From Laspinema palackyanum D2a (lineage in GTDB: Bacteria > Cyanobacteriota > Cyanobacteriia > Cyanobacteriales > Laspinemataceae), in contig JAMXFF010000009.1 in NCBI GenBank assembly GCA_025370845.1, positions 86,776 through 150,775 on the forward strand: a stretch of 64,000 nucleotides of DNA, given 5' to 3'. Below the pieces are notes generated by a model. The model made no database searches. It was not told the origin of the DNA and saw nothing but the letters and a program-made list of their open reading frames with translations. The translations under genes and the position numbers were made by a program. This document shows positions 1 through 64,000 of this stretch, piece by piece (position 1 is the stretch's first letter; each line of letters opens with the position of its first letter).

Positions 1-20
1 AACGACTTCAGTCGTTATCC
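1..20. repeat. REP-like hairpin (family 1), edge copy
   Basis: The window opens with AACGACTTCAGTCGTT, a 7-bp stem around a 2-base centre. The same unit recurs near 4.9, 13.0, 31.6-31.96, 42.3, 46.0, 55.2 and 56.4 kb. The copy may continue beyond the window. Confidence 0.8.
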
Positions 21-83
21 CCCACCCCAACATTCCTACCTCATAACAACATCTTTCCCCGGTTGTTCCTCCTCATCCCATTC

Positions 84-1454
84 ATGAAATTCTTTAAATC
101 GAGTCTAGGCAATGCTCAGAACCTAACAGCACCGATCGCCATTGGACGTGCGGTGCTCAAATTAGCCATTCCGGCGATCGCCCAACTACTGCTACAAGCC
201 TTGGTGTTTCTCGCCGATCGCGCCATGTTGGGTCACTACAGCAGCACCGCCTTAGCCTCCATGCGAATTAGTGGTCCCCTGCATTGGTGTCTCTATAGCA
301 CCCTTTCGGCCTTTTCCGTCGGCACGATCGCCCTCGTTGGACGCGCCGTGGGAGCCCAAGATAAATCCCTCAGTAACGCCACCCTGCGCGCCAGTCTGGT
401 GCTGGCATTCGGGACGGGACTGGCGATCGCCCTCGGCAGCATCCTCGGTTTAAATCCCCTCCTGGCATCTCTTCCCTTCGGAACCCCTCAAGTCCAACAA
501 TCTGCCAGAGATTACCTCCAGATTATCTTCCTGGGAATGCCTCTGCAATTGCTTTCAATTGTTGCTGCTGCCGCATTGCAAGCATCCGGGAATACTCAAA
601 TCCCGTTGTTTGTGGGACTCGTTGCCAATGGGGTCAATATTTTCCTCAACTACTGTCTAATTTTCGGCAATTGGGGCGCACCCACCCTAGGAATAGCCGG
701 TGCAGCGATCGCCAGTGTGACAGCAATGGCAATTAACACTGTGATTTTGGGGATCATTTTGTATCGAGGGACTGCGCGCTTGAGCTTACGCGATCGCGGA
801 GGGGAACTGCAAGCCTTGCGGCGATTATTCCGCGTCTCAGTGCCAACTTTCAACGAACGCCTGTTTCGGAGTTTAGGGTATTTGGGGTTTAGTGCAGCGA
901 TCGCCACCTTGGGGACCGAGGCAATGGCAGCTTATGAGATTACCTTGGGAATTGAGGAAATCTGCTACTACATTGCCGAAGGATTTGGCATTGCCACAGC
1001 GGCGATCGTCGCCCAACAATTAGGGGCAAATCGACCGGATCAAGCCACCACCAGCAGCATTATTGCCACCGGATTAGCCTTGTGCTGTTTGAGTCTGGGT
1101 AGTCTGTTATTTTTGGGAATTCCCGAGGTATTGTTAGGGATTTTTTCCAAAGATAGGGAGATTATTGCGGCTGCTGTGCCTTGTTTATATATCGCTGCAG
1201 TGGCGCAACCGTTTATGGCAATGAGTATGGCCATCGAGCAAGCACTCCGAGGTGCTGGAAATACGAAAACGGCCTTTTATGTCTCGGCGATCGGCTGGTT
1301 TGGGGTCCGATTGTTGGCGACTTATCTGTTTGCGTTTGTGTTGAATTGGGGATTAGTTGGGGTGTGGATCGGTTCTACCTGTGATTGGATGATCCGGGCG
1401 ATGATCCTGGCGATCGTGTTTTGGCGCGGCAACTGGCGTGAGGTGACAGTGTAG
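84..1454 (+). CDS. MATE family multidrug/cation antiporter
   Basis: Inner-membrane exporter of the MATE (multi antimicrobial extrusion) family, which exchanges organic cations or drugs for Na+ or H+. The 456-residue length and about 12 hydrophobic segments in two similar halves fit the family. Recognisable features are the N-terminal stretch with LKLAIPAIAQLLLQALVFLADRAM-type sequence (typical MATE helix 1), an ASGNTQIP motif near the end of the first half and its counterpart RGAGNTKTAF in the second half. I prefer the ATG at 84, which gives MKFFKSSLG, over an in-frame TTG at 63. It stands alone on the plus strand, followed 119 bp later by a TPR gene. The substrate cannot be read from the sequence. 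Confidence 0.92.
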   Translation: MKFFKSSLGNAQNLTAPIAIGRAVLKLAIPAIAQLLLQALVFLADRAMLGHYSSTALASMRISGPLHWCLYSTLSAFSVGTIALVGRAVGAQDKSLSNATLRASLVLAFGTGLAIALGSILGLNPLLASLPFGTPQVQQSARDYLQIIFLGMPLQLLSIVAAAALQASGNTQIPLFVGLVANGVNIFLNYCLIFGNWGAPTLGIAGAAIASVTAMAINTVILGIILYRGTARLSLRDRGGELQALRRLFRVSVPTFNERLFRSLGYLGFSAAIATLGTEAMAAYEITLGIEEICYYIAEGFGIATAAIVAQQLGANRPDQATTSSIIATGLALCCLSLGSLLFLGIPEVLLGIFSKDREIIAAAVPCLYIAAVAQPFMAMSMAIEQALRGAGNTKTAFYVSAIGWFGVRLLATYLFAFVLNWGLVGVWIGSTCDWMIRAMILAIVFWRGNWREVTV

Positions 1455-1573
1455 GGGAAGCACCCTTGGCGATCGCCGCGATCGATTTCTGGTCTTCAAA
1501 GCAGGTAACCCGAGGCGGCATAATAGAAATGAGCCTCTGCTCGTCCACCTTCAGTGCTTTGAGCGCAGCTTTT

Positions 1574-2044
1574 ATGGATAGATCCTCGATAGAACCGTTA
1601 CTGGAAGACCTGAAAAACCCAACGGAGAGAGTCCGCGAGCGCGCCACTCAAGAGCTTTGGCGAATCTGGTTCCACCAAAAAGGCATCTATGGGTTGGACT
1701 TTCTCCAGCGAGCTCAAGTGCTGCTCGATCGCGGCAGTTTGAAAGAGGCAGAGGCGGTGCTAACGGAACTGATTGAAGATCAGCCGGATTTTGCCGAAGC
1801 TTGGAATCGACGGGCGGTTTTGTATTACAGTATGGGCGATTATTACAAAGCGATAGAGGACTGCCGCGTGGCGATCGGACTCAATCCGGTTCATTTTGGA
1901 GCGCTACATGGACTGGGATTATGTTATGCCACCCTAGGAAAGTACCGAGAAGCGATTCAGGCATTCCAACAAGCCCTCGCTATTCAGCCTTTTGCCCTGA
2001 TTAATCAACGTTTAATTTTAGAATGCACCGCTCGATTGAGCTAG
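1574..2044 (+). CDS. Tetratricopeptide (TPR) repeat protein
   Basis: A small cytosolic protein, probably a scaffold for protein-protein contacts. About 156 residues from this start. The first third is helical (EPLLEDLKNPTERV..), then come at least two TPR motifs: AEAWNRRAVLYYSMGDYYKAIEDCRVAIGLNP-type and the following GALHGLGLCYATLGKYREAIQAF-type repeat, each ending in the typical A-x-x-x-x-P. In-frame alternatives are an ATG at 1529 and a TTG at 1466. I chose 1574 because MDRSSIEPLLEDLKNP begins the conserved-looking domain; no clear ribosome site decides it. Partner unknown. It follows the MATE gene on the same strand and could be co-transcribed. Confidence 0.8.
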   Translation: MDRSSIEPLLEDLKNPTERVRERATQELWRIWFHQKGIYGLDFLQRAQVLLDRGSLKEAEAVLTELIEDQPDFAEAWNRRAVLYYSMGDYYKAIEDCRVAIGLNPVHFGALHGLGLCYATLGKYREAIQAFQQALAIQPFALINQRLILECTARLS

Positions 2045-2046
2045 GG

Positions 2047-2115
2047 TCAAGTGTCAATTGATAATTGTCAATTGATAATTGATAATTGATAAAGAGCCAT
2101 TGTCAATTGATAATG
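2047..2115. repeat. Short tandem-like TCAATTGATAAT repeats
   Basis: An AT-rich run made of four or five degenerate copies of TCAATTGATAAT just after the TPR stop codon. It is simple-sequence expansion with no coding potential. Confidence 0.7.
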
Positions 2116-2130
2116 GAACCCGGAACTCTA

Positions 2131-2160
2131 AAAAAAAACTACACGAACCTCGTGTAGTTT
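2131..2160 (-). terminator. Intrinsic terminator for the minus-strand gene at 2321-2521
   Basis: An 11-bp perfect stem, AAACTACACGA paired with TCGTGTAGTTT around a 3-base loop (2136-2160). Read on the minus strand it is followed by eight T residues (2138-2131). It could also stop plus-strand transcription of the TPR gene less efficiently. Confidence 0.75.
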
Positions 2161-2320
2161 GAACCCAAATATCTCACTAAATTGTTAATTTAAGAAGGAA
2201 TTTAAAGTTGAATTGATGAGGGAATTTAATGTTTGAATCGAGAGATAAAGAGAGTCAGGGTTTAAATTTTGAGTAGTTTTTAGAAAGCATCAGGGGAGCA
2301 AAGGTCCAGGGTTCGGGTGA

Positions 2321-2521
2321 TTACTCGGTGACTTTAATCCATCCTCGGCGCACGGCGTGCTGTAGACGGTCGATCGCCGCATAGTCTTCAGAATTGAGGG
2401 TATCTTCTACAAGGGCAGCCATCAAACCTTCCCGTTGATTGACCGTTAGGGAACCGGCATTCCAGGCTTGACCGAAGACTTCAGCAATCAGGGAGGTGGA
2501 GTAAAGGGTAGGTACTTGCAT
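2321..2521 (-). CDS. Small conserved cyanobacterial protein (66 aa), unknown function
   Basis: A 66-residue soluble, mostly helical protein beginning MQVPTLYSTSLIAEVFG. It has no transmembrane segment, cysteines or recognisable motif. The sequence has normal amino-acid composition and an ATG start, and a strong intrinsic terminator lies about 160 bp downstream on the same strand, which supports real transcription. I recall similar short proteins in cyanobacterial genomes but cannot assign a function. It is isolated between convergent and divergent neighbours. Confidence 0.7.
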   Translation of the reverse strand: MQVPTLYSTSLIAEVFGQAWNAGSLTVNQREGLMAALVEDTLNSEDYAAIDRLQHAVRRGWIKVTE

Positions 2522-3072
2522 GGCGAGGTGTGGTTGAACTCTACCCTTTTAATATCGCCTGAAATTCAAGCTTTTACAGCGATCGCAAGGGTGGGTAGCT
2601 CGTGATAATCGTCAAAAGGGGCGGTGATTTAAAGCCCAGGGCAACAGCGGATCGGATCAGAGGTCGGTTGTGATCTGCATCACGGGAAATCGGGAAAGCA
2701 GCCCCCGAATCAGACCCCGTTATCATCCCCCAGAGGCCAAACAGCGGGAAACGCTTTAAATTCTCAAGGGAGTCAATTCTCGGAAAAGATCGGGATAGAC
2801 TGACTGTTCTGGCGTATTGCTAATCCAGACGAGAATGCCACCGAACCTGGAGAATCGCGATCGCCCGGGAGAATCACTGGATTTTTTCGGGCGATCGCAA
2901 TCCCGACTGGGGAACCGTAAGCAACCCCTGGAACTGCTGCCCAGTCGGTTCGGTCAGCGTCTCGAAGCTCTCAGAATTTAGAGTAGATCCCGGGATGATA
3001 GAATTCCCAATCTACGCTAACGTTATTAAGATCGTTGATGCAACGCGGGGTATCCAGCGGGATTAGATAGAC
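2522..3072. other. Intergenic region with no gene seen
   Basis: About 550 bp between two divergent genes. It contains several HIP1-type GCGATCGC/CGATCG sites and one CRP-like palindrome (listed separately). No convincing open reading frame or RNA gene was seen. Promoters for both flanking genes must lie here, but no hexamers could be assigned with confidence. Confidence 0.6.
2669..2684. promoter_or_regulatory. Candidate CRP-type (SyCRP1-like) binding site
   Basis: TGTGATCTGCATCACG matches the CRP-family consensus TGTGA-N6-TCACA except for its last base. It lies between divergent genes: about 150 bp upstream of the small minus-strand gene and about 390 bp upstream of the GHL10 gene. A CRP-type regulator is encoded at 39655-40338, though whether that protein reads this site is unknown. 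The match alone is short enough to occur by chance. Confidence 0.35.
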
Positions 3073-4806
3073 ATGAAATTGATGCGCTTAGTATTCCGAA
3101 TTTTCCAGCCCAGACAACCGATGCGCCGAAACGGTGCGACAGGCAATTTATCAACAGACCTGTGGTCCCTCTATCGGCGCATCGTCCGGACTTTTTTCAC
3201 GGGAAATCCACTCAAAATCCAGTTTGCAGTCTGGGGTTGTTTACTGTTGTTATTGCTCAACGTTCCACCGGGGACCGCGCAGTATCCGCGCCCGGTGATG
3301 CCCCCTGCGGTTGCGCCCCCCACTGCAGTCCCTGCACCCATCAACAACCCTGGAGTTGAGCGGAATTCCCCTGAAATGACCCAACTCCAATTTCCACTGC
3401 AAGGCGATGATCGAGTTCAAAAACTCGTCAGCGTCGGCCATCAGCACGAATTTCGCGGGGTTTGGGTGGCATCGGTGGCTAACATTGATTGGCCCTCGGC
3501 CAGCAATCTGTCCGTAGACCAGCAAAAAGCGGAACTGGTGGACATTTTGGACCAGATGCAATCTTTAAATTTGAATGCTTTGGTCCTGCAAATTCGCCCG
3601 AATGGAGACGCCTTTTATGCGTCGCAAATTGAACCTTGGAGTGGATGGCTGACGGGAACTCAGGGACAAGCGCCCCAACCTTTTTATGACCCCTTGGAGT
3701 TTGCGATCGCCGAAAGTCACAAGCGCAATATCGAGCTTCATGCTTGGTTTAATCCCTACCGCGCTAAAATGCCGGGAGAAAAATATGGCCTAACTCCCAA
3801 CCATATAGCCTCCATGTTTCCCCAATATGCCTATCAATATGGGGATTTACTGTGGATGGACCCCGGGGCTAAAGAGGTCCAAGACCGGGCTTATAACGTG
3901 ATTATGGATGTGGTCCGGCGCTATGATGTCGATGGCATTCATATTGATGACTATTTCTATCCCTATCCACAAGAAGGGGTGCGCTTCCCTGATAACGCGA
4001 CTTATGCCGCCTATCAAAGCAGTGGCGGAAACCTGGGACTCTCCGATTGGCGCAGAAAAAACGTCAATGATGCGATCGAACGGATTTGGAACGGCGTCAA
4101 AACCGAAAAACCCTACGTTAAATTTGGGATTAGCCCCTTTGGAATTTATCGTCCTGGAAAAGTCCAGGGAATTGTTGGGTTTGACCAATTTGATGGACTC
4201 TATGCCGACGTTAAAAAATGGTTAGATGAAGGGTGGCTTGATTATCTAGCCCCTCAACTCTATTGGCGGATCGACCCTCCCCAACAAAGCTATCCGGTTT
4301 TATTAAACTGGTGGAGTCAAAATAATCCCCTGCGTCGTCATATTTATGCCGGAAACTATCTGAGCAAACTCGATGGCAGTGGTTGGCCGATTTCCGAGTT
4401 TGAAAGACAGGTGGAAATTTCTCGCCAAGCGGTGGATCAACTGTCCCTGGGTAATATTTTCTTTAGCATGAAAGTGTTTAAGGAAAATTGGTTAGGAATC
4501 AACGAGCGGTTTAGAGCAGCAGTCTATCCGTCTCAGGCACTGCCTCCGACGATGCCTTGGTTAGATGCAGTTCCACCGGCAGTTCCCACAGGTGTTCGTG
4601 CCAGTGAGAATGCGATCGCCTGGAATTCCGGCAATAATGACATTCGCTACTGGACCGTTTATCGTCGCAACGGCAACCAATGGCAACTGGTCAAAGTTCT
4701 CAATTCCGGTACCAATTCCATCACCGGATTGCAACCGGGAAGTTATGCCGTTTGTAGTGTAGACCGCATGGCAAATGAAAGCCCCGGCGTTGTCGTTTCT
4801 TTATAA
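3073..4806 (+). CDS. Secreted glycosyl hydrolase-like protein, GHL10 (DUF187) family, with C-terminal Fn3-like domain
   Basis: Predicted extracytoplasmic glycosidase-like protein of 577 residues. A positively charged N-terminus leads to a hydrophobic segment at about 51-66 (VWGCLLLLLLNVPPGTA), probably a long signal peptide or anchor, then a proline-rich linker. From about 125, EFRGVWVASVANIDWP begins the GHL10/DUF187 TIM-barrel domain, which includes LNALVLQIRPNGDAFY and DGIHIDDYFYPYP (about 286-298), a likely active-site strand. After about residue 500 comes a fibronectin III-like domain (VPTGVRASENAIAW..). The family is linked to cell-envelope polysaccharide processing, but the substrate is not known. 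A strong terminator follows at 4881-4912, so the gene is probably monocistronic. Confidence 0.9.
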   Translation: MKLMRLVFRIFQPRQPMRRNGATGNLSTDLWSLYRRIVRTFFTGNPLKIQFAVWGCLLLLLLNVPPGTAQYPRPVMPPAVAPPTAVPAPINNPGVERNSPEMTQLQFPLQGDDRVQKLVSVGHQHEFRGVWVASVANIDWPSASNLSVDQQKAELVDILDQMQSLNLNALVLQIRPNGDAFYASQIEPWSGWLTGTQGQAPQPFYDPLEFAIAESHKRNIELHAWFNPYRAKMPGEKYGLTPNHIASMFPQYAYQYGDLLWMDPGAKEVQDRAYNVIMDVVRRYDVDGIHIDDYFYPYPQEGVRFPDNATYAAYQSSGGNLGLSDWRRKNVNDAIERIWNGVKTEKPYVKFGISPFGIYRPGKVQGIVGFDQFDGLYADVKKWLDEGWLDYLAPQLYWRIDPPQQSYPVLLNWWSQNNPLRRHIYAGNYLSKLDGSGWPISEFERQVEISRQAVDQLSLGNIFFSMKVFKENWLGINERFRAAVYPSQALPPTMPWLDAVPPAVPTGVRASENAIAWNSGNNDIRYWTVYRRNGNQWQLVKVLNSGTNSITGLQPGSYAVCSVDRMANESPGVVVSL

Positions 4807-4856
4807 CTTTAAATCGGATTAAATTAGCCCCCCACCCTCAAATGCGAGGCTAATCG

Positions 4857-4940
4857 TTCGTAGTAACGACTTCAGTCGTTAAAAAAAAGCCCGCTCAGGT
4901 GGGCTTTTTTTATTTTTCGTAGTAACGACTTCAGTCGTTT
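4857..4940. repeat. Two REP-like hairpins (family 1) flanking a terminator
   Basis: Two direct copies of CGTAGTAACGACTTCAGTCG, at about 4858-4880 and 4918-4940, separated by the terminator at 4881-4912. Both are in the same orientation. Confidence 0.85.
4881..4912 (+). terminator. Intrinsic terminator, bidirectional in appearance
   Basis: An AGCCC-GC...GT-GGGCT stem around TCAG, preceded by eight A and followed by seven T, so it could act on both strands. It probably ends the GHL10 transcript. Confidence 0.8.
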
Positions 4941-5028
4941 CTTCCATCCCGCTGTAAAATTATGCAGTAAAATTGTTATATTAAATCAAAGAATACCCCA
5001 TTGAATGGGAGTGTTTCGAGGTAAAATA

Positions 5029-5586
5029 ATGGTCCAAAAGTTTTATACCTTAACCGATGAAGAACTGATGCAAGTCAGTTCACAAAACCCTGAATTGAGA
5101 TTTGAACGGAATGCAGATGGAACGTTAGAGACTATGCCACCCACTGGAGGAATTTCTAGTAATCGAGAACTAAAAGCAGGTGCCTATCTATTGTATTGGG
5201 TAGAACAGCACGATTTGGGGGAAGTCTTTAGTTCAAGTTGTGGGTTTAAATTAGCCAATGGTGCAGTGCGATCGCCTGATGCTGCCTTTGTGGCGAAAGG
5301 ACGTTTACCCGCAGGATGGGATCAAGGAACCGATGAATTTTTAAATCTCCCTCCCGATTTTGTCATAGAAATTCGCTCCAAAACGGACGGACTAGAAAAA
5401 CTCCAGGATAAAATGCAAGAATATATTGAAAATGGAGTGCAGTTGGGATGGTTAATCGATCGCCAAAATCAGCAGGGATTCGTTTATCGTGCTGACGGGT
5501 CCATCACCCAATATCCCGCAACCGCAATCTTAAATGGTGAAAATATTGTCCCGGGTTTCACCTTAGCACTCAAATCCCTGCTTTAA
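5029..5586 (+). CDS. Uma2 family (DUF820) PD-(D/E)xK endonuclease-like protein
   Basis: A 185-residue protein of the Uma2 family, which is expanded in cyanobacteria and has a restriction-endonuclease-like fold. Its biological role is largely unknown. The core is visible: a helix-rich start (FYTLTDEELMQVSSQNPELRFERN), RSPDAAFVAKGRL (the conserved Asp), then FVIEIRSKTDGLEKLQDKMQEYIENG (catalytic-type Glu and Lys) and a WLIDRQNQQGFVYRADG strand pair. I chose the ATG at 5029 because GAGGT lies a few bases upstream; another ATG at 5005 adds eight residues. It is isolated, with convergent neighbours. Confidence 0.88.
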   Translation: MVQKFYTLTDEELMQVSSQNPELRFERNADGTLETMPPTGGISSNRELKAGAYLLYWVEQHDLGEVFSSSCGFKLANGAVRSPDAAFVAKGRLPAGWDQGTDEFLNLPPDFVIEIRSKTDGLEKLQDKMQEYIENGVQLGWLIDRQNQQGFVYRADGSITQYPATAILNGENIVPGFTLALKSLL

Positions 5587-5608
5587 GGCTGGGGTAAATT
5601 AGACCTCT

Positions 5609-7057
5609 TTATTCTAATGTCCTCACCGTCAAAACTTGAGGCGGGACTGAATCCGGAGGATAGAGAAAATCAACCTGGACCGATCGCACCTCATTCGGGG
5701 CTAAATTTAAGGTTACTAATGGATCGAGAATCTGTCCCCGACGATGCCATAAATGTAGATAACGGGTGATGTTTTCTCCGTTATCATCGGTGTAACGTAA
5801 GCGGACCGTTGAGCGGAAAAAGGGATAATCCCACGGGGGTTGACGAAAGATTAATCCGCCTTTGGATAAGCGTTCCTCTTTCATCGGAGTTTCTAAGGTA
5901 ACTGCCACCTGTTGCGGGCGATCGCTCTCGTTTCGCAGGGGTAGGGTCAAATCATAATGCACGCCATAATTCGCATGGGATTCATAGGCTGTATCGGGAT
6001 AGCGAACTAATAGCTTGGCCGCTTGACTTTGACCTGTTCCTAATGTCCCTGCGCGTAAGGTACTAATCACATAAGACACCGCTTTTGCTGGGTCTGGAAG
6101 TGCTAAATACTCACTCCCTTCATCCACTAAATTCGCCTCCCATTTTGACCCTTCCTGAACTCCAGCCACCCGACTATAAATCAATTGACCACTGACTTGT
6201 TCCGGTGGACTGGGGGTTTTGTCTCGGGGTAAAGCTAAATTTCCCGTAGTTAAAAGTTGCTGCCATTCTGCCAAATTTGGGGCGCGTTCGGTGCCATTGG
6301 CATCGGTTTTAGCATACAGCGCTAAAGATGCCAAATATACCGGCCCATCACTCTGTAATCGCAGAAAGGTAGAACGACCATTAATCGGTTTTTCTAAGCC
6401 TTTGACGGGAATCGGATGATTCATTAACATCTGATTTTCTCCTGGTGGAATAACCAAGGTTTCGGGTAAATCTGCTTGTCTTATGCCGCGCAATACATTA
6501 TCAACAGCGCGAATTCCTGGCCCTGAATAAATCTCCCCATTGGGATTTTCACTCATTGCCGGTTTTTCTTTGAAGGGAGCATCGGGTTCTAATAAATAAC
6601 TCGCCCCTTCGGGGACGGTTATCGTAACAGGTTCCGGGCCAGGATTATTGACTAGAATTCCGATATAGAGGGTTTGTAAATTGGGGGGAGTATGGGTAAA
6701 ATGGTGAGCAAATAGCTCAAATTTATCGTTAAATGCAAAGTTGAGATGGGCGCCGGGGACTTGCTTGCCTTCTGGGGGGAAGGTGGAAAGTAAAATGCCT
6801 TCAACTTTGACCCATTCGGGGCTGTTACTATTAAACATGGGGACTTGATCTAATCCACCGGGAAGCGATCGCACCTCGTTGGATTGCACAATTTCTTGAG
6901 GGGATGCCGCTTGTGCCGAGTTGGACGGTTTACCATCGGGAATTCCTGCATCAATTCCCGGTTGGTTGGGGTCAACCTTCGTAACACATCCGCCTATAAA
7001 TATCACTAACAGCCAACAGAAAGTTATAGTGTTCAACCGACTGACCCAAGTCTGCAT
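5609..7057 (-). CDS. DUF3370 family lipoprotein
   Basis: A 482-residue exported protein typical of cyanobacteria. The N-terminus has a hydrophobic segment ending in a lipobox-like IGGC at about residues 21-24, so it is probably lipid-anchored. The mature protein contains RSLPGGLDQVPMFNSNSPEWVKVEGILLSTFPP-type sequence that I recognise as the DUF3370 core, then NFAFNDKFELFAHHFTHTPP and a largely beta-strand body to the C-terminus. No catalytic motif is apparent and the function is unknown. It converges on the Uma2 gene with 22 bp between stop codons and has no operon partner. Confidence 0.88.
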   Translation of the reverse strand: MQTWVSRLNTITFCWLLVIFIGGCVTKVDPNQPGIDAGIPDGKPSNSAQAASPQEIVQSNEVRSLPGGLDQVPMFNSNSPEWVKVEGILLSTFPPEGKQVPGAHLNFAFNDKFELFAHHFTHTPPNLQTLYIGILVNNPGPEPVTITVPEGASYLLEPDAPFKEKPAMSENPNGEIYSGPGIRAVDNVLRGIRQADLPETLVIPPGENQMLMNHPIPVKGLEKPINGRSTFLRLQSDGPVYLASLALYAKTDANGTERAPNLAEWQQLLTTGNLALPRDKTPSPPEQVSGQLIYSRVAGVQEGSKWEANLVDEGSEYLALPDPAKAVSYVISTLRAGTLGTGQSQAAKLLVRYPDTAYESHANYGVHYDLTLPLRNESDRPQQVAVTLETPMKEERLSKGGLIFRQPPWDYPFFRSTVRLRYTDDNGENITRYLHLWHRRGQILDPLVTLNLAPNEVRSVQVDFLYPPDSVPPQVLTVRTLE

Positions 7058-7339
7058 AAAATTTCATGCCCAGTAATTAGTCTTTTATAGAGCGAGTCTC
7101 ACGCCGTCTAGCCCTTTGGTGACCCAGGTTACCCGAGCTAAATACAATCCTGAAGCGATCGCGGTTTGTTCTAAGATATTTTGAAGAAAGGCCACTCGAA
7201 TTGTTAGGTTCTTAAATTAAGCGGTTTAATGTTATTGATAAAGTTATTGATAATGCAGGTTCAACCGGGTTGACTTATCCAACTGATGAGGAATCCAAAT
7301 AGATGGAGCAGTTTCAAGAACAACCCGGTTGGGATGGTA

Positions 7340-7696
7340 TTAGCGGACTAAGGTTAGCTCTTTTTCTTCCACAACCGATGCCTGGGGTTCAGTGACTTCC
7401 GTGGGGAACACTTCCGATGCCAGAATCAACTCATCTGTTGAGGAAAATTCGGGATGTTCGGGACTGCGATCGCCAGCCAGACGACGGATTGCCAAAATAC
7501 TAGCACCGGCTGCTAATACTGCACCGCCTAAAAGAGCAGCTTTCGCCCCTACGGCAGGATGGGAGAGATTTTGAGTCGATTGACCCGCGCCTTTAGCAAA
7601 GGGACAGCCAAGTGCCTGCGCCTCTGAGGTGATTAAAATGCCGCTGGCAACAGCCGCAGTAGAAAGAATTCCGGCTAAAACGTGCTTAGGTTTCAT
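7340..7696 (-). CDS. Small exported/membrane protein, unknown function
   Basis: About 118 residues from the ATG at 7696; an in-frame TTG at 7744 would add 16. MKPKHVLAGILSTAAVASGIL followed by EAQA is a good signal peptide with Ala-x-Ala cleavage before LGCPF. A second hydrophobic segment (AALLGGAVLAAGASILAI) near residues 55-72 would anchor it, leaving an acidic C-terminal tail (VEEKELTLVR). No family was recognised. It is isolated on the minus strand, 282 bp from the DUF3370 start and divergent from the HAD gene. Confidence 0.65.
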   Translation of the reverse strand: MKPKHVLAGILSTAAVASGILITSEAQALGCPFAKGAGQSTQNLSHPAVGAKAALLGGAVLAAGASILAIRRLAGDRSPEHPEFSSTDELILASEVFPTEVTEPQASVVEEKELTLVR

Positions 7697-8227
7697 CAGC
7701 AATTTTTTAAAAGAAAGGACAACGCTTTTCCCTATTATGTACAAAATTTTAAAAATGGCAAGGGCGCTCAGGGAACCCCTGATTTCTGAGTTTTACAGAG
7801 TGGGCTAACTCTCGTTGAGGGCTGCTTGCGGTGACCCCCCATTGAGTTCCCTCGGGTGGCGGCAACGAGATGGATCTCGGGTCATGTTAATAATGCCTCT
7901 GTCTATAGGTAGATTTTAGGATAAGTTTCCCCAGTTGTCAGTGGGGGGCATTATCTAACGTAAAATTAAAATCACGGGAGAAAACCCGGTGGTGTTCCAT
8001 GTCCGTTCGGATGCCACCCCTAATGATTTTATTCCGTGGGGGGGATGTTTCGGAAGTGGATAGAGAGGGGTTGGATCTTTCCGATGAGCGCTGGGGGGAG
8101 TTAAGAGGTGAAAAAGTCAGGATTTAAGGGTTTTCATCGCTGCAATTGCCCAAATTTTGCCCGATTCGAGAGTTTTACCTCGTCAAGTAGAGTTAGATAG
8201 ATTGTAGAAGAATGATAGAGGAAGTCG
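7697..8227. other. Intergenic region with no gene seen
   Basis: About 530 bp between divergent genes. The only structure I see is a weak CCCCA...TGGGG inverted repeat near 7931-7950. No coding or RNA gene was identified. Confidence 0.5.
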
Positions 8228-8866
8228 ATGGCAGCTAGAATAATTTTGTTTGATTTTGATGGGACCATTGCAGACAGCCTAGATTCTATTGTAAAAATCA
8301 CTAATCGCTTGTCAGGAGAATTTGGATATAAAAAAACTACCGAAGAAGATGTGGAAAACTTGAGGAACATGAATTCATTGCAAATCATTAAAACTTCAGG
8401 AGTGCCGATTTTTAAAATTCCTTTCTTGTTGCAAATGGTTAAACTAGAGTTAAATCATGAAATTCAAAATTTAAAACCCACTGCGGGAATTTTAGAATCT
8501 TTGCATACCCTCAAGCAGAAAGAGCATAAACTCGGAATCGTAACCTCTAATTCCCTGGAAAATGTTAAGGCATTTTTAGAAAGGAATGAAATGACTAAAT
8601 TGTTTAGCTTTATTCATGCCGGTTCTACCTTGTTTGGCAAGAACAAAGCGATTAGAAGGTTTTTAAAAAAAGAAGGGGTTTCCCCAGAATCCGTCATTTA
8701 TGTTGGAGATGAAACCCGAGATATAGAAGCGGCTAAAAAAGCTAAAATTAAAGTCATTGCTGTAACTTGGGGATTTAATTCTAAAATGGTTTTGGCTAAA
8801 CATAACCCCGACTTAGCAATTGACAAACCCCAAGACTTGATTGCGGCGATCGAACGCTTGCAGTAA
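8228..8866 (+). CDS. HAD-superfamily phosphatase (phosphoglycolate phosphatase-like, subfamily IA)
   Basis: A 212-residue cytosolic haloacid-dehalogenase-type hydrolase. Motif I is FDFDGTIADS at about 8-17 with the nucleophilic Asp, motif II is GIVTSNS near 107, a Lys lies in GKNKAIRRF, and motif IV is VGDETRDIEAAKKA near 158-171. The helical cap between motifs I and II is of the HAD-IA type, as in Gph-like enzymes acting on small phosphoesters; the substrate is uncertain. The gene is visibly richer in A and T than its neighbours (many AAA, AAT and TTT codons), which hints at separate ancestry. It stands alone. Confidence 0.88.
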   Translation: MAARIILFDFDGTIADSLDSIVKITNRLSGEFGYKKTTEEDVENLRNMNSLQIIKTSGVPIFKIPFLLQMVKLELNHEIQNLKPTAGILESLHTLKQKEHKLGIVTSNSLENVKAFLERNEMTKLFSFIHAGSTLFGKNKAIRRFLKKEGVSPESVIYVGDETRDIEAAKKAKIKVIAVTWGFNSKMVLAKHNPDLAIDKPQDLIAAIERLQ

Positions 8867-8983
8867 CCCAGCCAACTCTATGATTTAGACTCTTATAGGA
8901 TGCCTTTTAAAAATCAAAATTTTGGCGTCATTCCCGAATTCAACTGGCCCCCATGATGGAGACCGGAGGGGAAGTCTAAAAAA

Positions 8984-9064
8984 TAGACCTCTTGCAAAAT
9001 AACGGATTGATCCCCCCAACCCCCCTTAAGAAGGGGGGCTTAAGAGATTTATGCAAGAGGTCTA
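8984..9064. mobile_element. MITE-like element, copy M1 (81 bp)
   Basis: Terminal inverted repeats TAGACCTCTTGCA and TGCAAGAGGTCTA bracket a short palindromic core made of GATCCCCCCAACCCCCC and its GGGGGG counterpart. There is no coding capacity. Longer relatives occur at 21785-21922 and 31599-31733, and a fragment at 18890-18911. Confidence 0.75.
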
Positions 9065-9240
9065 ATTAACTTTTCTCTTCAATACTCCTCAAGACAAGGG
9101 AAGGTCTTGTCCCGACGGTTAACGGAACCACTTTTTTTCGGGAAATCCCGAGCAGTCCTTGGGTCCCCTTGTGTCAGAGTTCCAACGGGGATAGGGAGAT
9201 TGCTAAAATTAAGACAGATGGTGCAGAAAACGGAGAATTT

Positions 9241-11760
9241 ATGACAGAAATCAATCCGGTGACCTGGTTGCAGGAAAGAACGGCGTTGAGTCGTTTATCT
9301 GAGGCATCCTTAAGGGCGATCGCCGCAGTCATCCAGGAGCAAATCTTACCCGCAAACCAGGCGATCGCCGAACCGGGAAAAACCCCCACCGGATTCTACA
9401 TCCTTCTTCAAGGACAGTTACAAACTTCCTTGAAAAATGCCCCCCGTTCCTCCGGTGAATTGGGTCCGGGTTGCACGATTAACCTCCGAGAATTACTCTT
9501 AGACCAACCGCCAGAACAGACGATTTCCACCGTCACCGAATCTAAATTCTGGTTTGTCCCCGGGGACCAAGTTCAAGAATTAGTCCGGCAATACCCAGAA
9601 ATCACCCAAACTTTGAACCGACAACTCGCCCAAGAACTTGCCGAGGTGTCGAGTGCGCTGACTTATGAACAAGAACGACAAGATGCTTTACGCCCCTATC
9701 TTGTTACGAAAGCAAAACGGGGAATTGTGGGCAGAAGTCGCTATGCCAAACGTCTCAGGCAGCAGATTAGAGAGGCGGGTTCTGATAGGCGATCGGTCTA
9801 TATTTTCGGGGAACCGGGATTAGAAAAAGATAATATGGCCGCCCTGATTCACTATGGTTCCCCCCACCGTCGGCAACCGATTGTCAAAATCAACTGTGGA
9901 ATTCTCCAAAAAGGGGGGGCCGAACTTTTTGGACGGGCGGGCGGGAAACCGGGACTGATCGAATGGTTGGGGGAAGGAACCCTGGTTTTAAACAACATTG
10001 ACGAACTGCCGGAGGAACTGGTTGAGGCGATCGCCACCCTGTTAAAAACCTCCACTTATACACCCGTCACCCGAGAAGGGGACAGTCCCGCCCCGCCTAA
10101 ATCCACCCGCGCCAAAATTCTAGCGATCGCAGAAAAACATCTTCCGGCGATCGCCCCTCATCTGGACCAAACCCTCAAAGTTCCTCCCCTGCGAGTCCGA
10201 AAAGCCGACATTAGCGCTCAAGTCGAGTATTATATTAGCTTGTACTGTCGCGCCAAAGGTCTGAGCAAACCCAAACTCACCCCAGAAGCCCTTCGTCGCC
10301 TGCAATCTTATGATTTTCCCGGCAATATTCGGGAGTTGCAAAACTTAGTAGAACGGGCGATCGTCCAGTCAGGTTGCGCCCAAGAATTAACGGAAGAAAT
10401 TTTCTGGCCCACCCAAGGGAAGAAAAAGCAATTTCGCTTCAATTTACTGAATGCTTATCCCAAATTGCGCCATTTTCTTCGCAGTCCTTGGTGGCCCGAT
10501 CGCATTAACTATGGCTTCACCGTTGTTGCCTTTGCCCTCGTCGTTGCCATCTTATTTCTCGGTCCGCAAACCCGCGATCGCAACTTTGCCCTCAACTTCT
10601 TTTGGGCCTGGTGGTGGCCATTAGTCCTATTCGCCTTTCCCTTTGTCGGTCGCTTGTGGTGTGCAGTGTGTCCCTTCATGATTTATGGAGAAATCACCCA
10701 AAAAATCTCCGAAAAATTATTAAAACATAACCTCAAACCCTGGCCCCGACAGCAAGCGGAAAAATGGGGCGGATGGTTCCTCTTTGGCTTATTTACTTTA
10801 ATTTTCCTCTGGGAAGAACTCTGGCATTTAGAAAATACTGCCTATCTTTCCGCCTGGTTACTCCTCTTAATCACTGCCGGGGCGATGATTTGTTCAGCCA
10901 TCTTTGAACGGCGGTTTTGGTGTCGCTACCTCTGTCCCATTGGCGGTATGAATGGACTGTTTGCCAAACTTTCCATGACCGAATTAAGAGCACAACAGGG
11001 AACCTGTTCCGCCGAATGCACCACCTATCAATGTTATAAAGGCGGTCCCCAAAAAGGGGAAGGACTGGAAACCAATGGCTGTCCCCTCTATTCTCATCCG
11101 GCGCAATTAGAAGATAACCGGGATTGTGTTTTATGCATGACCTGTTTAAAAGCCTGTCCCCATCGGTCTGTTGAATTCAACTTACGACCGCCGGGAATTG
11201 ATTTGTGGACCACTCATCAGCCACGGTCCTATGAAGTTGCTTTGTTACTGTTACTTTTAGGGGGAATCTTTCTGCATCGATTGCCCGAGATTAATGCAGT
11301 CCTCGGATTAGGCATTGATTTAAGCCAATTTTGGCCCCATTTGGGATTGTCCCTAGGCGCATTAGGGGTTCCGGGGGCAGTTGTGTTAGTGGCGGGGGCA
11401 GTCATTGCCCAACTGAACCGCACCTTCAAATCCAAACCCTTTGTCCAATTAGCTTATGGATATTTGCCCTTAGTTTTAGGGGGAAGTTTAGCTCATTATT
11501 TGCGCTTGGGATTGGGAGAAGCGGGACGGATTTTACCCGTTACCTTTGCCACCTTTGGGTTAAGTGGGGAAGGGTTGCCCGTGTGGATTGCCCATCCCGC
11601 AGTGATTGCCTTTGTGCAGGGAACCACCCTCATTGCTGCCGTAGGGTTCAGTATTCTGTTAACCCAAAAAATTGGTCGAGAGCCCCTGCGATCGCTGCTT
11701 CCCCAACATTTAGCTACCCTCGGATTAGCTTTGGGGATGTGGGTTATTATCGTTGGGTAA
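9241..11760 (+). CDS. Fusion: cNMP-binding-like domain + degenerate sigma54-activator AAA domain + membrane NapH/NosR-like 4Fe-4S module
   Basis: An 839-residue protein. Residues about 1-145 resemble a Crp-type cyclic-nucleotide-binding domain (GFYILLQGQLQTSL). Residues about 160-395 align with the sigma54-interaction AAA+ domain (NCGILQKGGAELFG, VPPLRVRKADI, FPGNIRELQNLVERA), but Walker A reads GEPGLEKD, Walker B reads LVLNNIDE where LFLDEI is expected, and the GAFTGA loop and a C-terminal Fis HTH are absent. From about 420 there are several membrane helices with CAVCPF, CRYLCP and a CVLCMTCLKACP ferredoxin cluster, as in NapH/NosR/CcoG-type proteins. It is probably a redox or ligand sensor in the membrane rather than a transcription activator. 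The ATG at 9241 has GGAG upstream; a TTG at 9169 is less likely. Confidence 0.85.
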   Translation: MTEINPVTWLQERTALSRLSEASLRAIAAVIQEQILPANQAIAEPGKTPTGFYILLQGQLQTSLKNAPRSSGELGPGCTINLRELLLDQPPEQTISTVTESKFWFVPGDQVQELVRQYPEITQTLNRQLAQELAEVSSALTYEQERQDALRPYLVTKAKRGIVGRSRYAKRLRQQIREAGSDRRSVYIFGEPGLEKDNMAALIHYGSPHRRQPIVKINCGILQKGGAELFGRAGGKPGLIEWLGEGTLVLNNIDELPEELVEAIATLLKTSTYTPVTREGDSPAPPKSTRAKILAIAEKHLPAIAPHLDQTLKVPPLRVRKADISAQVEYYISLYCRAKGLSKPKLTPEALRRLQSYDFPGNIRELQNLVERAIVQSGCAQELTEEIFWPTQGKKKQFRFNLLNAYPKLRHFLRSPWWPDRINYGFTVVAFALVVAILFLGPQTRDRNFALNFFWAWWWPLVLFAFPFVGRLWCAVCPFMIYGEITQKISEKLLKHNLKPWPRQQAEKWGGWFLFGLFTLIFLWEELWHLENTAYLSAWLLLLITAGAMICSAIFERRFWCRYLCPIGGMNGLFAKLSMTELRAQQGTCSAECTTYQCYKGGPQKGEGLETNGCPLYSHPAQLEDNRDCVLCMTCLKACPHRSVEFNLRPPGIDLWTTHQPRSYEVALLLLLLGGIFLHRLPEINAVLGLGIDLSQFWPHLGLSLGALGVPGAVVLVAGAVIAQLNRTFKSKPFVQLAYGYLPLVLGGSLAHYLRLGLGEAGRILPVTFATFGLSGEGLPVWIAHPAVIAFVQGTTLIAAVGFSILLTQKIGREPLRSLLPQHLATLGLALGMWVIIVG

Positions 11761-11823
11761 AAAAGATGGAGATGCGTTCGCACCCCCCTCTGGAACCAGA
11801 ATCAAATCAGGAGTAACGAGATC

Positions 11824-12921
11824 GTGCTCGATAGTCTCATTAAAATTACCGTGATCGGCGTCGGGGGTGGCGGGTGTAATGCCATCAACCGGATGATTGC
11901 CAGTGATCTGTCTGGGGTAGAATTTGTCGGGATCAACACCGATGCTAGAGCGTTAGCTCAATGCCGTGCCGATCGCCGCATTCAAATCGGGCAGAAACTC
12001 ACCCAGGGATTAGGAACCGGGGGAAATCCCCTCATCGGACAAAAAGCGGCGGAAGATGCCAGAAGTCAAATTGCCTCCGCGATGGAAGGGAGTGATTTAG
12101 TCTTTATTACCGCAGGGATGGGTGGGGGAACCGGCACTGGGGCCACTCCAATTGTCGCGGAAATTGCCAAACAACAAGGGGCACTCACCATTGGGGTCTT
12201 GACTCGTCCCTTTGCTTTTGAGGGGAAACGGCGCAGTCATCTTGCCGAGGAAGCGATTACGGCATTACAGACTCGCTTGGATACCGCGATCGCCGTTCCG
12301 AATGAGAAATTGTTGTCCGTGATTTCTGACAATATGCCGGTTCAGGATGCCTTTGGGGTGGCGGATGATATTCTGCGCCAAGGGGTACAGGGGATTTCCG
12401 ATTTAATTGTGATTCCCGGGGTGGTGAATGTGGATTTTGCCGACGTGCGATCGGTGATGAGTCGCGCCGGAACTGCTTTACTGGGGATCGGAATTGGTCA
12501 AGGACAATCTCGCGCTAGACAAGCGGCGATTTCAGCCATGTCTTCTCCCTTTTTAGATTCTTCGATTAACGGGGCTAAAGGGGTTGTTTTTAACATCACC
12601 TGCGGCATGGATCTCACCTTACATGAAGTGAATGTAGCAGCGGCAGAAGTCTATAACGTGGTGGATCCGGATGCGAATATTATTTTTGGGGCGGTGATTG
12701 ACGATCGCCTGCATGGAGAGATGAGAATGACCTTAATCGCCACCGGATTTTCCAATGAACCGCAGGTTTCTCTCCCTCAAACCCGGGTAGTTCCGACTCC
12801 CCCTCCTCAATCGCGGGTTGCCAAACCTCCGACTCCCACACCTCAACCGGAGATACCGCCTCCAAGTTGGCCCGGATTGGACCTTCCTGATTTTTTCCCA
12901 CCCCGGCGATCGCCTAGGTAG
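11824..12921 (+). CDS. ftsZ: FtsZ, tubulin-like cell-division GTPase (short-N-terminus form, possible second paralogue)
   Basis: FtsZ polymerises with GTP into the division ring. Clear signatures: [13 protein letters not shown] at the N-terminus, the tubulin signature [12 protein letters not shown], the T7-loop [11 protein letters not shown] with its catalytic Asp, and [21 protein letters not shown] at the end of the core. The C-terminus has a Pro-rich linker and [11 protein letters not shown], resembling the conserved C-terminal peptide. The start is GTG at 11824 behind AGGAG; no in-frame ATG exists between it and the preceding stop. At 365 residues it lacks the N-terminal extension common in cyanobacterial FtsZ and departs from it at conserved places (for example FNITCGMD). 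It sits 63 bp after the iron-sulfur fusion gene, not next to ftsQ, so it may be a paralogue. Confidence 0.9.
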
Positions 12922-12927
12922 TTTGGG

Positions 12928-12974
12928 ATGGGATGGGATGGGGGAGATGGGGGAGATGGGGAGGATGGGGAGAT
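12928..12974. repeat. G-rich minisatellite (GATGGGGGA-type), copy 1
   Basis: Tandem GATGG and GATGGGGGA units on the plus strand just after ftsZ. Related arrays occur at 16980-17056 and, on the opposite strand, at 19282-19319. Four or more G-tracts in a row fit the pattern of a G-quadruplex. Confidence 0.8.
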
Positions 12975-12975
12975 G

Positions 12976-13032
12976 TTCGTAGTAACGACTTTAGTCGTTT
13001 CCGCGTTACTTGGCGTAAGGCCAAGTAACGCG
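12976..13032. repeat. REP-like hairpin plus 12-bp inverted repeat between convergent genes
   Basis: A family-1 unit (TAACGACTTTAGTCG, one base off consensus) is followed by CGCGTTACTTGG and CCAAGTAACGCG (13002-13013 and 13021-13032) around a 7-base loop. No T-run follows, so this is not a classical terminator, though it lies where ftsZ and nrtD converge. Confidence 0.7.
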
Positions 13033-13112
13033 CTCCTTAAAGAGGCGATCGCGCCAGTCCCCAAACAACAGGTACTTAATCCGCTCATGGATCAGTGTCA
13101 TGGCGTCCGCCA

Positions 13113-13952
13113 TCATACGAGAGCAGTGTCGTCATGGGCGTAACGACGATAGAGGAAGTCGAGGGCTTCGTTGCGTAAGTCGTAGTATTCTGACTGTTCT
13201 ATGAGTTGGGCACGATCGCGGGGCCGGGGGAAGGGTAAGTCTAGGATTTCGCCAATGCGCGCGGCGGGGCCGTTGGTCATCATGACGAGGCGATCGCCCA
13301 GGAAGAGGGCTTCGTCGATATCATGGGTAATCATCAGGATGGTGACTTTGTGATCGGCCCAGATTCGTAAGAGTTCTTCTTGGAGTTCTTCCCGGGTGAT
13401 GGGATCGAGGGCGCCGAAGGGTTCGTCGAGAATGAGAACTTTGGGGCGCACCGCCAAGGCGCGGGCGATGGAGACTCGTTGTTTCATGCCCCCGGAGAGT
13501 TCTTTGGGTTTTTTGTCAGCGGCGTCACTCAATCCGACGAGTTCCAGATGTTCTCGCACGATCGCCACTTTCTCCCGTTGTTTGAGTTTGGGAAAGACGG
13601 AGTTGACTGCCAGGAAGATATTCTCGTAGGCAGTTAACCAGGGGAGGAGGGCGTAGTTTTGGAAGACCACCATGCGATCGGGACCGGGTTCTTGAATCCG
13701 TTGCCCTTCGAGGAGCACTACTCCTTCACTGGGTTGACGGAAGCCGGACACCATATCTAGGAGGGTCGATTTGCCACAGCCGGAGTGACCAATCAGGCAA
13801 ATAAATTCTCCTTCGCGGATGGTGAGTTGGATGTTATCGAGAACGGGATAGGGACCTTCTGGGGTGGCATAGGTTTTACTGAGACCATCAATGACGAGGT
13901 AGGAGTCATTAGTGCCTTGGGGATAGCTGGTGGAGGTGGTTAGGGTTTGCAT
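13113..13952 (-). CDS. nrtD: Nitrate/nitrite ABC transporter ATP-binding subunit NrtD
   Basis: One of the two ATPases that drive nitrate/nitrite import through NrtB. Its 279 residues are a single ABC domain: Walker A GHSGCGKST (about 55-63), Q-loop FQNYALLPW, signature LSGGMKQRVSIARAL, Walker B VLILDEPFGALD and switch His in ITHDIDEAL. It is the last gene of the minus-strand order nrtA-B-C-D and differs from NrtC in lacking the C-terminal NrtA-like domain. It lies 74 bp after nrtC, in a gap containing a short tandem repeat. Expression should follow the NtcA promoter upstream of nrtA. Confidence 0.95.
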   Translation of the reverse strand: MQTLTTSTSYPQGTNDSYLVIDGLSKTYATPEGPYPVLDNIQLTIREGEFICLIGHSGCGKSTLLDMVSGFRQPSEGVVLLEGQRIQEPGPDRMVVFQNYALLPWLTAYENIFLAVNSVFPKLKQREKVAIVREHLELVGLSDAADKKPKELSGGMKQRVSIARALAVRPKVLILDEPFGALDPITREELQEELLRIWADHKVTILMITHDIDEALFLGDRLVMMTNGPAARIGEILDLPFPRPRDRAQLIEQSEYYDLRNEALDFLYRRYAHDDTALV

Positions 13953-13964
13953 GGGTTAATAGGG

Positions 13965-14000
13965 AAGGCAAAAGGCAAAAGGCAAAAGACAAAAGGCAAC
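13965..14000. repeat. Heptamer tandem repeat (AAAAGGC)n between nrtC and nrtD
   Basis: About five copies of a 7-bp AAAAGGC unit in the 74-bp spacer between nrtC and nrtD. It would lie within the operon mRNA. Confidence 0.75.
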
Positions 14001-14026
14001 GCTTGCGGAAATACAGCGCTTCGGGG

Positions 14027-16072
14027 TTAGGCGGCGGACATTTCTAGGGAAGCTAGGTTGAGATCGATTTCTTTGATGGTTAGGTTGGTTTTGATTTGAA
14101 GTTGTTCTAGGTAGTGGATGGGATCGTCGGGGTTGAAGATGGCCCCGTCGAAGAGAATGATGGGTTGGCGATCGCGGCCTAGATCCATCATGTTTAACCC
14201 CTGGGCGGCTTGGGAGAAGAGGTCTACGCGACGGACGCGATCGAGGACCTCAATCCAGTTGCGGGGGAAGGGGGCGATGCCCCATCGGGCCATTTGGGTG
14301 AGAATCCACAGGGCTTCGGTGCGATCGGGACAGTTAGTTTTGTCGAAGAAGAATTGGTGATAACGGGCAATGGGTTCGGGTTTACCAATGCCTTTGTTAT
14401 AGGCGTCGATGAAGCCCGGACGGGTGTAAATGGGATCGGATCCGATGTACTTGGGACGACAGATGAGGTCTAAAACTTCTTCCCGATGACGCATATCGTC
14501 ACAGTATTCGCAGGCTTCGAGAAGGGCCTGGATCAGGGCGAGATGGGTGTTGGGGTGGGCTTTAGCCCAGTCTTCCCGCACTCCCAGGACTTTTTCGCAA
14601 TGACCGGGCCAGATTTCTGGGTCGGTGGCCATAACGAAGCCGATGCCTTCGTGGACGGCGCGGGAGTTCCAGGGTTCGCCGACACAGTAGCCATCGATGT
14701 TGCCCGCTTTGAGGTTGGGGATCATTTGCGCGGGGGGGATCATCACTAGGTCCACATCGCGATCGGGGTCGATGTCCGCCGAGGCCAGCCAGTAGCGTAG
14801 GATCAGGTTGTGCATGGAGGTCGGATGCACCACCCCGAGGGTGAGTCGTCGGTCAGGATCGGCAGCGATGAAGCCTTTGAGGTCGGCGAGGGTCCGGATG
14901 CCCTCGTCGTAGAAGTGACGATGAAAGGTGATAGCGTTGCCGTTGCGCGAGAGGGTCATGCCCGTGACCACGGGTAGGGGGGAATGGTCTTGACGACCGA
15001 GGGTCATGCCCAGGGGCATTCCGGCGGTCATTTGGGCAGCGTCGAGGCGTTGTTCTCGAATGCCCGACTCGATCGCGCCCCAACTGGGTTCACGACTGAG
15101 GGTAACTTGGGTTAGGCCATGTTTTTGGAAGAACCCTAGTTCTTTCGCCACCACGAGGGGGGCGCAGTCGGTGAGGGGGATGAAGCCGAGGTTGAGGTTG
15201 ACTTTTTCTAAGCCTTCTAAGCCGTTTTCGTGGACTTGGATGAGTTGAGGTTGAGGTTGGGGTTGGGGTTGGGGTTGGCTTTGGCGTTTCTTGGCCCGTC
15301 GCTGTTGGTTGAGGAAATAGACAATCTCGTTGCGGAGACTGTAGTAGTGGGGATCTTTGACGGCGGAGACATGGGTGCGGGGACGGTCTATGGGAACATC
15401 AAGAATTTGTCCGACGTAGGATCCCGGCCCGTTGGTGAGGAGAACCACGCGATCGCTCAAAAGAAGGGCTTCATCGACATCATGGGTGACCATGATACAG
15501 GTGACCTGGCTTTCCTCACAGATATGCATCAGTTGTTCTTGCAGTCCCCCTCGGGTGAGGGCATCTAGGGCCCCAAAGGGTTCATCGAGGAGGAGGAGTT
15601 TGGGTCGGATGGCTAGGGCCCTAGCGATCGCCACCCGTTGTTTCATGCCCCCAGAGAGGTGGGCGGGGCGTTTATGGGCGGCATGACGCAGGCCCACGAG
15701 GTCGATGTGATGTTCGATGATACCCCGTTGTTCTCCTTTGGGGCGATCGCCCATAGCGGACTGCACAGCTAGGGCGATGTTTTCCCGCACAGTGAGCCAG
15801 GGCAGGAGAGAATAGTTTTGAAAGACCACCATGCGATCGGGTCCCGGTTCCGTTACCTGGCGACCTTCTAAAATGATGCCCCCTCGGGTGGGTTGATCCA
15901 GTCCGGCAATTAGGTTTAAGAGGGTTGATTTACCACAGCCGGAATGACCCACTAAGGAGATAAATTCGCCTTTACGAATCTTGAGTTCAATGTTACTCAG
16001 AGCAACATAAGTGCCTCCATTGGGGAGATTAAAAACTCTTTCGATATGGTCAACTTCAGCAAAAATAGACAT
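14027..16072 (-). CDS. nrtC: Nitrate/nitrite ABC transporter ATPase with regulatory domain NrtC
   Basis: The 681 residues combine an N-terminal ABC ATPase (Walker A GHSGCGKST at about 42-50, LSGGMKQRVAIARAL, LLLDEPFGALD) with a C-terminal domain from about 294 that resembles the substrate-binding protein NrtA (LGFIPLTDCAPLVVAKELGFF, YCVGEPWNSRAV). In characterised cyanobacteria this C-terminal domain mediates inhibition of nitrate uptake when ammonium is present. The domains are joined by a repetitive Gln-Pro linker (QPQPQPQPQPQ). It lies between nrtB (62 bp upstream) and nrtD. Full length with no broken motifs. Confidence 0.96.
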   Translation of the reverse strand: MSIFAEVDHIERVFNLPNGGTYVALSNIELKIRKGEFISLVGHSGCGKSTLLNLIAGLDQPTRGGIILEGRQVTEPGPDRMVVFQNYSLLPWLTVRENIALAVQSAMGDRPKGEQRGIIEHHIDLVGLRHAAHKRPAHLSGGMKQRVAIARALAIRPKLLLLDEPFGALDALTRGGLQEQLMHICEESQVTCIMVTHDVDEALLLSDRVVLLTNGPGSYVGQILDVPIDRPRTHVSAVKDPHYYSLRNEIVYFLNQQRRAKKRQSQPQPQPQPQPQLIQVHENGLEGLEKVNLNLGFIPLTDCAPLVVAKELGFFQKHGLTQVTLSREPSWGAIESGIREQRLDAAQMTAGMPLGMTLGRQDHSPLPVVTGMTLSRNGNAITFHRHFYDEGIRTLADLKGFIAADPDRRLTLGVVHPTSMHNLILRYWLASADIDPDRDVDLVMIPPAQMIPNLKAGNIDGYCVGEPWNSRAVHEGIGFVMATDPEIWPGHCEKVLGVREDWAKAHPNTHLALIQALLEACEYCDDMRHREEVLDLICRPKYIGSDPIYTRPGFIDAYNKGIGKPEPIARYHQFFFDKTNCPDRTEALWILTQMARWGIAPFPRNWIEVLDRVRRVDLFSQAAQGLNMMDLGRDRQPIILFDGAIFNPDDPIHYLEQLQIKTNLTIKEIDLNLASLEMSAA

Positions 16073-16134
16073 GGATATTAAGCAGGAGTAGAGGACAACA
16101 AAAGAAGATTAAAGAAGACCCACCCTTACTGAGC

Positions 16135-16971
16135 CTAGTCTTCAGACACGACCAAACTCGCCAAGAAACTAATCAACTTATCCAGAAGTAGTCCCACAAT
16201 TCCTACATAAATTACGGCCAGGATAATGTCACTCATCCGGGAACTATTCCAGGCATCCCAGATAAAGAAGCCAATCCCCACACCGCCAATCAACATTTCT
16301 GCTGCAATAATTGCTAACCAAGATAAGCCAATGCCAATCTTCAGTCCGGTAAAAATATAGGGAACCGTTGCCGGAAAGAGGATTTTGAAGAAGTAGGTCT
16401 TGCGATCGAGTCGTAGCACTCGCGACACATTATTATAATCTTGAGGAATTTGCAGGACTCCCTCCGTAGTATTGATAATAATCGGCCAAATTGCTGTAAT
16501 AAAAATTACAAAAATCGCAGAAGGATTCGCCCGTTCAAAACCCGCCAGGGAAATTGGCAGCCAAGCCAACGGGGGAATGGTTCTCAAGATTTGAAAAATG
16601 GGGTCTAATGCCCGATACATCAAGCGGTTTGTCCCCACCAGAATCCCTAAAGAGACCCCTACAATCACCGCCAGGGAGAACCCTAAAGCAACCCGTTGTA
16701 AACTGGTCAAAATTTGCCAAAATAGACCTTTGTCGATTCCACCATGATCAAAGAACGGGTTAATAATCAATTCCCAGGTTTCTGAGACCGTGCGAATCGG
16801 ACCAGGCAGGGTCGAATCCGAAACCGATGTAAACGCCTGCCAAATGACTAGAAAAATCAGAATAGCAACCGTAGAAGGAATAAGCTCTTTCCCCTTCTTG
16901 AGAGCGGCTTTAAACCACTGTTGGGGTATAAATCGGAACTTTTTGCGTCGGGGATAGGTTGGAGAAGTCAT
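16135..16971 (-). CDS. nrtB: Nitrate/nitrite ABC transporter permease NrtB
   Basis: The integral-membrane channel of the NrtABCD importer. It has 278 residues with about six hydrophobic segments. The ABC permease coupling motif is visible as the E-A-A-like loop preceding GLSWLAIIAAEMLIGG, and GFSLAVIVGVSLGILVGTN is typical of NrtB/SsuC permeases. The start ATG has no strong ribosome site. The gap to nrtA (111 bp) is largely filled by a 9-bp G-rich minisatellite, which would sit in the transcript between the two reading frames. Confidence 0.95.
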   Translation of the reverse strand: MTSPTYPRRKKFRFIPQQWFKAALKKGKELIPSTVAILIFLVIWQAFTSVSDSTLPGPIRTVSETWELIINPFFDHGGIDKGLFWQILTSLQRVALGFSLAVIVGVSLGILVGTNRLMYRALDPIFQILRTIPPLAWLPISLAGFERANPSAIFVIFITAIWPIIINTTEGVLQIPQDYNNVSRVLRLDRKTYFFKILFPATVPYIFTGLKIGIGLSWLAIIAAEMLIGGVGIGFFIWDAWNSSRMSDIILAVIYVGIVGLLLDKLISFLASLVVSED

Positions 16972-16979
16972 AGTTTTTA

Positions 16980-17056
16980 TGGGGGAGAAGGGAATAGGGA
17001 AGATGGGGGAGATGGGGAAGATGGGGAAGATGGGGAAGATGGGGAAGATGGGGAAG
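16980..17056. repeat. G-rich minisatellite (ATGGGGAAG)n, copy 2, between nrtA and nrtB
   Basis: At least six near-perfect 9-bp units of ATGGGGAAG on the plus strand. The operon mRNA carries the C-rich complement. It is the longest of the three arrays around the nrt operon. Confidence 0.85.
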
Positions 17057-17082
17057 TGGCGCGCCCTCTTGTGGGGCTGAAC

Positions 17083-18381
17083 CTAAATTCGGGTAATCTC
17101 TAAACTCTTGAGGTAATCTAGGGGTTTTTCTGGGTCAAAGACTTTGCCATCAAAGAAGGTTTCAGGTCCACGGGAAGAACTTTTAGGAATCATGCTTCCC
17201 TGACCAATGGCATCTGCCGCTTCTTGCCAGAGGTCGTCCCGATTGACTCGGTTCACCATGCCCTGAATATCTGCATCTGGCGGGAGATAACCCCAACGGA
17301 TATTTTCCGTGAGGAACCAGAGTTCATGACTCTTGAAGGGATAAGAGGCATTATCCCGCCAATATTTCTGCATCAACTGCGGCTGTTCTTTCGGCTCACG
17401 GATACCATCGTTATAGATGCCCCGAGAGCGATCGATAATGTCTTCAAAGGGGACATTAAACCAAGACCTGCGGGAGAGAATCTGACACATCTCCTCCACA
17501 TTCTCCGGTTCGCTACACCAGATTTGTGCCTCTAGGGTTCCCATCAAGAGGGCCCGGGCCGCTTTGGGATTTTGGTCAACCCAATCTGCCCGCATTCCTA
17601 AAGACTTCTCGGGATGGTCTTGCCAGAGTTGCCCTGTGGTTAAGGCGTTGTAACCAATCTCTTGGTTCACCAATTGCAGGGGCCAGGGTTCTCCGACACA
17701 GAAAGCATCCATGTTGCCAACCCGCATATTGGCTACCATCTGCGGGGGTGGGACGACAATGGTTGAGATCTCTTGGTCTGGGTCAATGCCTCCGGCTGCT
17801 AGCCAGTAGCGAATCCAGCAGTCATGGGTTCCCCCAGGAAAGGTCATGGCGGCCCGTAAGTCTGCACCGGCAGCCCGTCGTTCAGCAAACCGTTCTTTGA
17901 GGGGGCTACTGTCCACTCCAACCTCTAAATCGCGGTAGTCATTGGAGAGACAAATCCCCTGACCATTCACATTCAGACGCGCCAAAATATACATCGGCAC
18001 CGGCCGTCCATCGGTGACAATTCCTTCCGATAATAGGTAAGGCATGGGGGTGAGAATGTGGGCACCATCAATGCCGCCGCCCCCAGAACCGAGGACTAAA
18101 TTGTCACGGGTTGTTCCCCAGGAGGCTTGTTTTTCAAGGGAGACATCTGTCATCCCATACTTAGCAAAAAAGCCTTTTTCCCGTGCAATAATCAGGGGAG
18201 CGGAGTCCGTTAGGGCAATAAATCCTAGTCTTACTGTTGGGGTTTCTGGAGCATCGGCGGGGTCAATTTCAACCTCAACTTGGGCTTGGTCATTACTCTG
18301 TCCACAGCTATGGAGGAACAAGCTTCCCGCTGTTGCTGCAGCGGCTGTAATTAGGAATTTGCGACGGTTAAATTGGGGCAT
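17083..18381 (-). CDS. nrtA: Nitrate/nitrite-binding lipoprotein NrtA
   Basis: The periplasmic, membrane-tethered binding protein that captures nitrate and nitrite for NrtBCD. Its 432 residues begin MPQFNRRKFLITAAAATAGS with a twin-arginine RRKFL motif, and a lipobox-like LHSC follows, so it is both a candidate Tat substrate and a lipoprotein. The mature part shows LGFIALTDSAPLIIAREKGFFAKYG, GGTHDCWIRYWLAAGGIDPD and DAFCVGEPWPLQLV, characteristic of the NrtA/CmpA family. CmpA (bicarbonate) is the main alternative, but the NtcA promoter supports nitrate. First gene of the operon, with a leader of about 90 nt if the promoter call is right. Confidence 0.94.
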   Translation of the reverse strand: MPQFNRRKFLITAAAATAGSLFLHSCGQSNDQAQVEVEIDPADAPETPTVRLGFIALTDSAPLIIAREKGFFAKYGMTDVSLEKQASWGTTRDNLVLGSGGGGIDGAHILTPMPYLLSEGIVTDGRPVPMYILARLNVNGQGICLSNDYRDLEVGVDSSPLKERFAERRAAGADLRAAMTFPGGTHDCWIRYWLAAGGIDPDQEISTIVVPPPQMVANMRVGNMDAFCVGEPWPLQLVNQEIGYNALTTGQLWQDHPEKSLGMRADWVDQNPKAARALLMGTLEAQIWCSEPENVEEMCQILSRRSWFNVPFEDIIDRSRGIYNDGIREPKEQPQLMQKYWRDNASYPFKSHELWFLTENIRWGYLPPDADIQGMVNRVNRDDLWQEAADAIGQGSMIPKSSSRGPETFFDGKVFDPEKPLDYLKSLEITRI

Positions 18382-18476
18382 TTTTCAGTTAGGAATCAAC
18401 AGTGGGATGTGAATATCTAATCGCGAGGGATTGAGTGGTGAAAGAGAACAGGGGGTTTGTTTAACCTTGTGCAGAC

Positions 18477-18518
18477 AAGTTAAGGAATATGCCAAGGGGT
18501 TTATGTATCGGAAATTAC
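18477..18518 (-). promoter_or_regulatory. NtcA-activated promoter of nrtABCD
   Basis: On the minus strand GTAATTTCCGATAC (18518-18505) is a perfect GTA-N8-TAC NtcA box. Exactly 22 bp downstream comes TAACTT (18482-18477), matching the TAN3T minus-10 element. This spacing is the canonical class II NtcA arrangement and predicts a transcription start near 18470, about 90 nt before the nrtA ATG. Transcription should rise under nitrogen limitation (high 2-oxoglutarate) and fall with ammonium. Confidence 0.88.
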
Positions 18519-18588
18519 AATTTTTAGACTTTTTTTTGATTTATGCATTTAGGTCATGCGTAACTTGCATTTTGGGCAAAAGGAAGCA

Positions 18589-19171
18589 TTAAATAGGAGA
18601 AAAAAAGTAGCCATTGATACGATTAGCCCAAGAGGGCGACCACAAGGGGACATCTCTCCCCCCCTCTTGCCTTCTGTGATGTCCTAACACATAAATTTCC
18701 GCCTCGGGAATATGACTCACCCGATGCAGTTCAGCAATCAGCGATAACTCTAAAAATTCTTCGGTCAAATCACTGATTAAATCATTTAAAAACCAGGATT
18801 TAAAAGGGGTTGGGGATAAATTTTGCTCCCAACTGGTTAACAACAGTAAATCAGAAAGGTAACTCCCAAAAATAAAATCTTCTATCAGAGATCCCCCCAA
18901 CCCCCCTTAAGAACGCCAATCGGCTTGAATAATTCTGCATTACTTCTAATGCAGAACTTTTTTTATGGAAATCCCAAATTAAATGACTCAACCGCCGTCC
19001 CTGCCTCTCCACGGTTTGCAGCAGCAGGGGAATTTCCCACTGATTTGAGGGGGGTAATCGTAAAATTGTCTCTACCGTCGCTAACAGACTGGCAAGAGGC
19101 GATCGCAATTCATAGGCAGCATTTGCCGTAAACTTTTGCTGTTGCGAATACGACTGGTAAATTGGCTGCAT
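18589..19171 (-). pseudogene. Broken RppB-like sensor histidine kinase
   Basis: Two minus-strand reading frames hold pieces of one kinase. The upstream part (19171-18988) has QQKFTANAAYELRSPLASLLATVE, the dimerisation/H-box where the phospho-accepting His of SHELR is replaced by Tyr, then QGRRLSHLI. The match resumes in another frame (about 18865-18680) with SDLLLLTSWEQNL and FLNDLISDLTEEFLE, typical of RppB/NrsS-like kinases, ending YVLGHH before the ATP-binding region degenerates. Between the pieces is about 120 bp of foreign DNA including a fragment of the MITE-like core (18890-18911). The N-terminal sensor and most of the ATPase domain are missing. It was probably inactivated by insertion followed by decay. 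Confidence 0.7.
18890..18911. mobile_element. MITE-like core fragment M4 within the kinase pseudogene
   Basis: GATCCCCCCAACCCCCC followed by TTAAG matches the core shared by the elements at 8984, 21785 and 31599. The terminal inverted repeats are no longer recognisable. Confidence 0.6.
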
Positions 19172-19281
19172 AGAGCAGTCCTGGCGTGCCGTTGTGGAAG
19201 ACGTCGGCGGCCCCTTTCTCGTTGGCGGCCCAGAACGTCCGAGGGGAGATGAAAATGTTACAAATCATCTAGGATTGGTAT

Positions 19282-19319
19282 ATCTCCCCCATCTCCCCCA
19301 TCTCCCCTATCTCCCCCCC
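19282..19319. repeat. G-rich minisatellite, copy 3 (C-rich on plus strand)
   Basis: Four units of CTCCCCCAT (GATGGGGGA on the minus strand). The array supplies the stop codon and last codons of the DUF928 gene, so its mRNA ends in G-tracts. Confidence 0.8.
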
Positions 19320-20032
19320 GATTCCAAGGATTCCAAGGCTTCTAATCCCATGAATTGCAATAGAGTTTCCCATTCTTGTTGATTAGATCCATCCTCCAGG
19401 GGGAGTTGACTGACATCTACTAAACTGCTGAAGGCGTCCATCCACAGTCCCGCTTCAGCATAAATTTGGGGATGACTACTGGGGGAGGAATTTTGTAACT
19501 GAGTAGCGAAATTCCTGGAGAGGGGGAGGCGCTGAACGGTCCCGGTTAAGGTTAGATTCTGGGATGGAGAGAGGGGATTACAAATCATTGAAAATGACCA
19601 GGGATAGACTTTTTGAATTTCTAAGGGTTCTAGGTTGATAAAACCCGGGAGTTGCAGGCGAATTATCCCGGGATTTCCATTTATGGCAAATCGGAGTTTA
19701 TAAAGGATTTGATTTTTGTCATTTAATAAGACAAATTCAGCAGTTTGGGCCGAGGTTTCCGGGATGTGAAATAAAAAAGCGGGTAGCCCTTTGACCGTTG
19801 AAATTTGACTCTGATTGGGGGGCAATAATGCCATCAAGGGAGCCGTTGGGGTCGCCTCTGGGTTACAGGCATTCGGTTCTTGTTCTGGAGCACTTTGAGC
19901 AAGGGTTTCAGGGGAAATCACTCCGCCCGGTTTGGTAGAGATTGCTCTCGTCGGGAATTGAGAAGCCCCTAGGATTAAAAACGACACCAGAGAAGTCACC
20001 CCGATCATTCTGCAAAGCGGTGTCTGCAACAT
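19307..20032 (-). CDS. DUF928 domain-containing exported protein
   Basis: A 241-residue exported protein of a cyanobacterial family of unknown function. The N-terminus has a signal-peptide-like hydrophobic segment (MIGVTSLVSFLILGASQFPTRA). The DUF928 pattern is visible: LMALLPPNQSQISTVKGLPAFLFHIPET, then AEFVLLNDKNQILYKLRF, GIIRLQLPG and a YPWSFSMICNP strand with a conserved Cys. The C-terminus is short for the family and runs into the G-rich minisatellite, which provides ESGGR and the TAG stop. The end may therefore have been changed by repeat expansion. Isolated gene. Confidence 0.8.
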   Translation of the reverse strand: MLQTPLCRMIGVTSLVSFLILGASQFPTRAISTKPGGVISPETLAQSAPEQEPNACNPEATPTAPLMALLPPNQSQISTVKGLPAFLFHIPETSAQTAEFVLLNDKNQILYKLRFAINGNPGIIRLQLPGFINLEPLEIQKVYPWSFSMICNPLSPSQNLTLTGTVQRLPLSRNFATQLQNSSPSSHPQIYAEAGLWMDAFSSLVDVSQLPLEDGSNQQEWETLLQFMGLEALESLESGGR

Positions 20033-20420
20033 AGTGGTTATTTAAAAAAAGCGTTACAACAACGGTAGATGGATTGATTCTCAGTCCTCAGTCGGATGGC
20101 ATGGATTGGCCCCCCAGACTATAAGGGATTCTGGTTAAATTGGAGTCCTCCTGATATTGTAGCAACGGATAACCTTTGGGGAGTGAACCGTTTTGCATCG
20201 AACCCCGTCAAAATTATAAGGAGTCCGGCATCCTTGTCCCAAGAACACATTTTTATCCATCTCCTGCATCCTTAAGATATTTGAATTAACTTCGGCTTAA
20301 ACAATTACGGTCTGCTAACGGATCATTATGCGGTCTCAATCTCCCCCATCCATTCGTCAAGGGTCCCAGCAGCAGTGGGATAGTCCAACAGGAGTTACGC
20401 AATCTATAACATTGAACCCC

Positions 20421-20456
20421 AAATGTAGAGGCGATTCGCGAATCGCCTCTACATTT
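20421..20456. repeat. 36-bp perfect palindrome
   Basis: AAATGTAGAGGCGATTCG followed directly by its exact reverse complement, with no loop. It lies about 75 bp upstream of the RND adaptor start. A related palindrome with stem GTAGGGGCGCTTC is at 37040-37075. Confidence 0.9.
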
Positions 20457-20531
20457 AAGCTTTGCCCTCCAAAAATGCTTAAGTCCTGTTTAATTCAGCA
20501 CAACCGAGGGAACCGATCGCTGGGGAACTCC

Positions 20532-21788
20532 ATGAAAACCGGGCGGCTATTGTTCTGCATGGTAATCGCGGTGGGATTAGTGGGATGTCCCAGCATTTTT
20601 AACCGAGAGGCGGAAGGTCAACCCGCCACCCCGGGTGGGTCCAGAGAACGACAACGGGGACCCAGTTCCCCCAGTGTCGAGGTGGCCGTCGCCCGCACAG
20701 ATACCTTACGCGAACCCCTGGTTTATAGCGGTAATACAGAACCTTTTCGAGAGGTCTCTGTGCGCGCCCAAACTGAAGGACGGTTACTGGATATGACCGT
20801 AGACCTAGGCGATCGCGTTGAAGAAGGCGAAATCCTCGCTCAACTCGATGGCACCCTGCTAGAAATCTCTCTCTCAGAAGCCGAAGCCGAATTAGCCGCC
20901 CGGGAATCGGATGTGGTCCGCGCCCGCAATGAGGTCAGAAATGCTCAAGTCCAGTTGGATCAAGCCGTGGTGGAACTCCAACAAGCTCAAAAAGATGCAG
21001 AACGGTTCCTCAATTTAGCGGCTGAAGGGGCCGTTTCTCGTCAACAGGGAGAACTGGCCCAAACGGAAGCTGACGTGGCGGCGCAAACGGTGCGATCGGC
21101 CCGAGAACAGATTCTCATCGAACAAGAGTCCGTCAGTAGTGCCGAACAACGGGTGAAGGCCCAACGATCTGTAGTGGCCCAAGCCCGAGAACGTCGGTCT
21201 TATGCCTTTTTGCGGTCCCCGATTACCGGCGTTGTTCTCGATCGCCTGACGGAACCGGGAAACCTGGTGCAACCGGGGGGCGATGTTTTAAAACTTGGCG
21301 ATTTTAGCCAGGTAAAGGCGATCGTTCCTGTGGCAGAACTCGCCTTAGCTCAGATTCGAGTCGGACAACCCGTTACCGTCAGTTTAGATGCCTTGGGCGG
21401 GGAAGTAGTCGAGGGTCGAGTCAGTCGCATTTCTCCCGTCTCCAATGTAGAAACGCGCCAAATTCCCGTAGAAGTGACGATTCCTAACCCCGATGGCCGG
21501 ATTGGGAGTGGGTTGCTGGTTCGGGTGACCTTTGACACCCAAACCACGGAACAAGTCGTGATTCCAGAAAACGCCTTGCAAGGGGAAGAGGAGAATACCC
21601 TGTTTGTGCTTCGGGAGGGAGAGGGGACCCCCACCGTGGAAGCGCGAACGGTCCAAATTGGGGAACGCTTGAATAATCAAGTGGAAATTCTCTCAGGACT
21701 TTCCCAGGGAGAACGCTATGTCATTCGTAGCAGTCGCCCCCTGTCAAATGGGGATGAGGTGCGCTTGAGTGCCTTGTCAGAAGAATAG
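20532..21788 (+). CDS. RND efflux periplasmic adaptor (membrane fusion protein) lipoprotein
   Basis: Links an RND pump to an outer-membrane channel. From the ATG at 20532 the protein has 418 residues: MKTGRLLFCMVIAVGLVGCPS is a lipoprotein signal with lipobox LVGC, followed by a disordered Pro/Ser stretch. Next come a first lipoyl half-motif (RAQTEGRLLDMTVDLGDRVEEGEILAQLD), a long alpha-helical coiled-coil hairpin rich in Ala/Glu/Gln, the second lipoyl half (RSPITGVVLDRLTEPGNLVQPGG) and a beta-barrel plus membrane-proximal domain. A longer in-frame start at 20328 would cross a 36-bp palindrome and lose the lipoprotein signal, so I reject it. The TAG stop lies within the terminal repeat of the MITE-like element. 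The RND pump follows. Confidence 0.92.
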   Translation: MKTGRLLFCMVIAVGLVGCPSIFNREAEGQPATPGGSRERQRGPSSPSVEVAVARTDTLREPLVYSGNTEPFREVSVRAQTEGRLLDMTVDLGDRVEEGEILAQLDGTLLEISLSEAEAELAARESDVVRARNEVRNAQVQLDQAVVELQQAQKDAERFLNLAAEGAVSRQQGELAQTEADVAAQTVRSAREQILIEQESVSSAEQRVKAQRSVVAQARERRSYAFLRSPITGVVLDRLTEPGNLVQPGGDVLKLGDFSQVKAIVPVAELALAQIRVGQPVTVSLDALGGEVVEGRVSRISPVSNVETRQIPVEVTIPNPDGRIGSGLLVRVTFDTQTTEQVVIPENALQGEEENTLFVLREGEGTPTVEARTVQIGERLNNQVEILSGLSQGERYVIRSSRPLSNGDEVRLSALSEE

Positions 21789-21922
21789 ACCGCTTGCAAA
21801 AATCCGGATTGATCCCCCCAACCCCCCGGGAGATCCCCCTCCCGTCCCCCTTCCCAAGGGGGAAGCCAGAGGAATAAATATTTAGTTTTAGGGGGGCTTA
21901 AGAGAATTTTGCCAGAGGTTTA
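21785..21922. mobile_element. MITE-like element, copy M2 (138 bp)
   Basis: Starts TAGACCGCTTGCAAAA and ends TTTTGCCAGAGGTTTA. The interior contains GATCCCCCCAACCCCCC, a CCCCCTTCCCAAGGGGG hairpin and TAAATATTTAG. It is nearly identical, in inverted orientation, to the copy at 31599-31733. The TAG at its left edge is the stop codon of the adaptor gene. Confidence 0.8.
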
Positions 21923-22000
21923 ATAAATTGGGCGGGGGTTTCCTCCTCTTAAAGGAAATTTATTAAACTGCCTAGACTGGCAGTTTGCTATTTTCAAAGT

Positions 22001-22037
22001 CCCTCTCCTCTGAGGAGAGGGATTTAGGGAGAGGTTC
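22001..22037. repeat. CCCTCTCC hairpin repeat
   Basis: CCCTCTCC and GGAGAGGG form an 8-bp stem, followed by ATTTAGGGAGAGGTTC. A related copy (CCCTCCCC/GGGGAGGG then TTAGGGTGGGGTTC) is at 59717-59755. Confidence 0.65.
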
Positions 22038-22174
22038 TTTATGCTAGGGAATTGAGGCGATCGCCTGGAATATGCTGCCACCCTTGTTTGTTTCATCCTT
22101 TTTTCAATCAATCATCAATATGCCCGTGAATCTCTCCCCCACGGGCTAAATGTTCACCGTTAGCACCCGAAAAT

Positions 22175-25100
22175 ATGAATGGATTCAGCATCAGTGCAAC
22201 CGCAATTCGCCAGCATATTGGCACTTTGGCCCTCACCGCCACGGCGATCGTTATGGGGGTGTTCTTCCTTACCTCGATTCAAGTGGATCTGCTTCCGGCG
22301 ATTACCTATCCTCGGATTGGACTGCGCCTGAATTCCCCGGGAATCTCCCCTGAAGTGGCGATCGAAGAGATTACGAAACCCTTAGAACAAGCCCTGAGTA
22401 CCACCGAAGGGGTGGTTCAGGTTTATTCCCAAACCCGGGAAGGTCGAGTCAGTGTCGATTTATTCTTTGAACCCGGGGGGGATGTGGATCTGGCCCTGAA
22501 TGAGGCAACTGCTGCCTTTAACCGCGCCCAAGGACGTCTCCCAGATACGGTGGACTCCCCGCGATTGTTTAAGGTAGACCCCTCTCAGTCTCCGGTTTAT
22601 GAGTTTGCCTTACAGTCCCCCTCCCTCCAAGATGTGGAGTTGCGGGTGTTTGCCGATGAGGAGTTAGTCCGAGAGTTAGGGGTTGTCCCCGGTGTGGCGT
22701 CGGTGGAGGTCTCCGGAGGCATTACCGAAGAGATTCAGGTTCGCATTGACCCGGTGCGATTGCAATCCTACGGACTAGGGTTAACCCAGGTTTTAAATGA
22801 GTTGCGCGATCGCAATGTTGATGTAGCCGGGGGTCGCTTATCCGGAGGCAGTGAAGAACCACTCACTCGCGCCCGGGGACAATTTGAATCCGCTGATGAG
22901 ATTGCCAATCTTTCGTTTGAAATTCCCAATCAAGGCCGAGTCTATCTGCGGGACTTTGCTGATATCATCGATGGCACGGCTGAACGACTGGTGTTGGTCA
23001 CCTTGAATGGTGAACCTGCGGTAAAAGTTAGCATTCAAAAACAAGGGGATGCGAATACAATTACGGCAGTAGAGGGGGTTAAACAGCGACTAGAACAGTT
23101 GCGTCAGTCCGGGTTAATTCCCCCGGATATGGAAATTTATCCGACTTTAGATGAGTCGGTTTTTATTAGAAATTCGATTTCTAATGTGGCAATTTCCGGG
23201 TTAACCGGGGCGGGACTCGCGGCCCTGGCGGTGTTACTGTTTTTGGGTTCAATTCGCCAAACCATCATTATTGTCCTGGCGATTCCCTTGGCAACCCTGA
23301 GTTCTATTGCCTTAATGGAAGTGTTTGGTCTCTCCCTGAATGTGTTTAGTTTAGGGGGATTAGCCTTGGGGGTGGGGATTGTGGTAGATAATGCGATCGT
23401 CATGTTGGAAACCATCGCCGAAGGGGTGGGGATGACCCCGGGGAAAAGTCAGCAGAAGAAACGGCTAACCTCTTCCAAGGCGATCGCTCAAGCGGAAGCC
23501 AGCAGTCGGTCTATTGAGTCCGCCTTACTCGCCTCCACCACCACTAACCTCGTTTCCGTCTTACCCTTTTTACTGATTGGTGGCCTATTTTCTCTACTCT
23601 TTAGCGAACTCATTTTAACCATTAGTTTTGCCGTTGCCTCCTCCTTACTGATTGCCTTAACCGTTGTTCCGATGTTGACCTCCCGCTTATTAGCCATTCC
23701 CTATACCAGCGGATTAAGTCAATTCTTTCTTTTAAGAGCATTTAATGCAGGATTCAATGGATTTAGCCGCCTTTATCAATGGATTTTAAAATGGGTTTTA
23801 CGCCTGCGCTTGATTGTAATTACCCTTGCCATTGTTGTTTTAGGCGGCGGGAGTTTTTGGTTAGCTGGCGGACTTCCCCAGGAAATTTTACCCCGCATTG
23901 ATACAGGACAAGCGCGCTTATTTGCCCAGTTTCCTCCCAATACCACCGTTGCTCAAAACCTGCAAATCATGGCAAAGGTGGATGAGATTTTACTGGAACA
24001 ACCGGAAACTTTGAATGCCTTTACCACTGCTGGAGGCTTTCTTTTTGGTACCAGTGTCTCCCCCAATCCTCTGCGGGGTTCGAGTACCATCGCCTTGGAA
24101 CCGGGTACGGATATTGACGCTTTTATTACCCGAGTGAATAAGGAATTTGAAAAGCTGAATCTGGTGGATGCCCGATTGAGAATGAGTCCCGAAAGTGTCC
24201 GGGGGATTATTTTGACGAACTCCCCAGTTCGCGCTGAGTTGGATGTTACGTTACAAGGGACCGATGTTCGGGCATTGGAACAAGCGGGGGAAGAAGTCCT
24301 GGCGGCATTAGATGAACAAGCCACTTTGGCAAGTTTTCGTCCCGATGCCGACCCCCAACAAACGGAGTTACAAATTCGCCCAGATTGGTTGCGGGCGGGT
24401 GAATATGGGTTGTCGGTGAATGATATTGGGTCAGCGATTCAAACGGCAATTCAAGGGGCCGTTCCTACGCAACTCCAACGGGGCGATCGCCTGGTTGATA
24501 TTCGCGTGACCTTACCGGATAATGTGGTCCAACGGGTCACTCAGTTAGAACAATTACCCCTATTAGTGGGAAATAATCGATCAATTCGCTTGCGGGATGT
24601 GGCAACGGTAGAACGTGGACAAGCACCCGGAGAAATTCAACGAATTAATCAGCGTCAGGTGTTTATTATTGGCGGTTCTTTGAACGAAGGGGCAACCCTG
24701 GGACAGGCAAACGAGCAGATTGCTGAGGTCCTGGCGGGTATCGATTTTCCTCCAGGGGTGAGTGTGGTTCCTTCTTCTTCCGCGCAAACCAATAAAGAGT
24801 TACAAGACTCTCTCAAATTGTTAGGAGGATTAGCCGCCTTTCTGGTGTTTGTGGTGATGGCGGTTCAGTACAATTCCCTTGTTGACCCCTTGGTGATTAT
24901 GCTAACGGTTCCTTTAGCCTTAGCGGGGGGAATTGTCGGACTGTATGTGACGGAAACCCCGGTGGGGGCAACAGTCTTAGTCGGGGCGATTCTGTTAGTG
25001 GGAATTGTGGTGAATAATGCAATTCTTATGGTGGAGTTTGCCAACCAAATTTATAAAGAGGAAGGGATTAACCGACGGCAAGCGATGTTGAAAGCCGCCC

Positions 25101-25417
25101 CCCAACGCTTGCGTCCAATTTTGATGACCACCATCACCACGGTGTTGGGAATGTTGCCCCTGGCGGCAGGGGTCGGGGAAGGGTCCGAGTTTTTACAACC
25201 CTTGGGGGTGGTGGTGTTCTCGGGGTTATCCTTAGCAACGTTTCTCACTTTATTTATTATCCCCTGTTTTTATACGTTGCTCCATGACATCTTCGGGGGC
25301 AGACGTCCGCCTTTAAGCCCGGATCAACTGGAAACGGTGTTTCAGGAGTCTCCCGATTTGGACAATGTGCCATCGCCTTCTGGGGTGGAGTGGCGATCGC
25401 CTGAACCGGGGATGTAA
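22175..25417 (+). CDS. RND family efflux transporter permease (HAE1-like)
   Basis: A proton-driven inner-membrane pump for hydrophobic compounds, forming a tripartite system with the upstream adaptor; no outer-membrane channel gene is adjacent. The 1080-residue length, the duplicated 12-helix plan and two large periplasmic loops are typical. Motifs include the N-terminal helix with DLLPAITYPRIGL, GITEEIQVRIDP in the porter domain, TM4 LGVGIVVDNAIVMLE (one of the usual two Asp kept, second is Asn) and TM10 VGIVVNNAILMVEFANQ, where enterobacterial pumps have Lys. The TM4 and TM10 changes resemble what I recall of HAE1-like pumps outside enterobacteria. Substrate unknown. Confidence 0.93.
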   Translation: MNGFSISATAIRQHIGTLALTATAIVMGVFFLTSIQVDLLPAITYPRIGLRLNSPGISPEVAIEEITKPLEQALSTTEGVVQVYSQTREGRVSVDLFFEPGGDVDLALNEATAAFNRAQGRLPDTVDSPRLFKVDPSQSPVYEFALQSPSLQDVELRVFADEELVRELGVVPGVASVEVSGGITEEIQVRIDPVRLQSYGLGLTQVLNELRDRNVDVAGGRLSGGSEEPLTRARGQFESADEIANLSFEIPNQGRVYLRDFADIIDGTAERLVLVTLNGEPAVKVSIQKQGDANTITAVEGVKQRLEQLRQSGLIPPDMEIYPTLDESVFIRNSISNVAISGLTGAGLAALAVLLFLGSIRQTIIIVLAIPLATLSSIALMEVFGLSLNVFSLGGLALGVGIVVDNAIVMLETIAEGVGMTPGKSQQKKRLTSSKAIAQAEASSRSIESALLASTTTNLVSVLPFLLIGGLFSLLFSELILTISFAVASSLLIALTVVPMLTSRLLAIPYTSGLSQFFLLRAFNAGFNGFSRLYQWILKWVLRLRLIVITLAIVVLGGGSFWLAGGLPQEILPRIDTGQARLFAQFPPNTTVAQNLQIMAKVDEILLEQPETLNAFTTAGGFLFGTSVSPNPLRGSSTIALEPGTDIDAFITRVNKEFEKLNLVDARLRMSPESVRGIILTNSPVRAELDVTLQGTDVRALEQAGEEVLAALDEQATLASFRPDADPQQTELQIRPDWLRAGEYGLSVNDIGSAIQTAIQGAVPTQLQRGDRLVDIRVTLPDNVVQRVTQLEQLPLLVGNNRSIRLRDVATVERGQAPGEIQRINQRQVFIIGGSLNEGATLGQANEQIAEVLAGIDFPPGVSVVPSSSAQTNKELQDSLKLLGGLAAFLVFVVMAVQYNSLVDPLVIMLTVPLALAGGIVGLYVTETPVGATVLVGAILLVGIVVNNAILMVEFANQIYKEEGINRRQAMLKAAPQRLRPILMTTITTVLGMLPLAAGVGEGSEFLQPLGVVVFSGLSLATFLTLFIIPCFYTLLHDIFGGRRPPLSPDQLETVFQESPDLDNVPSPSGVEWRSPEPGM

Positions 25418-25424
25418 GTGGCAA

Positions 25425-26000
25425 CACCAGGCGGGGGATTTAACCCCCGCCTAACAGCTAAAGTCGGTTGAAACTGACATCTTGCACCATTCTCAACACC
25501 GGCGGGGGATAAATCGATTGGCGGCCTCATAGCTTGCATTCGGTTAAAAACCGACTGCAAGTCTTATCGCGTGGTGTTTTTAGTCGGTTTTAACTGACAT
25601 CTTGCACCATTCTCAACACCGGCGGGGGATAAATCGATTGGCGGCCTCATAGCTTGCATTCGGTTAAAAACCGACTGCAAGTCTTATCGCGTGGTGTTTT
25701 TAGTCGGTTTTAACTGACATCTTGCACCATTCTCAACACCGGCGGGGGATAAATCGATTGGCGGCCTCATAGCTTGCATTCGGTTAAAAACCGACTGCAA
25801 GTCTTATCGCGTGGTGTTTTCAGTCGGTTTTAACCGACTTTAGCTGTTAGGCGGGGGTTTAAACCCCCGCCGGGTGTTGCAACTGCTGCAAGATGTCAGT
25901 TGAAACCGACTGAAAGTCTTATCCAGTGGTGTTTTCAGTCGGTTTTAACCGACTTTAGCTGTTAGCTGGGGGTTTTAACCCCCAGCGGTTGTTGACTCTC
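25425..26000. repeat. Family-2 palindrome cluster with a triplicated 120-bp unit
   Basis: The cluster starts and ends with GGCGGGGG/CCCCCGCC palindromes and AGTCGGTT/AACCGACT stems. Three direct copies of a 120-bp unit beginning AACTGACATCTTGCACC run at 25472-25591, 25592-25711 and 25712-about 25830. They are essentially identical, so the expansion is recent. Confidence 0.9.
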
Positions 26001-26030
26001 CCGGAGGCTTTGCCTCCAGTCCCTCGGCGC

Positions 26031-26732
26031 TTAAGCTAAGTCAAACAGCAGCACTTCAGATTCTTCCTCAGATCCAACTAGGGTGAGGGTTTCCGGGGCG
26101 GAACAGGCAACCCCATCCCCAGTTTTCAAGGGGAGGTCATTGAGGGTTAGCTGACCCCGGGCGACTTGTATCCAAGCATGACGGTTCGCGGGAATCTCAT
26201 ACACCACCCGATCGCCTTCATGCAGGATAGTAGCATACAGATTCACATCCTGATGGATAGTAACGGAACCCTCTCGCCCATCTGAGGACCCGATTAACCG
26301 CAATTGGCCGCGTTTTTCCGCCTCGGAATAGTGTTTTTGTTCATAGGAGGGGGGGAGTCCTTGTTGGCCCGGTAACATCCAAATTTGCAGCAGATGCACG
26401 GATTCAGTTCGGGAAGGGTTAAACTCACTATGTGCAACTCCAGTTCCCGCACTCATGCGTTGCACTTCCCCGGGAAGAATGACGGATGTGTTTCCCATAC
26501 TATCTTTATGTTCTAATCCCCCTTCTAGTATATAGGTGAGGATTTCCATATCGCGGTGAGAATGGGTGGGAAAGCCGCCCCCACCACTCACCCAGTCCTG
26601 GTTAATCACCCGCAGGGCACGAAATCCCATGTACTGAGGGTCGTAATAGTTGGCAAAAGAAAAGCTATAGGAGGTTTTGAGCCAGCCATAATTGCCTTGC
26701 CCCCGTTCTTCTGCTTTGCGTAGGGTTAACAT
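26031..26732 (-). CDS. Pirin family protein (YhhW-type cupin)
   Basis: A 233-residue bicupin of the pirin family; some members act as quercetin 2,3-dioxygenases and others regulate metabolism. The N-terminal half has the pirin signature: FANYYDPQYMGFRALRVINQD, GGGGFPTHSHRDMEI with metal-binding His residues, LEGGLEHKDSMGN and MSAGTGVAHSEFN. The C-terminal half is a second, less conserved cupin. I chose the ATG at 26732 because GGAGG lies five bases upstream; an ATG 12 bp earlier lacks this spacing. It is divergent from an HxlR-type regulator 130 bp away, a common arrangement suggesting direct control. Confidence 0.92.
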   Translation of the reverse strand: MLTLRKAEERGQGNYGWLKTSYSFSFANYYDPQYMGFRALRVINQDWVSGGGGFPTHSHRDMEILTYILEGGLEHKDSMGNTSVILPGEVQRMSAGTGVAHSEFNPSRTESVHLLQIWMLPGQQGLPPSYEQKHYSEAEKRGQLRLIGSSDGREGSVTIHQDVNLYATILHEGDRVVYEIPANRHAWIQVARGQLTLNDLPLKTGDGVACSAPETLTLVGSEEESEVLLFDLA

Positions 26733-26792
26733 GGGTTCCTCCAATGCGATCGCGACAGGTTTTATGGAATTTAGATGCTTTACTTATTACTT

Positions 26793-26835
26793 ACTTTAGA
26801 ATGGGTAAAGTCGATTTGTAAAGTATGCACTTTTA
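26793..26835. promoter_or_regulatory. Candidate HxlR operator: two ACTTT/AAAGT inverted repeats
   Basis: ACTTTA-N7-TAAAGT at 26793-26811 and AAAGT-ATGC-ACTTT at 26820-26833 lie in the gap between the divergent pirin and hxlR genes. HxlR proteins are winged-helix dimers that bind such symmetric AT-rich sites. The assignment is inferred from position and symmetry. Confidence 0.4.
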
Positions 26836-26861
26836 AGTGGGTTAGTTCCCAAAAAGTAACA

Positions 26862-27197
26862 ATGGAAGCAAAAGCGGAAGGCAAAAAACAAGTGGGATGT
26901 CCAGTGGAAACAACTTTAGCGATTATTGGGGGACGATGGAAAGTCTTGATTTTGCAAGAGCTATTTTCTGGAGTAAAACGATTTGGAGAACTGCATCGCG
27001 CCTTGGCTGGAATTACTCAAAAAATGCTAACTCAGCAACTGCGGGAACTGGAACGGGATGGGATTATTAACCGGATGGTTTATGCCCAGGTTCCCCCCAA
27101 AGTCGAGTATTCTTTAACGGAATTTGGGATGACTCTCAGACCGATTCTGGAGACGATGCACGAGTGGGGGGTGCGATTTGAGAAAGAACATCCCTGA
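26862..27197 (+). CDS. HxlR family winged-helix transcriptional regulator
   Basis: A DNA-binding regulator of about 111 residues from the ATG at 26862 ([10 protein letters not shown]). It contains the HxlR pattern: [32 protein letters not shown], then [24 protein letters not shown], then the wing [26 protein letters not shown]. One Cys lies just before the first helix, where redox-sensing members (YodB/QorR type) carry their sensor Cys. An earlier in-frame ATG at 26775 would run through the probable operator, so I reject it. It likely controls itself and the divergent pirin gene. Confidence 0.9.
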
Positions 27198-29660
27198 TTA
27201 AGCGCAAACCACTCGATTGCGTCCTTGCGCTTTAGCCACATAGAGGGCTCCGTCGGCATTGGCAATCAGTTGGGTGGGAGTGGTTTCGGAACTGGGGGTG
27301 AGGGTTGCTACCCCTAAACTCATGGTGATGTAAGAACTTACGTGAGATTGAGCATGAGGAATCTGTAATTCAGCCACTTGCATCCTAATTCGTTCGGCGA
27401 GTTCTAAGGCATTTTTCAGGTCGGTATTGGGCAAAATGGCGGCAAATTCCTCTCCGCCATATCGGGCGATCAGTTCGCTTTTGGGGTTAATACATTGACC
27501 GAGGGCTGCGGCCACTTGTTGGAGGCACTCGTCACCGGCTTGATGTCCGTAGGTATCGTTATAGGGTTTGAAGTAGTCAATATCGCACAAAATTAGGGAG
27601 AGGGGATCCGGTGGGCTTCGTCGCCATGCCTGAAGCAGAAATTCATCAAAACAACGACGATTGGCGACTTGAGTTAAGCCATCAAGAGAGGCAATTCGGT
27701 GTAATTCTTGATTGGCCGCTTGCAGTTGTTCAAAGAGGGTGGATTGTTGGATGGCGATCGCCACCTGGGTGGCTAATTCTTGGAGAAACTCCGTTTCCCA
27801 ATTCTGCCACTGCCTGGGACCTTGGCAGTGATGAGCAATCAGCAATCCCCAAAGTTGATTCTTCTTACCCGGGGAATTTTCTCCTAATTCTTCTTCTGAA
27901 TTGTGGCTAAAGTCTTCATTTAATAAAATCGGCACGACTAAATTCGCTTTAACTTGAAACTGGGCTAATAAATTACGATGACAGGGACTGATGGGGGCGC
28001 TATAAATATCCGAGGTAGCTTTGAGGCGTCCTTTTTGATAAAGTTGGGCATGAGTTTTCCCAAAGCAAGGGTCGAGAATCGTGAGGTTGAGAATTTCTCG
28101 GGTTCCATTGGCACAAGATTCTACGACAACTTTGCCACTCCAATCGGGGTGAAAGCGATAAATAATCACGCGATCGGTATTTAAAAAGGGTCGAACTTCG
28201 GCAACGGTGGTGTTGAGAATTTCTTTGAGATTGAGAGAAGAACGAATGCGATCGCGCATGGCAGACATGACGCGCTCTCGTTCCAGTTGCAATTGCAGGG
28301 CTTCTTGGGCCACAACTCGGCTGGTAATATCGCGTAAAATGACCGTAAACAGTCGTTCTGAACCGACTTCTAATTTAGAAATTGAGGCTTCTGCGGGAAA
28401 TTTGCTCCCATCTTTGCGGCGTCCGAACACTTGCGATCGCGTCCCCATTGTCCGGGATACTTCCGGGGTGTCGCGGAAGTTTTTAATATACTGGCGATGC
28501 TTCTGACGCAGATTTTCCGGTATCAGGAGATCTAGCGGTTGTCCCATTACCTCGGCTGCACTGTAACCAAAGATTTTCTCAGCCCCTTGGTTAAACAGTT
28601 GAATGCGGTGAGTTTCGTCAATGGAAATAATCGCATCGTCAGCACTATTGAGGATTCCCGCCAAACGCGCTTGGGACAGGAGCAGGGCTGCTTCTGTATG
28701 TTGGCGTTCTAAAATTTCCCGTCGTAATTGCTCATTCGCCTGTTGGAGTTCGGTGGTGCGTTCTTCGACTAAGCCCTGCAATGCGGCGATCGCTGCATCC
28801 ATCTCAATCGGTGTACATCCTTGCAGTAAACTGGTTTGGGTGATGATTCCCTGTAACGAATCCCCCTCATCGGCAACGACTAATCGTCGGACTCGATACT
28901 CCCGCATTAACCGATGAGCAGTCCATAGACAATCTGTCGGTTGCACCAGCAGCAGGGGCGAACTCATCACCTCGGCAGCGGTCAGTTTTCTCAGATTGAG
29001 TTCTAATGCCTGTAGTTGCAGGATATCCCGTTCTGTGACAATTCCGATCGGGATCGGCATGGGGGGAACTTCTGGGGTCGGCATTGCATTATCCCGGTGG
29101 CGATTCTGGGCGATCGCCACGCAACTGACCCGATGGATGCTCATCAAGGTGGCTAATTCCAACACCGATGCCGACGGGGACGCCGTAATCACGTTCGGGT
29201 TCATCACTTCCACCACTCGTCTCAAGCGCATCCAATCTGCCGGTTGGATAATTTCCCGAATGCTCTGGTAAGTAATCGTTCCTACTAATTTCTCATCAGG
29301 ATCCACGATGGGCACATGGCGAATCTGTTTTTGACGCAACAAATCCAAGAGGGTGACGAGATTCGGAAGATGCTCCTCCTGTAAAATAAACGGCCTAGAG
29401 GTCATTAATGCAGAAATCGGTTGTTTACTAAACGCTTTGCTGAATGACTCTATTTCCCGATCGCCAGTCTGTGCCGTCAATTTGACCACATCCCGTTCCG
29501 TAAATATACCCAGGATTTTATCGGCTGCCACCACGATCGCGCAGCTCGATTGTACCTGGCTCATCAGCACGATCGCCGAGCTAACTGGAGTATCTGGCGT
29601 GACGGTTAACGGATGGCGGTCAATGGCTAACTGTACAGAAAAAGCGGTACTTTCAAGCAT
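27198..29660 (-). CDS. Diguanylate cyclase with CBS, PAS and GAF domains
   Basis: An 820-residue signalling protein that should make c-di-GMP. Order: two CBS pairs at about 10-285 (adenine-nucleotide sensing), a short coiled coil, a PAS domain at about 330-440 (DDAIISIDETHRIQLFNQGAEKIFGYSAAEV), a phytochrome-type GAF at about 465-640 (FLNTDRVIIYRFHPDWSGKVV, without an obvious bilin-binding Cys in the usual place), and a C-terminal GGDEF domain at about 655-815. The active site is intact (RYGGEEF), while the inhibitory RxxD site position reads PKSE, so product inhibition of the usual kind is unlikely. The minus-strand gene ends one base after the convergent hxlR stop codon. Confidence 0.93.
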   Translation of the reverse strand: MLESTAFSVQLAIDRHPLTVTPDTPVSSAIVLMSQVQSSCAIVVAADKILGIFTERDVVKLTAQTGDREIESFSKAFSKQPISALMTSRPFILQEEHLPNLVTLLDLLRQKQIRHVPIVDPDEKLVGTITYQSIREIIQPADWMRLRRVVEVMNPNVITASPSASVLELATLMSIHRVSCVAIAQNRHRDNAMPTPEVPPMPIPIGIVTERDILQLQALELNLRKLTAAEVMSSPLLLVQPTDCLWTAHRLMREYRVRRLVVADEGDSLQGIITQTSLLQGCTPIEMDAAIAALQGLVEERTTELQQANEQLRREILERQHTEAALLLSQARLAGILNSADDAIISIDETHRIQLFNQGAEKIFGYSAAEVMGQPLDLLIPENLRQKHRQYIKNFRDTPEVSRTMGTRSQVFGRRKDGSKFPAEASISKLEVGSERLFTVILRDITSRVVAQEALQLQLERERVMSAMRDRIRSSLNLKEILNTTVAEVRPFLNTDRVIIYRFHPDWSGKVVVESCANGTREILNLTILDPCFGKTHAQLYQKGRLKATSDIYSAPISPCHRNLLAQFQVKANLVVPILLNEDFSHNSEEELGENSPGKKNQLWGLLIAHHCQGPRQWQNWETEFLQELATQVAIAIQQSTLFEQLQAANQELHRIASLDGLTQVANRRCFDEFLLQAWRRSPPDPLSLILCDIDYFKPYNDTYGHQAGDECLQQVAAALGQCINPKSELIARYGGEEFAAILPNTDLKNALELAERIRMQVAELQIPHAQSHVSSYITMSLGVATLTPSSETTPTQLIANADGALYVAKAQGRNRVVCA

Positions 29661-30048
29661 AAATTAAAGGCATTTAATAATTCGGCGCAGTGTCTTCCTC
29701 AATTGCAGGGTTTATCTTGACTTATCCTGGGTTGTTTGGGAAGGCTTGCGAAAATTGAGGTCTAATCTCTTCATTCTCTAGTGATATTGTATTACTCCGG
29801 AGGTACCTTTCTGCCCTAGGGCTGTCATCTTGTGGCTTGTCCCATCAGAACTCTAGGTCGGTTTATAGAGTCTAATCCCTCAAAGCTCAATCGCTGAATG
29901 CGGTAAATTTCCCCCCGGTTACCACTATCCCGGGTTGTTCATCCCACCGGGGATAGGTCCAACTCTGGGATTTTCCCGGGGTGCAATCGGCGATCGCCTT
30001 CATCCTAACCACCCCTCACGGGAAATACTATCGTTGGAGAGGTTTCAA
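29661..30048. other. Intergenic region with no gene seen
   Basis: About 390 bp between divergent genes. There is a weak inverted repeat near 29925-29955 (TATCCC/GGGATA). No ORF or RNA gene could be supported. Confidence 0.5.
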
Positions 30049-30966
30049 ATGCGTAAAGTTCCCCCCTTCTTCCTCGCTGCTGCCACCACAGTTCTGGTTT
30101 TTTTAATCGCACTGCTGTCTGCCTCAGCACAGTGGCGTCCGGTTAAAACCGGCATTCTTTTTGGCATTAGTGGCATCGCCTTAGTTGAAAACTCTCTTGA
30201 TGAAATGGGATGTCCCCCAGGCACTTGTTTTGTGATCGTCCATGACAATAAAATAGAGAGCGACGGTCGTATCGCTATTTTAACCGTTCGCGGACAAGAT
30301 TCTTTAGATTATTTACCCCTACAGTGGCCTGATGGCGAAGAATGGCCGATCGATTTAGAGGCGATCGCCCTTGTCCCAGGCACTCAAGACTCGGCTTTTA
30401 TGGCAGTCACCAGTTTCGGTCGCGTCTATTATTTCACCCTCGATTCTACCGGAACCATTCAACTGCGCCAAATCTTTTCTCTTCCAGATTTGCCGGAAAA
30501 TACTAATTTAGAAGGCTTTGATTTACACCTGATTAATGGGCAATTGTTAGCCGTTTGGGGTCATCGCGGGAGTCCCGATGATTCAGGGGTACTTTATTGG
30601 GGCTGGTTTGACTGGAACGGATATCAAATCTCGGGTCAAGGATCGGCTGTGATTACCGTTCCTTGGCCCGAGGAAGATGTTCGTCACATTAGTGACATCA
30701 AAGTTAACAATGCGGGCATTCTCTATATCACTTCCTCTCGCGACCCCGGAGATGATGGACCTTTTGATTCCGCTGTTTACGCCGCTGGCCTGTTTTCAAT
30801 GAACGGCAACGCCATTGAATTTCGTCCGGCTTCTTCTCTAGCTCCTCTCTATCGCATTAATGGTCATAAAATAGAAGCCTTAGAATTTTTACCGGGTCTT
30901 TCTGGCGGCAAAATTTTTGGGACAGATGATGAAAATCAAGGGTCATCCATTTACATCAACCGCTAA
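30049..30966 (+). CDS. Secreted protein, probable beta-propeller, unknown function
   Basis: About 305 residues from the ATG at 30049, which has GAGAGG upstream. MRKVPPFFLAAATTVLVFLIALLSASAQW is a clear signal peptide with cleavage after ASA or nearby. The remainder consists of repeated short beta-strand segments with W, Y, F and GxxD-type turns (DLEAIALVPGTQDSAFMAVTSFGRVYYFTLD, HISDIKVNNAGILYITSS, KIEALEFLPG, KIFGTDDENQGSSIYINR), suggesting a beta-propeller like SdiA-regulated or phytase-like esterase proteins. This fold call is inference and I do not recognise a family. It stands alone, 87 bp before the next plus-strand gene. Confidence 0.7.
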   Translation: MRKVPPFFLAAATTVLVFLIALLSASAQWRPVKTGILFGISGIALVENSLDEMGCPPGTCFVIVHDNKIESDGRIAILTVRGQDSLDYLPLQWPDGEEWPIDLEAIALVPGTQDSAFMAVTSFGRVYYFTLDSTGTIQLRQIFSLPDLPENTNLEGFDLHLINGQLLAVWGHRGSPDDSGVLYWGWFDWNGYQISGQGSAVITVPWPEEDVRHISDIKVNNAGILYITSSRDPGDDGPFDSAVYAAGLFSMNGNAIEFRPASSLAPLYRINGHKIEALEFLPGLSGGKIFGTDDENQGSSIYINR

Positions 30967-31052
30967 GGTTTTCTAAGGGCTAATCTGGGAATTGCCAGAA
31001 ATTTTATGCTAAAATAAGACCAGGGATAAGATGAACTCCCCCCTGAACTATT

Positions 31053-31511
31053 ATGGCTATCAGTCTGAGCAAAGAACAGTTGATCCACGAGATAGCAGTC
31101 ATCCATCGCCGTCAAAAAGGCACGGTATTTTCTCCCGGCGTCATTGGAAAAATTTTGGGCCATCCTCAATCTTGGAGAAGTCTCAAAAAGGACGAACTCA
31201 TTGCAGTTTTAGAGGCTTGGCATCATCTGTTACAGTCCTGTCCTAAAACCGCCAACTGGGAAACGGTCGAAAGGGGCGATCGCCGGGTCTCTTTACTCGC
31301 CGACGGACAACCCTGGGTGGACTATTTTGGCTTTCCTTCTCTCCAGAGTGCGGAAACATTTTTAAACGAAGTTTTACCCCATTGTGACTGGGCGATCGTG
31401 CGTTCCAGTGGGAAGCGTGTTAATGCCAGTTTTGAGTGCAAAGTCTGGGGATTAACTCCGGATTACTTGGCGGCGATCGGTTCTCAACGGTTAGCAGTTT
31501 GTGCCCGATGA
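31053..31511 (+). CDS. Conserved hypothetical protein (152 aa)
   Basis: A soluble 152-residue protein beginning MAISLSKEQLIHEIAVIHRR. The first half is helical and mentions a KDELIAVLEAW segment; the second half has alternating strands (WETVERGDRRVSLLADGQPWVDYFGFPS, WAIVRSSGKRVNASFECKVWGL). No catalytic motif or known domain was recognised. It resembles unannotated proteins I associate with cyanobacterial genomes. The ATG is preceded by no strong ribosome site. It precedes a long repeat cluster. Confidence 0.7.
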   Translation: MAISLSKEQLIHEIAVIHRRQKGTVFSPGVIGKILGHPQSWRSLKKDELIAVLEAWHHLLQSCPKTANWETVERGDRRVSLLADGQPWVDYFGFPSLQSAETFLNEVLPHCDWAIVRSSGKRVNASFECKVWGLTPDYLAAIGSQRLAVCAR

Positions 31512-31559
31512 ACTCTGATTATCGGGGTTGATATTTTGTAACTTGCGGGATTCTTGTGC

Positions 31560-31963
31560 CGGAAACGACTGAAGTCGTTACTACGAACGAAGAGAACGAC
31601 TAGACATCTAGCAAAATTCTCTTAAGCCCCCCTAAAACTAAATATTTATTCCTCTGGCTTCCCCCTTTTTAAGGGGGACGGGAGGGGGATCTCCCGGGGG
31701 GTTGGGGGGATCAAACGGGTATTTTGCAAGAGAACGACTGAAGTCGTTACTACGAACAATTCAGAACGACTGAAGTCGTTACTACGAACAATTCAGAACG
31801 ACTGAAGTCGTTACTACGAACAATTCAGAACGACTGAAGTTGTTACTACGAACGAAGAGAACGACTGAAGTCGTTACTACGAACGGGGAAGAACGACTGA
31901 AGTCGTTACTACGAACTTAAGAGAACGACTGAAATCGTTACTACGAACTTAAGAGAACGACTT
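31560..31963. repeat. REP-like hairpin array (family 1), eight or nine units
   Basis: Units of AACGACTGAAGTCGTTAC followed by TACGAAC, all in one orientation. After 31731 the first copies are exactly 32 bp apart (for example 31765 and 31797), separated by AATTCAG, GAAGAG, GGGGAAG or TTAAGAG. One unit near 31595 is split by a MITE-like element. The last, partial unit abuts the rarA reading frame. Confidence 0.9.
31599..31733. mobile_element. MITE-like element, copy M3 (about 135 bp)
   Basis: It sits inside a REP unit: AACGACT is followed by AGACATCTAGCAAAA, and the right end TTTTGCAAGAGA is followed by ACGACTGAAG. The interior is the reverse complement of copy M2 with few differences, including GATCTCCCGGGGGGTT. 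Confidence 0.8.
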
Positions 31964-31996
31964 TATTTGGGGTTTCTATTAGTTTTAATGGGGATG

Positions 31997-34219
31997 ATGA
32001 AATTTAAGACAAAAACACAACCAAATCTTGAGAAAGATGCACCATTGGCGGCGCGGATGCGACCCCGGGTTTTGGAGGAATTTATTGGACAGGACCATAT
32101 TTTGGGAGAGGGACGGTTGTTGCGTCGGGCAATTCAGGCGGATCAACTTTCTTCTTTGATTTTTTATGGTCCTCCCGGGACGGGAAAAACTACTTTAGCG
32201 CGGGTGATTGCTAATAGTACCCAAGCTCAGTTTATTGCGATTAATGCGGTGCTTTCTGGGGTGAAGGAGATTCGGGAGGCGATCGCCACTGCCCAAAAAC
32301 ATCGAGAGGAATCGTCCCAACGAACCATTTTATTTGTCGATGAGGTGCATCGGTTTAATAAATCTCAACAGGATGCCCTCTTACCTTGGGTGGAAAATGG
32401 TACAGTTATTCTAATTGGAGCAACCACAGAAAACCCCTATTTTGAAGTCAATAAAGCCTTAGTCAGTCGATCGCGGATTTTTCAACTGACTCCCCTGACT
32501 CCCACGGATTTACAGCAGATTTGTGAACAAACTTTAAGGGATAGCGATCGCGGATATGGACATCTCCAGGTCCATCTGGATCCAGAGGCAACAGCTCATC
32601 TCGTGGATGTTGCTAATGGCGATGCGCGATCGCTGTTGAATGCCTTAGAATTGGCGGTGGAAACCACCCCCCCTGATGACACCGGCAAGATTCGCATTAC
32701 CTTGGAAGTGGCGGAAGAATCCATCCAGAAACGGGCGGTTTTATATGACAAGGAAGGGGATGCTCACTTTGATACGATCAGTGCTTTTATTAAAAGTTTA
32801 CGCGGTTCGGACCCGGATGCGGCCCTGTACTGGTTAGCCAAAATGGTGTATGCCGGGGAAGATCCACGGTTTATCTTCCGACGGATGTTGATTTTAGCCA
32901 GTGAGGATATTGGACTGGCGGATCCGAATGCCGTGGTGATGGTAAATGCTTGTGCGGAAAGCTTCGATCGCGTGGGAATGCCCGAAGGACGGTATCATTT
33001 AGCCCAAGCGGCGCTATACTTAGCTACTGCCCCTAAATCTAACAGTATTATGGGCTTTTTTGATGCCTTAGCAACCGTGGAAAAAGAACGAGAGGCAGAG
33101 GTTCCCAGCCATTTAAAAGATGGGAATCGGGATAAAAAGGGGTTCGGACATGGTGCCGGATATTTGTATCCTCACGCCTATCGAGATCATTGGGTAGAAC
33201 AGCAATATTTACCCCAAAGTTTGCAGGGACAGGTGTTTTATCAACCGTCTAATCAGGGGAAAGAGGGAGAAATTGCCAACCAGGTGGCGCGACGGCGGGA
33301 AGCGCAGTTGGCGGCAATGGTGGAAGGGGTGGGGGTCGCCCCGGCAGAAGTTCTCACCTATGGTCCTGGCGATCGCACTGCCGATCGCTGGTTGCAGCGC
33401 ACGTTGGGACAAGTCGGCGATCGCCTCGGACAGGTGCGCGATCGCCTATTTGAGATGGCACAACCCCAACGGCATCATCTGATTCTGGATTTGAACGCCC
33501 AAAGTGGATTACTCACTTGGGAAGCAGTCCGACGAGTCCCAGAAGGGGGAGTTTATGCGATCGCCCGTCAGGAATCCGAAGTGAGGGCGTTAATCGAACA
33601 ATCTGCATCCCTGCCGGAATTAATGCGTCCGATGGTGATAGCATCGTCTCTATCTGAAATTCGGCCAACCCTGGACAAGGAAGCACCGGGAGTCAAATTT
33701 GACCGCATCCTGGGCCGAAATGCCTGGGTTCGGGAAGGGGATAAACGGGCGATCGCCAGGAGTTTGGCGTCCCTGCTGTCAGAGTCAGGAGGGTTAGTTT
33801 TAGGGGAAACCTTGCCGCGTTATACTCAGCGTCTATATCGGTTGTTAGGAGGGAAAGGACTCAAGGGAAATTTAGGCGATCGCCTGATGGCAGCAGAAGA
33901 GGCCATTTATCAAGACCCTACGGATCCGATGGTAAATTGGGATGCAGCAGATTTGCAACGGGATTTAGAATCCGTGGGGTTTCGAGTCGAGTTGCAAATT
34001 GAGCGATCGCACCAGGAATTACAGATTACTTCTGCCATGCTCGATCGCTGGTTTACTCCCTCCCAGTCGGAAAAACCCAGCTATGGGGACCGATTGGCAC
34101 AGATGCTCTCCGGGACAGAGGTTCAGGCAGTTAGGGAGGCATTTCAGCGTCATCTCCTCCATCAAACCGTGCAATGGGAAAGTGCGATCGCCTTCCTCTG
34201 TGCCAACCTGGAGTTTTAA
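31997..34219 (+). CDS. rarA: RarA/MgsA-type AAA ATPase fused to a methyltransferase-like domain
   Basis: Replication-fork maintenance ATPase with an added C-terminal domain. Residues about 15-430 are RarA: MRPRVLEEFIGQDHILGEG, Walker A GPPGTGKTTLA (about 57), Walker B FVDEVHRFNKSQQDALLP, sensor 1 IGATTENP, and the tetramerisation region with RSLLNALELA and HFDTISAFIKSLRGSDPDAALYWLAKM. From about 465, LILDLNAQSGLLTWEAVRRVPEGGVYAI resembles a SAM-methyltransferase motif I in degenerate form. Similar fusions are known in cyanobacteria. Start candidates are ATGs at 31988, 31994 and 31997; a TTG at 31967 lies against the repeat array. I chose MKFKTK. Total about 740 residues. Confidence 0.88.
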   Translation: MKFKTKTQPNLEKDAPLAARMRPRVLEEFIGQDHILGEGRLLRRAIQADQLSSLIFYGPPGTGKTTLARVIANSTQAQFIAINAVLSGVKEIREAIATAQKHREESSQRTILFVDEVHRFNKSQQDALLPWVENGTVILIGATTENPYFEVNKALVSRSRIFQLTPLTPTDLQQICEQTLRDSDRGYGHLQVHLDPEATAHLVDVANGDARSLLNALELAVETTPPDDTGKIRITLEVAEESIQKRAVLYDKEGDAHFDTISAFIKSLRGSDPDAALYWLAKMVYAGEDPRFIFRRMLILASEDIGLADPNAVVMVNACAESFDRVGMPEGRYHLAQAALYLATAPKSNSIMGFFDALATVEKEREAEVPSHLKDGNRDKKGFGHGAGYLYPHAYRDHWVEQQYLPQSLQGQVFYQPSNQGKEGEIANQVARRREAQLAAMVEGVGVAPAEVLTYGPGDRTADRWLQRTLGQVGDRLGQVRDRLFEMAQPQRHHLILDLNAQSGLLTWEAVRRVPEGGVYAIARQESEVRALIEQSASLPELMRPMVIASSLSEIRPTLDKEAPGVKFDRILGRNAWVREGDKRAIARSLASLLSESGGLVLGETLPRYTQRLYRLLGGKGLKGNLGDRLMAAEEAIYQDPTDPMVNWDAADLQRDLESVGFRVELQIERSHQELQITSAMLDRWFTPSQSEKPSYGDRLAQMLSGTEVQAVREAFQRHLLHQTVQWESAIAFLCANLEF

Positions 34220-34433
34220 GTATCCTGCACCTGCCGTGCCATTGGGTTTAGAAAATGCGGGCAAAATGTCAGTACACCAAGCACAGGATGGATAAAACAG
34301 CGAGTTCCCGCCTGAAATCCGCAAGTTAGTCCAGAAGATGCCTGCTTCTATATTTCGGTAGATGTGCTTTGGGGGTTCCTAGGGCTACGATCGAAACCGC
34401 AGAAAAAATATAAATACACAGGAATAAGGAGTT

Positions 34434-35999
34434 ATGAAATTCGTATCGGATCCCACGACTGCGGTTAAAATCGAGAAAATGAAAACCCGATTGCGATCGC
34501 AACATCCCCTGCCGCTGTCTAAAGGGATCGATCGCACCCGCTTTGAGCTCGATGACGGGAAATCAGGCGATCGCGAGTTTTCCTTTTTGGTCATTGGGGA
34601 TAGCGGATCCGGACGCCACATCAAAAACAACCCCCAACGCCAACTCGCCAAACAGATGCTCCAACACCAGGACAACTGCCGCTTTATTCTCCATACCGGC
34701 GATGTGATTTATCTCGTAGGTTCTAGCGAATATTACCCCCAAAACTTCATCGAACCTTATCGGGAATTTATCGTAGGTGGAGAACATCCCGATCGCATTG
34801 CCTACAACAAAATGGTGTTCAAACTGCCAATTCTCCCCGTCCCCGGTAACCACGATTACTACGACATCCCCCTCTTGTACGGGGCGATCGCCCAAGCGGC
34901 GCAACCCTTGCGCCATCTGCTGCGAGGCCACTTCAATCTCGATGTGGGATGGCATGGTTCTGAGCAAGGTAAAGCTTACGCCCGAGCCTTTCTCGACTAC
35001 CTCAAGGACATTCCCGACTTCCAACTCGGCGCTCATTTCGATCGCCATTACACCGCCGAAACCGACACCGGACGCTGTTTACGATATCAACCCGGAGAAT
35101 TTACCCGCTTACCCAATCGTTATTATACCTTTCGCTATGGTGGCATCGACTTTTTTGCCCTAGACTCCAATACCTTTAATGAACCAACCCCCCTTCCCGA
35201 CACGAAAGAAGGACGTCAATACCGACGCTTGCTGGAAAAACGCCGCGATGAGTTGGAACGTCAGCAGGTCGAACTCACCGCGCGATCGAAAGAATTTAAC
35301 CCCGATAATCCCCATCATGCCGAGCAACTCGATGATCTCGAAACGAAGTTAGAGCAGATCGAAGAAATGCAACTCGATATTGAGAAACAACTGGAATCCG
35401 ATGAAAACACCGTTACCGATATTGAACAACTCAATTGGTTCAAACAACGGCTAATTCACTCTTGGAATACAGAGGAAGTGCGGGGACGAATCCTGTATTT
35501 CCACCATCCTCCCTATGTGACCGAGGAAACCAAATGGGACCAAGGTCAGACCCTTGCCATTCGCCGTCAACTCCGGTGGGTTTTAGATCAAGTGGCGCAG
35601 GAAGTGGGGGACAAAACCCAAGGACGACCCCTTTTGGACCTGGTACTGACGGGTCATGCTCACTGTCTGGAGTATTTACAAACCGGAGATACGGGACACG
35701 CAGACTCCCATATTCATTGGATTGTCTGTGGCGGTAGCGGATATAGTTTGCGCCGTCAGCGAGAGGAGGGTTCGGACTTAACGGAGATGTTCCCCGAAAG
35801 TGAGGAGGAACGCCTGGTGGCCCGATCCAAATTGTTTCTCGGGCGCAAGGGTCGGGGTTCCCATAAGCAGCGCCCCTACTCCTTTCTGCGCGTTGATGTC
35901 CTGGAAGGGTCTCCCCCGAAGTTGCGGATACAACCCCTGATTTCCGAACGAACTCACCATCAATGGCACGATCGCCAGGGGGAAGCGTTTATGATTTAA
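34434..35999 (+). CDS. Calcineurin-like metallophosphoesterase
   Basis: A 521-residue protein with all five motifs of the dimetal phosphoesterase fold: VIGDSGSGRH (about 55), HTGDVIYLVGS (about 89), VPGNHDYYD (about 138), YFHHPPYV (about 356) and LTGHAHCLEY (about 406). No signal peptide is evident, so it is probably cytosolic. A charged helical insert at about 265-325 (KRRDELERQQVELTARSKEF, ETKLEQIEEMQLDIEKQLE) forms a coiled coil between the third and fourth motifs, which is unusual for small phosphoesterases. Substrate unknown; purple-acid-phosphatase-like and cNMP phosphodiesterase-like members share this layout. Its stop overlaps the convergent DsbA-like gene by 4 bp. Confidence 0.88.
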   Translation: MKFVSDPTTAVKIEKMKTRLRSQHPLPLSKGIDRTRFELDDGKSGDREFSFLVIGDSGSGRHIKNNPQRQLAKQMLQHQDNCRFILHTGDVIYLVGSSEYYPQNFIEPYREFIVGGEHPDRIAYNKMVFKLPILPVPGNHDYYDIPLLYGAIAQAAQPLRHLLRGHFNLDVGWHGSEQGKAYARAFLDYLKDIPDFQLGAHFDRHYTAETDTGRCLRYQPGEFTRLPNRYYTFRYGGIDFFALDSNTFNEPTPLPDTKEGRQYRRLLEKRRDELERQQVELTARSKEFNPDNPHHAEQLDDLETKLEQIEEMQLDIEKQLESDENTVTDIEQLNWFKQRLIHSWNTEEVRGRILYFHHPPYVTEETKWDQGQTLAIRRQLRWVLDQVAQEVGDKTQGRPLLDLVLTGHAHCLEYLQTGDTGHADSHIHWIVCGGSGYSLRRQREEGSDLTEMFPESEEERLVARSKLFLGRKGRGSHKQRPYSFLRVDVLEGSPPKLRIQPLISERTHHQWHDRQGEAFMI

Positions 36000-36904
36000 G
36001 CCCGTCCCCCAGTTTTGCGATACAGGAACCCGGCTTTTTCCAGTTGTCCCCGGTGGACGGCTTCATCAAGCAGGATGGTTGCTGCTTCTATATTCAGATT
36101 AAGGGCAACGGCAAGCTCGGGGACGGTGATGGTTTCCCAATGGGTGAGATATGCGATCGCATCGGTGACCGATCGCTCAGGTTCGAGATCCGGCGCAATT
36201 TGGGCAATGGCATCTCGCAGGACGGAATAGGGTCGATATCCCATCATCAGCAGCGATCGGCCTGAGCTCGGGCGTAGCATGATGCTGGGAAACCGGGCGA
36301 TCCCGCAATAGCGCATTTCTTTGAGGTCCTGGCGGAATGCTTCTACAGAATCGGGATGGTCCAAATCCCGCGCAAAGCGATCGCCATCAAACCCAAGTTC
36401 CGGGTTCAATTCCGCCCCCAGTTCTAGGAGAACCTCCCTTTGAGCTATATTGCGGCCCTCTAACATCACCGCCTCGCGCAGTCGCCGCAAATAGGACTCT
36501 GCAACGCCGGGGCCTTGTTGGGAGGCCGCTTTCACCGCAATACAAGCGGGATAGGAGGAAGTCGGGGGGTTCTTGACCCAGATTTTCTCATCAATGGGCA
36601 TTCCCGTCAGGTGTCGCACCTGGATCCAAACTGGACCCATCTGTATGGGACGGGAAATATGGTTGAGGGGGTCGGTAAATTGTTGCCAATCGCGCAGGAG
36701 TCCCCCCATTGAGTAACGATAGACCAGGCGATCGCCAAATTCGTAGCGCAAGCGTCGCCACTGGGGTTCTACAGCCCAACTCCAGGAACAGAGGGGGTCG
36801 GTATAGTAGGTGATTTCAATCGGTGCCACAGAGTTTGAGTTTTCGCCTAGGGTTTGGGGATCAGGTGAGTTCTCCAAGGGGGCGATCGGGGGATAAGTTT
36901 GCAT
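35996..36904 (-). CDS. DsbA/FrnE-like thioredoxin-fold protein with C-terminal helical extension
   Basis: A 302-residue protein. ITYYTDPLCSWSWAVEPQWRRL at about 28-50 is the thioredoxin-fold start seen in FrnE/SpxH-like DsbA proteins, where the usual C-x-x-C or C-x-W-C appears here as C-S-W-S, so only one active-site Cys remains. FPSIMLRPSSGRSLLMMGYRP supplies the cis-Pro region. The last 65 residues (AIAYLTHWETITVPELAVALNLNIEAATILLDEAVHRGQLEKAG) look like a winged-helix segment. No signal peptide, so probably cytoplasmic. A disulfide-exchange role is doubtful with one Cys; a glutathione-type or adaptor role is possible. Convergent 4-bp overlap with the phosphoesterase. Confidence 0.8.
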   Translation of the reverse strand: MQTYPPIAPLENSPDPQTLGENSNSVAPIEITYYTDPLCSWSWAVEPQWRRLRYEFGDRLVYRYSMGGLLRDWQQFTDPLNHISRPIQMGPVWIQVRHLTGMPIDEKIWVKNPPTSSYPACIAVKAASQQGPGVAESYLRRLREAVMLEGRNIAQREVLLELGAELNPELGFDGDRFARDLDHPDSVEAFRQDLKEMRYCGIARFPSIMLRPSSGRSLLMMGYRPYSVLRDAIAQIAPDLEPERSVTDAIAYLTHWETITVPELAVALNLNIEAATILLDEAVHRGQLEKAGFLYRKTGGRA

Positions 36905-37014
36905 GATTAATCAGGTTTTCTATAAATTAGGGTTTGAATGGAGGGGGGCGATCGGGATTTTGATAATTTCTGAAAGAGGCGATCGGCTCTTTAGCTCATG
37001 TTGTGTTCAGATCC

Positions 37015-37340
37015 AGATCCTGCGGGGGATAAATCCCACGCCTGTAGGGGCGCTTCTCGAAGCGCCCCTACAGGCAGTTAAAAACCAACTAAAAACGTTA
37101 CCCCATAAGCAAGACCGGGCGCAGGTTAAAACGATTGGCGGCCTCACAGCTCAAGCCACTACGGCGGGGGTTAAAACCCCCGCCTAATAGCTTAAGTCGT
37201 CTAAAGACGACTGCAAGTCTTATCCCGTGGTGTTTTCAGTCGGTTTCAACCGACTTTAGCTATTAGGCGGGGGTTTTAACCCCCGCCGGTTGTCGCTGTG
37301 GGTTCAAACCCCCGCCGGTTGTCGCTTACGGAACCATCCG
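37015..37340. repeat. Family-2 palindrome cluster, including a 36-bp palindrome
   Basis: Contains a near-perfect 36-bp palindrome (37040-37075, GTAGGGGCGCTTC stem around TC), then GGCGGGGG/CCCCCGCC palindromes and two stems: AGTCGTC-TAAA-GACGACT and AGTCGGTT...AACCGACT. The pair of stems differs by compensatory changes. It fills the gap between the DsbA-like and catalase genes. Confidence 0.85.
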
Positions 37341-37351
37341 CTCGGTGTTGC

Positions 37352-38332
37352 TTATATCGTCTGCGATTTCGGACTACTCAGCTCGGTTTGTTGGTAGGAA
37401 GACCACTGATTCGGTCCGTTCGGGCTGGCCGATTTGACCTCCGCAGAACGCTTCATACTCAGTTCTTGTTCCTTTTTGAATACCTGTTCTTCCGTCAGAT
37501 TCGTCCCCTCACTGGTTTGATTGCGAGTCATTCCTTCTGTTTTCACCACATAATCGAGGGGGTCATCCACATACACCCAATTTTCCCCAGCAGGCCAAGA
37601 CCCTTGACCTTCATTCCAAGGTCCACGAGCACTGGTGCCATTAGACATATTAAAGTACAAATGACTGTAACGCGGGTCACCTTGTAGCACTCCCGGTGGG
37701 AAATTCGGTTCGATGGTTTCTAGGGCTGCCGCGAACATTTTGTAGTGAGAAACTTCCCGCGTCATTAAGAAGCGCAGGGTATCTTTCACCTCCGGATCAT
37801 CGGTAAATTGCATCAAATATTCATAGACAATTTTGGCCCGAGATTCCGCAGCTAAATCCGATCGCAAATCAACGGTCAAATCCCCATTCGCATTGACGTA
37901 AGTTCCTGACCAAGGCACACCTTGGCTATTCGTGACCGTTGGACCCCCGCCAGATACTGCTAACAATTGCGGTCCCGTCATCGCCAGTTGATGGATCAGG
38001 TCCTCGCGTCCGCTCTTGTCGGTCCCCAGAAATTGCATCATTTCGCTGTTTTCCGCAGCGTTTTTCAGGTCGCCATTGATGCCATCCAACAACATGGTCA
38101 CCAAGGCACCGACAATCTCTAAATGGCTAAACTCTTCCGAGGCAATATCCATCAGCATATCGTATTTGTCGGGATAAGCCTGCCTTGCTGCAAATGCCTG
38201 GACAAAATACTGCATCGCGGCGGCTAGTTCTCCGTTAGGACCGCCAAACTGTTCTAGCAGTAAGGTCGCAAAGCGGGGGTCGGGTTTGGATACCCGCGCA
38301 TTAAATTGTAATTCTTTGACGTGATAAAACAT
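37352..38332 (-). CDS. Manganese catalase
   Basis: A non-haem dimanganese catalase that disproportionates hydrogen peroxide. 326 residues, cytosolic, four-helix ferritin-like bundle. Metal-ligand motifs are in place: GGPNGELAAAMQY with Glu35, DIASEEFSHLEIVG with an ExxH pair (Glu67/His70), and the second ExxH half near RFLMTREVSHYKMFAAALE; AAESRAKIVYEYLMQFTDDPEVK precedes it. The C-terminal 60 residues are polar and disordered-looking (MKRSAEVKSASPNGPNQWSS). Probably monocistronic. No peroxide-regulator site could be assigned in the long upstream region. Confidence 0.95.
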   Translation of the reverse strand: MFYHVKELQFNARVSKPDPRFATLLLEQFGGPNGELAAAMQYFVQAFAARQAYPDKYDMLMDIASEEFSHLEIVGALVTMLLDGINGDLKNAAENSEMMQFLGTDKSGREDLIHQLAMTGPQLLAVSGGGPTVTNSQGVPWSGTYVNANGDLTVDLRSDLAAESRAKIVYEYLMQFTDDPEVKDTLRFLMTREVSHYKMFAAALETIEPNFPPGVLQGDPRYSHLYFNMSNGTSARGPWNEGQGSWPAGENWVYVDDPLDYVVKTEGMTRNQTSEGTNLTEEQVFKKEQELSMKRSAEVKSASPNGPNQWSSYQQTELSSPKSQTI

Positions 38333-38700
38333 TTGATTTCCTTGGGATGAAATTCTACTTCTTTAGGGGGAGGGCAATTTTTTATTTGACCTTTTTATTA
38401 AATTCAACCACGACGCTAGGGTTAACTTTCCGGATCAATCCTCCTCACCTAAATAACCAGGTTAGCGACTGATTTATCCTTCAGTTTCTACCCAAGGGAT
38501 GAACCTGGGGCATAACCCGTCTATTTTGTCCAATCGAATCAAAATATTCTCCCGCTAACCCAGAATTGTTTAATTAGACTGATGAATTTATTGGTGAATT
38601 AAGAGTTGCCTATTCCCTCTATCTCTAAATGGAGAGTCTAGGAAGAAAATTGTCCCTCTATTAGGGGATTGCAAAAATAAATTATCAAAAGGTTCAACGT

Positions 38701-38752
38701 CCCCCCTTCAGGGGTTTCTTTAAAAATGACTCCTGAAGGAGTCACTACGAAC
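38701..38752. repeat. REP-like hairpins with altered stems
   Basis: CCCCT-TC-AGGGG at 38703-38714 and GACTCCT-GA-AGGAGTC at 38728-38743, the latter followed by ACTACGAAC as in the canonical family-1 unit. The stem changed on both sides while the centre and flank stayed constant. Confidence 0.7.
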
Positions 38753-39236
38753 GGGTTTGACCGGTTTATTTTTTTAAGTTACCTTACAGTTCTAGGCTCT
38801 AAATATGAAAGATGAGCTGAGGGAATTCTCTCGGAGGAGGGATGAGATTAATTTAAAATTCAAGTATCCTAGCCCTGAGAAAATAAAGGGGGAGAATTTT
38901 AACCGCAATTGTGGATTGACAATGGAGATTGAGGTGCAGATGGTTCTCGAATAAACAAGTCTGAGGGATTGTTTGAATGGGTCAAATCGGAGCCAACAGC
39001 GGGCTGAATGATTCCGGGAGAAGACGGAACCCTCATGGGGAGAGGGACCTCAAGGAGGGGGAAATTCCTGGGAAGAACACTCGCCTTGGACCCTCTGGGG
39101 CAAATGAATCGGATCCGGACCCTAGTCCTCGGTGGATCCTAGACTCTGGCTTTTTGGGCGATCGCAAATCTGTTTCTCTCCTCCAAAGCCACCCCAAACA
39201 TGAGAAAATATCATCTTAGGTCTATAGAATAACCAC

Positions 39237-39461
39237 AGCCCGCTTGAGTTGGACTGTGCCTGAGTTCTCTATGGGTTCTAACCCCGAGTCCCAATCAACC
39301 GGACAAATAGGGCAACAAAAGGATTCAGTCCTTTTGAAAACACCCGGGGCGATCGCCCTTCCCGCTTTCCCGGGATTGCTGCCAAATCGTCATGATCGCA
39401 GGTACAATCGGTACAGTATCCATTCCCAGGAGCCAGACACTCCCATCGGAGGGTCTTTTTT
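39237..39461 (+). ncRNA. Candidate small RNA (about 225 nt), unassigned
   Basis: A strong intrinsic terminator at 39435-39461 needs a transcript upstream. TATAGAAT at 39223-39230 could serve as a minus-10 element, giving a start near 39237. The stretch contains a hairpin CAAAAGGA/TCCTTTTG (39316-39336). I find no match to tmRNA, RNase P RNA, SRP RNA or Yfr1 motifs. The 5' end is inference. Confidence 0.3.
39435..39461 (+). terminator. Intrinsic terminator with no clear gene upstream
   Basis: AGAC-A-CTCC / GGAG-G-GTCT stem (nine pairs, one A.G mismatch) around CATC, followed by six T. The nearest plus-strand gene upstream is more than 3 kb away (metallophosphoesterase). Confidence 0.7.
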
Positions 39462-39654
39462 GTAGTCATTGTTAATCCAGGAGCAACAAAGAAGCGTGTT
39501 TAATTCAGAAGCCAACCCTAAATCAGCATTCCCCAAGGGATTTGCCCTCAAGGGTTAGCCCTGGAAAATAGGTCTCCTGTTGCCGGTTTTAACAACCTCA
39601 AATTCTCGACTCTGCGCTATTACTTATCCTCATTCCCTATCTTAAATATCTTTC

Positions 39655-40338
39655 ATGCAGACCGAAGCCTTTAGTGAGCTTTTCCCGCTATTTAGTGCCG
39701 CCAATCCAGAAACCCTGGAATGGCTTTTGTCCGTTGCGGTTGAGCACGAATATCCATCAGGCAGAGCAGTCTTAATGGAAGATGCCTGGGGTAATGCCGT
39801 TTACTTTATCGTCACGGGGTGGGTCAAAGTCCGACGCCTATATGGAGACAATGTAGTAACTCTGGCGATTCTCGGGCGAGGTGACTTCTTCGGAGAAATG
39901 GCAATTCTGGATGAATCGCCCCGTTCCACCGACGTGATTGCCCTCTCAACGGTACAACTCCTGAGCGTTTCCGCCCAGCGGTTTATCCAAACCCTGTTTA
40001 AAGACGCTCAACTCCATCATCGGATGCTCCAACTCATGGTCCGACGACTCAGACAAACCAATCTACGCTTTCAATTGCGGAATCGTCCCCCTGCGGTCAA
40101 ACTTGCCAATACCTTAGTTTCTCTGGCGGAAAACTATGGACAGGCAACGGAGAAAGGCACAGAAATCTACAATATTCCCTATAAAGACTTAGCAGATGTC
40201 ACCGATATTGGCGTCGAAGAAACCAGCAAAATCATGGAAAAATTGAACGCCAAAGGCTGGATTAAAATTGATGAAGCTGCTGAATCTCTTTATTTGGTCA
40301 ATCTCAAACAGTTAACCCACTTAGCGGGGCACGTTTGA
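39655..40338 (+). CDS. Crp/Fnr family transcriptional regulator
   Basis: A 227-residue regulator with an N-terminal cyclic-nucleotide-binding fold and a C-terminal winged helix. The phosphate-binding-cassette region reads GDFFGEMAILDESPRSTDVIA, keeping the Gly-Glu and Arg-Ser residues seen in cAMP-binding members, so nucleotide binding is possible. A long dimer helix (FKDAQLHHRMLQLMVRRLRQTNLRF) is followed by the HTH (IPYKDLADVTDIGVEETSKIMEKLNAKGWIKID). No Fnr-type Cys cluster is present. The ATG start lacks a strong ribosome site. It is near, but not clearly linked to, the M61 peptidase gene downstream. Confidence 0.9.
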   Translation: MQTEAFSELFPLFSAANPETLEWLLSVAVEHEYPSGRAVLMEDAWGNAVYFIVTGWVKVRRLYGDNVVTLAILGRGDFFGEMAILDESPRSTDVIALSTVQLLSVSAQRFIQTLFKDAQLHHRMLQLMVRRLRQTNLRFQLRNRPPAVKLANTLVSLAENYGQATEKGTEIYNIPYKDLADVTDIGVEETSKIMEKLNAKGWIKIDEAAESLYLVNLKQLTHLAGHV

Positions 40339-40514
40339 ACCCTTTTTACCGAAAATATCCCAGGTTAGGGGCATTCTAAACCGCAGGGAAGGGGACTCGA
40401 TGCGATCGCGCCTGAATCACTCACCGCCATACCATCAACCGTGGCGAATCGACAGTCTAAAATACTGCCCCTAACCGAGTCCAGATTAGCCAATAACCTA
40501 ACAAACAATAACCG

Positions 40515-42308
40515 ATGACTGAAGCAACCACAATTCCACCGAGTACGATGCCTCGAATCGCACCGGATGTTTACTATCAGGTGGCGATGTATGAGCCAGA
40601 ATCTCATCTGTTTGACGTGATGTTAAAGGTGCGGGGATGGCGAGCATCGGTCCTGGATTTGAAAATGCCCGTTTGGACTCCTGGTTCCTATTTAGTGCGG
40701 GAATATGCCAAACATCTCCAGGAATTCTCCGCTGAAGATGCCAACGAAATTGCCCTCCCTTGGCGCAAACTGAGCAAAAATCACTGGCAAATCGAAACCC
40801 CCGAGCTCTCTGAAATTATCGTTCGCTATCGCATCTATGCCAATGAACTCTCGGTGCGAACCAATCACCTAGATAGCACTCATGGCTATTTTAACGGTGC
40901 TGCCCTATTCTTTTATATCCCCGGCTTTGAAAAAAGCCCGATTTCCATTCAAATTATCCCCCCGAAACCGGAATGGCGAGTCACCACTTCCCTCCCCTCA
41001 AAGTCGGGACGTCCCCACACCTTTACCGCCCCGGATTTTGATACTTTGGTGGATAGCCCCTTTGAAATTGGCACGCACCAATCCTACTATTTTGAAGTCG
41101 AACATAAACCCCATGAATTAGCAATATGGGGCCAGGGAAATCTCCAAGCGGAACGGCTGATTTCCGATATTGAAAAAATCATTGAAACCGAAAGTCGGCT
41201 ATTCGGAGGGTTACCTTACGATCGCTATTTATTTATTCTCCATCTCTCTTCCCAAGGCTATGGCGGATTGGAACATAAAAATAGCTGTTCTTTGAACTAT
41301 CCCCGCTTTGGATTTAGAAATCCCGAAAAATATAACCGCTTCATCCAATTAGTCGCCCACGAGTTCTTTCACTTGTGGAATGTCAAACGCATTCGTCCCA
41401 AACCCCTGGAAGTGTTTAACTATGAAGGGGAAACCTACACGAGTTCTCTCTGGTTTTGTGAAGGAACGACCAGCTATTATGATATCTTGCTGCCATTGTG
41501 GGCGGGCATTTATGATGCGAAAGTTGCTTTACAAGGGTTGAGTAAAGATATTACTCGCTTGCAAACCCTTCCCGGACGTCGTTACCAACCCCTGAGTGAA
41601 TCGAGTTGGGATGCTTGGATTAAACTGTATCGCCGGGATGCGAATAGCGATAATTCTCAAATTTCCTACTATTTGAAAGGAGAATTAGTCTCCCTATTGT
41701 TGGATTTGCGGATTCGGGCAAATTCCAGCAACGAGCGATCGCTGGATCAGGTAATGCAGCAAATGTGGCAACGGTTTGGTCCCCAAGAAATTGGCTTCAC
41801 CGATGAGGAACTCAAAGAGATTATCGAATCCGTTGCGGAAGAAGATTTAACGGACTTCTTTAACGACTACATCCACGGAACTGCGGAATTACCTCTGGAT
41901 GAATATCTGCAACCCTTTGGGTTAAAAGTGCAACCCGTTGAAAATAATGATGCAGCACCGTTTCTGGGCTTGACAGTTAAGGCAGAAAATGGTAGAGCTA
42001 TGATTAAATTTGTAGAAATCGGTTCACCAGCACAACGGGCGGGAATCGATGCTGAGGATGAGTTACTGGCCATTGATGGAATGCGGGTGACTGCCGAAGA
42101 TTTGGGCGATCGCTTGAAAGACTATCAAACCGGGTCCAAAATCCAAATTACTGTCTTCCATCAAGAACAATTACGAACCGTTGAGGCAGTGCTCACCCAA
42201 CCCCGTCCCACGACTTACAATATCGTCCCGATTCAGAATCCCACTGCGACTCAACAGAATAATCTGAAAGGCTGGTTAGGGAGTTCGGTGACGCAACTGA
42301 AAGGGTAA
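40515..42308 (+). CDS. M61 family metallopeptidase with PDZ domain
   Basis: A zinc aminopeptidase related to glycyl aminopeptidases, 597 residues. The N-terminal beta domain (DVYYQVAMYEPESHLFDVMLKVRGW) is followed by a thermolysin-like catalytic domain with the zinc motif HEFFHLWNVKRIRP at about 281-294 and SLWFCEGTTSYYD, which carries the third ligand Glu. YGGLEHKNS lies just before. The C-terminal part (about 470-570) is a PDZ domain (PFLGLTVKAENGRAMIKFVEIGSPAQRAGIDAEDELLAIDG). No signal peptide is visible, so the cell location is uncertain. Clear family assignment and full length. Confidence 0.94.
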   Translation: MTEATTIPPSTMPRIAPDVYYQVAMYEPESHLFDVMLKVRGWRASVLDLKMPVWTPGSYLVREYAKHLQEFSAEDANEIALPWRKLSKNHWQIETPELSEIIVRYRIYANELSVRTNHLDSTHGYFNGAALFFYIPGFEKSPISIQIIPPKPEWRVTTSLPSKSGRPHTFTAPDFDTLVDSPFEIGTHQSYYFEVEHKPHELAIWGQGNLQAERLISDIEKIIETESRLFGGLPYDRYLFILHLSSQGYGGLEHKNSCSLNYPRFGFRNPEKYNRFIQLVAHEFFHLWNVKRIRPKPLEVFNYEGETYTSSLWFCEGTTSYYDILLPLWAGIYDAKVALQGLSKDITRLQTLPGRRYQPLSESSWDAWIKLYRRDANSDNSQISYYLKGELVSLLLDLRIRANSSNERSLDQVMQQMWQRFGPQEIGFTDEELKEIIESVAEEDLTDFFNDYIHGTAELPLDEYLQPFGLKVQPVENNDAAPFLGLTVKAENGRAMIKFVEIGSPAQRAGIDAEDELLAIDGMRVTAEDLGDRLKDYQTGSKIQITVFHQEQLRTVEAVLTQPRPTTYNIVPIQNPTATQQNNLKGWLGSSVTQLKG

Positions 42309-42321
42309 ATTGGCGGAGGGG

Positions 42322-42406
42322 GGATAACGACTGAAGTCGTTACTACGAACATCGGATAACGGCTGAAGTCCTATTCTTGTTCGTAGTGACGCCTTCAGGC
42401 GTCTCT
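42322..42406. repeat. REP-like hairpins (family 1), one with altered stem
   Basis: AACGACTGAAGTCGTT with TACGAAC flank at about 42327-42351, a decayed copy near 42358-42372, and an inverted unit TTCGTAGT-GACGCCT-TC-AGGCGTC at 42380-42403 with compensatory stem changes. Confidence 0.8.
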
Positions 42407-42507
42407 TCTGGCAACCCATTCCCTAAGATAACCTTACGATACAGGCCGAACCCGGCGATCGCATGATAAGGTTTTGCCACAACTTCCCCTGTTTTGAGGA
42501 AAAAACA

Positions 42508-42993
42508 ATGGCAATTCAACCCCCACCCCCACCTTCCATCACCCCGCGTCAGATGAACCTGTTACGAGTCGTAACAGCAATGGCATGGGCGGATGGTGAA
42601 CTCGCAGCAGAAGAAGTCGATATCATGCTCGATCGCTTTAGTCGGTTATTTTCCGTCAGTCCCCAACAACAAGACCAACTCAAAGAGGAATTGCGGGACT
42701 ACATGATGCAAAACATCCCCCTGGAAGAATTAATCCCTAAACTCGCCACCCAACCGGAACGGGAACTGGTTCTCCAACTCGGCTATGAAGTCATCGCCTC
42801 CAGTGCTCGCACTCCCGATGAACCTAATATTAATGCGGACGAAGCGGAAGCCTACCAAAAACTCGTTTCTCTCCTGAATTTGCCCGAGGATGTCGTTCCC
42901 CGCATCGAAGCCGAAGCGGAAAAAAGTTTACAAAATGAGGAAGGAGTCATCGAAAACCTTGCATCTCATCTTCAAGCCTTTTTGAATCAATAA
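42508..42993 (+). CDS. TerB-like family protein
   Basis: About 161 residues from the ATG at 42508, with GAGGAAAA just upstream; an earlier ATG at 42463 gives a less natural N-terminus. After a Pro-rich start, ITPRQMNLLRVVTAMAWADGELAAEEVDIMLDRFSRLF matches the TerB/DUF533 helical core with its conserved acidic AWADGE segment, and LGYEVIASSARTPDEPNINADEAEAYQKLVSLLNLPED repeats the pattern. TerB domains bind metal ions and associate with membranes in stress responses; no ter genes are adjacent, so the role here is unknown. Confidence 0.85.
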   Translation: MAIQPPPPPSITPRQMNLLRVVTAMAWADGELAAEEVDIMLDRFSRLFSVSPQQQDQLKEELRDYMMQNIPLEELIPKLATQPERELVLQLGYEVIASSARTPDEPNINADEAEAYQKLVSLLNLPEDVVPRIEAEAEKSLQNEEGVIENLASHLQAFLNQ

Positions 42994-42995
42994 TA

Positions 42996-43414
42996 AGTAG
43001 CAACAACCGCTGGGGGTTTTAACCCCCAGCTAAGAGCTAAAGTCGGTTAAAACCGACTGCTCATCATTATCCCGTGGTGTTTTGAGTCAGTTTTAATCCC
43101 GGCCTTGCCACTCATACAAAATTTGGGTTCCAACGGACAACTAAAAATCTTATCCGATGGTGTTTGCAGTCGGTTTTAACTGAGATCTTGCACCATTCTC
43201 AACACCGGCGGGGGATAAATCGATTGGCGGCCTCATAGCTAAAGTCGGTTAAAAACCGACTAAAAACACCATCGCATAAGACTTTCAGTCGGTTTCAACC
43301 GACTTTAGCTGTTAGGCGGGGGATTTATCCCCCGCCGGTTGTTGCAACGGGTGCAAGATCTCAGTTTTAACCGACTTTAGCTCTTAGGCGGGGGATAAAT
43401 CCCCGCCTAAGAGC
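42996..43414. repeat. Family-2 palindrome cluster between TerB-like and nadA genes
   Basis: Several GGCGGGGG/CCCCCGCC palindromes and AGTCGGTT/AACCGACT stems, plus a single copy of the segment (TTGCACCATTCTCAACACC.. GATTGGCGGCCTCATAGCT) that is triplicated near 25.5 kb. Confidence 0.85.
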
Positions 43415-43417
43415 TAA

Positions 43418-44392
43418 TTACGCGCTCATTTCTAGCATTCGTTGAATCGGGCGCAAGGCTGCCATTCGCGTTTCCTCCGGTAAGGTAATCTCCGGGGCGC
43501 GATTTTTCATCGCCAGATATAATTTTTCTAAGGTATTCAGCCTCATGTGAGGGCATTCATTACAAGCACAACTATTCATCGGTGGCGCAGGAATAAACTG
43601 TTTATCTAGCGCTTGTTTTTGCATTTGATGAATGATTCCCGGTTCCGTAGCGACAATAAACATACTGCTGTCACTATTTTGAACATAATTTAACAATGCA
43701 CTGGTTGAACCCACATAATTGGCATGACGCAACACCGGGGGTTCACACTCGGGATGAGCAATGATTTGTGCTTCGGGATGTTGAATTTTGAGCTGCACTA
43801 TTTTCTTTTCAGAAAAGGTTTCATGCACCATACAACTGCCTTGCCACAATACCATATCCCGGCCCGTTTGCTCCATCACATACCGGCCTAAATTGCGGTC
43901 TGGGGCAAAAATAATCGGCTGATTTTCAGGAATTTGACGCACCAATTTGACAGCATTAGAACTGGTACAAATAATGTCGCTCATGGCTTTAATCGCCGCC
44001 GAGCAGTTAATGTAAGAGATGACAATATGATCCGGATGAGCGGCTTTAAATTCTCCAAAGGCATCGGGAGGACAACTATCAGCGAGGGAACAACCAGCAT
44101 CTAAATCCGGCAGCAACACCAGTTTATTGGGATTGAGGATTTTAGCCGTTTCTGCCATGAAGTGAACTCCGGCAAAGACGATGACATCGGCGTTGGTATT
44201 GGCTGCTTTGCGCGCTAGTTCCAGGGAGTCGCCGATATAGTCCGCAATATCCTGAATGTCTGGTTCTTGGTAGTAGTGGGCGAGAATCACGGCATTGAGT
44301 TCCTGCTTGAGGGATTCAATGGCGGCAAATAAATCGTCTGGAATCGCGGAGGTTTGGGCAGAATTGGGCGGGGATAAAGTAGCAGTAAACAC
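43418..44392 (-). CDS. nadA: Quinolinate synthase NadA
   Basis: An iron-sulfur enzyme that condenses iminoaspartate with dihydroxyacetone phosphate to form quinolinate for NAD synthesis. 324 residues, cytosolic, of the compact NadA type. Visible motifs: [59 protein letters not shown], the [22 protein letters not shown] block, a Cys in [15 protein letters not shown], and [18 protein letters not shown] with the C-terminal cluster Cys. The start ATG follows the repeat-free stretch near 44392. nadB and nadC are not adjacent. Confidence 0.96.
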
Positions 44393-44479
44393 AGTTTTCA
44401 GGGGGTGAACTTGCCGTTCTTTAGGGTGTTATTCCTAATTATAGTATTTTTTACCAAAAAGGGGAAGAAGGGCCTAGAA

Positions 44480-44690
44480 CAACAACCGGCGGGGGTGGCA
44501 ACAACCGGCGGGGGTTTAAACCCCCGCCTAATAGCTAAAGTCGGTTAAAACCGACTAAATAGATCAGGCGATCAGACTTTCTATGGGGTGAAAAAAGCCT
44601 GAAAACACCACCCGGTAAGATTTTCAGTCGGTTTCAACCGACTTGATCTGTTAGGCGGGGGATTTATCCCCCGCCGGTTGTTGCTGGAGT
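44480..44690. repeat. Family-2 palindrome cluster upstream of the TIGR04168-type gene
   Basis: GGCGGGGG/CCCCCGCC pairs at both ends with AGTCGGTT/AACCGACT and AGTCGGTTTCAACCGACT stems between. The cluster ends about 60 bp before the next start codon. Confidence 0.85.
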
Positions 44691-44750
44691 TTCCTCGCAT
44701 TCAGGCGCTTGATTGCCTATCCTAGAGAAAGAGCAGCGAGAGAAACAGGG

Positions 44751-45683
44751 ATGTTCGGACACAATTATCAGAAAAGTCAGATTAAAATTGCCGTTGTTGG
44801 GGATGTACATGAACAATGGGAACCCGCCGATGGAGAAGCGCTAACCCGACTGGGCGTTGATTTAGCGCTGTTTGTGGGGGATTTTGGCAATGAGTCGGTC
44901 CCCATTGTCCGGGCGATCGCCTCTTTGGATATTCCCAAAGCGGTGACGTTTGGAAACCATGACGCTTGGTTCACGGCGACGGACTGGGGTCGCAAAACTT
45001 GCCCTTATAATCGCCGGAGTGAGGATTGGGTCCAGTCCCAACTGGATATCCTCGGCGAGACTCATGTGGGGTATGGCAAGTTAGATTTTCCAGAATTTGG
45101 GTTAACGGTGGTGGGGGCACGGCCCTTTAGCTGGGGAGGGTCCGAATGGAAATATGCCGATTTTTATAGCGATCGCTGCGATGTCAGCAGTTTTGTGGAG
45201 TCTACCGATCGCATTATGGCAGCGGTTAAACGCGCCAGCTTCGATACGATTATTTTTCTGGGACATAATGGCCCCAAAGGGTTAGGCGATCGCCCAGAAG
45301 ACCCCTGCGGCAAAGATTGGAAACCCCTGGGAGGCGACTTTGGGGACCCGGATTTTGCCGATGCGATCGCCCAAACCCGCAAAATGGGCAAAACCATCCC
45401 CCTCGTCACCTTCGGACATATGCACCACCGCCTCCGCCACACTCAAACCCAGTTGCGGAAATCCCTGCATACCACCAGCGATGGGACTGTTTATCTGAAT
45501 GCAGCGCGTGTCCCTCGGATTGTCCCTACAGATGCGGGTCAATTACGCAACTTTTCCCTGGTTGAATTAGAAGGGAACACCGTGACTCGCGCCTCCCTGG
45601 TTTGGGTGGACCAAAATTTCGCAGTCGCCTCGGAAGAAGTCCTGTATCAACAACACCCGGAATCTGTTGCTACCCTCGCTTAA
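44751..45683 (+). CDS. TIGR04168-type cyanobacterial metallophosphoesterase
   Basis: About 310 residues from the ATG at 44751 with CAGGG upstream; a TTG at 44709 is in frame but unlikely. Calcineurin-like motifs are KIAVVGDVHEQW (about 11), LFVGDFGNES, TFGNHDAWF, IIFLGHNGP and VTFGHMHHRL near the C-terminus. The arrangement and SYWGRKTCPYN-like insert resemble the family found across cyanobacteria and plastid-bearing eukaryotes. The substrate is not known. It lies between a repeat cluster and tRNA-Ser. Confidence 0.9.
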   Translation: MFGHNYQKSQIKIAVVGDVHEQWEPADGEALTRLGVDLALFVGDFGNESVPIVRAIASLDIPKAVTFGNHDAWFTATDWGRKTCPYNRRSEDWVQSQLDILGETHVGYGKLDFPEFGLTVVGARPFSWGGSEWKYADFYSDRCDVSSFVESTDRIMAAVKRASFDTIIFLGHNGPKGLGDRPEDPCGKDWKPLGGDFGDPDFADAIAQTRKMGKTIPLVTFGHMHHRLRHTQTQLRKSLHTTSDGTVYLNAARVPRIVPTDAGQLRNFSLVELEGNTVTRASLVWVDQNFAVASEEVLYQQHPESVATLA

Positions 45684-45758
45684 GGGCGATCGGATTTTTT
45701 CCCCTGTTGACTCTTTCAATTCCAGACAACTCGGGGTAAGATAAAACAGAACCGCACT

Positions 45759-45845
45759 GGAGAGGTGGCAGAGTGGTCGATTGCGTCTGACTTGAAATCA
45801 GATGAATCCGCAAGGGTTCCGGGAGTTCGAATCTCCCCCTCTCCG
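45759..45845 (+). tRNA. trnS-UGA: tRNA-Ser (anticodon UGA)
   Basis: The acceptor stem GGAGAGG pairs with CCTCTCC, followed by discriminator G. The anticodon arm is TCTGA-CTTGAAA-TCAGA, giving anticodon TGA. A long variable arm typical of class II tRNAs and the T arm GGGAGTTCGAATCTCCC are present. The 3' CCA is not encoded. The gene is 87 nt and reads UCA codons. Confidence 0.96.
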
Positions 45846-45867
45846 TTGATTAACCTAGGGAAAGCCC

Positions 45868-45955
45868 GTCGCAACACCCGGCGGGGGGTTGCAACACCCG
45901 GCGGGGGTTTAAACCCCCGCCTAATAGCTAAAGTCGGTTAAAACCGACTGAAATC
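45868..45955. repeat. Family-2 palindrome cluster after tRNA-Ser
   Basis: Two CACCCGGCGGGGG starts, CCCCCGCC, then AGCTAAAGTCGGTT and AACCGACT. It is a shorter version of the clusters at 25.4, 37.0, 43.0, 44.5 and 51.0 kb. Confidence 0.8.
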
Positions 45956-45962
45956 CCTATGG

Positions 45963-46126
45963 GGTAACGACTTCAGTCGTTCTTTTCTCATGTTCGTAGT
46001 AACGACTTCAGTCGTTCTCTTCTCTTATGTTCGTAGTAACGACTTCAGTCGTTCTCTTCTCATGTTCGTAGTAACGACTTCAGTCGTTCTCTTCTCATGT
46101 TCGTAGTAACGACTTCAGTCGTTCCC
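45963..46126. repeat. REP-like hairpin array (family 1), five units
   Basis: Five copies of TAACGACTTCAGTCGTTC, mostly preceded by GTTCGTAG and separated by CTCTTCTCAT-type spacers. Orientation is opposite to the array at 31.6-31.96 kb. Confidence 0.9.
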
Positions 46127-46238
46127 CCCATCCAACTACCACCGATGCGATCGCCTCCCGGTCCTCGCGGCAACATCTCTCTAAATTGCGGTAAATTTTA
46201 ACGTACCATAAGAAAAGTAAAATCTTTGACATAACCCG

Positions 46239-46718
46239 ATGACTGACAAGCGGATCAGAGCTTATATCAAACTCATTCAAAAATTATTAGATTGTCCTGA
46301 AGGAGACGAACTCAAGATTCTCCGCAAACATAGACATTTAATCGATGTTCAATTTGTCTACGTTCTCAACCAGGCAGCGGAGAAAGCCGAAGAAGAGGGG
46401 GAAGAAGATACCGCGAGTTTTTTAAGGACATTATCCGAGCAATTAGAACTGGCTTTTGCCGAAATTGTGAAAAGGACACACCCTGCTGTCAGCGAGCGCA
46501 ATCAGGCATATCTTCAAATCATTGAGGAAATCTTAAAGTGTGACACGGGAGAAGAAGTTGCCCATATTTTACATCAAAACTCCGAGAGAGTGGACCGAGG
46601 CTTTGTCAAAACCTTGGCCCAAGTTGCCCAACTGATGGTGGAAAATGGCCAGCCAGATTCTGCCGCAGTTTTAATCGATTTGGCAACAGTAATCTCCTCA
46701 GCCATTGAGGAAGATTAA
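46239..46718 (+). CDS. Protein with two tandem helical repeats, unknown function
   Basis: A 159-residue acidic, all-helical protein made of two copies of the same domain: AYIKLIQKLLDCPEGDELKILRKHRHLIDVQFVYVLNQAAEKAEEEGEEDTASFL (about 8-62) and AYLQIIEEILKCDTGEEVAHILHQNSERVDRGFVKTLAQVAQLMVENGQPDSAAVL (about 89-144). Such modules occur near the N-terminus of cyanobacterial CHAT-domain/TPR proteins; here they form a free-standing protein. No catalytic residues. Function unknown. It is followed by the double-hairpin element and the WD40 kinase on the same strand. Confidence 0.75.
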   Translation: MTDKRIRAYIKLIQKLLDCPEGDELKILRKHRHLIDVQFVYVLNQAAEKAEEEGEEDTASFLRTLSEQLELAFAEIVKRTHPAVSERNQAYLQIIEEILKCDTGEEVAHILHQNSERVDRGFVKTLAQVAQLMVENGQPDSAAVLIDLATVISSAIEED

Positions 46719-46735
46719 TATCGTTTAATGGTCAT

Positions 46736-46797
46736 AAAAAAACCCGCACCCTAAAGGGTGGGGCTATACGGACAAAGCCCGCCTGCGCGGGCTAATT
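46736..46797. repeat. Double-hairpin repeat (family 4), copy 1
   Basis: CCCGCACCCT-AA-AGGGTGGGGC, then TATACGGACAA and AGCCCGCCTGCGCGGGCT. An inverted copy of the whole element is at 55233-55289. A T-run-poor context makes it a weak terminator at best here. Confidence 0.8.
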
Positions 46798-46952
46798 TAG
46801 AGAAAACAGGTCTTGGACAACCGGATTTGGGATTAAAAGGAATTGAGCGCCTCCTGACAATCCTCCCCCCAAACTGTTACAAAAATTTATTAAATTCCTC
46901 ACCCTTTCATGATAAATTATCAAAATAGGAGTAGGTGTGGACATATAGGCTT

Positions 46953-49796
46953 ATGCGTTGTTTAAACTGTCATGCAGAAGGCATCTCGTCAACGAATCAA
47001 TACTGCCCCAAATGCGGCGCTCATTTACCCGCACTCCAGCAAAACCTCCTGCCGGAACAGACCCGCTTAAAAGCCGACACCTACGAAATCGAATATGCTT
47101 TAGGACGAGGCGGATTTGGGATTACCTATCGAGCGCATCATATTGGCCTGGAACAACCTGTTGCCATCAAAGAATATTATCCTCAAGAACTCGCCCATCG
47201 CCACAGCAATAATGGGGGATTAACCGTTCCCCAAAACAAGACGGAAATGTATCAGCGTTGGTTAACCCGATTTTTGCGAGAAGGGCAGATTTTAGCCAAA
47301 CTGAATCATCCCAGTTTAGTGCGAGTGCAAGACTTATTTGAAGAAAGAAACACCGCCTATCTGGTGATGGAACTGCTCTCGGGAAAAACATTAGGGCAAG
47401 AGTTAGACGAGCAGCCTGGGAAAAAATTAGACCCGCAACGAGTTAGGGAAATCATCACCTCTTTAGTGAGTGCTTTAGCGGCAACTCATCAAGGCGGAGT
47501 CTATCATCTCGACCTCAAACCGGACAATATCCTCCTGACACCGGAAGGGCGAATCGTCTTAATCGATTTTGGGGCAGCCAAACAAGAAAGCGCCACCCTG
47601 GGGCCAACCCGGAGTACGCGAGCATTTACCCCAGATTACGCCCCACCGGAACTGATTGGCAACCAGGCGATCGGGCCAGAAAGCGATATTTTTGAACTGG
47701 GGATGCTCTTACATCAAATGCTCACCGGAACCTTACCACCACCCGCCCTGAGTCGCCTCATCGGAGAACCCTGGGAACCCCAATTAGAAGAACCCTGGCA
47801 GGGTTTAGTCGCCTCCGCCTTACCGCTACAGAAAAATCAGCGCCCTAACAATATCAGTGAGTGGTGGAAACCGGCAGCATCTGAGGTAAATAGCTCTGGG
47901 AATATGCGATCGGCAAAACTCCCACTTCCCCAACCCCAGGTTCCACCCTCGGTTTTAAAGCCCCAGCCAACAAGTGCGTCAGGTACAGGCAAAGGTGCAG
48001 TAGATTTGCGCGGCTATTTTATCTTGCCCGACTTGAAAGCACAGGGAATCGTGAGGCGCTTTGGGCGTGGAGCAATACGAAAAGTGATCCTGCTGAATCA
48101 GGAATTGGCGATTGTCTTTGCCGGGGGTGGCACGGCACTGTTTAACCTCCGCAGTAGTGAGGCACTCTGGGAAATCGAATGCTTTGCTTATTCTGGGGCC
48201 GTGAGTTTGGACGGAAAACGGTTAGCTTTAGCGGGGGAACAAGTTATTTACCTCTGGGATTTAACAAAAGGGCAATTCCTGCGTCAGATTCACGGACATA
48301 CCAACTCCTTGTACAGCGTGGTCTTCAGTCCCGATGGCAAATTCCTCGCTTCTGGGAGTTGGGATAATACCGTGCGGTTGTGGGATGCAGCTACGGGAAG
48401 GGAACTACACCAACTCTTGGGACATACCAAACCCGTCAGTAGCGTGGCCTTCAGTCGCGATGGCAAATTCCTCGCTTCTGGGAGTGTGGATAAAACCGTA
48501 CGGTTGTGGGATGCATCTACGGGAAGGGAACTGCGCCAACTCTCTGGTCATACTGACTGGGTGCGTAGCGTGGCCTTTAGTCCCGATGGCAAATTCCTCG
48601 TTTCTGGGAGTGAGGATAAAACCGTGCGGTTGTGGGATGCATCTACGGGAAGGGAACTGCGCCAACTCTTGGGACATACCAAACCCGTCAGTAGCGTGGC
48701 CTTCAGTCCCGGTGGCAAATTCCTCGCTTCTGGGAGTGTGGATAAAACCGTGCGGCTATGGGAGGCAGCTACGGGAAGGGAACTGCGCCAACTCTTGGGA
48801 CATAACAGTTTAGTGAATAGCGTGGCCTTCAGTCCCGATGGCAAATTCCTCGCTTCTGCGAGTATGGATAAAACCGTGCGGTTGTGGGATGCAGCTAGGG
48901 GAAGGGAACTGTGCCAACTCTCTAGTCATACCAAATCCGTCAGTAGCTTAGCCTTCAATCCCGATGGCAAATTCCTCGCTTCTGGGAGTGAAGACAATAC
49001 CGTGCGGCTGTGGGATATCGCTAAGGGAAAGGAATTGCGCCAACTCTCTATTTCTATGCTCTGCCTGGAAAGTGTTGCCTTCAGTCCCGATGGCAAATTC
49101 CTCGCTTCTGGGAGTGAAGACAATACCGTGCGGCTCTGGGATGCAGCTACGGGAATGGAATTGCGTCAACTCTGTGGACATACCAACAGGGTGAATAGCG
49201 TGGCCTTCAGTCCCCATAGCAGCAAATTCCTCGCTTCTGGGAGTGAGGACAATACCGTGCGGCTATGGGGTGCCGCTAACGGAAAGGAACTGCGCCGACT
49301 CTGTGGACATACCAACAGGGTGAATAGCGTGGCCTTCAGTCCCGATGGCAAATTCCTCGCTTCTGGGAGTGAAGACAATACCGTGCGGCTGTGGGATATC
49401 GCTAAGGGAAAGGAACTGCACAGACTCTGTGGACATACCAACAGGGTGAATAGCGTAGCCTTCAGTCCCGATGGCAAATTCCTTGCTTCTGGGAGTTGGG
49501 ATAATACCGTGCGGCTGTGGGATACAGCTACGGGAAGGGAACTGCGCCGACTTTGTGGACATACCAACAGGGTGAATAGCGTAGCCTTCAGTCCCGATAG
49601 CAAAGTCCTCGCTTCTGGGAGTGAGGACAATACTGTGAGGCTATGGGAGGCAATGACGGGCAAACAAGTGCGGACATTTCACAGACATACCGGGTCGGTG
49701 TCTTCTGTAGCCTTCAGTCCCGATCTCAAATATCTCGCCTCCGCAGGTCGTGATGGTGTGGTGCGGTTGTGGGATGTGGCAGATCTCCAGATTTGA
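46953..49796 (+). CDS. Serine/threonine protein kinase with zinc ribbon and WD40 repeats
   Basis: A 948-residue eukaryotic-type kinase. It starts with a zinc ribbon (CLNCHAEG.. YCPKCG, about 3-25), then a kinase domain: GRGGFGITY, VAIKEYYP with the ATP Lys, YHLDLKPDNILL and DFGAAKQ. The HRD Arg is replaced by Leu, a non-RD kinase. After a Pro-rich linker, residues about 440-945 contain 12 clear WD40 units of SVAFSPDGKFLASGS-D-TVRLWD type with a 42-residue period, preceded by one or two degenerate blades, consistent with two seven-bladed propellers. The DNA of the units is nearly identical. The protein is probably a signalling scaffold; targets unknown. The ATG at 46953 is preferred over 46935. 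Confidence 0.93.
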   Translation: MRCLNCHAEGISSTNQYCPKCGAHLPALQQNLLPEQTRLKADTYEIEYALGRGGFGITYRAHHIGLEQPVAIKEYYPQELAHRHSNNGGLTVPQNKTEMYQRWLTRFLREGQILAKLNHPSLVRVQDLFEERNTAYLVMELLSGKTLGQELDEQPGKKLDPQRVREIITSLVSALAATHQGGVYHLDLKPDNILLTPEGRIVLIDFGAAKQESATLGPTRSTRAFTPDYAPPELIGNQAIGPESDIFELGMLLHQMLTGTLPPPALSRLIGEPWEPQLEEPWQGLVASALPLQKNQRPNNISEWWKPAASEVNSSGNMRSAKLPLPQPQVPPSVLKPQPTSASGTGKGAVDLRGYFILPDLKAQGIVRRFGRGAIRKVILLNQELAIVFAGGGTALFNLRSSEALWEIECFAYSGAVSLDGKRLALAGEQVIYLWDLTKGQFLRQIHGHTNSLYSVVFSPDGKFLASGSWDNTVRLWDAATGRELHQLLGHTKPVSSVAFSRDGKFLASGSVDKTVRLWDASTGRELRQLSGHTDWVRSVAFSPDGKFLVSGSEDKTVRLWDASTGRELRQLLGHTKPVSSVAFSPGGKFLASGSVDKTVRLWEAATGRELRQLLGHNSLVNSVAFSPDGKFLASASMDKTVRLWDAARGRELCQLSSHTKSVSSLAFNPDGKFLASGSEDNTVRLWDIAKGKELRQLSISMLCLESVAFSPDGKFLASGSEDNTVRLWDAATGMELRQLCGHTNRVNSVAFSPHSSKFLASGSEDNTVRLWGAANGKELRRLCGHTNRVNSVAFSPDGKFLASGSEDNTVRLWDIAKGKELHRLCGHTNRVNSVAFSPDGKFLASGSWDNTVRLWDTATGRELRRLCGHTNRVNSVAFSPDSKVLASGSEDNTVRLWEAMTGKQVRTFHRHTGSVSSVAFSPDLKYLASAGRDGVVRLWDVADLQI
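48295..49750 (+). repeat. 126-bp coding tandem repeats (WD40 units)
   Basis: About 12 direct repeats of 126 bp within the kinase gene, each containing GATGGCAAATTCCTCGCTTC or a close variant. One unit has a 3-bp insertion (near 49210). High identity between units shows recent amplification or gene conversion. Confidence 0.9.
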
Positions 49797-49802
49797 GTGG
49801 GA

Positions 49803-50036
49803 TTAATCCTCCTGACTATTCTGATCTTCAGCAGCTTCCCGAACTAAATCTAATGGCAATTGCAACGATTCGGCAATTGCTTCTAAACTTAATCTATGAC
49901 GCATTAAAGGTTTAACGGCCTCAATTTTTGCCTCAATTTTACCTTCAATCTTGCCTCTTCTCAGGCCCTCCTCTATACCCTCGGCAAGACATTCTTGATA
50001 GGAGCGATTATCTTTCCAACTTCCTAGTTCCAACAT
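49803..50036 (-). pseudogene. Partial duplicate of the C-terminus of the Rpn/DUF2887 gene
   Basis: Seventy-seven codons beginning MLELGSWKDNRSYQECLAEGIEEG that match the last quarter of the full gene at 50154-50963, which has MLELGSWKDNRFYQESLAEGIGKG. The copy ends in the same LPLDLVREAAED..NSQED tail, and the 3' flank (TGAGTGGG.TTAATC) is also duplicated. The nuclease domain is absent, so it is probably a remnant of a tandem duplication and deletion, although a short peptide could still be made. Repeated GKIEGKIEAKIEA shows local expansion. Confidence 0.75.
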
Positions 50037-50153
50037 GGCGGCTATATCCTCTCAATCTAAAATCTGGGATAAAACCCCCTCAATGATGTCCTGGATTTGA
50101 GGGGGTCGATTGGTTTATGTCAACCTACGGATTTCTCCCGGCATTGAGTGGGG

Positions 50154-50963
50154 TTAATCTTCCTGACTATTGCTATCTTCGGCAGCTTCCCGCACTAAAT
50201 CTAATGGCAACTCTAAAGATTCAGCAATAGCTTCTAAAGTTAAGCCCTTTCGCAAGAAGGGTTTAACTGTCTCTAGTTTTCCCAGGATTTTACCTTTCCC
50301 TATACCTTCGGCAAGGCTTTCTTGATAGAAGCGATTGTCTTTCCAACTTCCTAGTTCTAACATGGCGGCTATCTCCTCTCGACTTTTGGTGGTTAACTTG
50401 TAAATGATGATGGTTTCAATGAGTTCGATGAGGTCCCGTTTGCGGTTGGGATTGGTGAGTTCGATCGCGGCTTGGGCGATTAGGCGTTTGGCTGTTTCTA
50501 CCGCAGCCGTTTCCGGTTCTAGGATTAGTCTAACAACTCCCAGACCTAATGTGCTTTCCCCTTCCGGTTCGAGTTCATCCAAGTAGATGCGGGTGACCCG
50601 ATCGCAGTTGAGCAGTTCCTGAAATTGTACCTGGTCTTTGGGTTCGATATGACGATAGGGGTAAATGATGACGACTTGCCAGGGATTTGCTGGTTTGTAT
50701 TGGCGCAGGTAGATAAAGAGTTCGGCAAAAATCCGATAGTAAAGTTCATCATCGGGTTGAAATTGGACTTCGGTGAGATAAAAGGGTCGGTTGGGTTCCT
50801 CTTCGTTGGGCATGAAGACTCCATCAATCCGAAAGGCCAATTGTTTGACTTCAATAGAGGTAAACTGATAGGCACTGGCTTCTTGAATCGGACGGTGGAG
50901 TAATTCAAAGAAGATGGTGGGATATTTTTGGAATATGGTATAAAAAATTGTGTCAGTTCTCAT
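50154..50963 (-). CDS. Rpn family (DUF2887) PD-(D/E)xK nuclease-like protein
   Basis: A 269-residue member of the recombination-promoting nuclease/putative transposase group that is common in cyanobacteria. Typical features: start MRTDTIFYTIFQKYPTIFFELL, RIDGVFMPNEEEPNRPFYLTEVQFQPDDELYYRIFAELFIYL with Asp and Glu-x-Gln of the nuclease core, then WQVVIIYPYRHIEP. The C-terminus has the variable LELGSWKDNRFYQESLAEGIGKGK region and an HTH-like LTLEAIAESLELPLDLVREAAE. It may nick DNA and promote recA-independent recombination, as shown for E. coli Rpn proteins; that role is by family only. A partial tandem copy lies downstream. Confidence 0.88.
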   Translation of the reverse strand: MRTDTIFYTIFQKYPTIFFELLHRPIQEASAYQFTSIEVKQLAFRIDGVFMPNEEEPNRPFYLTEVQFQPDDELYYRIFAELFIYLRQYKPANPWQVVIIYPYRHIEPKDQVQFQELLNCDRVTRIYLDELEPEGESTLGLGVVRLILEPETAAVETAKRLIAQAAIELTNPNRKRDLIELIETIIIYKLTTKSREEIAAMLELGSWKDNRFYQESLAEGIGKGKILGKLETVKPFLRKGLTLEAIAESLELPLDLVREAAEDSNSQED

Positions 50964-51004
50964 GGGCGCTGAGATAAAATTAAGTTAGCAATAGCGGGAG
51001 CATC

Positions 51005-51168
51005 TGACATCTTGCACCTGTTTCAACAACCGGCGGGGGATAAATCCCCCGCCTTATAGCTAAAGTCGGTTAAAACCGACTAAAAATTCCACTGAATCAG
51101 ACTTGCAGTCGGTTTTAACCGACTTTAGTTGTTAGGCGGGGGTTTTAACCCCCGCCGGTTGTTGCTCC
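51005..51168. repeat. Family-2 palindrome cluster upstream of the DUF1400 hydrolase
   Basis: CCGGCGGGGG, CCCCCGCC, AGTCGGTTAAAACCGACT, then a second AGTCGGTT/AACCGACT stem and GGCGGGGG/CCCCCGCC. It is followed by about 100 bp of AT-rich sequence without a gene. Confidence 0.85.
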
Positions 51169-51404
51169 CAGCAGATCTCGTATCAGACTGTTGAATATTT
51201 GTTATTATTTTACCATAATTATCATTCAAAAAATCAAAAAATAATACTTTTAATTTCCATTCAAATAAAGATTGAAAAGTTAGTAATCACCGGCCACCGC
51301 TAGGGGACCCTTTTGGGGGACGGGTGTTGTCCGTTAGACTGGGGTTATGGAGTCGGGAACACCTGTGGATTGGGGGGGTTCAATCCAATTGTCGATCGCA
51401 CGTA

Positions 51405-53132
51405 ATGGAGAGGGTAAAAGTTGTGAAACACACTCAAATAATCGGTTGGAATTCATCAGGAAAATTCTCGGGAAATTTTGGCTTTAATCGTCGGTTTAGA
51501 CGGTGGCATCACCGGGCGATCGCACCCCTGATTGCTGCTATGTTGGCAGTCGCCTCCGGTGCAAATGTGGCGAGTCTTGCGGCTGAAAGTTTGACTTTCC
51601 GTCTCGGTCCCTGGCAAGGCTCGATCGCCATTGCTGATTTAGAAGAGTATGCTAGAACTGGCGAACTTCCCGGCAATCTTGCCCCCCTAGGTCCCTTTTT
51701 ACCGGATGGATTGCAAGAGGTGTTGGCGCAACGGGTGGAGATTGACCCGGATATTGGCGATCGCGCCTTGGATCGTCTCATCAAATCCCCCCAAGGAAAC
51801 CGCTTTGTTCGCGCTATTTTCTTACTGGTTCCTGATAGTACAATTGAACAAATTAAAGATGCCATAAAACTCGTTGCCACCCAAGGTAATGGTCTGAGTT
51901 TATTAGGCATTTTAAAAGCCTTACCCGGGGATAATATTGTTTTTGATGCAACTTCGGCTATAGGAGTCGCATCTCGTCTGAATCTGCCCTATTTAGAAGG
52001 GCAAATTTTACGTTCTCGGTTAGAAAGTGACCTAGAACTAGAAACCGAACCCTTTTTCGCCAGTTTCGACCCCGCCTTACCCGGTTCGCAACTGGTTTCT
52101 CAGCAAACCCTCACCTTTCGCGATCGCCAGCGCAACCGAGATATTACTGCTGAACTGTATTTCGGCAGCAATCCTCAAGGACCTCTCGCCGTTCTCTCCC
52201 ACGGATTAGGGTCCGATCGCTTCTTATTGAACTATTTATCTCAACATCTCGCCTCCCACGGCATCACCGTCGTTGCTATTGAACATCCTGATATTAATGA
52301 GGCGGCAGTTGAAAATCTCCCCGTCACCTTAGACCCCACCAATCTCATCCCCGCTTCTGTCTTTTTAGAACTGCCCAAAGATATTAGTTTTGTCCTAGAT
52401 GAACTTGCTGAAATCAACCGCCAACCCGGTTCTCTCGCGGGGAAATTGAACACCGCAGAAACAATAATCATTGGCCATTCTTTAGGCGGTTATGCGGCAT
52501 TAGCTATAGCGGGGGGCGAGTTAAATTTAAACGAGTTGCGAGATTTTTGTAGTGAGGGTCGTAAATTAGGCCGATCGCCTGCGGATTTATTGCAATGTTC
52601 CGCCACAGAATTATCGGGAAATCGAATCACCTTGCGCGATCGACGGATTAAACAGGCAGTTGCTCTGAATCCGAATATTGGCAGTTTATTCGGGGAAAAA
52701 GGACTGAGTAAAATAGAGATTCCCATCCTGTTAGTTGCCGCCAGTGATGATGCTTGGGCACCGGCAGTCACCCATCAATTGCGGCCCTTTACTCAACTGG
52801 AAGATCCGAAATATCTCCTCACGGCGATCGGGGGGACTCATTTCAGCGTCACGGACCCTGACTATCCTAGTCTGTTAGAACGTCAAACCGCCTTACCCGA
52901 TGACCCCACGCGGGAACAGACGGAAAACCTCCGGCAATTACTGCGCGGGGTTACCTTGGCATTTGTCAAACAGCAGACCCCGGAAGCGCGGACCTACGCC
53001 CCATTTTTAAGCGCTGCCTACGCGCAATCCCTGGGAACTGAAGAAACAGCCTTGCGCCTGAATGAAACCCTCCCCACGCGCTTGGCTCGGTGGTTGGCAA
53101 CCAGTGAAGCGGCCCTCGGGCGGTTGGATTGA
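51405..53132 (+). CDS. Exported alpha/beta hydrolase with DUF1400 domain
   Basis: About 575 residues. The N-terminus (RRWHHRAIAPLIAAMLAVASGANVASLAAE) is a signal peptide behind a polar leader. The DUF1400 domain (about 45-180: LTFRLGPWQGSIAIADLEEYARTGELP, then IDPDIGDRALDRLIKSPQG) is typical of cyanobacterial hydrolases. The alpha/beta hydrolase follows: LAVLSHGLGSDRFLLNYLSQHLASHG (oxyanion region), IIGHSLGGYAALA with the nucleophilic Ser, VAASDDAWAP with a candidate Asp, and GGTHFSVT with the catalytic His. Probably a secreted esterase or lipase, substrate unknown. Alternative starts are a GTG at 51423 (AGAGGG upstream) and an earlier one at 51324. Confidence 0.88.
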   Translation: MERVKVVKHTQIIGWNSSGKFSGNFGFNRRFRRWHHRAIAPLIAAMLAVASGANVASLAAESLTFRLGPWQGSIAIADLEEYARTGELPGNLAPLGPFLPDGLQEVLAQRVEIDPDIGDRALDRLIKSPQGNRFVRAIFLLVPDSTIEQIKDAIKLVATQGNGLSLLGILKALPGDNIVFDATSAIGVASRLNLPYLEGQILRSRLESDLELETEPFFASFDPALPGSQLVSQQTLTFRDRQRNRDITAELYFGSNPQGPLAVLSHGLGSDRFLLNYLSQHLASHGITVVAIEHPDINEAAVENLPVTLDPTNLIPASVFLELPKDISFVLDELAEINRQPGSLAGKLNTAETIIIGHSLGGYAALAIAGGELNLNELRDFCSEGRKLGRSPADLLQCSATELSGNRITLRDRRIKQAVALNPNIGSLFGEKGLSKIEIPILLVAASDDAWAPAVTHQLRPFTQLEDPKYLLTAIGGTHFSVTDPDYPSLLERQTALPDDPTREQTENLRQLLRGVTLAFVKQQTPEARTYAPFLSAAYAQSLGTEETALRLNETLPTRLARWLATSEAALGRLD

Positions 53133-53369
53133 GGCATTGACAAGGGCGATCGCCTCCTGAGTTGAAGATGCGATCGCCCCTGTACGGATGCTTAACTTTC
53201 CCAAACCGATTAAACTAGAGACAATACCTTTCTGAGAGATTTCTTCCCGCTATTCTTGGACCAAAAGGGTCGGGATTGCTTCAGGAATTAAACTCTCCCC
53301 CTGTCTGTTTAAGTTGGGTATAAAATTTCAGCCGTTTTCAAGATTATTTTTTCCAATTATCATGAATTT

Positions 53370-54239
53370 ATGAATACATTTTTTGCATTCATCGTTCCCC
53401 TAATTTTTGGCATTCTCGGTTATACCGTGAGCGCCGTTAAAGTCATTAATGAAGGAAACGAAGCCTTAGTCGAACGGTTAGGCCGATTTAATCGCAAATT
53501 AAGTCCCGGTCCGAACTTAGTGTTTCCTTATGTTGAAAGTATCGTAGTAGAAGATACGACCCGGGAACAAGTTTTAGATGTTCCGCCCCAAAATGCCATT
53601 ACCAAAGATAACGTTGCCATTAAATTAGATGCAGTTGTCTATTGGAAAATTATGGATTTGCAAAAAGCCTATTATGAGATTAATAACATCAATTTAGCGA
53701 TTAAAAACCTAGTTTTAACCACCCTGCGTTCTACCATTGGTCACATGGAATTGGAGCAAACCTTCTATTCCACTGAGGAGATTAATAAGCGGGTGTTGAA
53801 AAGTTTAGATGAAGCAACTTTTAGTTGGGGAATTAAAGTTTTGCGCGTTGAAGTCCAAGACCTTGACCCGCCAAAAACGGTTTTAGAATCAATGGAAATG
53901 CAACGAGCTTCTGAGATTCGCAAACGGGCAACAATTGTTGATGCTGAGGCAACTGCGGAGTCTGTGCAACTGATTTTAGACTTGCTGCAACCGCAGATGA
54001 CCACCACAGAGGTGATGAGATATTTGTTGGCTAAACGCTATGTGGATGCGAATCAAGAACTGAGTAAGAGTCCTAACTCTAAGGTGATTTTCATGGACCC
54101 GAAGGCGTTAAATGATACCCTGTCAGAGCTGATTTATACGCCGGAAATTGGCCAACACCTGAATAACCCGAATAATCCTTCTCCCCCAGGAGGAAATCCT
54201 CCCCCCAGTCCGCCGGGAAATGGCTCTAATCCCACTTAA
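53370..54239 (+). CDS. SPFH/band-7 (stomatin/prohibitin-like) membrane protein
   Basis: A 289-residue membrane scaffold. One N-terminal hydrophobic segment (FFAFIVPLIFGILGYTVSAV) anchors it, followed by the SPFH domain: VINEGNEALVERLGRFNRKLSPGPNLVFPYVESI, TREQVLDVPPQNAITKDNVAIKLDAVVYWKI and LEQTFYSTEEINKRVLKSLDEATFSWGIKVLRVEVQDLDPPKTV. A short coiled coil and a Pro/Gly/Asn-rich tail end the protein. Family members organise membrane microdomains and assist proteases of the FtsH type. Its last 4 bp overlap the convergent folP. No NfeD partner is adjacent. Confidence 0.93.
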   Translation: MNTFFAFIVPLIFGILGYTVSAVKVINEGNEALVERLGRFNRKLSPGPNLVFPYVESIVVEDTTREQVLDVPPQNAITKDNVAIKLDAVVYWKIMDLQKAYYEINNINLAIKNLVLTTLRSTIGHMELEQTFYSTEEINKRVLKSLDEATFSWGIKVLRVEVQDLDPPKTVLESMEMQRASEIRKRATIVDAEATAESVQLILDLLQPQMTTTEVMRYLLAKRYVDANQELSKSPNSKVIFMDPKALNDTLSELIYTPEIGQHLNNPNNPSPPGGNPPPSPPGNGSNPT

Positions 54240-55105
54240 GTTTTGGCTCGATAAATGGCATCAGCAACTCGACAAACGTCGTGCATTTCTGCCACGTCAT
54301 GGATGCGGAGGATATCGGTACTGCCGGTGGCGATCGCCGCACAACAAGCGGCAGCTGTTCCCCAGACTCGTTGTTTGGGGTCCGGTTGGTTGAGTAAATG
54401 TCCGATAAAACTTTTACGGGAAGGACCGACTAACAGGGGACAGCCTAATGTTTGAAATTGGGACAGGTTTCTAATTAGGTCCAGATTTTGCTCAAAGGTT
54501 TTTGCAAACCCAATCCCCGGATCGAGAATAATTTGATGGGGTTGAATTCCAGCAGCAGTTGCCTTCTGAATTTGAGCGATGAAAAATTCGGTGATGTCGC
54601 CGATTAAGTCCCGATAATCGGTGAGTTTTTGCATCGTTTCGGGAGTGCCTCGACTATGCATGAGGACAAAGGGGACGCCTAATTCTGCCACGACGGAGAA
54701 CATTTCTGGGTCTCCGGTTCCCCCGGTGACATCGTTGACAATATCTGCACCTGCTTCTATGGCAGCTTTTGCCACAGGCGATCGCGAGGTATCGATGGAA
54801 AGGGGACAGGTGGCAAACGTGGGGTCTGAACGGAGCGATCGCACCACGGGAACCACCCGATTCAGTTCTTCTGCTAGGGACACTTCTAAGGCCCCCGGGC
54901 GCGTGGACTGGCCCCCAATGTCTAGGATATCGGCACCGGCACTAATTAACGCCTTGGCATGAGTAACAGCGGTTTCTAGGGTATTAAATTCGCCCCCATC
55001 ACTGAAACTATCGGGGGTAACATTGAGGACCGCCATCAAATAGGTACGCTGACCCCACACAAACGGGCGATCGCGAATCGTCAGCGGCAAGGGTTGATGA
55101 TTCAT
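54236..55105 (-). CDS. folP: Dihydropteroate synthase FolP
   Basis: The folate-pathway enzyme that joins p-aminobenzoate to dihydropterin pyrophosphate; the sulfonamide target. 289 residues, TIM barrel. Signatures: MAVLNVTPDSFSDGGEFN, ADILDIGGQSTRPGALEVS, PLSIDTSRSPVAKAAIEAGADIVNDVTGG, ILDPGIGFAKTFEQNLDLI and LVGPSRKSFIGHLL. tpiA lies upstream on the same strand, a neighbour pairing I associate with cyanobacteria, but here about 280 bp with repeats separates them. Convergent 4-bp overlap with the SPFH gene. Confidence 0.96.
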   Translation of the reverse strand: MNHQPLPLTIRDRPFVWGQRTYLMAVLNVTPDSFSDGGEFNTLETAVTHAKALISAGADILDIGGQSTRPGALEVSLAEELNRVVPVVRSLRSDPTFATCPLSIDTSRSPVAKAAIEAGADIVNDVTGGTGDPEMFSVVAELGVPFVLMHSRGTPETMQKLTDYRDLIGDITEFFIAQIQKATAAGIQPHQIILDPGIGFAKTFEQNLDLIRNLSQFQTLGCPLLVGPSRKSFIGHLLNQPDPKQRVWGTAAACCAAIATGSTDILRIHDVAEMHDVCRVADAIYRAKT

Positions 55106-55145
55106 CCTGGATTAATGACTTTTGAGCGTTAGGGGTTGGGGAGTG

Positions 55146-55206
55146 ATTTACTACGAACTAAGATAACGATTGAAATCGTTACTACGAACTAAGATAACGA
55201 CTGATA
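55146..55206. repeat. Decayed REP-like hairpins (family 1)
   Basis: TACTACGAACTAAGATAACG followed by ATTGAAATCGTTACTACG and another partial unit. Stem pairing is imperfect, suggesting older copies. Confidence 0.65.
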
Positions 55207-55232
55207 CGCAATTTGGTTGTTAAAATTTTTCT

Positions 55233-55289
55233 TTAGCCCGCGCAGGCGGGCTTTGTTCGTATAGCCCCACCCTTCCAGGGTGCGGGTTT
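55233..55289. repeat. Double-hairpin repeat (family 4), copy 2, inverted
   Basis: TAGCCCGCGCAGGCGGGC, a GTATAGCC linker and CCACCCTTCCAGGGTGCGGG. It is the reverse complement of the element at 46736-46797, with differences in the loop (TTCC for TTT) that leave the stems paired. It lies between tpiA and folP. Confidence 0.8.
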
Positions 55290-55388
55290 CTTGCTTTTCT
55301 ACACAGTCCAGGGCGCACCGCAGAGCGCCCCTTCTGCTTGATTCTTAGAATGGATTCCGGTTCGGAACTGAACCCTTATCCGTTCAAC

Positions 55389-56117
55389 TTAAGCGCGATA
55401 ATTGACAATTTTGCCCCAGCTATCCGGGGTGAGGCTGGCTCCACCGACCAAAACCCCATCAATTTCCGGCTTTGCCATCAATTCATCGATATTGTCCGGT
55501 TTCACCGATCCGCCATACTGAATCGTGACATTTTTATTGTCCAATTTTGAGCGAATCAATCCGATCACGCGGTTGGCTTCATCGGATTCACAGGTTTCCC
55601 CGGTCCCGATCGCCCAAATCGGTTCATAAGCAATCACCAACTTCGTTTGGTCGATTCCTACTAGGTCTTTTTCCAATTGACCTAAAATGTGAGATTCCGT
55701 CTCGTTAGCGGCGCGTTGTTCCTTGGTTTCACCCACACAGAGGATGGGAATCAGTCCATATTTCTGGGCTGCTTTCAGGCGCAGGTTCACCGTTTCATCG
55801 GTTTCCCCAAAATATTGACGGCGTTCGCTATGGCCGATAATGACATAGCGCACCCCGATTTCCGTCAGCATTGGGCCAGAAATTTCTCCCGTATAGGCAC
55901 CCGCTTCTTCCCAATGAATATTTTGAGCACCGAGGCGAATGCGACTCCCGTGCAAATTTTTGGACAGGGCGCTCAAAGCAGTGAATGGCACGCACAGAAC
56001 CACTTCCCGATTCTCCGGGGCGTCCTCTACGGTGGGTTTGAACCCCTCTAAAAACTCCAGGGCTTCTGCCTGGGTTTTGTACATTTTCCAATTACCGGCC
56101 AGAATGATTTTTCGCAC
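55389..56117 (-). CDS. tpiA: Triosephosphate isomerase
   Basis: Interconverts glyceraldehyde 3-phosphate and dihydroxyacetone phosphate in glycolysis and the Calvin cycle. 242 residues with every signature: GNWKMYKTQ (catalytic Lys), [13 protein letters not shown] (His), [15 protein letters not shown] (catalytic Glu and flexible loop), [22 protein letters not shown] and [10 protein letters not shown] single copy is expected in cyanobacteria. It precedes folP on the same strand; co-transcription is uncertain given the repeats in between. Confidence 0.97.
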
Positions 56118-56660
56118 GGTTAACTCAGTCAGATACAGAATTCGACAAAATACTGACTATGAGTGTAAAGCGAATTGGGATCGTTTCACGCCAATCTTGC
56201 TAAAACGTGGCAAAAAATCTAGGTGGGGCCGTGGGTTGTTTGGGGCCTCCGGGGTGATTCCCCACTTCGAGTCTGGTATTTTGGGTTGTAAATCGGTGAT
56301 GATTCGTATTAATTTTGATGAAGACCGAAGTGAAGTGCTTACTACAAAAATCCCGAGAACGGCTGAAGTCATCCCGCTCAACTCCGAGACCGTCTGAAGT
56401 CATCCTCCTGGGTTGTTCCCCTTTTGTAGTAACGACTTCAGTCGTTCTCCCCTCTTCAAAGAAGCATGAACATGACCCAACCTCAACCGGACTTTCACCG
56501 CAAGCGAGGGATCTTAAGTCCTGATTCAAATTGATAAAAGGCTATAGAAATTGTTATGGTTCGAGAACGATATGGGCGTCAATTGTAGCGGAAACAGCCA
56601 TTTAAAATATAAAATTAAGTAACTCTCCTAACTACCCTGAAGGGGATAGCGGTTTTCAAT
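56118..56660. other. Intergenic region with decayed family-1 repeats
   Basis: About 540 bp between divergent genes. At 56338-56449 there are eroded repeat units: TACTACAAAA on the left, ACGGCTGAAGTCAT and ACCGTCTGAAGTCAT in the middle, and a full TAACGACTTCAGTCGTT with TTTTGTAG at the right. No gene or RNA seen otherwise. Confidence 0.6.
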
Positions 56661-56885
56661 ATGGTTCAAGCTACTATCTCATATACCATAGGCTTTATCA
56701 AACAAGAAGCTCGTCAACTGGTCAAAAAAGGTATTCTCAGCCGCCAGCAACCGATTTATACCCTTTGCAAGTACATTCCCGCTCGCGAATGGGGAAATAT
56801 CGAGCTAGAGTTAGAACACCATGATTTTTTGCTACGCGATCGCATCTGTGACTTATTAGGTCGGGAAGATTGGTTCGACGACTAA
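56661..56885 (+). CDS. DUF4327 family protein
   Basis: A 74-residue cyanobacterial protein of unknown function. TIGFIKQEARQLVKKGILSRQQPIYTLCKYIPAREW followed by ELELEHHDFLLRDRICDLLGREDWFDD is the DUF4327 pattern as I know it. Small, soluble, mostly helical, with one Cys in the middle and an acidic C-terminus. A hairpin with paired AACCCCACC/GGTGGGGTT lies about 55 bp downstream. Isolated and probably monocistronic. Confidence 0.88.
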   Translation: MVQATISYTIGFIKQEARQLVKKGILSRQQPIYTLCKYIPAREWGNIELELEHHDFLLRDRICDLLGREDWFDD

Positions 56886-56937
56886 GGTTAGATTAGGTCC
56901 ACCCTCACCGTTGTGGTTTAAGTTCCTCTTTAGCATG

Positions 56938-56973
56938 AACCCCACCGCCTGGGTACATCCTGGGTGGGGTTTC
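56938..56973 (+). terminator. Probable terminator after the DUF4327 gene
   Basis: AACCCCACC and GGTGGGGTT form a 9-bp stem with a 16-base loop, followed by a short T-run (TTT with the stem's TT). Confidence 0.6.
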
Positions 56974-57014
56974 TGTTCGGCTATCCAAAGGGCGATCGCC
57001 CGATGGAAATGCAA

Positions 57015-57038
57015 AAAGCTTCTGAAATCAGAAGCTTT
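57015..57038 (-). terminator. Intrinsic terminator of pnp
   Basis: AAAGCTTCTGA and TCAGAAGCTTT, a perfect 11-bp stem around AA. Read on the minus strand the hairpin is followed by a T-run (57017-57013). It is about 100 bp downstream of the pnp stop codon. Confidence 0.75.
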
Positions 57039-57135
57039 CTATCACCCATTCTCACTTATAACCGATGATCCATCCCTGTAGGCAGGCCATGAGCCACCCC
57101 TCCAGGTCAAGTTGGAGGGATAAAGCTAGACTTTT

Positions 57136-59286
57136 CTACGCGAGTCCCGCTGCTTCCCGAGCCGCCTGTGCCTCATCGGGATGAATGTTCAAACGAGTGA
57201 GATTAATCCGACCTTTGTTATCAATATCGCGGACTTTAATCACGACTTGATCACCCACGGCGAGTTCATCCTCAACCTTACCGACTCGATAATCCGCAAT
57301 CTGAGAAATGTGAACCATCCCTTCTTTTCCAGGGAGGAATTCCACAAACGCACCAATCGGAATAATCCGAGTGACGGTCCCCAGATAAACATCTCCCGCA
57401 GATAACTTCCGGGTCATGTTTTGGATAATTGTGACCGCACGCTGTGCTTTTTCGCTTTCGATCGCCGAGACGGTCACGGTACCATCATCTTGGATATCAA
57501 TCTTAGCCCCGGTTTCCTCGGTAATGCTCTTGATCATCTTACCGCCCGGACCAATCACCATGCCAATGAATTCGGGATCAATCTTGATCGTCAACAGGCG
57601 TGGTGCGTAGGGAGAGAGCTCCTCGCGAGGCGTATCAATCGTCCCGAGCATTTTTTCCAAGATATGCAGGCGCGCCGGTTTCGCTTGCTGAATTGCCTGG
57701 GCGATCGTCTCCATCGACAACCCGGAGATTTTCATATCCATCTGCAAAGCAGTGATCCCCGTGTCGGTTCCAGCTACCTTGAAGTCCATATCCCCTAGGA
57801 AATCCTCGATCCCCTGGATATCGGTCAAAATCCGAACTTCATCGCCCTCTTTAATCAAACCCATTGCTGCACCAGAAACGGGTTTCTTAATGGGGACACC
57901 GGCATCCATGAGACCCAGGGTCGAACCGCATACCGAACCCATCGAGGTGGAACCATTGGAAGAGAGCACCTCAGAGACGACGCGAATCACATAGGGGAAT
58001 TTGTCATAATCCGGTAACACCGGCAATAAGGCACGTTCTGCTAAAGCGCCATGACCAATTTCCCGACGTCCAGGCGATCGCATCGGTCGAGTTTCTCCCA
58101 CAGAAAATGGCGGGAAGTTGTAATGGTGCAGATACCGCTTTTCATCTTCCGGATGCAGGTCATCGGCTAAATCTTGGGCATCTCCAGGCGTTCCCAAGGT
58201 GACCAACGATAACACCTGAGTTAATCCACGATTAAATAAAGCGCTACCATGAACCCGCTGGGGCAACAGTCCTACGCGACAGGAAACAGGCCGTACTTCG
58301 TCCAATTTCCGACCATCAACGCGCACCCCATCTTCGACAATCTGCCGCCGCATCAGTTTCTTGGTGACTTCTTTAAAGACTTTCCCCAATGCTTTGCCAT
58401 CCGCAGTTGCCGCTACCCTTACAGGTTCTTCCTCGGGCATTTCGGCAATTTGCGCTTGGATAGCGTCTTTAATCTCATCTAAGCGCGTATCTCGGAGGGT
58501 TTTGTCTAAATACTGAGACAAAATACCTTTAATATCATCGGTTGTCCGTTCCTGGATGAACGTTTCCAGGGTTTGATCAACCTCTTGCGGTGGCTCAATT
58601 ACGGCCTCAATTCCCAACTCTTCCATGATTTCCCGCTGCGCTTGAATCAAGTCGCAGGTGGCTTCATAGCCGAAATCAATGGCTTCGATGATATCCTGTT
58701 CTGGAAGTTGATTTGCACCGGCTTCCACCATGATTACCCCATCGGGACTTCCGGCTACCACCAGATCCAAATCGCCCGAGGTAATTTCTTTATAAGTGGG
58801 ATTAATGATAAAATCATCTCCCACCAAACCGACGCGCACGGCTGCCATTGGACCATAGAAGGGAATTCCGGCTAACTGCACGGCCACCGAAGCACCTGTT
58901 ACCGCCAACACATCGGGGGGAACTTGGGGGTCCATTGACCAGGTTGTTGCGACAATTTGAATGTCATCCCGAATCCATTGCGGAATTAAAGGCCGTAACG
59001 GACGGTCAATCAATCGACAGGTTAAGGTTACCTTTTCCGGTGGTCTTCCTTCGCGGCGTAAGAAGCCCCCAGGAATTTTCCCACCTGCATAGAGGCGTTC
59101 TTCATAATCGACCAACAACGGTAGAAAATCAATCCCTTCTCTTCCCTGAGAACGGGTCGCCGTCACGAATACAGCCGTATCTCCAGACTGAATCAATACT
59201 GCACCACCCGCCTGGGGTGCAAACAACCCAATAGTGAGTCGAATATCCCGTCCATCAAAGGATATTGACTTTTCAATTTCTTTCAT
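57136..59286 (-). CDS. pnp: Polyribonucleotide nucleotidyltransferase (PNPase)
   Basis: A phosphorolytic 3'-5' exoribonuclease and RNA-tailing enzyme; in cyanobacteria it also makes heteropolymeric tails. 716 residues from the ATG at 59286, preceded by AAAGGA; an upstream frame to 59370 is unlikely to be used. Domains: first RNase PH domain ([41 protein letters not shown]), central helical domain, second RNase PH domain with the catalytic region around [21 protein letters not shown] and [19 protein letters not shown], then KH ([25 protein letters not shown]) and S1 ([21 protein letters not shown]). rpsO is not adjacent. Confidence 0.97.
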
Positions 59287-60029
59287 GCAGTCCTTTTTCC
59301 TTCTAATTCGCTCTCTTTTCTTTTCTGTGGCAATCGTAACACTTCTAAAGTGCGATCGCGTCAGACACAATCAGGGGTTCGGATTGATCTGCCAACAGCA
59401 ATCTCTTCGCCACGATCCCTGATGATGTCGCCCGGTATGAGCGCAGCGGTTTTGGCTTGAGTGCATCTCTCCTCCTTTGGGTCCGCCGCCCCTGCTCTTT
59501 GGATGCTTTCTTTGGGTACTCGTCCCCTTGAGCAAGCCTTTTGATCCATTTTAGCCCACGATCGCAGCTTTAACCCCGAGAGAATAATCCCCGCAATCCT
59601 GTAAAATCTTCACCGGATCAGGCACAGGAGTCACTCGGGATGGATGTCCCTCAGACTGGGGCGAAGTAGTCCTTACAAGAGTAGGTTTTTTACCCTTAAC
59701 TGCACCTCCCTCCGGTCCCCTCCCCTTAGCAAGGGGAGGGTTAGGGTGGGGTTCTTCTTGGGCGATCGCCCCCAGTCCCATCCCTGTCCCATTCCTGACC
59801 CGAGGGGCGATCGCCCTAAATCCGATGTCTGGGTTACCCGAAAAATGTTAAATTGAGTCCAGTCTCCTTCTAGGGCATTGAATTTTAGCCGGAAAATTAC
59901 ACCCTGTTCTATCCAATTGTCCTGGTCAACCTGTTATCAATTCCCTTTTTTTTAACCTAAAATTTAACGCAACCGTTTTAAATCAACCCATTTCACAATA
60001 ATTCATCAATCAGAGGATTTTTCACGCGC
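59287..60029. other. Intergenic region between pnp and the SNF2 helicase
   Basis: About 740 bp between divergent genes. A CCCTCCCC-TTAGCA-style hairpin repeat occurs at 59717-59755, and HIP1 sites are present. Short open frames at 59361-59549 and 59551-59781 look like non-coding sequence. No RNA gene was recognised. Confidence 0.55.
59717..59755. repeat. CCCTCCCC hairpin repeat, second copy
   Basis: CCCTCCCC and GGGGAGGG around TTAGCAA, then TTAGGGTGGGGTTC. Same layout as 22001-22037 with compensatory differences in the stem. Confidence 0.6.
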
Positions 60030-63000
60030 ATGGCAATTTTACATGGCAGTTGGATTCAATCAGGGGATTCAACCGAAGGCAAACAAATCAGTGAATATTT
60101 ATTAATTTGGGGAGAAACTTGGCGGAGATTTATACCTGATGAAATGGCAAATTTTGGCAAGGTACTCGCCCATCCTTTAGCCATGAATTCCCCGGAATTA
60201 ATCGAGTTTATTCACAGCTTAAACGCACAAAATCGTTTGTCTTGGGAATTACCAGACTGGGCGAACCCGACTCCGGCAAAAGGGAAAAAACAAAAGAAGA
60301 CCGACAAAAAACTAGGGATTGAACCTTGGCAGACAGTGGCGATCGCCCTACCCACGGATCTCAGTTCCACACAGGGTCCCATTCCCCTCCATTCCGGGAG
60401 TCAACCTTCAGAAGAAGACTTCGCTTTGTACCCGTGGCAAGTTGAGGGACTCTGCCTCAACCCCGCAGATGCCATTGATTTTTTATCCGCCCTCCCCCTG
60501 GGGACCCTCGACCCTGCGGACAATTTTATCGGGTCTGACTTACGCTTCTGGTCCCACATTGCCCGATGGAGTTTGGACCTCCAGGCGCGATGTAAGTTTC
60601 TCCCCCAAATCCAACGCCCCCTCACTGGCGGGGCAGTCGCCCATTGGCAACCCCTCCTCGATAGCGACACCGATCGCAAGCGCCTCAACCGCTTCACCAA
60701 ACAGATGCCGATTGCCTGTCGCACTTATCAACTCGGGGACCCACAAGAATTAGCAGTCCAATTCCCCCCGGAACCCCAAGAGTTGTTACAGGGATTTCTC
60801 TCTCAGGCCCTGGATATTCGCATCCGCAAGGCGAGTGGGGAGGGTTCGATACCAAATTTGGTCTCGCCGGTGAAAGAATGGCTGCAAGGATTGGTTTTTG
60901 AAGCGGGGATGATTTCCGGGGAACCTGATGCGATCGCCAAAATTGAATCTGCGCTCGCCAATTGGACCGCCCCAGTCGCGCCCCATCTCGCCGGACAGCA
61001 ACCCTTCCGCGCCGCCTTTGAACTCGTCCCCCCGGAATATGGCGATAATCGTTGGACGTTGCAATATTACTTGCAATCCGTCGATGATGCTTACTGTTTA
61101 GTCGATGCCAAAACCATCTGGAATAATCCAGTGGAACAGTTTGTATATCAAGGTCGCACCATTGAACAACCCCAGGAAACTTTATTGCGGGGATTGGGAT
61201 TAGCTTCTCGCCTATTTCCCCCTCTGGAAGCGAGTTTAGACACTCAATGTCCCCAATCCTGTGCGATCGCGCCTCTGCAAGCCTATCACTTTATTAAATC
61301 CGTCACTTGGCGGTTTGAAGATAGTGGATTAGGGGTAATTTTACCCGAAAGTTTGTCCCCGCGTGACGGTTGGGCGACTCGCCTAGGATTATCCATTCGC
61401 GCCGATAGTCCAACTCGCCCGCAAGGGGGATTAGGATTACAAAATCTCCTGAATTTCAAGTGGGAATTAACCATTGGCGGTCAAACCATTTCTAAAAAAG
61501 AATTTGACCGTTTAATCGCCCTCAATTCTCCGTTAGTCGAAATTAACGGAGAATGGGTGGAACTGCGCGACCAAGATATTCGCGCCGCTACGGACTTCTT
61601 TAAATCCCGCAAAAATCAGATGTCTTTGACCTTAGAAGATGCCTTGCGGTTGGCAACGGGAGATACCCAGGTCATGGAAAAACTCCCGGTGGTGAAATTT
61701 GAAGCCGGGGGACATCTGGAGGAATTGCTGAATACGATCACCAACAAGCGAACTTTAGAAGATTTAGAAGTCTCCACCAACTTCAAAGGCGAACTGCGAC
61801 CCTATCAATTACGCGGCGTCAGTTGGTTAGCTTTCTTACAAAAATGGGGATTAGGCGCTTGTTTAGCCGATGATATGGGATTGGGTAAATCCATTGAAAC
61901 CATTGCATTTTTGCTGTATTTGCAAGACCAAAAAGAATTAGAAAATCCCGTCTTGTTAGTTTGTCCAACCTCAGTTTTAGGCAACTGGGAACGAGAAATT
62001 AAAAAATTTGGACCCAAACTCAAAGTCATGGTCCATCATGGGGACAAACGGGCTAAAGGAAAAGCGTTTGCTAAAGCCCTGGAAGGCAAAAATTTAGCCA
62101 TTACCAGTTATCCCCTGGTTTATCGGGATGAAAAAGAATTGCGGACTATTCCCTGGGAAGGCATCATTTTAGATGAAGCTCAAAATATTAAGAATCCCCA
62201 GGCGAAACAGTCGAAAGCCGTTCGAGATTTGATTGATGAAGAAACTCAACCATTCCGAATTGCTTTAACCGGAACCCCGGTAGAAAACCGACTGCAAGAA
62301 CTGTGGTCGATTATGGATTTTCTGAATCCGGGATATTTGGGGGCCCGACAATTTTTCCAACGGCGATTTGCCACACCGATTGAGAAATATGGGGATACCG
62401 ATTCCTTAGAGGCATTGCGATCGCTGGTTCGTCCTTTTGTCCTGCGTCGCCTCAAAAGTGATAAAACCATCATTCAAGATTTGCCCGAAAAACAGGAAAA
62501 CCCGGTCTTTTGTGGACTGTCTGCGGAACAGGCAAAATTGTATCAAGAAACCGTGGATAGTACCTTGGCGGACATTGATTCTGCCGAAGGGATTCAGCGG
62601 CATGGTTTGATTTTGGCGTTGCTGGTGAGATTGAAACAAATTTGTAATCATCCGGCGCAGTTTTTAAAAGAAAAGACTCTAAATCAACCGTTGCGATCGG
62701 GCAAATTGCTGCGCTTGGAGGAAATGTTAGAAGAGATGCTGGCGGAAGGCGATCGGGGCTTAATTTTCACCCAATTTGCCGAATGGGGAAAACTCCTGCA
62801 ACCTTATCTCTCCCAAAAATTAGGACGAGAAATTCTATTTTTGTATGGCGGAACCCGCAAAAACCAACGGGAAGAAATGGTCGATCGCTTCCAACAAGAC
62901 CCCCAAGGACCACCGATTATGATATTGTCCATCAAAGCCGGTGGGGTTGGTCTAAATTTAACCCGCGCCAATCATGTTTTCCATTACGATCGCTGGTGGA

Positions 63001-63251
63001 ATCCCGCAGTCGAAAATCAAGCCACGGACCGAGTATTTAGAATTGGACAAACCCAAAATGTGCAAGTCCATAAATTTATCAGTACCGGCACTTTAGAGGA
63101 AAAAATTCACGATTTAATTGAGAGTAAGAAAGAGTTAGCCGAACAAGTCGTAGGCGCAGGTGAACAATGGTTAGCCGACTTAGATAGCGATAATTTACGC
63201 AACTTACTCATCCTCGATCGCAATGCCGTCATCGATGAAGACGACTCATAA
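60030..63251 (+). CDS. SNF2 family DNA-dependent ATPase (HepA/RapA-like)
   Basis: A 1073-residue Swi2/Snf2 translocase. The first 550 residues carry the bacterial SNF2-associated domain. The motor begins [41 protein letters not shown] (Walker A DMGLGKS, about 610-620), has [11 protein letters not shown] (Walker B, about 712), and [26 protein letters not shown]. The second lobe contains [49 protein letters not shown] and [19 protein letters not shown]. All helicase motifs look intact. A SWIM zinc-finger protein follows on the same strand within about 40 bp, a recurring bacterial pairing suggesting joint action on DNA. Confidence 0.95.
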   Translation: [1073 protein letters not shown]

Positions 63252-63288
63252 CAAGGACAAATGACAAATGACAAATGACCCAGGACCA

Positions 63289-64000
63289 ATGACCCAAGAC
63301 AAAGAATGGTGGACACAACAATGGCTAGACTTACTTAATTCCTATCGCTTTAAAAAGCGGTTAGAACGGGCTAGAGTTTATGCTAGAGAGGGAAATGTTT
63401 TAAGTATCGATTTTGAAGGACAAAAGGTATTAGCACAAGTCCAAGGAACGGACCCAGAACCCTATAAAGTTTCTCTCTGGTTAGACCCGTTAACTGATGA
63501 AGATTGGACCTATGTAATTCAAACGATGGCAGAACGGGCAATTTTTTCCGCCAAACTTCTAGCGGGGGAAATGCCTCAAAATATCGAAGAAGTATTTGCT
63601 GCCAATGGGGTGAGATTGTTTCCATTTACCCTAGAACAAGTCAATTCCCGTTGTAGCTGTCCAGATAAAGCCAATCCCTGTAAACATATTGCAGCGGTTT
63701 ATTATTTGTTAGGCGATCGCTTTAGTGATGACCCGTTTGTATTGTTTCAATTACGGGGACGCACCCAATCCCAAATTCTCGCCGCATTACGGCAGACTCG
63801 GGGTACGGATACGGATACCGAACCAACGGAGTCTAAAGTAAAAGACTCTAAATCAAAACTGCATAAATCTCCTCTAAAAGTAGAGAAATTTTGGCAGTAT
63901 GATGACCAGTTAGAATCGGGATTAGTGGTGATTGCCCCTGCACCCAGTAGCGAAACCGTGTTAGATGTTTTAGGACCGATTCCCATTAAACCGGCAGCAA
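63289..64000 (+). CDS. SWIM zinc-finger protein (3' end outside the window)
   Basis: A reading frame that stays open to the window edge, beginning MTQDKEWWTQQWLDLLNSYRFKKRLERARVYAREGNV; an in-frame ATG at 63268 would add seven residues (MTNDPGP). The family mark is SRCSCPDKANPCKHIAAVYYLLGDRF near residues 120-142, a C-x-C-x(n)-C-x-H SWIM zinc finger. Upstream are strands typical of this family (VLSIDFEGQKVLAQVQGTDPEPYKVSLWL). SWIM proteins next to SNF2 ATPases occur in many bacteria, with a proposed DNA-binding role. At least 237 codons are inside the window. The upstream spacer contains TGACAAA repeats. Confidence 0.88.
   Translation, partial: MTQDKEWWTQQWLDLLNSYRFKKRLERARVYAREGNVLSIDFEGQKVLAQVQGTDPEPYKVSLWLDPLTDEDWTYVIQTMAERAIFSAKLLAGEMPQNIEEVFAANGVRLFPFTLEQVNSRCSCPDKANPCKHIAAVYYLLGDRFSDDPFVLFQLRGRTQSQILAALRQTRGTDTDTEPTESKVKDSKSKLHKSPLKVEKFWQYDDQLESGLVVIAPAPSSETVLDVLGPIPIKPAA

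Follow-up and report, generated by a model that had tools for sequence, protein, structure and literature searches.

The stretch of Laspinema palackyanum D2a DNA analysed here (the window, 64,000 nucleotides in full) raises the question of what is done by a protein that joins an AAA+ domain resembling those of bacterial enhancer-binding proteins (bEBPs) to a Crp-like fold and to a membrane iron-sulphur domain. The original prediction was that such a protein serves in membrane redox signalling or electron transfer. The best explanation overall, to which we give about an even chance of being correct, is a membrane polyferredoxin of the NapH/NosR/CcoG kind that carries an ATPase-dead regulatory head at its N-terminus. 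The sequence features behind it are a 12-cysteine core, a bEBP-derived AAA+ domain that has lost the GAFTGA loop and the Walker B acid residues, and a Crp-like fold without the cyclic-nucleotide cassette. At the level of sequence, the domain make-up, the motif losses, the selection acting on the gene and the lack of an rpoN match are established.

One intact gene and its family

The gene at 9241-11760 is single and intact, with 839 codons on the + strand that run from an ATG at 9241 to a TAA ending at 11760; an alternative TTG start at 9169 is possible. It is present in one copy in the 7.41 Mb, 116-contig genome. Pfam identifies, in order, cNMP_binding, Sigma54_activat, AAA_lid_14 and Fer4_5, the last as two stretches and all above the curated cut-offs. 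The same listing includes no FMN-binding family, and no Fis or Crp helix-turn-helix family is among the 12 Pfam families found at E up to 1, such that the predicted absence of a Fis DNA-binding domain is borne out. The parts of the gene are as follows.

9241..11760, + strand: whole gene, 839 aa; cNMP-like fold, pseudo-AAA+ domain, NapH-like polyferredoxin and C-terminal membrane part
9346..9594, + strand (residues 36-118): cNMP_binding fold with a degenerate phosphate-binding cassette; Pfam PF00027, 42.4 bits, cut-off 27.5
9595..9714, + strand (residues 119-158): linker, partly a long helix in a poor AlphaFold2 model
9724..10077, + strand (residues 162-279): shortened AAA+ core derived from Sigma54_activat; Pfam PF00158, 47.7 bits
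9808..9834, + strand (residues 190-198): Walker A, GEPGLEKDN
9925..9957, + strand (residues 229-239): place of the deleted L1/GAFTGA loop, LFGRAGGKPGL
9982..10008, + strand (residues 248-256): place of Walker B, LVLNNIDEL, with D and E both Asn
10192..10395, + strand (residues 318-385): AAA lid with sensor II-like FPGNIRELQN; Pfam AAA_lid_14 (PF25601), 56.6 bits
10483..11190, + strand (residues 415-650): NapH/NosR-like membrane iron-sulphur core; NCBIfam napH_, 55.9 bits, cut-off 213.05; Fer4_5
10660..10671, + strand: first membrane cysteine motif, C474-x2-C477-P
10921..10935, + strand: second membrane cysteine motif, C561-x3-C565-P
11005..11157, + strand: ferredoxin part with eight cysteines, C589, C593, C598, C614, C629, C632, C635 and C639
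11191..11757, + strand (residues 651-839): extra C-terminal part of about 190 residues, largely hydrophobic

The AlphaFold2 model, built from the window protein and 39 relatives, has a mean pLDDT of 62.2 and a pTM of 0.41, with the P-loop and Fe-S regions under 50.

A search with the window protein finds a match in 73 of 292 sampled Cyanobacteriota genomes at E up to 1e-20, and a clade B protein (clades are defined below) finds one in 103 of 386 genomes at 1e-60. Among the matches listed, the nearest named relatives are from Oscillatoria sp. HE19RPO (93%) and Laspinema sp. D2d (92%), both at full length. The possibility that the gene is a sequencing artefact or two merged frames, named with the prediction as a way to refute it, was checked and is rejected: relatives in 73 of the 292 genomes speak against an artefact, the same frame is unbroken in many genomes, and the AAA part is under purifying selection. 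For that part, dN/dS is 0.107 against the relative L063 and 0.174 against L064; the corresponding values are 0.275 and 0.227 for the Crp-like part, 0.025 and 0.046 for the core, and 0.112 and 0.086 for the C-terminal part. A third pair is saturated for the AAA part. The AAA part thus evolves under purifying selection, and the altered P-loop, judged by its sequence, is maintained rather than decaying.

The wider family was collected partly by scanning genome contigs with two core motifs, in which at least 566 of 583 pattern matches were confirmed. The best 80 of these all have cyanobacterial titles, a ranking that favours near relatives and is therefore uninformative on other phyla. Among 72,556 plasmid records, at least 80% of the window protein is covered in only two, from Pseudanabaena galeata and Aulosira laxa, both cyanobacterial; with the clade B protein as query, none of 50,697 phage records matches. 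As to which phyla carry the three-part fusion, then, the matches found are cyanobacterial, within a search of Cyanobacteriota genomes and of plasmid and phage records. A literature search, with subscription papers mostly outside it, gave no description of the fusion and no assay of such a protein.

Removal of proteins identical over the core region reduced 183 loci to 153. With two distant outgroups set aside, 150 distinct proteins were sorted into clades A (118), B (12) and C (20), and Deinococcus and haloarchaeal proteins were removed before motifs were tallied. The window gene belongs to clade A. In a core tree of 59 rows, made without the short L059 and without names dropped as identical over the core, support is 100/100 for clade C and 89/59 for clade B, and two A-type rows, L060 and L062, stay unplaced. 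Rooting this tree with two outgroups fails because their long branches disturb it, and A is not resolved as one clade there.

The AAA-Crp head and the membrane core

The AAA part aligns with bEBPs, as had been predicted, through both its Sigma54_activat and its AAA_lid_14 matches and the FPGNIRELQN segment. Its best solved match is VpsR (E 1.4e-21), which likewise lacks GAFTGA in the aligned stretch. The loss of the GAFTGA loop extends beyond the window protein, since GAFTGA-like strings occur in none of the 150 distinct family proteins; the distance from LFG to GT is 17 residues in the window protein and 25 in one plasmid-borne bEBP. Walker B reads LVLNNIDE as described, with Asn at both acidic positions. 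This NN pair is found in 113 of 118 clade A proteins, the Asp is kept in 7 of 11 clade B and 13 of 19 clade C proteins, and the Glu is kept in none of the 148 readable family proteins.

The claim that Walker A had lost its last Gly in GEPGLEKD stands, but the terminal K-D is close to normal because bEBP P-loops commonly end in GKE or GKD in the examples checked; the true change is from Gly to Glu ahead of the Lys. That Lys (Lys196) is kept in all 148 readable proteins. An acidic residue, Glu or Asp, takes the place of the Gly before it in 119 of the 137 proteins of clades A and C, with Glu or Asp in 102 of 118 and Gly in 16 for clade A, and Glu in 17 of 19 and Gly in two for clade C. Clade B has GxGKT in all 11 readable proteins. 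The AAA part is absent from one clade C protein (L189) and incomplete in one clade B protein with a broken frame (L057). The residue nine positions before the lid PP is Pro in the window protein; a general loss of the Arg finger is not claimed, because Arg is present in 92 of 117 motif-matching clade A proteins.

The domain can safely be described as bEBP-derived and predicted to be hydrolysis-dead in all three clades. The earlier term "non-catalytic" therefore holds for hydrolysis, but clade B, with its canonical P-loop, may still bind ATP. In an AAA tree, 40 family rows (19 A, 11 B and 10 C) separate from four bEBPs, a small outgroup, with support of 100/98, which fits a single capture of a bEBP AAA domain; clade C is nested inside clade A. 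Left out of the tree were L057 and PrpR, one of five fetched bEBPs, which has no match to the GAFTGA pattern.

The partner sigma factor was sought as well. Searches of the L. palackyanum D2a genome with PF04552 and PF04963 give no match at E up to 0.001, in line with the expectation that cyanobacteria lack sigma54. In the sample of the phylum, PF04552 reaches E 0.001 in nine of 292 genomes and its cut-off in two. One of these matches above the cut-off is a 207-aa RpoN-box-like frame in a genome (G125) that also has the family gene, and the other is, by eye, a sigma70-like protein. The PF00158 matches in the window genome include no further bEBP, because the seven others are, by eye, proteins of the Clp, RarA and ChlD types.

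The label "Crp-type sensor" is correct as to the fold but should be weakened as to sensing, because the cyclic-nucleotide phosphate cassette is lost and clade C is without the domain. The cyclic-nucleotide-binding domain of MloK1 matches the window fold weakly (E 0.00086), and in the alignment the cassette FGE...PRSA of MloK1 stands opposite NLR...PEQT, such that the GE...R pattern is lost; family tallies of the cassette cover its commonest forms. Four of the 117 clade A proteins lack the fold, as do two of the 12 from clade B, one of which has a broken frame; in clade C it is lacking in 17 of 20. The three clade C proteins scored as having it are frame read-through at 16% identity, and on our reading the fold appears to be missing from all 20.

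The predicted NapH-like 4Fe-4S membrane domain is supported by the 12-cysteine core and by Fer4_5, with a napH_ score far below its cut-off. Two details were amended: the first membrane motif is CxxCP rather than CxxxCP, and the ferredoxin part is not the end of the protein, given that about 190 residues come after it. By motif, the eight-cysteine part would hold two [4Fe-4S] clusters. The core is found in all 149 relatives, a count that partly reflects the search itself, since relatives came from a contig scan for core motifs or were kept by whole-protein similarity. Of the 149 cores with at least 90% coverage, 148 have all 12 cysteines; the other, L110, departs from the family beyond residue 628, close to where its 6.2-kb contig ends. 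The C-terminal part is also constrained, with E665, Y739, L742-P743, E760 and G762 in all 147 rows that cover it.

Fer4_5 matches in the window genome occur only in this gene. With NCBIfam models, 18 of 19 members of alignment A3 match NapH/MauN (TIGR02163) and 10 of the 19 match NosR weakly. Solved structures match weakly and in the ferredoxin part only (best E 0.038 and 0.034). The extended core, C-terminal part included, occurs too in standalone relatives from Deinococcus and a haloarchaeon: it is shared at 29% by a Deinococcus plasmid protein and at 25%, with several cysteines missing, by a Halobaculum protein.

Gene neighbourhoods and the Synechocystis relative

No conserved operon surrounds the gene in the 101 loci compared (the window locus plus L043-L142, where L043-L062 belong for the most part to the diverged clades). 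The commonest neighbours over these loci are LtrA-like genes (24), a DUF4351 gene (22) and transaldolase-like genes (20), with others fewer, and metal genes are not common beside clade A. Several neighbour clusters of similar count are shadow frames of the family gene itself.

Clade B loci have a different setting. In 7 of 12 of them a cysK gene lies at most 0.6 kb away on the same strand, whereas of 79 clade A loci only two have cysK within 8 kb; a recount of 77 control loci found 74 with at least 0.6 kb downstream and 54 with at least 5 kb on both sides. Eight further A-type loci were kept apart from this comparison, and two of them have cysK, one 1.2 kb away on the opposite strand, one at 4.3 kb with 35% identity. 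Other clade B neighbours are Hdr-like genes (two loci), a nifH-like gene 1.8 kb away (one) and a D1 gene directly upstream (one). On the Pseudanabaena plasmid, genes for SQR-like, ArsR, Rieske (petC-like), DsrE and rhodanese proteins and two psbA genes lie within about 20 kb; the SQR-like protein scores 98 bits with the type III SQR model, whose cut-off is 525. Two papers on sulfide and cyanobacteria make no mention of cyclic nucleotide, 4Fe-4S or cysK.

In clade C, SDR and Fur-family genes flank the family gene in 6 of 20 loci, the Fur-family gene being next downstream. In addition, znuABC adjoins in two of the 20, a glutamylcyclotransferase-like gene (by eye) adjoins in five, and none of the probed genes is adjacent in seven, two of which have a 32% Fur-family match 1.1-1.6 kb upstream. 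The clade C Fur-family protein scores below the cut-offs of the Zur, Fur and PerR models.

Some standalone relatives also lie near metal genes. The Natronorubrum relative is found between a metal-dependent regulator, a metal cation transporter and P-type ATPases, that of Natrinema pallidum beside a nickel-type transporter, and those of Halobaculum and Halocatena 2.6 kb from chrA and 3.3 kb from arsB, respectively. The Deinococcus relative overlaps by four bases with the gene of a His-rich protein, and heavy-metal ATPases are about 10 and 14 kb away, with unrelated genes between that metal cluster and the relative. Around the Halostagnicola and Natrinema DC36 relatives, the 5 kb annotated on each side contain no metal genes. 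A short match in Chlorohelix lies among sulphur-transfer genes.

A link to experiment is offered by the locus L197, where the family gene separates, by eye, pyrG and a leuD-like gene from a group of desaturase, pdxH-like, ScpA-like and ffh genes. This is also the order in Synechocystis PCC 6803, in which the gene is slr1529, ntrX. The gene order (pyrG, desaturase, pdxH-like, ffh) thus points to slr1529 as the Synechocystis orthologue. Annotation as a transcription regulator was anticipated, and indeed a relative is annotated "nitrogen assimilation regulatory protein" and slr1529 bears the same name. In the portions available of three papers, slr1529 is given as a nitrogen regulator, a locus number or a putative regulator (PMC4182526, PMC3516471, PMC5318462). 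Its expression ratio is 0.29 after 3 uM copper (PMC4182526), and it is lower in iron deprivation, with values of -0.74, -1.17, -0.07, -0.35 and -0.67 in a table taken without its column headings (PMC3516471). These copper and iron changes belong to broad stress responses. In PMC5318462, the slr1529 deletion is one of the six mutants whose metabolism changed most at 72 h, and it is not listed with the four that grew poorly.

Proposed function and related systems

In the proposed mechanism, the eight-cysteine part would carry its two [4Fe-4S] clusters on the cytoplasmic side and trade electrons with a cytoplasmic carrier, for which ferredoxin is the obvious candidate. The CxxCP and CxxxCP sites would pass electrons to or from the membrane, that is, the plastoquinone pool, or a metal or sulphur substrate. 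The head would sense a cytoplasmic state and set assembly or electron flow; in clades A and C it would do so as a rigid scaffold, and in clade B it may have remained an ATP sensor. Less firmly, neighbours and expression provide a lead towards housekeeping work in metal or sulphur redox chemistry: clade B has cysK and sulfide-type genes, part of clade C has Fur-family genes or znuABC, some standalone relatives lie near metal genes, and slr1529 shifts with copper and iron. For clade A, the metal or sulphur link rests on slr1529 expression and on the other clades.

More tentatively, a motor for opening sigma54 promoters may have been captured in cyanobacteria, have lost hydrolysis and now be an oligomeric gate on polyferredoxin electron flow, perhaps ATP-sensing in clade B. 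"NtrX" (slr1529) would then be a redox protein and not a gene regulator.

The protein might instead be purely a redox sensor, somewhat improbable in our estimate, in which the clusters report the redox, iron or oxygen state of the membrane with no net electron flow, and the AAA-Crp head relays this by binding a partner such as a transcription factor or an enzyme. The modules of the head are those of regulators, NosR is credited with a regulatory role (PMC8951191), and the slr1529 deletion belongs with the mutants of greatest metabolic change at 72 h but not with those of poor growth (PMC5318462). However, the 12-cysteine core and the extra membrane part are kept where the head is lost or eroded, as in clade C (with the same search bias), and head-less relatives exist in Deinococcus and haloarchaea.

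A CcoG-like metal reductase that acts on Cu(II) or Fe(III) in metal handling and is adjusted to demand by the head is a special case of the best explanation and an unlikely one. CcoG sets a precedent (PMC8475189), and the metal genes around the Natronorubrum and Deinococcus relatives, the Fur-family (6/20) and znuABC (2/20) neighbours in clade C, and the slr1529 copper and iron data (PMC4182526, PMC3516471) would suit such an activity. Metal neighbours are nevertheless found in a minority of loci and are not common beside clade A. No report of reductase activity in the polyferredoxin-AAA family was found in the literature.

VpsR works with sigma70. A membrane-anchored transcription factor of that type is suggested by the VpsR match and by the nitrogen-regulator annotation, but is very improbable given that the window protein has no Fis or Crp helix-turn-helix family and both Walker B acid residues are gone. 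That the gene is decaying or chimeric, by accidental fusion or artefact, is suggested by its degenerate motifs only and is scarcely credible for a frame that is unbroken in many genomes, with an AAA dN/dS of about 0.1-0.2 and a degenerate P-loop that is itself conserved.

The preferred reading, a membrane polyferredoxin with a regulatory head, matters beyond this locus. In the sample of the phylum, roughly one genome in four (73/292), one of Synechocystis type included, has the protein, which bears the name of a transcription regulator for nitrogen. Should it prove to be a regulated electron carrier of the membrane, it would add an unassigned redox branch near photosynthesis and sulphur and metal metabolism, and would be a case of an AAA+ motor turned regulatory scaffold. 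A deletion mutant of slr1529 is already reported (PMC5318462), such that the idea is soon testable.

Among known systems, NapH/MauN (TIGR02163) shares the pair of membrane CxxCP/CxxxCP motifs and two ferredoxin-type cysteine sets, whereas the window protein scores far below the model cut-off (55.9 against 213.05 bits) and adds the N-terminal Crp-AAA head and the C-terminal part of about 190 residues. NosR, described in PMC8951191 as an electron donor with a suggested regulatory role, resembles it in the polyferredoxin core, with a weak model match in 10 of 19 members, but the window protein has another N-terminus and no listed FMN-binding family. CcoG, a membrane-bound ferredoxin-like cupric reductase that reduces Cu(II) in the cytosol (PMC8475189), is comparable by that description. 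The bEBPs NtrC, NorR, PspF and VpsR share the Sigma54_activat and AAA_lid_14 homology, while the window protein lacks GAFTGA and both Walker B acid residues, no DNA-binding domain is detected in it, and its genome gives no rpoN match. With cyclic-nucleotide sensors (Crp/CNBD), the window protein shares the fold but not the phosphate-binding cassette GE...R.

Genes flanking the polyferredoxin gene in the window

The gene for the polyferredoxin fusion is followed closely by a second ftsZ and, at a distance of 1.35 kb, by a nitrate-transport-like operon.

Window 11824-12921, plus strand: second ftsZ (365 aa, 410 bits)
Window 13113-18381, minus strand: nitrate-transport-like operon (genes named by eye)

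This ftsZ starts 63 bases past the end of the polyferredoxin gene and is 68% identical to the other ftsZ of the genome, which is carried on a separate contig and scores 464 bits. The pairing of the polyferredoxin gene with ftsZ is also found in Laspinema D2d and Oscillatoria HE19RPO (96-97%), and it was not seen at the remaining fetched loci, many of which have short flanks. The operon comprises, by eye, two ATPase genes, a permease and a substrate-binding protein, and its gene nearest the polyferredoxin gene has no match above 45% among the other fetched loci.

A sigma54-like frame in a related genome

A frame resembling the DNA-binding domain of sigma54 was found in G125, a family-carrying genome of the same order as the window genome.

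L033:1462-2082, minus strand: sigma54 DNA-binding-domain-like frame (207 aa, 62 bits)

The end of this frame is RpoN-box-like, and the sigma54 core-binding domain has no match in G125.

Additional family copies and plasmid islands

Second, more diverged copies of the A type, to which the window protein belongs, occur in two genomes, G066 and G054 (loci L193 and L194), one copy having the unusual P-loop GEPSSGKDN. One clade B copy is divided between two overlapping frames.

L057:3036-5758: divided clade B copy

In two genomes of one genus (L045, L046), the clade B gene is adjoined by HdrA-, HdrB- and HdrC-like genes, and the HdrB-like protein scores 204 bits, under the family cut-off.

Plasmid islands of Pseudanabaena (L216) and Aulosira (L217) share psbA, petC-like, rhodanese, nitronate monooxygenase-like and cysK genes, and the first additionally carries SQR-like, ArsR and DsrE genes. 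These islands look like mobile gene sets for sulfide or low-oxygen conditions.
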